This document shows positions 1 to 22,525 of a stretch of 22,525 bases of DNA, one piece after another. Below the pieces are notes generated by a model. It did not search any database, had not been told where the DNA came from, and worked only from the letters and a program-made list of their open reading frames with translations. Position numbers and translations under genes: made by a program. The stretch covers positions 1-22,525 of the IMG/VR virus record IMGVR_UViG_3300013115_000195; one strand, 5' to 3'. The first letter of the stretch is position 1. The number at the start of each line of letters is the position of its first letter. This DNA comes from a virus.

Positions 1-671
1 ATATGGCAAACCATATCGTGAACTTCAATAGAAGAAAGTTTGTCACCGCTCTCCTTTTCAGATAACATACCTTCCAACTTCACAAGACACTCTCTTAGTG
101 GTTGTGGTCCAGGTGCTTTGCCTCCCGATGTTACGAGTGCCGCGCCTTTTGGACGGATGTCTGTATAATCAAATCTAAGTCTAGAACCTCCATTGAAATA
201 GGAACGAACCAATGCCTTTACAGCATCTGCCCAACCTTCAATAGAGTCGTTGACCAAAAACCTTCGTGTTCTTTTCATGTTTGGTCTAGTAATTTCTGGT
301 AGTTTTTCGACGTGATGCTTTTGAACACTATATCCAACACCCGTACCACCAAGCAGCAAGAACATCGCCTCGCCGAATGATCGCCAATCATCGATTGGCA
401 TGAAAGCGCAGTTAAAAATCCTGTTAGGAGCAACCTCAATTGGTTTGCCGCCAAACTGCAGGGACCTCATAGAAGGCAAAACCTTCTTGTCAAACACCAA
501 CTTATAATTTTTTCTAATCTGCAACTCTAGTTCTGGAAACTTCTTTAAGTGCATCTCCATATTTCTTGTAACCAGTTCATGCCACGTCTCTCTCCTGTTC
601 TTTTCTGGCACATACTTGGCATATTTCATGTGCACAGTTATTTCTGACAAAATGTCATTTGATAAACTCAC
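1..671 (-). CDS. nrdJ: Class II (adenosylcobalamin-dependent) ribonucleoside-triphosphate reductase, N-terminal part
   Basis: This enzyme would reduce ribonucleotides to deoxyribonucleotides for phage DNA synthesis, using coenzyme B12. The visible 223 codons resemble the monomeric Lactobacillus-type RTPR/NrdJ family: RRETWHELV near residue 26, LPSMRSLQFGG at 65-75, FNCAF at 86-90 (C88 matches the first redox-active cysteine), LLGGTGVGYSVQ at 107-118, and FDYTDIRPKGA followed by TSGGKAPGP at 167-189. The start is a GTG at 671 that overlaps the helicase stop (GTGA); AAAGGAGG lies about 9 bases upstream. An in-frame ATG 14 codons further in has no comparable site. The thiyl-radical cysteine and C-terminal cysteines lie beyond the window edge, so completeness cannot be judged. 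It is the last visible gene of the exonuclease-helicase-reductase run. Confidence 0.88.
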   Translation of the reverse strand, partial: MSLSNDILSEITVHMKYAKYVPEKNRRETWHELVTRNMEMHLKKFPELELQIRKNYKLVFDKKVLPSMRSLQFGGKPIEVAPNRIFNCAFMPIDDWRSFGEAMFLLLGGTGVGYSVQKHHVEKLPEITRPNMKRTRRFLVNDSIEGWADAVKALVRSYFNGGSRLRFDYTDIRPKGAALVTSGGKAPGPQPLRECLVKLEGMLSEKESGDKLSSIEVHDMVCH

Positions 672-2050
672 TTCTTCGACCCTCCTTTAAACTCTTTATA
701 CTTTTCATTCAATAATTTCTTTTGTTTCTTTGCTGCATCTTTAACAATATCTTCCATCTCCTCTTGCGTCATCGCCTTCGGCAAGACCTTGATTTTGACA
801 TTAGCAGTATCCATAAATATGGGGTATATCATACCATCGGGACCATTTCTGTTCTTTGCGATGTAAATTCTTCCACTATTGGTATTTTTGTCCTCAACAG
901 TTCTTGAGACAGAGAAAATAAAATCCGCGACGAAGCACTTATTGAATGCTTCAGATATTGACTCCATAGTAATAACCTCTGCATTGAGACCAGACCGATT
1001 AGTCTGGGAGGCGGTCCAAATTGGGCAACCGACCTCCTGTGAAATGCCACGCAATTCTTCATAAATAGCCTCAAGTTGGTGTCTTTTCTCTTCTTTTGAG
1101 GATCCCTCTGGTTTTATCAAGTCAGCATAATCTACAATAATTAGATCTGGAACAAACTCCTGGTTTTTCATCTTCTCGATGTGGTTCTTTATCGTCTGGA
1201 TAGTAGCTGACCTAGTAGGATACTCTTTTACGATGAGTTTACCTTTTAAATCCTTCAAGTCATCGTAAATCTGTTCCTTGAATGCTGTTATGTCATTGAG
1301 ATGATACCCAGTAATGCAACTATCATATCTATTGGCGACAACAGTGTCAGCCAACTCTAGAGTGTAGTGCACCACATTCTTTCCTTCCTGCAGCGCTTTA
1401 GATCCAAGATGAACTAGCACCATGGACTTGCCAGCACCTGTTGGTGCAATCACAACACCAAGTTCACCCTTTCCAAGTCCACCTTTAGAGATATCGTCAA
1501 GTGGATCCCACCCAGTAGTAACTGGATTTCTTGCCTTCTTTTCAAATCGCTGTTCAAAATCCTCCATATAATCATACCCGAGGTCATTTGAGGTTCCTAG
1601 TTTGATTGCATCGTTGATTACTTTTGCAACCTGGTCAAACGATGACTTCTTTAACAGCGGAACACACCTGATCATCGCTTCTTGTAACTTCTGCTTCTTA
1701 CAGAAGTCAAGGGCAGTATCCTTTATATATCCAGACTCTGAATGGTTGATTTCTTGAGACAATACCCTAGCATAATAATCCCTCAACATCTTCTGCACAG
1801 AGTCTTGCTCCTCAGTGATGCCAGTTCGCAATATGCTGGTCATTATCTTTCTAGTGGGGTGTACGCCATACTTTTTCTTATACCCCTTGATCTTGTTAAC
1901 AAAGACTCTGAGATAAGTTAATTCAAGGAAATTTATGTCCAAGACCTCAAAGATCTGATCCGCAAAGGGACGATCATCCAAGATTAAGTGGCACAGGTTT
2001 TCTTGAAAGTTCTTTCCGAACTTAGAGAAGTCTTGATTCATTTTATCCAT
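668..2050 (-). CDS. Replicative DNA helicase, DnaB/T4 gp41-like
   Basis: A hexameric 5'-3' helicase (superfamily 4) that would unwind the fork ahead of the polymerase. The 460-aa length is close to T4 gp41 (475 aa). The N-terminal 170 residues are helical and poorly conserved. The RecA-like motor follows: Walker A APTGAGKS at 202-209, HYTLEL with E232 in the H1a position, Walker B LIIVDYADLI with D307, and the H3 glutamine in TASQTNRSG (Q349). The C-terminus is lysine-rich. The ATG shares one base with the exonuclease stop (TAATG). An AGGAG lies about 13 bases upstream, a long spacing, so translational coupling is likely. No primase domain is present, and none of the other genes in the window looks like a primase. 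Confidence 0.93.
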   Translation of the reverse strand: MDKMNQDFSKFGKNFQENLCHLILDDRPFADQIFEVLDINFLELTYLRVFVNKIKGYKKKYGVHPTRKIMTSILRTGITEEQDSVQKMLRDYYARVLSQEINHSESGYIKDTALDFCKKQKLQEAMIRCVPLLKKSSFDQVAKVINDAIKLGTSNDLGYDYMEDFEQRFEKKARNPVTTGWDPLDDISKGGLGKGELGVVIAPTGAGKSMVLVHLGSKALQEGKNVVHYTLELADTVVANRYDSCITGYHLNDITAFKEQIYDDLKDLKGKLIVKEYPTRSATIQTIKNHIEKMKNQEFVPDLIIVDYADLIKPEGSSKEEKRHQLEAIYEELRGISQEVGCPIWTASQTNRSGLNAEVITMESISEAFNKCFVADFIFSVSRTVEDKNTNSGRIYIAKNRNGPDGMIYPIFMDTANVKIKVLPKAMTQEEMEDIVKDAAKKQKKLLNEKYKEFKGGSKK

Positions 2051-3018
2051 TAGTTATAACTTACTCCTGATTCGATCATCGCATTGAATGTAGTCTTCAA
2101 GCAATCGATATTCAGGGAAGTCGCACCATCAACAGACATCATCTTGTTTATCTCGGTCTTGTTGAACATGGGTTTATATTCCTCAAAGGTTGAATTAATA
2201 AAGTTGGCACATTGAATGGAGATGAGCGGTGTACTCAGCTGCATTATAGAGTAATTATCGCACACCTTCTTGTAATCGTCAATTACTTTATGATAAATTG
2301 CAAGTTTAGATTCTTCCCGCTCAGAATGCTCCTTGAGATCACTCAAATAGTAATCCCTCTCTTCGGAAAGAAACGGAAATGCCTTAGCAACAGTCTTAAG
2401 TCCAACACCCTGGAGTCCATCGATGTTGTCACTCTTGTCTCCAACCATCGCCCTGGCAAGGGCAAAGTTACAGGGATGGATAGAATGTTCTTCCAGCACT
2501 CTGCTAGTATTTAGAATCTGATCCTGTGTTGGTCTCAACAGGAGCGTCCTATCGTCCAACAGCTGTATAAAATCCTTATCACTAGACACAACAACCTTTC
2601 GCCATTCCTGAAAGAGTGGCATTGATTTGACGTAAGCAATTACATCGTCCGCTTCGACATTTGGTTGCCTAAACTGGATGATGGGAGTTTGGTTAACGTA
2701 CTCAATACACCTAACCTGCTGCCAAATCTTATTTGTGTGAATCTCTGCAGGATTCATAGACTGGGACCATCGATTTAATTTCGGCGGCTTTCTACCTACC
2801 TTATAGTTCTTGTTCTGTTGTCGTCTTTTATTAGATCCATTGTCACCATCCCACACAACAACCAAAAGGTCGGGTTTGATCTGTCGGCACAACTTATTCA
2901 TCGTTTGCAGAAAACCAACCACACCTCCGATGGGGTCGCCATTGGGTGACATAGTGGGATTAACAATGTAGGATCTCATAAACTGGTTTTGCGCATCTAC
3001 CAGCATTAACCTCTTCAT
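2050..3018 (-). CDS. 5'-3' exonuclease / flap nuclease (T4 RNase H, Pol I 5'-nuclease family)
   Basis: A metal-dependent 5' nuclease that would remove RNA primers and flaps during lagging-strand synthesis. The acidic cluster of the PIN/FEN family is visible in order: D8 (LMLVDAQN), D57 (VVVWDGDNG), E122-D124-D125 (VEADDVIAYV), D147 and D149 (VVSSDKDF), D194 and D197 (VGDKSDNI). A helix-hairpin-helix follows at about 199-210 (IDGLQGVGLKTV). The 322-aa length is close to T4 RNase H (305 aa). The ATG has AAGGAG 4-5 bases upstream. An intrinsic terminator ends just before this ribosome binding site, so expression probably depends on read-through from the uvsX transcript. Its C-terminus overlaps the helicase start by one base. 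Confidence 0.9.
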   Translation of the reverse strand: MKRLMLVDAQNQFMRSYIVNPTMSPNGDPIGGVVGFLQTMNKLCRQIKPDLLVVVWDGDNGSNKRRQQNKNYKVGRKPPKLNRWSQSMNPAEIHTNKIWQQVRCIEYVNQTPIIQFRQPNVEADDVIAYVKSMPLFQEWRKVVVSSDKDFIQLLDDRTLLLRPTQDQILNTSRVLEEHSIHPCNFALARAMVGDKSDNIDGLQGVGLKTVAKAFPFLSEERDYYLSDLKEHSEREESKLAIYHKVIDDYKKVCDNYSIMQLSTPLISIQCANFINSTFEEYKPMFNKTEINKMMSVDGATSLNIDCLKTTFNAMIESGVSYN

Positions 3019-3031
3019 ATAACTCCTTAGT

Positions 3032-3060
3032 AAAAAAAACCCCCTGCTTTCACAGGGGGT
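3032..3060 (-). terminator. Rho-independent terminator after uvsX
   Basis: On the minus strand an 8-bp perfect stem ACCCCCTG/CAGGGGGT (3060-3053 with 3046-3039) encloses a 6-base loop and is followed by a run of seven T (3038-3032). It begins 15 bases after the uvsX stop and ends a few bases before the exonuclease Shine-Dalgarno site. It is the only strong terminator seen in the window and lies inside an otherwise co-directional run, so it probably acts as a partial terminator that lowers expression of exonuclease, helicase and reductase. Confidence 0.9.
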
Positions 3061-3075
3061 CGACCGAACACTATG

Positions 3076-4215
3076 TCAGTCTTTGGTGGGGGGATCCTCC
3101 TGATCATAAAAATCAGAAGCGTTTCCTGTTTTGTTGCTGAATTTCATTATAACATCATCATCCATGATTTGCAAAACTCTTTTCTTAAATCTCTCATCTT
3201 GCAATTTCGAAACCCAATGTGCTCTCTGAAATTTCTCTTCCGTTCCGTCACTATGAACAAGAGCGTACCAAGCACCTGACTGCTTCAGGTTTTCAGAAAT
3301 TTGAATTGCATCGAACCAACTTTCCTTATCTTGTACACCGACAGTATCGGAATCACCCCAAAGGATCTTAAAGTTGCAAGTTCTACCAGTTGACCCAAAT
3401 CGAGACTTTTCAATCTTACACTTCACTTCGGAACCAATCCTAAAACCATTGTCATCCGTGACAAATGATGCCTTTGCCTTCCTTCCAGTTAACCACACTC
3501 TTAGAGAGTAGGAATATGGCAAAGTCTTACCACCTGGTGTCATGTAAGGCGTTGTCAATGCCTCAGATGGGGACCTAGTGATATTTGTTTTAAGTTGGTT
3601 TAATACCAACAGTGTAGCGCCAGCATTCGCAATAGGTTGTACCAACTTGGGCATACCCTTAGATAACACTCGCGCCTTCATTGCCATCGACGATTGGGGA
3701 TTGTAGTCCGATTCCAAATCATGCTCTGATGGAGTGAGTGCCAGGGAGTCCCAGATAAACAACCACTTTTGAGGCATCTTCAAGAGATCCTCAATTGTGG
3801 CCATCACCATCTCCACAGAGTGTGCCTGTACATAAATTAACCCATTGTCTTCATCTTCAAGATCACATCCCGCTCTCGAAAGAAACTCTGGATCAATCGC
3901 CGACTCTGAATCAAAATATGCTACACGGTATCCCATCTGCTGTGCATTAGCTGCTACCTGAGCTGCCATAAAAGACTTGCCCGTCGCTTCGAGACCTGCT
4001 ATCTCGGAGATCTTCCCTACGGGAATTCCAGCGAGTCGACCCTTACAAATAATAGAGTCTAACCATCTGGATCCCGTAGGAATCCACTCCTTGACCTTGG
4101 TTGGGTTCTCCTCCTTGAGATTATAAGCAACAACACCACCAGCAGACTTGTTGAGTGACTTTATAATGTCCTTCGTGGACAAACCTCCTGGTTTCATTTT
4201 TGTTACTTTTGCCAT
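3076..4215 (-). CDS. uvsX: RecA-family recombinase, T4 UvsX-like
   Basis: A strand-exchange recombinase for recombination-dependent replication and repair; in T4 it works on single strands coated by gp32, whose homologue is the neighbouring upstream gene. Landmarks: Walker A GLEATGKS at 74-81, FDSESAIDP at 101-109 with E104 in the position of the RecA catalytic glutamate, Walker B WLFIWDSLA with D156, and LLVLNQLKTN with Q207 as the nucleotide-sensing glutamine. Length is 379 aa (T4 UvsX 391). The C-terminus is acidic and disordered-looking (DQEDPPTKD). The ATG at 4215 has GAGGTGA about 7 bases upstream and lies 11 bases after the SSB stop, so the two are co-transcribed from the promoter at 5065-5093. 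Transcription should largely stop at 3032-3060. Confidence 0.93.
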   Translation of the reverse strand: MAKVTKMKPGGLSTKDIIKSLNKSAGGVVAYNLKEENPTKVKEWIPTGSRWLDSIICKGRLAGIPVGKISEIAGLEATGKSFMAAQVAANAQQMGYRVAYFDSESAIDPEFLSRAGCDLEDEDNGLIYVQAHSVEMVMATIEDLLKMPQKWLFIWDSLALTPSEHDLESDYNPQSSMAMKARVLSKGMPKLVQPIANAGATLLVLNQLKTNITRSPSEALTTPYMTPGGKTLPYSYSLRVWLTGRKAKASFVTDDNGFRIGSEVKCKIEKSRFGSTGRTCNFKILWGDSDTVGVQDKESWFDAIQISENLKQSGAWYALVHSDGTEEKFQRAHWVSKLQDERFKKRVLQIMDDDVIMKFSNKTGNASDFYDQEDPPTKD

Positions 4216-4226
4216 CCTACGTCACC

Positions 4227-4982
4227 TCAACCAAGAAGCTCATTAAATGCTGATGAGACAGCATCTGTTTCAGACTTGACCTCCGTGTTGCCACCTCCAC
4301 GAGTGATCTCGGACTTGTCCGTATCGCCACTAAGATGTGCATCTAGGATTCCTCTCACTTCTTCGGTCGTCTTTCTTTCAAAGACACTGTCAATGTTCGG
4401 AACCTTTTCCAACAACTCTGCACATCGCTCGTCGCCGCCCACAGCGTCGTCACAAAGAACCGACTTGCGAGGGCGTGGTCGAATGTCTGTTGTAGGATAA
4501 GAAGCACCAGGCTGCTTACCGTACATCAACTTGAGGTCATTACCGTCCTCTGGATCAGTAATATCCCCATAATCAGGATCAAGGACGATGCCGAGAAGTT
4601 TCTGGTATGCTAACTTACCATAACCCCAGACCTTGACGCCTTCTGCCTCTTCCCCTCTCACCAAGACGGGTGAAAAGAATCTCTGCTTCGCAAACATACC
4701 CTTGGCGAGTTGCTTGCTCTCTTCGGTGCCTTCGTTCCATAGTTGATTTGCGAAATCACAGACTGGACACTTATCTCCGAAGTTTCGTTTTGGACACAAG
4801 AAGGATTGATCACCCACTCCATAGTGGAAAAACTTCTCCTTGAATGGGTCGCCATCCGCTGTCGGAACAATACGAATATTGTTCTCACCATCTTGTGGAC
4901 GCCAGAAGTTGTTCTTCTTACCGTCACCCTTTCCTGATAATGAAGCCATCTTTTGCTTCATAAGATCTAAATTCAGTGCCAT
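4227..4982 (-). CDS. Single-stranded DNA-binding protein, T4 gp32-like
   Basis: Coats single-stranded DNA at the fork and supports UvsX and the polymerase. The N-terminal basic part is followed by FWRPQDGENNIRIVP at about 26-40, typical of gp32 relatives. A zinc-site pattern follows: H53, C63, C72, C75 (H-x9-C-x8-C-x2-C), comparable to the His/Cys3 site of T4 gp32. The C-terminal part is acidic and Ser/Gly-rich (GDTDKSEITRGGGN) and ends in AFNELLG, resembling the protein-interaction tail of the family. At 251 aa it is a little shorter than T4 gp32 (301). The start has a strong TAGGAGG 8 bases upstream. It has its own sigma-70 promoter and a 5' leader with a stem-loop, consistent with high expression. 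Confidence 0.88.
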   Translation of the reverse strand: MALNLDLMKQKMASLSGKGDGKKNNFWRPQDGENNIRIVPTADGDPFKEKFFHYGVGDQSFLCPKRNFGDKCPVCDFANQLWNEGTEESKQLAKGMFAKQRFFSPVLVRGEEAEGVKVWGYGKLAYQKLLGIVLDPDYGDITDPEDGNDLKLMYGKQPGASYPTTDIRPRPRKSVLCDDAVGGDERCAELLEKVPNIDSVFERKTTEEVRGILDAHLSGDTDKSEITRGGGNTEVKSETDAVSSAFNELLG

Positions 4983-5034
4983 TTTTATTACCTCCTATGG
5001 TATGTTATTTTTTTGCACACTTTCGGCTATAGCG

Positions 5035-5054
5035 GGTCAGCAAATCTTCTGACC
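5035..5054 (-). promoter_or_regulatory. Stem-loop at the 5' end of the SSB mRNA leader
   Basis: The minus strand reads GGTCAG, 8 bases, CTGACC, a perfect 6-bp stem. It begins about 4 bases after the start site predicted from the promoter at 5065-5093. The rest of the leader, to the Shine-Dalgarno site, is A-rich (including CAAAAAAATAACA). The loop contains TTTG, which could pair with CAAA downstream to form a short pseudoknot. A 5' structure followed by an unstructured A/U-rich stretch is the arrangement known for T4 gene 32 autoregulation, so a role in mRNA stability or autogenous control is plausible but not shown. Confidence 0.5.
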
Positions 5055-5064
5055 AACTTTCTAT

Positions 5065-5093
5065 ACTATACTAAACGTTTTTTTGTTTGTCAA
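5065..5093 (-). promoter_or_regulatory. Sigma-70 promoter for SSB-uvsX
   Basis: The -35 TTGACA (5093-5088) is a perfect match. A 17-base spacer leads to the -10 TATAGT (5070-5065). The predicted start is near 5058, giving a leader of about 76 bases before the SSB ATG. The -35 begins two bases after the stop codon of the 412-aa gene. It shares 32 of 36 bases with the promoter at 6365-6393, including the spacer and a TAGTATAGTATA repeat. Confidence 0.88.
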
Positions 5094-5094
5094 C

Positions 5095-6333
5095 TTAATT
5101 GTCTAATTCTTTAAAGTTTTTTCTTACGTGATCGATGTCGTAAAGTTGCCCAACAGTCTCTACTGGATAAGATTGCGATTGCCCCATATACTTGACATTC
5201 AAGGTGACGCTTGGATAGGCGTCGCCGATAAGACGATCTAGGTAATCGTGAAACTTAATTCGATGATTGTGCAAGTTTTTATCACCGCCCGAACCGGTAA
5301 GAGAAACTAGGACTCTAACTTCTTCTGGCAGTGCGCCGTTGTTCTGCTCCCGATGGTTCACAATCATGTTCCACAAGTCTCCACAGATCTGTCTTTTTGT
5401 GCCGTTTGCTTTTCCACTGTGTCTCTTGACGATAACCTTGTTAGAGTTTACGGACTCCTTCTCTTCTGATTCCATCTTAATCATTTCTGCATCAGAATAT
5501 GAATACGCTGCTTTTTGTTCTTGATAGCACCAACTATTAAACACATTCGTAATACACTTTGTTGCATATTCCTCGGACCAACGATATCCACTATCTTTGA
5601 TAACATCTGGAAGCAAAAAATCAACGATTTTAGTTCTCAACCTACCTCGCTGACTCTTCAGTGATCTTCTAGTAGAATTGTCAATCCTTTGATCTTCAAG
5701 TTGGCGGTTAATCTGATTGACAGCGGCAATCTCGTCTTGCAAGACGCCAGAACCTGTTGTTAGCGCAGAAGCAATGCCATTCTTAATTGCTGCCTCACTG
5801 TTTGGTTCTCCGTTGTCTGGATGAGAATTTAGTTGTCTCAAATATCTGTTCTTCTCATATCTTGTTTTAAGTGACATGAAATCCCTATCCAATATTGCTG
5901 GAAAATAAGTAAGATTTGTCAGAGGAAGCATTGCGTCCCTGTTGAATCCTCCTATGCCCTCTAGAATATGGGTTACGTTGTTCAAATTATTGTATGGTAT
6001 GAGATTTAGGGGGGTTCTAATTCCAAACTCTAATTTTCCACGCTCATTAAGTACACCCTGATTCGCTTGAGCGGCAAACTGTTTGACCTTCGCATGATTG
6101 ATTGTATCAGGGCGCACCTGATACTTTGACCTTTGCTTATTGTAGACCTGCTCACCTACCTTCACAGCGATTAATCCTTCAATGTGTTCTTTGTGGTTTG
6201 AATCAAACATTTCTGGTTTAAATGCATTGCTTTCTTTACAACACTGCTTGATTCTCTCAGGCGTGTTGCAGTACTCAATAATCTGCTGAAACACGTCCTT
6301 GGTTTGTGGAAAATCCACTACGTTGTGAGGCAT
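5095..6333 (-). CDS. Unrecognised 412-aa protein with its own strong promoter
   Basis: I do not recognise this protein. It is soluble-looking with no signal peptide or membrane segment. There are scattered cysteines but no clear metal site (CC at 31-32 is isolated). Residues of about 210-240 are rich in Gln, Arg and Asp and probably form a coiled or helical stretch (VNQINRQLEDQRIDN). The C-terminal third has a Gly-rich turn SLTGSGGDKN and a predicted alpha/beta character. The ATG at 6333 has AAAGGAGGG 6 bases upstream, and a consensus promoter lies 32-60 bases before it. Being placed between thymidine kinase and SSB and driven by a strong promoter suggests an early function in DNA replication or host takeover. 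That is inference from position only. Confidence 0.85.
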   Translation of the reverse strand: MPHNVVDFPQTKDVFQQIIEYCNTPERIKQCCKESNAFKPEMFDSNHKEHIEGLIAVKVGEQVYNKQRSKYQVRPDTINHAKVKQFAAQANQGVLNERGKLEFGIRTPLNLIPYNNLNNVTHILEGIGGFNRDAMLPLTNLTYFPAILDRDFMSLKTRYEKNRYLRQLNSHPDNGEPNSEAAIKNGIASALTTGSGVLQDEIAAVNQINRQLEDQRIDNSTRRSLKSQRGRLRTKIVDFLLPDVIKDSGYRWSEEYATKCITNVFNSWCYQEQKAAYSYSDAEMIKMESEEKESVNSNKVIVKRHSGKANGTKRQICGDLWNMIVNHREQNNGALPEEVRVLVSLTGSGGDKNLHNHRIKFHDYLDRLIGDAYPSVTLNVKYMGQSQSYPVETVGQLYDIDHVRKNFKELDN

Positions 6334-6364
6334 TTGGGCCCTCCTTTTCTTTTATTGTTTTTAT

Positions 6365-6393
6365 ACTATACTAAATGTTTATTTGCTTGTCAA
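6365..6393 (-). promoter_or_regulatory. Sigma-70 promoter for the 412-aa gene
   Basis: TTGACA (6393-6388), 17-base spacer, TATAGT (6370-6365). The -35 hexamer lies inside the last codons of thymidine kinase (the codons for Leu-Thr-Ser-Lys). The predicted start is near 6358, giving a short leader of about 25 bases. Spacer and flank are nearly identical to the SSB promoter, whereas the third promoter of the window shares only the two hexamers. Confidence 0.88.
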
Positions 6394-6933
6394 CTGTTTT
6401 TTGTAATGTTTGAAACATCTTGGTTCATACATTTCTGAACCGCCAATTAATAACTCTCTGTCGTCCTCAAACTTTCTAAAAGTGAAGTAAGCATCTCTAC
6501 CACACTTAGAGCAGACTGATGGACACTTCACCACGTTCGTTGCCCAGGGCATCATCTTTGACACTTCCTTAAAAGGTTCTGCCTTTGAGGATAGGTCCAG
6601 ACTCGATACTAACACAGAGACACCTGACTTGTAAAGACTTATTGCAACATTACTTACACCTTTTATCATAAACGCTTCGTCGATGGCAACCACTTCGGCG
6701 GGACTCTCCTTTAGATGTCGGAGAATGTCTGCTCCAGACGTAACGCAATGCGCATCGATGCGTCCACCGTTGTGAGTCACTATCTCTCCAGCAGAGTACC
6801 TGTCGTCGATCATTGGTTTAAATGCCAGGATCTTCTTTCCTTGATATTTGTATCTTTCCAGTGCTGCAATAAGTCTTGTTGTCTTTGATCCGAACATTGG
6901 ACCAACAAACATGACTAGGTCAGGGTTTTTCAA
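6379..6933 (-). CDS. tk: Thymidine kinase (type II, zinc-containing)
   Basis: Phosphorylates thymidine to dTMP with ATP, feeding the dTTP pool. The 184-aa protein has a P-loop GPMFGSKTT at 11-19, which differs from the usual GPMFSGKT by an exchange of Ser and Gly before the Lys. A DRYSA segment lies at 44-48, the catalytic DEA at 85-87 (E86 in the position of the general base), and a C-terminal zinc site C141-x2-C144 with C173-x2-H176 next to the lasso (IGGSEMYEPRC). The start is a TTG at 6933 preceded by GAGAG 6 bases upstream. An ATG seven codons in has no ribosome binding site and would remove part of the first strand. It follows the FtsZ-like gene by 12 bases, and its 3' end holds the next promoter's -35 box. 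Confidence 0.88.
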   Translation of the reverse strand: MKNPDLVMFVGPMFGSKTTRLIAALERYKYQGKKILAFKPMIDDRYSAGEIVTHNGGRIDAHCVTSGADILRHLKESPAEVVAIDEAFMIKGVSNVAISLYKSGVSVLVSSLDLSSKAEPFKEVSKMMPWATNVVKCPSVCSKCGRDAYFTFRKFEDDRELLIGGSEMYEPRCFKHYKKQLTSK

Positions 6934-6945
6934 CTTAATCTCTCT

Positions 6946-7782
6946 TTAAAAATCTTGTACTTTTGAAGAATATGTCTTTATATAACAAAAATCTGTCTCA
7001 TACTGAGTCTCGTAGACTCCGTAACTGTACTTGCACAGTTCTTCGTTTTTGTCTTTAATTAATTTTATAATATTTCTCTGCAGATTTTTGTCTTCTGCTA
7101 AACTTTGTTGAGAAATACCGTAATAAAGTCTGGTGTCCATTTTGTTTGTCAAGGGATACAGCAAACTTTCTTTTCCCTCTTTCATATCTAAAACTCCCAG
7201 AGTGCAAACTCTCCTAGAATCGTTTACTATCGAAAAGTTACTCACCTCTGCATCCTGGTGGTCAAACACCATAACCATGTGGAAAACAGAAGCGATCAAA
7301 CTGTTGATTGCAGGGTAATACTCTTTTATACTCGCATCTTCAACCAGTGTGTCCATTTCAGAGTTGCTTGTCAAGTATATGTTTTTAAATATGCCTGACC
7401 TAGTATACTCCTGCATTATAGAGAATACCATCCTTTCATGCATCAACTGTTTTTCGTCAAGAAGGTCTAACTCTGGTCTAACGCAGACAACTGTAATTTC
7501 TTTGTCTCTAATTTGATACAAAAACTTGAGTGCAATAGACGAAACAAAACTCGAACCGCTAAGTACAAAGATTACCTTATCTTTTATCTTGTCTTTCAGT
7601 CTTTTCGGTATTGTCTTGAAAGATTCTTCGTACTCTTCTGGGGTTTCTTTCTTTTTTACAACCAGTTTATCTTTCCACTCAACAGAGGAATCATCTACGC
7701 AAATAACATTGTACTGAGAGTATTTGTCGAACTGCATGGCAACGCGGCATCCGACACCGCCTAATCCTATTACTGTATACAT
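6946..7782 (-). CDS. Putative divergent FtsZ/tubulin-superfamily protein
   Basis: By eye the order of elements matches FtsZ/tubulin. There is a Rossmann glycine loop VIGLGGVGCRVA at 4-15. Strand two ends in VICVDDSS at 26-33, where FtsZ has NTD. IFVLSGSSFVSSIAL at 71-85 lies where FtsZ has FVTAGMGGGTGTGA. ITVVCVRP at 96-103 resembles the FtsZ strand TVAVVTRP, followed by a helix and IYLTSN at 135-140 where FtsZ has VIPN. After a central helix comes a C-terminal alpha/beta half. The tubulin signature GGGTGTG is degenerate, so GTP binding may be altered or lost. Another Rossmann or ThiF-like protein is the main alternative. The ATG overlaps the polymerase stop by one base (TAATG) with GAGG 5 bases upstream. 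It lies between polymerase and thymidine kinase, so it is likely an early gene. The coding region is certain; the fold is a hypothesis. Confidence 0.45.
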   Translation of the reverse strand: MYTVIGLGGVGCRVAMQFDKYSQYNVICVDDSSVEWKDKLVVKKKETPEEYEESFKTIPKRLKDKIKDKVIFVLSGSSFVSSIALKFLYQIRDKEITVVCVRPELDLLDEKQLMHERMVFSIMQEYTRSGIFKNIYLTSNSEMDTLVEDASIKEYYPAINSLIASVFHMVMVFDHQDAEVSNFSIVNDSRRVCTLGVLDMKEGKESLLYPLTNKMDTRLYYGISQQSLAEDKNLQRNIIKLIKDKNEELCKYSYGVYETQYETDFCYIKTYSSKVQDF

Positions 7783-8900
7783 TAAACCTCTTTCATTTCC
7801 CCAAAGTTTTTACCGATACCAGAGTTGACAACGTACTTTCCAAACCTAGTGTCTGCAAATATACTCTTCGCCTCCAAAAACTTTTCTTTATCTTCTTTAG
7901 CAAAATCCAGTATAACAGAGTCGTGAAGCAAATAACAGATTTTTGTTCTAAATCCTTTAAAAAAATCTCTCAACTTATATGCCTGCTCGATGCAGACATC
8001 ACTGCTCGTGCTTTGAACAATATAGTTTAGTGCCCTTCTTTCATCAGTTTCAATATATCGCAAAAAGGGGGTCTTTACGCCGTCTTTGTGACGATAGTTA
8101 TCTTTGACCCAATCCCTGTTGTAAAGTCTCTCCAGCAGAGGATCTCGCGCTTCAGGGTTATATAACCAGGCGAAAGTTCGCTTCTTCATCTCCTCTCGGG
8201 TGATCTCGTCAGATGTCTGTTGCATATTCCATTCATGAATGTCGTTCAATGGTTGTTCCTTGCCCGAAAGTGCAAGGAGTGTACGCAACTCTGCAGCGTT
8301 GAAGTCAAATTCGACAAAGAGGTCATTCGATGGTTCCAAAGAGGATCTGTCTTCCCTTTTCATGGTCAGGATAGGTATACCAGACTTCTTGTTGGACAAC
8401 CTGCCTGTCCTCGTTCCAAAGATACTATAATTTGTGTTCTTCAGTTCCCCATTGTAAAGGTTGCTCTTGGCATTCATCTCTTCTGTTAGGATGTGTGCCT
8501 TTTTGAGTACATCGTAGTGCGCTGGCTTTCGAATATTCTCAAATGCATGCTTTATAATGTTTCCTTTGTCCTTTAGAAAGTCAAGCAAAATATCGGAAGG
8601 TATATAATCATATATACAGTGATCCTGCAGGTTACATTTCGATGTAACGACAGATTTCATGATTGCGGAAATTCTTCCCGAGGTACACTTCCAAGAATCA
8701 AGAATGAAAATCGGGCAGACCGATTCTATCTCCCCATCTGAGGTGTACAAATATGCATAGTCCACATCGTCCCTATCTGAGAGGTGATCTGTGTGCCTCC
8801 ACGTCTTATTGAGTTCTGGTAGATTTTGGAAATCTGCCAAATCACCAGAGACGTACATTTTCAAGCACTTCTTGTTATTGTCAATTATCTGAAAATACAT
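7782..8900 (-). CDS. Compact family A DNA polymerase (Pol I/T7-type palm and fingers, no exonuclease domain)
   Basis: Template-directed DNA synthesis, probably the phage replicase. Motifs: TGRLS at 165-169; motif A FVEFDFNAAELRTLLALSG with catalytic D199 and E204; motif B on the O helix with R235, K239, F243 and Y247 in exact Pol I spacing (R754, K758, F762, Y766); NYIVQSTSSD at 292-301 (Pol I QGTAAD); motif C LLHDSV with H326 and catalytic D327. F243 corresponds to Pol I Phe762. At 372 aa it is far shorter than Klenow (about 605) or T7 polymerase (704). The first 150 residues show no DxE/DEDD proofreading motifs. The start overlaps the upstream stop (TAATG) and has no clear Shine-Dalgarno, suggesting coupling. 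A promoter at 8984-9012 lies inside the upstream gene. Confidence 0.9.
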   Translation of the reverse strand: MYFQIIDNNKKCLKMYVSGDLADFQNLPELNKTWRHTDHLSDRDDVDYAYLYTSDGEIESVCPIFILDSWKCTSGRISAIMKSVVTSKCNLQDHCIYDYIPSDILLDFLKDKGNIIKHAFENIRKPAHYDVLKKAHILTEEMNAKSNLYNGELKNTNYSIFGTRTGRLSNKKSGIPILTMKREDRSSLEPSNDLFVEFDFNAAELRTLLALSGKEQPLNDIHEWNMQQTSDEITREEMKKRTFAWLYNPEARDPLLERLYNRDWVKDNYRHKDGVKTPFLRYIETDERRALNYIVQSTSSDVCIEQAYKLRDFFKGFRTKICYLLHDSVILDFAKEDKEKFLEAKSIFADTRFGKYVVNSGIGKNFGEMKEV

Positions 8901-10003
8901 TATCTATAAATATCTGTCTTTATTTCAAGGATTTTTCTCTCTACATAATCCATAGATCTTTCAAACCCTTCCTTTATGAGCAAACTATAACAGTTTTCAA
9001 GAAGTCTGTCAATCTTTGTTTTAGGAATATTTATTTTTTCTTCTAATACGAGGATTTTAACATACAACTGAAACCACTTCTTATCCCCATATGCCGCGAC
9101 AGCTGCGGAGGCAGGCGTTCTACTTGTGATAGTTGTACCCCTTAACAAGGACCCATCCTTACATATCTTATATGTGGCCGTCTCTCCGTGAGCCGCGGTC
9201 AAGAGATCGTACCAGGACCCAATGCTATATTTGATCTTGTCTAGGTCGAAACCGCGACAGTTATAGTAAAAAGAACTTTGTATATCAGATTCGACACCAA
9301 CGTATTGGCTGGCATATTCAAGCATTTGTCTGCTTTTGATGTTTGCGACTAGTGCCCAAGGCGCGTGGGCCATTAGGGAGAACCCATGTTGCGCTGCAAG
9401 ATTAGCATATGCATCAAAAGAAGGACTGTTGATAATTTTCAACTTGGTTTCTATTCCGTCGACTGAATGTGATGCCTTCATTAATTCTATAACCAATCCA
9501 GTACCATGAATTGGACATAATCCAGATTTAACAAACCTGGAGTAAGTCACTGGAGACTGGTGCGAATAGTCTTTAATGGCAAGCAATACAACTTCCACAA
9601 ACTGATCAAGACTTTTTATGCTATCCTTTCGCGGTAAAATATACTCGGAATAAATCACACTAAATAAATTTTCTAATTGCCTATCATACAATTCTAGCGG
9701 ATTTACATACCCCCTCTGTGCCACAATGATTGGTATTCCCTCTATGGGGTGAGACAACCTCTCATATTTAGCAGAAAATTCAACAAACGCATCAACAACA
9801 AAATTCAGAGCACTAATCTCAGTGCCTGGGATTTGCTCTATTGCTGAGTGGTTCAATGGGGCGATAGACTTACCATTCGAATCGATACGTCCATACATCT
9901 GATGTTTCGGAGACCTATTATCAAAAGACTCAAGACTGGGTTCGAATTGAATCTCGCGCATATATCCTAAATTTTCTAGAAATTTTCTTTTTGAATCAGT
10001 CAT
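8900..10003 (-). CDS. Unrecognised 367-aa protein at the tail/replication boundary
   Basis: I do not assign a function. The protein is soluble-looking. One striking stretch is SPSFDAYANLAAQHGFSLMAHAPW at about 192-215, with a following block of aromatic and hydrophobic residues (MLEYASQYVGV). I believe similar segments occur in uncharacterised marine phage proteins, but cannot verify this. The ATG overlaps the end of the 1137-aa structural gene by 8 bases, so it is probably translated from the late tail transcript and could be a minor structural or assembly protein. Its C-terminal coding region contains the sigma-70 promoter for the polymerase. Coding status is well supported by length, tight packing and the overlap arrangement on both sides. 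Confidence 0.82.
   Translation of the reverse strand: MTDSKRKFLENLGYMREIQFEPSLESFDNRSPKHQMYGRIDSNGKSIAPLNHSAIEQIPGTEISALNFVVDAFVEFSAKYERLSHPIEGIPIIVAQRGYVNPLELYDRQLENLFSVIYSEYILPRKDSIKSLDQFVEVVLLAIKDYSHQSPVTYSRFVKSGLCPIHGTGLVIELMKASHSVDGIETKLKIINSPSFDAYANLAAQHGFSLMAHAPWALVANIKSRQMLEYASQYVGVESDIQSSFYYNCRGFDLDKIKYSIGSWYDLLTAAHGETATYKICKDGSLLRGTTITSRTPASAAVAAYGDKKWFQLYVKILVLEEKINIPKTKIDRLLENCYSLLIKEGFERSMDYVERKILEIKTDIYR
8984..9012 (-). promoter_or_regulatory. Intragenic sigma-70 promoter for polymerase, FtsZ-like gene and thymidine kinase
   Basis: TTGACA (9012-9007), a 17-base spacer and TATAGT (8989-8984) lie within the 3' part of the 367-aa gene. Hexamers and spacing are identical to those of the two intergenic promoters, but the spacer sequence is unrelated, as expected under coding constraint. 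The predicted start is near 8977, giving a leader of about 77 bases before the polymerase ATG. It would let the polymerase, FtsZ-like and tk genes be expressed early, independently of the tail genes upstream. Confidence 0.75.
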
Positions 10004-13000
10004 TAATCATCGCCACCGTCTCGGCATCTGTCAAGGTGTCTCCTCTTTCTATCTTTCTCATAATACGCGCAAGATTTCTTTCTTTTTTGGCCGTGGCTTG
10101 CCTCTCCAGAAGACGTTTCTTTTCTTCTTTGCTCTTGGGTTTGATTGCCTCGATGGCCTCAGCCCAATCTACGGTCGATTCATTATAACACTTAAAGGAA
10201 GTCGAAAACCCTGATGAATCAATCTTGTGTTCCACGTTAATAACGTTATAAAGTCCAGTTAGTCCAACCTCCTTAAAAACTGGTGAATCAGAAATATCTG
10301 CGACACCTATCAAACCCGGCTTAACAAAAAAGGATAATCCAGGGTAAAAATCTATCAACCCGAAGCTCGTTATATCGACATTGTAAAGCTGCGGTATCAT
10401 AATCAGGCCATTCTCCGATCTAAATCCTTTTTCTATGTTATCATCTTGCTTTGCCTTCATGCTTTGGTTCTCCACCTGCTTGAAAGAAATTTTTCTTATT
10501 ATGCTCTTATCCTTGCCCACTTCCCATTTCGTTAATCTTAGTGCATCTTGGATATTAAGTTCTGTCGAAGCTTGAGACATTGTGTAATAGTACACCGTTT
10601 CATCACCCCCGCCTTGTCCGTACCCTTCTGCATAGAGTTTGTCAACTGATGGCGCTGTGCGCAATTTTTTAATCTTTTCTGGCGTAGTCCTGAATTGACC
10701 CACTTTCATACTATATGCTGATGTGTGTTTTCCAGAATCCAGAACATAATCCCCTTGATTGTAGTACCTCTGCACTTCCCTCAATAACGATGTTATTAAT
10801 TTCTGCAACGTGAACCTTCTTGCTGTTGACTGTTCGAAATCCTTCATGATCTTTTGATAAGTTTCCAGCGCAATAGGTATTTTATATAAATTATAAAAGT
10901 CACGATTGATACGAATATTTCCCAACATCACACTGACTTTATCTTTCTCCAGCACCTTGACACTTTCGCTAACTTTCAAAAATGAAGAAATTATATCCCC
11001 CATTGTAAAAAACAGAACAGCATGCTCGCTGTCGAGTGTCGCCAATACCTGGGCGTGGCGGGCCAACTCATCATCAAGTTCTTTTTGAGCTTTCGCTACC
11101 TGCACTGATAATGGATCATCGAACCAACCGTCGTCGTTTCCTTTCTTGGCTCTCTCAAGTTTGTCTTGTAGAACCTTCACCTTTTTGGCATGGGTTTTGT
11201 TTTCTTCATCGAGGACAGCCTTTCGACCTTTTTTGGTTTTGCCATCTCCCTCGGCAATCAGATCGACTTTAGATTTTATTTTCTTGGTGGGGTTGTCACT
11301 TTCAGTAGTCTTTTTAGTAGGAGATATCTCTATGTATGACTTATCAGTACCAGGCAGGCGATAATTTGCGCTATCAGCGGCGGCCTGTTCTTCCATTATA
11401 CTCAACCCTGGAAGTTCATTACCTTCAGAATCTTTAGTTACGAGCATTCTTTGAACCTTTACTCGCTTTTCTTCTGGTTTTAAGAATTCCTCATCCAGCG
11501 TCTTAGAAACCTGCATCCTAAATCTACATACTCTTCTAAAGTCCACAACTTTCTGTGATCCACCAGTTGTACGCATCTTCGGAGGGAGCATCTGGTCGTC
11601 AGCAAAATTTAACTTATAGAAGTGGGGCCTCATAACCCTATTAAAGGCAGTATCGAACAACTTCTCTCTGTATGCTTTTCCTTCTATTGCGAACCTGTAC
11701 ATCTTGCTATTATCTGTCAGATGATTTAGTACGGCATTTATCTTCTTTGTCTTCTTTTGTTGAAAATAATCAGTGTGGACACTTATGTGAGTGGTCACTT
11801 GGTTGTGTTCCTTTTTGGGAATCTTCTTGAAAAAGGTTCGGATCTTCTTCTTAGTATCGTCGGAAGCAGTCGGATGCACCCTATTAATATACTCGTTCAC
11901 GACCCTCTGTATATTTCTGTTCAAAGTCGGTTGTGTTTCTTTGGCCATTTGAGAGATTAATCCATCATAATAACTGTGGACGTGTGAGTCACCGTCGGAC
12001 ATTACATCAATATCTTGAAATACCTCACTGGTTCTTGAAACATAATCACACTGAAGCATGAAAGACCCATCCTCATTGAAGTTGAATGAGTGTTTGTAAT
12101 AACTCATGACAAAAGTCTTCAATTGCCTCTTCAATGACTTTACTTGCAGGGGTGTATAGTTAAGTGATTTGATTGTCTCCGAACTGGGCATGTTCCACCC
12201 CACTGTCAACATAAGGTCTTTTGGACTACCGTCTTCGGACCCTAACCCCTCTGGCTGAATAAGTGGCAAATACAATTCACGTCCTCTCTTGCTGCTAAAA
12301 ACAGACAAGTTGGATCCATAAAAAGTTATAGTTGAATCAATGTCTCTCTTGGCGGTCTCTGGGGTGTCACCTGCAAGACGAATTGTTAAATCTTGAAGAC
12401 CCAGAACACTCTGGAAGTTATTAAGGGCAGTAATTCCTGTCCTTTTTTGAGTTGATAATCCCCTATTTTGAATGGGGATCGGTTTCTTTGTTTTCTTTTC
12501 GCGGTTATATACGAAGAACTCCACCCTTGGTGTTAAAGCAGCGAGTTGGGCATTATTAAGAGTGACAAGTGGATTTACTAAAAACCCCTCATAGTCCTTA
12601 TTTTTGACATACTCCATTTTAAAACTAAAAATATTGGTGAGTCTGTTTGTGTCCAGTCCTGACTTTATCGAAAAAACGCGGCCTTTTGCTGCGATCGCAG
12701 AGGTGCGGGTCATGGCAGTTGTGTTCATTATGTGCGCTCCATACATGCTTAGTAGGTGCTGATCCTTTGTTCCCTTTCTTAAGGATATATAGTTTTGTCG
12801 GATTCTATCAAAAGTGAATTCTGCGAATTGAGGTTTTATTGGGTTATCCAGTGCATGGTCTTCTGTTGCCGTTTCTTGTTCAATTTCTGCAACGACTTCT
12901 GAGTCTGTACCGTACGCGGAGAGTAGTTTACCCGTTGTGGCGGCCGTTCCTAGACTCTTTTTTAATTTTGCTATTTTCTCGGCATTTGCTTCTCGGGACT

Positions 13001-13409
13001 TTTTATCTTTTTGGTTCTTGTTATTACGCAGGACTGTGATTAGTTCTGCAATTTCCTTATCAGCGTCGCCGCCAGCACCATATTTCTTTTCCCAGCCCTG
13101 GAGTTTCTTATAATCCTTTTTAGGACCTAATTTATACAAATTCAAATCTTTGGACAATGGGTAGATTTTGCTATAATCTTCTACCGTCAACTCTTTGGCA
13201 CTTGGGTAGTTGCCATCGTTGCGCGGTTTGATCACTTCATTGAGATAATCATTGATTGGTTCATACTGCTTGGATTTAGGGCCATTCCTGTTGGAAGCTG
13301 CCATGTCGAGCATCTGCTTGGTGATACTTTGTTTAAAACTTTTGATGTTGCTCTCGGCTTCTGCCTTAATACTGTCAACGATTTTCTGTTCAGCTGATGT
13401 GTATTTCAT
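9996..13409 (-). CDS. Large virion/baseplate protein with hub-like C-terminal domain
   Basis: A 1137-aa protein, probably a central baseplate or hub component. The N-terminal 150 residues are charged and helical. Middle regions are mixed beta and helical with Lys-rich linkers (about 700-800). Residues of about 1008-1074 contain a hub-like block: ITSFGLIDFYPGLSFFVKP, then GLYNVINVEHKIDSSGFSTSF, a pattern seen in GpD/gp27-type hub domains (a V-x-H strand, then a G-F/Y-T-T/S strand). The end is basic and helical. I chose ATG 13409 rather than the in-frame ATG at 13445, because GAGGGGG lies 5-10 bases upstream and the longer form would overlap the gp53-like gene by 34 bases. The stop overlaps the next gene by 8 bases. 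The hub assignment is an inference from the C-terminus only. Confidence 0.6.
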   Translation of the reverse strand: MKYTSAEQKIVDSIKAEAESNIKSFKQSITKQMLDMAASNRNGPKSKQYEPINDYLNEVIKPRNDGNYPSAKELTVEDYSKIYPLSKDLNLYKLGPKKDYKKLQGWEKKYGAGGDADKEIAELITVLRNNKNQKDKKSREANAEKIAKLKKSLGTAATTGKLLSAYGTDSEVVAEIEQETATEDHALDNPIKPQFAEFTFDRIRQNYISLRKGTKDQHLLSMYGAHIMNTTAMTRTSAIAAKGRVFSIKSGLDTNRLTNIFSFKMEYVKNKDYEGFLVNPLVTLNNAQLAALTPRVEFFVYNREKKTKKPIPIQNRGLSTQKRTGITALNNFQSVLGLQDLTIRLAGDTPETAKRDIDSTITFYGSNLSVFSSKRGRELYLPLIQPEGLGSEDGSPKDLMLTVGWNMPSSETIKSLNYTPLQVKSLKRQLKTFVMSYYKHSFNFNEDGSFMLQCDYVSRTSEVFQDIDVMSDGDSHVHSYYDGLISQMAKETQPTLNRNIQRVVNEYINRVHPTASDDTKKKIRTFFKKIPKKEHNQVTTHISVHTDYFQQKKTKKINAVLNHLTDNSKMYRFAIEGKAYREKLFDTAFNRVMRPHFYKLNFADDQMLPPKMRTTGGSQKVVDFRRVCRFRMQVSKTLDEEFLKPEEKRVKVQRMLVTKDSEGNELPGLSIMEEQAAADSANYRLPGTDKSYIEISPTKKTTESDNPTKKIKSKVDLIAEGDGKTKKGRKAVLDEENKTHAKKVKVLQDKLERAKKGNDDGWFDDPLSVQVAKAQKELDDELARHAQVLATLDSEHAVLFFTMGDIISSFLKVSESVKVLEKDKVSVMLGNIRINRDFYNLYKIPIALETYQKIMKDFEQSTARRFTLQKLITSLLREVQRYYNQGDYVLDSGKHTSAYSMKVGQFRTTPEKIKKLRTAPSVDKLYAEGYGQGGGDETVYYYTMSQASTELNIQDALRLTKWEVGKDKSIIRKISFKQVENQSMKAKQDDNIEKGFRSENGLIMIPQLYNVDITSFGLIDFYPGLSFFVKPGLIGVADISDSPVFKEVGLTGLYNVINVEHKIDSSGFSTSFKCYNESTVDWAEAIEAIKPKSKEEKKRLLERQATAKKERNLARIMRKIERGDTLTDAETVAMIND

Positions 13410-13411
13410 CC

Positions 13412-13747
13412 CTACCCCCTCACATAATCGTATATTAATTCCCAATTGATCGGAATATAGATGGTGTCACCAATGTCAAGGTGTGCTTCGGTTGGCGCAA
13501 GATTGAAACTTGCTATGATCCACCACAATTCTGGATCGCCATAATACCTGTCTGCAAACTTAAAGTATTTATCGCCAATTTGCCATATGGCAAGTTCATA
13601 ACTTACATTCTTTCTCAAATCGTCTGGTAGGGTTATGAACTTTGGTGTTGCGAACTGTGTTATTCTCTTTGTCCCCCTATTCTTTAACGTGTTGTGATAC
13701 ATCTTGTGACTATTAATAACCATGGTTCTGTTTGAATATCTACTCAT
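13412..13747 (-). CDS. Baseplate wedge protein, gp53/LysM-like
   Basis: A 111-aa protein of the type that joins baseplate wedges or hub in T4-like phages. The pattern GDKYFKFADRYYGDPELWWIIASFN at about 57-81 is the hallmark of the gp53/LysM-like baseplate family (an xxLAxxYYGDPxLWWxIAxxN core). It is followed by LDIGDTIYIPI, corresponding to the LysM G-x-x-I-x-I-P turn. T4 gp53 is longer (about 196 aa), so this is a minimal version. The ATG overlaps the preceding stop (ATGA), with only a weak purine stretch upstream, and its own stop lies 2 bases before the large structural protein. The position between tape measure and hub genes fits a baseplate role. Confidence 0.78.
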   Translation of the reverse strand: MSRYSNRTMVINSHKMYHNTLKNRGTKRITQFATPKFITLPDDLRKNVSYELAIWQIGDKYFKFADRYYGDPELWWIIASFNLAPTEAHLDIGDTIYIPINWELIYDYVRG

Positions 13748-14688
13748 TTCTTATCTGCCTTTGGCGCGTTGGCCTTATCTATTTTATCATTGACTGCAGA
13801 TTTATTTACTTGTGTTTGTTTATTTTGTTTATTGTTTCGTTTCGAATTCTTTGCGGAGGTCGACACGGAAACTTGATTGCCAGTGCCGCCTCTGGTCCTT
13901 TTCAGTGGTGAATTATTCACTGCTGCGGATCCTCGCTTGACATCATGGAGAACGCCGCCTTGCGACTCATACCCATAGGGATATCCCGTTGCGTGGCCAC
14001 CTAACCACTTCTTTGCACCACTCCACCCGAGAGAGTGTTCATGAACAACAACAAAAGACATATTAACCTCAAACACTTTAGGGACAAAAGTATGACTCTT
14101 GTTTGTGGTTTGCCTTTCGTGTGCGTCGTTTGTCCTATTATAAGACTTTACATCATTTGCGCTCATTGCTGGTGACATGTGATGAAACCCAGCTTCTAGA
14201 TTGGGGGTGAAATCAACATTCTCCATCCATCCAGAAAGTCCACCCTTTAACACGCTTACTGCGTTTTGTTCTTGTCTTGCATCCTTGACAAAGTTTGCAA
14301 ACTTCATTTTAAGTAACGGATAAGCGTTCATTACATTATGTCCGCCATTAGAACTGTAGGATGGATACAAAAACCCTATCAAATGCTCCAATTGGTGCAT
14401 GTTGGCGTATCCCTCTTCGGGTGTAAAGGATGGAATACTCAACGATAATGAGATTCTCCTTGTAGTGTTATTCCAAGATCCAATTGGATCAGCGCGGCCG
14501 AAGACATTCTGCGTGTTCCACTGACTTGTAAAGTTCTCATTAAAACTGGTTAACCAAGCTGGAAACACACACGCCTTACCAGTTGCGATGTGCATAATTT
14601 CTATACTAAACCCAGCTTCTTCAAATCTCGACAATATCGGATCTGTGTGTTTTGCATCGACTGACCAGAATCCATCACCACCTGCCAT
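13744..14688 (-). CDS. Tail/baseplate structural protein, function uncertain
   Basis: A 314-aa protein placed between tape measure and gp53-like genes. The core contains FGRADPIGSWNNTTRRISLSLSIPS at about 63-87, then a helix and LIGFLYPSYSS. I recognise this pattern (G-R-x-D-P-I, N-T-x-R-x-I-S-L) from uncharacterised virion proteins of environmental myophages, possibly related to tail-tube-initiator or baseplate-cap proteins, but this is memory and not a search. The last 50 residues are low complexity, rich in Lys, Asn, Gln and Ser, with no acidic cluster until the last few residues. The start has AAAGAGG 7 bases upstream and lies one base after the previous stop. The stop overlaps the next gene (ATGA). 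Confidence 0.6.
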   Translation of the reverse strand: MAGGDGFWSVDAKHTDPILSRFEEAGFSIEIMHIATGKACVFPAWLTSFNENFTSQWNTQNVFGRADPIGSWNNTTRRISLSLSIPSFTPEEGYANMHQLEHLIGFLYPSYSSNGGHNVMNAYPLLKMKFANFVKDARQEQNAVSVLKGGLSGWMENVDFTPNLEAGFHHMSPAMSANDVKSYNRTNDAHERQTTNKSHTFVPKVFEVNMSFVVVHEHSLGWSGAKKWLGGHATGYPYGYESQGGVLHDVKRGSAAVNNSPLKRTRGGTGNQVSVSTSAKNSKRNNKQNKQTQVNKSAVNDKIDKANAPKADKK

Positions 14689-14689
14689 A

Positions 14690-16903
14690 TTATAACCTCT
14701 TTATTGCATTGAGTCCATCGACCACCATTTGACCTGCATCCCTCTCTTTCATAGATAGTTTCAAATCCGACTTTTTTGCTGCGATTTCGGCAACGATCTC
14801 TGTGATACCTTTTATCATCGTGGCCAAGGCGCCGTCTGCTTTAGCAGCATAAAACACATCATTCTTATCAAAAACGGGGGTCATATAATTGCGAGCAATG
14901 TTTGGAGTTGCCATAACTGGTCCCAGTGATTGGGCTGAATTTGAATCCTCAGTTGGGGCAGCTTGGTTTGTCCCTCTCCTCGCAACCGAACTAGCACTGA
15001 ACTGTAAATCCGTACGTGCTTCGTTCTTGCCTGCCTTTACGTTGGATTTGCTTGAACCGCGAACCTTAGTGCCGCCAGGAAGTTTTAAGTTTGCATTGGC
15101 AACTGTTCCTTCCATCCTTTTTTGAATTTCATTCAAATTATCGGGACCTTTTTTGGTGCTGCCTCCTTTTGTTGGCCACTTCTTTTCACGTTCGTCCTGT
15201 ATTCTTTTTTCACGCTCTTCTCCACTGGTACCAGCGAAGCTTGCGCCTGCGCCCATGCCAATAACTGTGCCAATTTGAGCCGCCGAGCCGAGCCCGAAAG
15301 TGTTCATAGCCATACCCATCATTATGCTCGAAAACAGAGCAATGTTATCAGTGAAAAAACTTATCATGCCCACGACGACATTTGTTAACTCCATCAAACC
15401 CTTCTCCCCGCCAATGGCATTGACGAGCATTCTAATCGCCTGCTCCATTGCGGCGTCTATCTTTGTAGCGACTGACAACTGGTCTGCGATCTCTGATTGG
15501 GTTCCTTGCATATCTGTCGCCACTGCATCAAGACCCTCCCTGTCACTCTCTAAAAGATCAGCTTCGGCGTCCATAAACTGCTTCAATTTTGCGACGTCAC
15601 CGCCGAAACCCAATGTTGGTTCTTTTGCAAGTGCTCGCAATTCTCTTGCACTAAGTTCCTTGATCGATCTCCCTTCCTTAGCAAGGGAATCCATGATCAC
15701 TTTTCTCTTTTCTGCTGGAGATTCAGCTGCTAGTAAGGCTTGAGCACTGACAAGAGGAGCACCGAAAGCAATATTGATGCTTTGGGCGAACTTTGCGGCG
15801 CCTTCAAATGTATCCATATTTTCATTCATTTGCAACAACTGGTTAACCTCTATTCCCAGTTTCGCTGCCATAAATGCTGTGTCTTTGAATATCCTGCGGC
15901 CCAGTTCTGCCTCGAACCTGGCCAGAATCGGTTGGGCGTTCTTAAAATCTTGTGCCATCTCTTGTGGAGGGCGCCCCAGTGCTCTGGCTACGCCTGCAAG
16001 GTTGAATAGAAGATCTTTTGCCTGTTCTGGTGTTTGTCCCAGTGCCTTAACTTGAGTTCCAATAATCTGCGCCTGAGTGTCCATAGACACCCCTAGTTTG
16101 CTCAATGTACCTATACCAGCTGTCAATGCAACCAGTTGAGAGTCCTCTCCTGTGGTCAATTCCGAGAACGATAAAAAATTCTCTTTAAGAGAAGATGCAG
16201 CTTCGGCAGCAACTCCTTCGAGATTTGTACCTATTTGACCCATTGCGGCAGCTGCTTCACCAACATTTAACTGCTCTCTAGTGATTTGGGACCTTTGGAA
16301 GAGTGCTGCGCGTGCTTTGTCCATCCGCAACATTGTTTCAAACATTTTAGCGGTAATTGCAACTAGAACGTTTTGCCACTGCATTGTTTCCGCAATACCT
16401 TTGGTGAACCCTTCTAATAGACCTTTGCCTGATAAATTCTCCCAACCTTTTGATAATCCAAAGGTAGCTTGCAACAACCTCTCGGCAGCTGCTTCACCTT
16501 TAGCTAATCCTTTATCGTAGTCTTCTTGAAGTTTGACTATTTTCTTGATTTCTTTATATCTCTTTCTGGCGGTTTCAAGTTCCTTTTCATCTACCTCATC
16601 CTGCGTGACCATAAACTCAATCTTTCTTTTTAGATCATATGCCTCTTGGCCCAAGAGTTCTAGTTTCTTCTTTTCAAGATCGATAACGCCTTCTATCTTA
16701 TCTTTCTGTTCTGATAAGAGTCTATCTATGTCTTGGTATCTTTTTGAAAGTTCTTCTACACTTACTTTTCGGACATCAACTAATTGATCGCCCATCACTT
16801 CGGTAATTGCCTCAAGTAGTGTTTGGGCAAGTGCTGGATCTATTCTAGAGTTTGCAGCAGCTGCTTTGAGTTGCTCTATAAGTCTTTTACCCTGATCGCT
16901 CAT
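14690..16903 (-). CDS. Tape measure-like tail protein, second copy (737 aa)
   Basis: A long helical protein that probably sets tail length and fills the tail tube. Residues 40-145 are coiled-coil and highly charged; 170-500 are Ala-rich helices; 505-560 form a hydrophobic Gly/Ala/Met segment (VVVGMISFFTDNIALFSSIM) of the kind thought to form a membrane channel during injection; the rest is disordered and polar. It is paralogous to the next upstream gene: NVLVAITAKMFE at 178-189 against NILVAVFTKMFE, LGVSM at 270-274 against LGVSV, LLQMNENMDTFEGAAKFAQ at 356-374 against DLMSLTEDLDTSENALKTA, and KIDAAMEQAI at 481-490 against RIDAAMAELI. The ATG overlaps the previous stop (ATGA), with GGGGGC upstream. 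Which copy measures the tail is unknown. Confidence 0.75.
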   Translation of the reverse strand: MSDQGKRLIEQLKAAAANSRIDPALAQTLLEAITEVMGDQLVDVRKVSVEELSKRYQDIDRLLSEQKDKIEGVIDLEKKKLELLGQEAYDLKRKIEFMVTQDEVDEKELETARKRYKEIKKIVKLQEDYDKGLAKGEAAAERLLQATFGLSKGWENLSGKGLLEGFTKGIAETMQWQNVLVAITAKMFETMLRMDKARAALFQRSQITREQLNVGEAAAAMGQIGTNLEGVAAEAASSLKENFLSFSELTTGEDSQLVALTAGIGTLSKLGVSMDTQAQIIGTQVKALGQTPEQAKDLLFNLAGVARALGRPPQEMAQDFKNAQPILARFEAELGRRIFKDTAFMAAKLGIEVNQLLQMNENMDTFEGAAKFAQSINIAFGAPLVSAQALLAAESPAEKRKVIMDSLAKEGRSIKELSARELRALAKEPTLGFGGDVAKLKQFMDAEADLLESDREGLDAVATDMQGTQSEIADQLSVATKIDAAMEQAIRMLVNAIGGEKGLMELTNVVVGMISFFTDNIALFSSIMMGMAMNTFGLGSAAQIGTVIGMGAGASFAGTSGEEREKRIQDEREKKWPTKGGSTKKGPDNLNEIQKRMEGTVANANLKLPGGTKVRGSSKSNVKAGKNEARTDLQFSASSVARRGTNQAAPTEDSNSAQSLGPVMATPNIARNYMTPVFDKNDVFYAAKADGALATMIKGITEIVAEIAAKKSDLKLSMKERDAGQMVVDGLNAIKRL

Positions 16904-19527
16904 GCACTGCCCCCATTAATGGCATAGACCCTACTTCCAACCTCTAATGAGACTGAAGGGTCTATGTCTCTTAGTTTAATTAGACCTTTCCGTAAATTAT
17001 CTAACTGCTCCAAAAGCACGCCGTCATGTTTTGAGTTCTCAAACTTTGCCTTCTTCATCGGAACTGGACTCATGGCAGTTAAGGTATCCTCGAACCCCAT
17101 CAATTGTGATTGTGTCATCTCTTCAGCAACAAACTCCCCTTTTGCTCTTGCGATATCCTTCGGGGACATGCCAGACTTCTTCATGTGCTGTTCATCCAAC
17201 TTCAATTTCATACTTCCGTCTTCAATCCCCATCTTTACAAACATCGGAACAAGGACGTTGTCGGCGAAGGCGTGCCCAATACTAGACGAAGCGAGCAATC
17301 GACCAATGTAACTTCCCAGGAGACCACCTGCCATATAAGCAAGAGGTGTCAAGGCGACACCGAGACCAGGAGCAACATTTGCTAGTTGCACAATCCAACC
17401 GCCTGCCATGCCACCCAACCATCCGCCGAGAGCACCTGCAACTGCCTCTAGTACCCCTCTGGCTTTACCTTTCACATCCAAAGTATCATCATTCAGAACC
17501 ATTGCAGACTCACCTATTGCAAAAAGGGTTTCAACAATTGGGTACTTAGCGAGGGCAGCGAGCATTTTGCTGTTTGCTAATGCTTCACCCAACTTTGATC
17601 CATATTTAGCAAGAAGTCCACCGCCCGATTTCGCTCCCGCTTCGACTGCTTCGCCTGCAACAGTAGCTCCTATACTTGATGCTGCGCCTTTCGCGACATC
17701 ATCAATACCACCTGCGGCCGATCCGGCTACCGAAGATGCGGCTTGAGTGGCTGCCTCGACGCACCCTGCTGCGCCTTTTGCTGTACCTGCTGCCCTTGCT
17801 GCGGCGAGCTGAGCCTTAAGTGTACCAATTTGTAACTTCATCCTTGGTATTCGCACGAAGTTATCGAATTTTGATTTCATGTATGCTGCGCTAACTGCCA
17901 TCCCTGCCAAGGCAAGTGCTGGTATAGTTATCTTGGCATGCCTGGCCAAGAATCCGACCGTTTTGGCAATAGCTGGCATGTGCTTGTTGATCTGGTTGTT
18001 AAGTTTTTGGATCAGTTCTGCCATTGCAGCATCGATTCGCTTGCTTTGGTCTAGTGTTTTTTCTGTATCCTTCTTAATCTCTTCATCCGTTGCTGCTTCG
18101 TCTAGATTAGCTACCTTAGCATCAAAATCTGCGAATTGCCCTCTAACTATCTTTTGAAAGTTTTCTGCACTCACCCCTGCAGACCCAAGATAACCCTGCA
18201 TTGCGCGTTGAACGCGTTGATGTGGTACCCCGAACTGTGCTTCTGCTCTCTGATATGCTTCTGCAATCAATCTCACCTTGCCAGATGCATCTGCAGCAAG
18301 AAGGGCAACCCCATTAACAAAAGATCCGCCCAATAATGAATTTAGTTTGGCAGCTGTCTTCAGGGCGTTTTCTGATGTGTCCAAATCTTCAGTTAAAGAC
18401 ATCAAATCTTCGATCTTTACATTTGTTGCTCTCGCTGTTGCGGCAAGTCTAGCAAACATTTGCGGTGCACGTTTCCCGAATCGAGCATATGTTGGTAAAG
18501 TTTTAGCAAAGGACCCAAGAGACTCTTTCTGAGTCATCCCATAGTCTTTGCCCATCTTATAAAGGGCCCTTACTGTATGGTCCATCTCTTCGGCATCCAT
18601 CCCGATACCCTTTGACATGGCTTGGTATGAACTCCCCATTGCCGTAACAGACACTCCAAGGGATTTTAACCTACCAGACATATTGGCCATTCTAACGATC
18701 TCTCCAGAGTCTCTAAAATCCTTAAAAACCTTCATCTCGCTTTGAAGATCCGCTAATATTTCACCAGCAGCTGCTGGAGACCCAGGACCATACACTGATG
18801 CCAACTCTTGGCCAATATCCATCATCTCTGTTGTGAGTCCCGACAATCCAGTCTTCTGATACAGTTTTGCTCTTGCTTCATCTACTGCCTTAGCTTGTTC
18901 AAACATTTTCGTAAACACAGCAACCAGGATATTTGATGAGTTGACGGTTTTCTTGAGTCCTTTCCCAAATCCCTTGATCGAACCAATAATGCCGTCTGGG
19001 CCTGAAAAGGAATTACTAACGCCGAGGACTGACTGGGTCATCTTTACTGCTATGGATTCGCCTTTTGCTAGCGACTTCAACATGCTGTCATTTTCGTCTA
19101 TTTCTTGCTTTAACAGTTTGTACTTTTCTTGTGCTCTTTTGGCAGCTTCTGTGTTCAACTCTCCAGCTATAGCATATTCTTCTATTTTGCTCTTTATTTT
19201 AGACATTTGAGATTGTGCGATCTGCTTCTTTACTTCGGAAGCCTCTTGAGTATCCCACTCCAGATATTTGCCCGCTTTTTCACTATATTCTTTATCTTTC
19301 TTGAATTTCTCTAAGAGATTTCTGAAGTATTCACCTGATGATGTACCTCCAGTGGTGCCTCCAGATTTTCTTGATAGTATCTTTTCGTATTCGGATATTA
19401 AATCACTCAATAGAGCTTGATCAGAATCGGAAATCTCAGGAGAGGTTCCGTCGCCAGGGTTGTACTCACCCCCTTGTTCGAATTTCTTAAATAATTCTTT
19501 TAATTTTTGAGGGTTTATGAATGCCAT
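16900..19527 (-). CDS. Tape measure-like tail protein, first copy (875 aa)
   Basis: The larger of the tandem tape measure-like proteins. The N-terminal 170 residues are charged helices with a Gly/Ser/Thr linker near 55-65. Residues 195-510 are the module shared with the downstream paralogue (NILVAVFTKMFE at 199-210, ARFGKRAPQMFARLAATAR at 348-366). Residues 530-760 are Ala/Gly-rich with several hydrophobic stretches (ITIPALALAGMAVSAAYM; GGWLGGMAGGWIVQLANVAP), consistent with membrane insertion at ejection. The position after tail tube and assembly-type genes is the usual place of a tape measure gene. The ATG at 19527 has TAGGGGA 8 bases upstream. The summed length of both copies exceeds that of T4 gp29 (590 aa). 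The pair might act together or one might be a hub-side plug. Confidence 0.78.
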   Translation of the reverse strand: MAFINPQKLKELFKKFEQGGEYNPGDGTSPEISDSDQALLSDLISEYEKILSRKSGGTTGGTSSGEYFRNLLEKFKKDKEYSEKAGKYLEWDTQEASEVKKQIAQSQMSKIKSKIEEYAIAGELNTEAAKRAQEKYKLLKQEIDENDSMLKSLAKGESIAVKMTQSVLGVSNSFSGPDGIIGSIKGFGKGLKKTVNSSNILVAVFTKMFEQAKAVDEARAKLYQKTGLSGLTTEMMDIGQELASVYGPGSPAAAGEILADLQSEMKVFKDFRDSGEIVRMANMSGRLKSLGVSVTAMGSSYQAMSKGIGMDAEEMDHTVRALYKMGKDYGMTQKESLGSFAKTLPTYARFGKRAPQMFARLAATARATNVKIEDLMSLTEDLDTSENALKTAAKLNSLLGGSFVNGVALLAADASGKVRLIAEAYQRAEAQFGVPHQRVQRAMQGYLGSAGVSAENFQKIVRGQFADFDAKVANLDEAATDEEIKKDTEKTLDQSKRIDAAMAELIQKLNNQINKHMPAIAKTVGFLARHAKITIPALALAGMAVSAAYMKSKFDNFVRIPRMKLQIGTLKAQLAAARAAGTAKGAAGCVEAATQAASSVAGSAAGGIDDVAKGAASSIGATVAGEAVEAGAKSGGGLLAKYGSKLGEALANSKMLAALAKYPIVETLFAIGESAMVLNDDTLDVKGKARGVLEAVAGALGGWLGGMAGGWIVQLANVAPGLGVALTPLAYMAGGLLGSYIGRLLASSSIGHAFADNVLVPMFVKMGIEDGSMKLKLDEQHMKKSGMSPKDIARAKGEFVAEEMTQSQLMGFEDTLTAMSPVPMKKAKFENSKHDGVLLEQLDNLRKGLIKLRDIDPSVSLEVGSRVYAINGGSA

Positions 19528-19538
19528 TTAGAAGTCCC

Positions 19539-19847
19539 CTACTTAAAAGGCCAAACTAAACCCGTATCTCTTTCAAAAGATTTGATTGACCTATCTAACT
19601 TGAATTTGTCTTTAAACGTCTTTGGATTGTTTAAACCATATTGAGACAAAGAAGAGAGGTACCTTTTTTCGCCTGCAAGCGTCCTGACAAAGGAATCCAC
19701 CTGTGCTGGTGATCCTTTAACAGATACAGGAAAATATTCACCCGTAAATAGAGCGTCCAAGACCATTCTCAACCTTGCGCCCATAGCGACCAAAAAACTT
19801 TCGTCGATCTTTGTGAAGTCTATTACAATTGGTTCTTTCTTATTCAT
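19539..19847 (-). CDS. Small conserved-looking protein upstream of tape measure gene
   Basis: A 102-aa protein with no assigned function. The features are a beta-like start (EPIVIDFTKID), then a basic block GSPAQVDSFVRTLAGEKRY and a strongly patterned C-terminus (YGLNNPKTFKDKFKLDRSI, then FERDTGLVWPFK). I believe this NPKT/FERxTGxxWPFK ending recurs in environmental phage genes next to tape measure genes, but could not check. I chose ATG 19847 because GGAG lies 6 bases upstream. The in-frame ATG at 19859 has no ribosome binding site and would overlap that GGAG. Its location between tail tube and tape measure suggests a tail assembly or structural role. Confidence 0.72.
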   Translation of the reverse strand: MNKKEPIVIDFTKIDESFLVAMGARLRMVLDALFTGEYFPVSVKGSPAQVDSFVRTLAGEKRYLSSLSQYGLNNPKTFKDKFKLDRSIKSFERDTGLVWPFK

Positions 19848-19899
19848 AAACGTCTCCATTAGTAATTAGTTTGGCAAGTCAAAAGAGGATATTGTTTGT

Positions 19900-20061
19900 T
19901 TATTTCTTGATCTTTTCAGCTTCCTTGTTCCTTTCTTCAAAGTACTTGGAGAGTCTTTCCACAAACCACCTTCTAATGGTTATAGGTAGGTCATAAACAT
20001 CGAAATAGTTCCAATTACCGTGCTGAACTAGATAAAATATCTGTTCGTGCACATGTAACAT
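19900..20061 (-). CDS. 53-codon ORF downstream of and overlapping the gp26-like gene; candidate frameshift extension
   Basis: The ORF has the compact motif HGNWNYFDVYDLPITIRRWF and a Lys/Glu-rich end, a plausible small tail assembly protein. Its reading frame stays open well into the end of the upstream gene (to 20142), with frame +1 relative to it. ATG 20061 lies 4 bases after the upstream stop but has no Shine-Dalgarno site nearby. It may be made by reinitiation after that stop, or as a fusion through a frameshift at the T7 run (20086-20080), giving a 343 or 344-aa product. Both are inference. The small size and lack of other homology clues limit certainty, but the motif and position argue for a real product. 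Confidence 0.6.
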   Translation of the reverse strand: MLHVHEQIFYLVQHGNWNYFDVYDLPITIRRWFVERLSKYFEERNKEAEKIKK

Positions 20062-20065
20062 ATAA

Positions 20066-20932
20066 TCAGAGGTCAGGCCAAAAAAACGTCGCCTCCAGGG
20101 GTACCTCCGTTTCGGCTTCGGCACCGCAATACATACACTCAAAATCTTCCTTGAGTCTTACAGTTGGAACAAGGGAAGCATAGTTCTTTCTCAAGAACCT
20201 AGAATCTCTCGCTGGCATTTCACCTATCATCTCATTCAAATCAGCTGGGTTTGCGATTTCGTCAATAGATACAATGATCATCTTTAAGAAGTCCGTCGTA
20301 TTGGTTTCTGCCAACTTGTTCTTCTTCTTTGATGACATTCTACTGGCCATCCTAGATTCATCCCTAGACGTCAACAACCTAACAACAACATTTTGCCCTG
20401 ACATAGGGAGAGTTGTCTCGAAGTGCCCTTGATGATTTGTCTTAAAATTCTCTGACTGTTCAAACTTCTCAAAATACTTATGATATTCTGATAGGTCAAC
20501 TGTGATGTCACAGTCTGTATTGCACTCTGGGCAGGTTATCTTTACTTCATAATCAGGCCCATACCCTGTTACTCTTGCAGCGACCATAATTGCTGACTTA
20601 TCACCGATAAGCAGATCTGCTACCTGAATGCTTTGATCGACCATAATGTTCTGAATGAACTTATCAATTGCCACTCCCTTTCTTAAAAGAGCGGGAGATG
20701 TTAAGATATCTTCATCCCTGGCTGTCATGAATCTAATCTCAACTGTCTCTTGACCGTGGAGAGGGTGATTCTGTGGATAAAACAGACCCCTAGACGGCAG
20801 TTCGACGAATTCGGTGTTTGCCGTTCTTCTTACTGCTTGTACTGGGGGTTGTGGACTTTGTAACTCCTCTGGAGCTGTTTGTTTTTTGGCAGGAGGCGCT
20901 TTGCGCGCCATCCTGTTCGAATTTCTACTCAT
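20066..20932 (-). CDS. Baseplate hub/tail assembly protein, T4 gp26-like (T4_baseplate family)
   Basis: A 288-aa protein likely used in tail or baseplate assembly. After a basic, disordered start it has FVELPSRGLFYPQNHPL at about 42-58 and RFMTARDEDILTSPALLRKG at 67-86, the signature of the T4_baseplate/gp26 family. Two Cys pairs, CPECNTDC at about 134-141 and CMYC near 268-271, look like a zinc-binding site. The C-terminal half repeats the theme of the first (VVRLLTSRDESRMA against EIRFMTARDEDILT), suggesting an internal duplication or strand pairing. The ATG has GAGG 6 bases upstream. The gene lies between the tail tube and tape measure genes, the usual slot of tail assembly chaperones in long-tailed phages, and overlaps the next frame at its end. 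Confidence 0.75.
   Translation of the reverse strand: MSRNSNRMARKAPPAKKQTAPEELQSPQPPVQAVRRTANTEFVELPSRGLFYPQNHPLHGQETVEIRFMTARDEDILTSPALLRKGVAIDKFIQNIMVDQSIQVADLLIGDKSAIMVAARVTGYGPDYEVKITCPECNTDCDITVDLSEYHKYFEKFEQSENFKTNHQGHFETTLPMSGQNVVVRLLTSRDESRMASRMSSKKKNKLAETNTTDFLKMIIVSIDEIANPADLNEMIGEMPARDSRFLRKNYASLVPTVRLKEDFECMYCGAEAETEVPLEATFFWPDL
20080..20096 (-). other. Candidate programmed frameshift site (GGAGG plus T7)
   Basis: Near the 3' end of the gp26-like gene the minus strand reads GGAGG (20096-20092), five bases, then seven T (20086-20080). The zero frame reads ACG TTT TTT TGG CCT GAC CTC TGA. A +1 or -2 slip on the T run enters the open frame of the 53-codon ORF; a -1 slip would stop after two codons. 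A Shine-Dalgarno-like element close upstream of a slippery run is a known stimulator of frameshifting. Proof needs protein data, and a T7 run can occur by chance. Confidence 0.35.
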
Positions 20933-20984
20933 TTAAACCTCACTTTACTAAAACTATTATAAACCAAAATAAATATTTTTTTTA

Positions 20985-21611
20985 TTAAACTCCTGGTGCT
21001 AATCCAGTAAGTCCTGCCTGTGCGCCTTGCCCAGACTGTTGAACCTGACGAAGTGCGCCCTTATCTGAAACGCCCTTAGTATCAAGTCCTGCCCAATCAA
21101 ATCTCATCGTAAGTTCAACGTTTACAAGATCGTCAGACTCATAATCAAGATCACCAAAGTTAACACTCTTAATCCAAGGATTATATAGAGACCAGGTCTC
21201 GATCGGAGATCCATTCTCATCAATCGTGTGAATATACACTCTACCACCCACTGCGCTTGTTGCCTGCTTCTTAGAGAAGGTAACAATATTGCTCGCCTTA
21301 CCTCTACCCAGAGGGTCATTCAAGAAGTTGTGCGGTGCAACGTAACCAGACAATTCAATCAAGTCCAACATGGTCTTTGATGCATCTGGATCAACTGGAT
21401 CAACAAGAGTCATACTGATCTCTTCCCACTCCAATCTCCCAGGGTAATAAAACTTATAGTTAATAAAACTATGCTCAGACTCCGATACCGAAAAATTGGG
21501 TTTACCCGTTGTCTTCACGATCCACTGCGGGATACCATTAAACGATAACAAAAATCTGTATTTTCTCTTTGGCTCAATTGAAGCATCTGACCAAAATTTC
21601 TGACTTGCCAT
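20985..21611 (-). CDS. Tail tube protein, T4 gp19-like
   Basis: Forms the inner tube of the contractile tail, in hexameric rings inside the sheath. The 208-aa length is close to T4 gp19 (163) with an added tail. The N-terminal RKYRFLLSFNGIP and the long strand pattern YKFYYPGRLEWEEISMTLVDPVDP at 52-75 are typical of gp19 relatives. WSLYNPWIKSVNFGDLDYESDDLVNVELTMRFDWA at about 140-174 forms the conserved closing sheet. The C-terminus is Gln/Gly-rich and flexible. The ATG has a strong TAGGAGG 8-9 bases upstream. It follows the tail sheath gene directly, the usual gp18-gp19 order. A 17-base palindrome lies in the gap upstream. Confidence 0.9.
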   Translation of the reverse strand: MASQKFWSDASIEPKRKYRFLLSFNGIPQWIVKTTGKPNFSVSESEHSFINYKFYYPGRLEWEEISMTLVDPVDPDASKTMLDLIELSGYVAPHNFLNDPLGRGKASNIVTFSKKQATSAVGGRVYIHTIDENGSPIETWSLYNPWIKSVNFGDLDYESDDLVNVELTMRFDWAGLDTKGVSDKGALRQVQQSGQGAQAGLTGLAPGV

Positions 21612-21627
21612 TATAAAAATCCTCCTA

Positions 21628-21644
21628 ACACTATTAAATAGTGT
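21628..21644 (-). repeat. 17-base palindrome between sheath and tube genes
   Basis: ACACTATT and AATAGTGT flank a single central base, a perfect 8-bp inverted repeat just upstream of the tube Shine-Dalgarno site. In RNA it would form a 6-bp stem (ACACUA/UAGUGU) with a 5-base loop. No T run follows it on the minus strand, so it is not a standard terminator. It may be a processing or stability element, or a protein-binding site. Confidence 0.6.
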
Positions 21645-21654
21645 CTATTATTTT

Positions 21655-22525
21655 TTAATCTTCAAATGATGCACCTGAATTGGTGATCATGAAGTCGATC
21701 GCAATGAACTCAATTGCTCTGGCAGGCTTCAAGAAGATCTTTGCGTACATGATATTTCTATCAATCAAATCTGGTGTCGTTGTTGTCTCATCAAGTACAA
21801 CCTTGAATTCCGTCAAACCAAATCTAGACTTTACACCGTCCAGGAAAGGTTCTACAGAACCACGGAATCTATCCCATGTTGCTTGTACGTTCTGATCGAA
21901 AAGCAACGTTGCTGCTCTTCTTGACACCTCTTTCTTGATGTAGATCATCAAGCGACGTACATTAATTCTATCAAGTGCTGAAGGCGTTGCTTGAAGCGTC
22001 TTCTGACCAAACACCACAATGCCCTCTGCTGGGAACTGCGCGATTGGGTTAATATTCGCCTCATATAGATCGTCTCTCTCTTTCGAAGAAACTCTCTGAG
22101 ATACTGCAAGTACTGGCAGACCGCCAGCACCCTCTGACAATCCACCTCTGGTGAACCCTGCAGGTGCGAACCATAACTCAGATCTTGCCTGAGTGCTACC
22201 AAACGTTCCAAGTGCCACAACTGACGGTGGTACCCAAATCTGTCGGTCGCTGATCTGGTCAGAGACCTTAACCCAAGGATAGAAAGCACAAGCATAACTT
22301 GAGTTCAACCCTCTGTTCTCTATATTGTCAACTGCTGTTCTGACCTTTGAATTCTGAATTCGGGTCTTGAAGTCATCAGTATTCTCTGTTGATGGAATAT
22401 AACCGCCTGCCTCGATATCAATGACAGCGAGAGTGTCTGCGCGGTCCTCACACGTTCTAATCATGTGATTTGTTATTCTCGTGTTCGTGATGCCTGGGAT
22501 GGCAAGAGCGTTCATCTCTACCACC
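21655..22525 (-). CDS. Tail sheath protein, C-terminal part (T4 gp18-like)
   Basis: Forms the contractile outer sheath. The 5' end is outside the window, so the visible 290 residues lack the N-terminal domains. The segment INPIAQFPAEGIVVFGQKTLQ with SALDRINVRRLMIYIKKEV is the strongly conserved tail sheath motif. RIMYAKIFLKPARAIEFIAIDF-type ending (here NIMYAKIFLKPARAIEFI) is the C-terminal strand that swaps between subunits. The stop TAA at 21657-21655 is 43 bases before the tube gene. The first codon in the window is a GTG inside the gene and is not the true start. Confidence 0.93.
   Translation of the reverse strand, partial: VVEMNALAIPGITNTRITNHMIRTCEDRADTLAVIDIEAGGYIPSTENTDDFKTRIQNSKVRTAVDNIENRGLNSSYACAFYPWVKVSDQISDRQIWVPPSVVALGTFGSTQARSELWFAPAGFTRGGLSEGAGGLPVLAVSQRVSSKERDDLYEANINPIAQFPAEGIVVFGQKTLQATPSALDRINVRRLMIYIKKEVSRRAATLLFDQNVQATWDRFRGSVEPFLDGVKSRFGLTEFKVVLDETTTTPDLIDRNIMYAKIFLKPARAIEFIAIDFMITNSGASFED

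Follow-up and report, generated by a model that had tools for sequence, protein, structure and literature searches.

The window, a stretch of 22,525 nucleotides (positions 1 to 22,525 of IMG/VR virus record IMGVR_UViG_3300013115_000195), contains two adjoining open reading frames, named here TMP1 and TMP2, within a run of tail genes (Table 1). The coordinates of the original prediction are exact for both frames, and both lie on the minus strand.

Table 1 Features of the tape measure locus and its surroundings, in order of position in the window.
Feature	Position	Strand	Basis
314-residue protein encoded immediately behind the tape measure gene(s) of every relative; tube initiator (gp48/gp54-like) by position only	13744..14688	-	Synteny
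TMP2, putative second tape measure paralogue, 737 aa	14690..16903	-	Open frame; Foldseek (annotated and TP901-core tape measures); member of TMP2 clade
TMP2 residues 672-737, conserved C-terminal motif NYxxPVFNKxDxFYAAKxxGAx...	14693..14890	-	Homology to TMP1 motif; model
TMP2 residues 520-561, 42-residue uncharged linker stretch	15221..15346	-	
TMP2 residues 91-497, shared module	15413..16633	-	blastp; AlphaFold core pLDDT ~80-94
TMP1-TMP2 junction, ATGA stop/start overlap	16900..16903	-	
TMP1, putative first tape measure paralogue, 875 aa	16900..19527	-	Open frame; TMP2 homology; Foldseek; member of TMP1 clade
TMP1 residues 819-873, conserved C-terminal motif (a helix followed by a beta hairpin in the prediction)	16909..17073	-	hhalign against TMP2 C-terminus, E=1.4e-5; model
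TMP1 residues 695-742, 48-residue uncharged Ala/Gly-rich linker stretch	17302..17445	-	Lineage-variable, tied to neither copy
TMP1 residues 111-513, shared module (last part of the N-terminal coil, and the helical core)	17989..19197	-	blastp; AlphaFold core pLDDT ~80-90
ORF beside TMP1, single copy in pair-bearing genomes	19539..19859	-	Synteny
T4_baseplate (gp26/gp51) family protein	20066..20932	-	PF12322, E=1e-11
Tail tube protein (gp19-like)	20985..21611	-	phrog_4542, E=8.9e-26; 33% identity to Rhodothermus phage RM378, E=2e-19

Judged from gene content and order, the neighbourhood is a T4-like tail operon. The conserved order is sheath, tube, gp26/51, an overlapping ORF, a gene for 106 residues, the tape measure gene or genes, the 314-residue protein, a gp53-like protein (phrog_7145, 2.6e-8), and a 1137-residue protein that is hub-like by position. 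In pairs and singles alike, the tape measure slot lies between the tube and chaperone-like genes on one side and the genes in the tube-initiator position and for the baseplate on the other. No sequence similarity is detected between the 314-residue protein and T4 gp48 or gp54. The tube and baseplate genes are related to those of the RM378 group and on these grounds the phage is a far-T4-like myovirus; its capsid genes lie outside the window.

The T4_baseplate-family gene carries TTT TTT TGG CCT just ahead of its stop codon, and a small ORF (19900-20142, minus strand) runs in the +1 (equivalent to -2) frame, the two frames merging at the T7 run; the same arrangement is present at the same place in about 45 loci. 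Among genes with two Phe codons at the frame-merging site, 37 of 41 use TTT-TTT, compared with 75% TTT elsewhere in the gene. The site looks like a programmed frameshift that would turn a gp26/gp51-family protein into a tail chaperone similar to lambda G/GT. Tail tube genes are duplicated side by side in three related contigs (L044, 3292-4534; L051, 6983-8081; L058, 2671-3831), another tail gene duplication in the group, and three others have two adjacent homologues of the 314-residue gene (L053, 9593-11298; L054, 11648-13381; L055, 14278-15920), which recalls the T4 gp48-gp54 pair. In Microcystis phage Mel-JY01 (L014, 20017-26784), the homologue of the 314-residue gene is very largely expanded, to 2255 residues, and adjoins a 1348-residue tape measure gene.

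Homology and identity of the two proteins

TMP1 and TMP2 share the named sequence motifs in the same order, as originally noted: ILVAVFTKMFE/VLVAITAKMFE, LGVS, DTSENALKTA/DTFEGAAKFA, and IDAAM (TMP1/TMP2). The blastp alignment of the shared modules spans 420 columns at E=1e-30, and 28% of the residues are identical. A profile-profile comparison, the check proposed with the original prediction, extends over 437 columns (E=4e-51). The sharing of a module is therefore borne out, and its length, first put at about 300 residues, is really about 410 residues by blastp and 437 columns by profile-profile comparison. The copies had also been described as differing at their ends. On the contrary, comparison of sub-profiles shows that the N-terminal regions, which comprise the coil, are homologous (E=1.1e-12), as are the C-terminal motifs (E=1.4e-5). 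Since the N-terminal and C-terminal parts are paralogous too, the module is part of a near full-length paralogy interrupted only by the linker between the core and the C-terminus, the one part that has diverged.

The Smith-Waterman score of TMP1 against TMP2 is 381, which is reached by none of 900 controls. The maxima are 143 for 300 local shuffles, 86 for 300 full shuffles, and 171 for 300 permutations of 28-residue blocks, and the reversed sequence scores 74. Because all controls stay below 381, composition and heptads do not account for the similarity, and chance or coiled-coil composition is ruled out as its source. A single gene split by a frameshift is likewise ruled out, as an N-terminus, a core, and a C-terminus are present in both ORFs.

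The AlphaFold models have overall pLDDT values of 63.1 (TMP1) and 65.8 (TMP2), with cores at about 80-94 and linkers mostly below 50. The C-terminal ends differ in predicted structure, being a beta hairpin in TMP1 and a helix in TMP2. Searched against viral predicted structures with Foldseek (E<=0.001), TMP1 has 88 matches and TMP2 has 97, many of them annotated as tape measure or TP901; the annotated tape measures match both proteins at E values of 1e-6 to 1e-5. Neither protein has a match above cut-off in Pfam or PHROGs; PF10145 aligns with TMP1 at E=9e-4 and 12.8 bits, under its cut-off of 33.2. Among solved structures (PDB), there is no meaningful match by sequence and none by fold at E<=0.001. 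The Mel-JY01 tape measure is a remote homologue, matching tape measure PHROGs at 1.8e-9 and the TMP2 profile at 7e-62. The predicted structures show that the products of the two genes are tape measure proteins with the common TP901-type fold, and we are highly confident that TMP1 and TMP2 are two retained tape measure paralogues.

Among the tape measures compared, the N-terminal part (131-157 residues) and the core (about 350-360 residues) are near-constant in length, and the linker and C-terminal part together take up 204-552 residues. Members of pairs have 695-1048 residues, versus 542-1058 for single-copy genes. By these measures of sequence, each copy taken alone is built like a full tape measure and is as long as one.

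Distribution and origin of the pair

Relatives were collected by scanning IMG/VR with tail-tube and TMP profiles, and the contigs were annotated by profile search. Contigs with 100% identical TMPs represent the window's own virus from several samples and are counted once, and single-copy calls are made only for contigs that continue beyond the first tape measure gene. The tandem pair is complete in five contigs, namely the window, L012, L115 (192 kb), L117 (~86 kb), and L118; TMP1/TMP2 sizes in the four further contigs are 873/740, 1048/960, 718/731, and 705/769 residues. L033 has a partial pair, L119 starts near its TMP2, and six contigs (L030, L032, L133, L135, L136, and L139) stop within or just after TMP1. 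More distant relatives have a single tape measure gene in this slot, followed by the homologue or equivalent of the 314-residue gene, for example L037, L038, L042, L047, L048, L073, L097, L122, and L123. Searches of whole records find two homologous loci and no third in pair records of 146, 121, 192, and ~87 kb, and one locus in single-copy records of 184 and 131 kb; three very distant records are unmatched by the query used. The usual rule of one tape measure gene per genome does not hold in this clade of uncultivated phages.

In L029, TMP1 is split in two by a frameshift (5344-8495). The gene is intact in the near-identical L115/L138 and in L133, and the split is probably an assembly error.

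No close isolate is found among 50,697 phage records by tblastn with both TMPs and two relatives, and no relative is found in GTDB genome contigs, which consequently give no clue to the host.

In a tree of the core (36 sequences, 351 columns, IQ-TREE with a mixture model, rooted on two distant singles), TMP1 and TMP2 form sister clades with supports of 100/100 and 99/97, respectively. The joint clade is supported at 100/99, and all single-copy genes fall outside it. Independently, a tree of the tube and gp26/51 genes places the pair-bearing contigs in one clade (100/100). These trees are most simply explained if a far-T4-like subclade inherited a single tandem duplication from its ancestor and no complete member has since lost a copy. 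The original proposal of two tandem paralogous tape measure-like proteins born of a duplication is thus strongly backed by blastp, profile-profile comparison, the tree, and Foldseek.

Orthologous copies are 42-61% identical between lineages. The dN/dS ratio is 0.04-0.20 for TMP1 in close pairs and 0.115 for TMP2 in one pair with dS near saturation; the comparison of the window with L012 was set aside because dS is saturated. Purifying selection on the copies is evident from these sequence comparisons. The gene order of both copies has been kept while the linker has diverged freely.

Possible modes of action of two tape measures

The mechanism we prefer, and to which we give an even chance, is a two-component (heteromeric) tape measure whose copies are co-assembled in the tail lumen. 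Translation of the neighbouring, almost coupled frames would yield TMP1 and TMP2 in a ratio of about 1:1, and the tail tube would take up both jointly as it grows. The spacing between the two genes lies between about -8 and +6 nt in all six lineages with the junction present, which favours similar amounts. In each copy, the N-terminal coil and the core would sit towards the head, and the C-terminal motif would dock at the hub. Neither copy is shorter than a single-copy relative can be or lacks any of its parts, and for this reason each probably contributes a coil, a core, and a docked motif. The C-termini of known tape measures dock at the hub or spike, as in diffocin (PMC11329794), and both copies likely dock, since both keep the homologous motif. 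Membrane passage would be served, once in each complex, by additional hydrophobic or Ala/Gly segments of the linker, which can occur in either copy. The more specific arrangement in which the two paralogues share the lumen (three of each, for example), each with different linker modules, forming a two-gene assembly and not a homotrimer or homohexamer, is a tentative suggestion that we rate somewhat below even.

Against co-assembly, TMP1 and TMP2 are unequal in length within one genome, and TMP1 of the window lineage is about 150 residues longer than TMP1 of L117 and L118, the TMP2 proteins being about equal. In addition, the C-termini, with their different predicted structures, could have different docking sites, and a lumen with a trimer may lack room for both copies. 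Where the post-core part of one copy is longer, that of the other tends to be longer too (r ~0.83, only four independent lineages, not significant), and this covariation was dropped as evidence for co-assembly.

It is unlikely, although it is the strongest of the alternatives, that only one copy is the tape measure and that the other, while keeping the fold, has become another kind of tail protein, ejected or bound to the hub, such as a pilot protein or plug. The difference in predicted C-terminal structure is in line with such a repurposing, and the C-terminus of TMP2 is nearer to those of the singles (the TMP2 profile matches L037 at 3.8e-5, whereas the TMP1 profile matches none well). However, neither copy has lost the N-terminal coil, the core, the C-terminal motif, or the full length of a ruler, and the two models resemble tape measures to about the same degree.

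A fixed division of labour, with TMP2 as ruler and TMP1 as membrane channel, is slightly less likely still. The idea stems from the original prediction, in which the first protein had a long Ala/Gly membrane-like region and the second a short one. The TMP1 linker is indeed longer and richer in these residues (361 residues, 30% A+G) than the TMP2 linker (240 residues, 23% A+G). The uncharged Ala/Gly-rich stretches that follow the core are of similar size in the two window copies, however, with 48 and 42 residues, and neither is strongly hydrophobic (Kyte-Doolittle <=1.5, cut 1.4). A long uncharged Ala/Gly stretch, the longest of the two copies, together with the longer linker, is present in TMP1 of the window, L012, L115, and L033, as a channel role for TMP1 would have it. 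In L118, by contrast, the stretch is in TMP2 (59 residues) and TMP1 has none longer than 14 residues, and in L117 it is long in neither copy. A copy with a fixed role would not be expected to swap the segment, so the split into ruler and channel is unsupported as proposed; from the sequences compared, a long Ala/Gly segment is a property of the lineage and not of the copy. Moreover, single-copy relatives unite both roles in one protein, which in most of them contains several strongly hydrophobic segments beyond the core; such segments are, if anything, scarcer in the pair clade. The copies may divide their labour in some other way.

We consider it improbable that the copies act in sequence or as alternatives, that is, end to end, giving a summed length, or singly, giving two tail lengths. 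Each copy alone is long enough for a full ruler, as this would require, yet the start/stop coupling suggests that similar amounts are made together, and the homologous C-terminal ends kept by both are not end-to-end adaptors. Last, the notion that the second gene is an assembly artefact, or a duplicate that is recent or decaying and has no function of its own, for which the broken TMP1 of L029 might speak, has a negligible chance and as a general explanation is refuted because both copies are conserved: five contigs carry the pair intact, orthologues hold 42-61% identity across lineages at low dN/dS, and L115 and L133, near-copies of L029, have an intact TMP1.

Relation to known tape measures

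Tape measures are well known, and a single such protein controlling tail length is the textbook rule; their stoichiometry (three or six) and their role in membrane passage are still debated. We find no description of paired or duplicated tape measures in the open-access literature searched, only chaperone pairs, internal repeats, and unrelated uses. Within that literature, a retained tandem pair is apparently undescribed, and similar pairs elsewhere are possible. A survey of far-T4 phages makes no mention of tape measures (PMC4360716).

A clade in which both duplicates are kept is a natural experiment on the parts of a tape measure. It can separate the segments that every subunit requires (N-terminal coil, core, and C-terminal motif) from those that a complex requires only once (the Ala/Gly segment, which is movable).

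The single-copy far-T4-like contigs (L037, L038, L048, L073, L097, L122, and others) share with the pair the homologous core, the neighbours on both sides, and a comparable length, but they have one copy, in which hydrophobic segments beyond the core are in most cases far more numerous. TP901-type tape measures (PhageMin_Tail, PF10145, and relatives) are long helical proteins with the same predicted fold, encoded in the same slot behind tube and chaperone-like genes; here, in contrast, two full-length paralogues adjoin and the sequence is too diverged for Pfam and PHROGs cut-offs.

T4 gp29 is also a tape measure, with its gene between the hub genes and gp48/gp54, but it is one 590-residue protein, the single tape measure of T4, and is listed at three copies (PMC3004832). 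Similarity to gp29 is not detected with a 28-sequence profile (hhalign, probability 0.1, E=0.67), a weak test given the single-sequence target.

Tape measures have been reported as trimers or hexamers that span the lumen (PMC11329794). The diffocin tape measure CD1366 is full-length, spans the tube, and has its C-terminus on the spike (PMC11329794), and is a possible model for the seating of one copy. It differs in being a homotrimer from one gene, whereas the heteromeric reading preferred here would, if true, make the tape measure a two-gene assembly.
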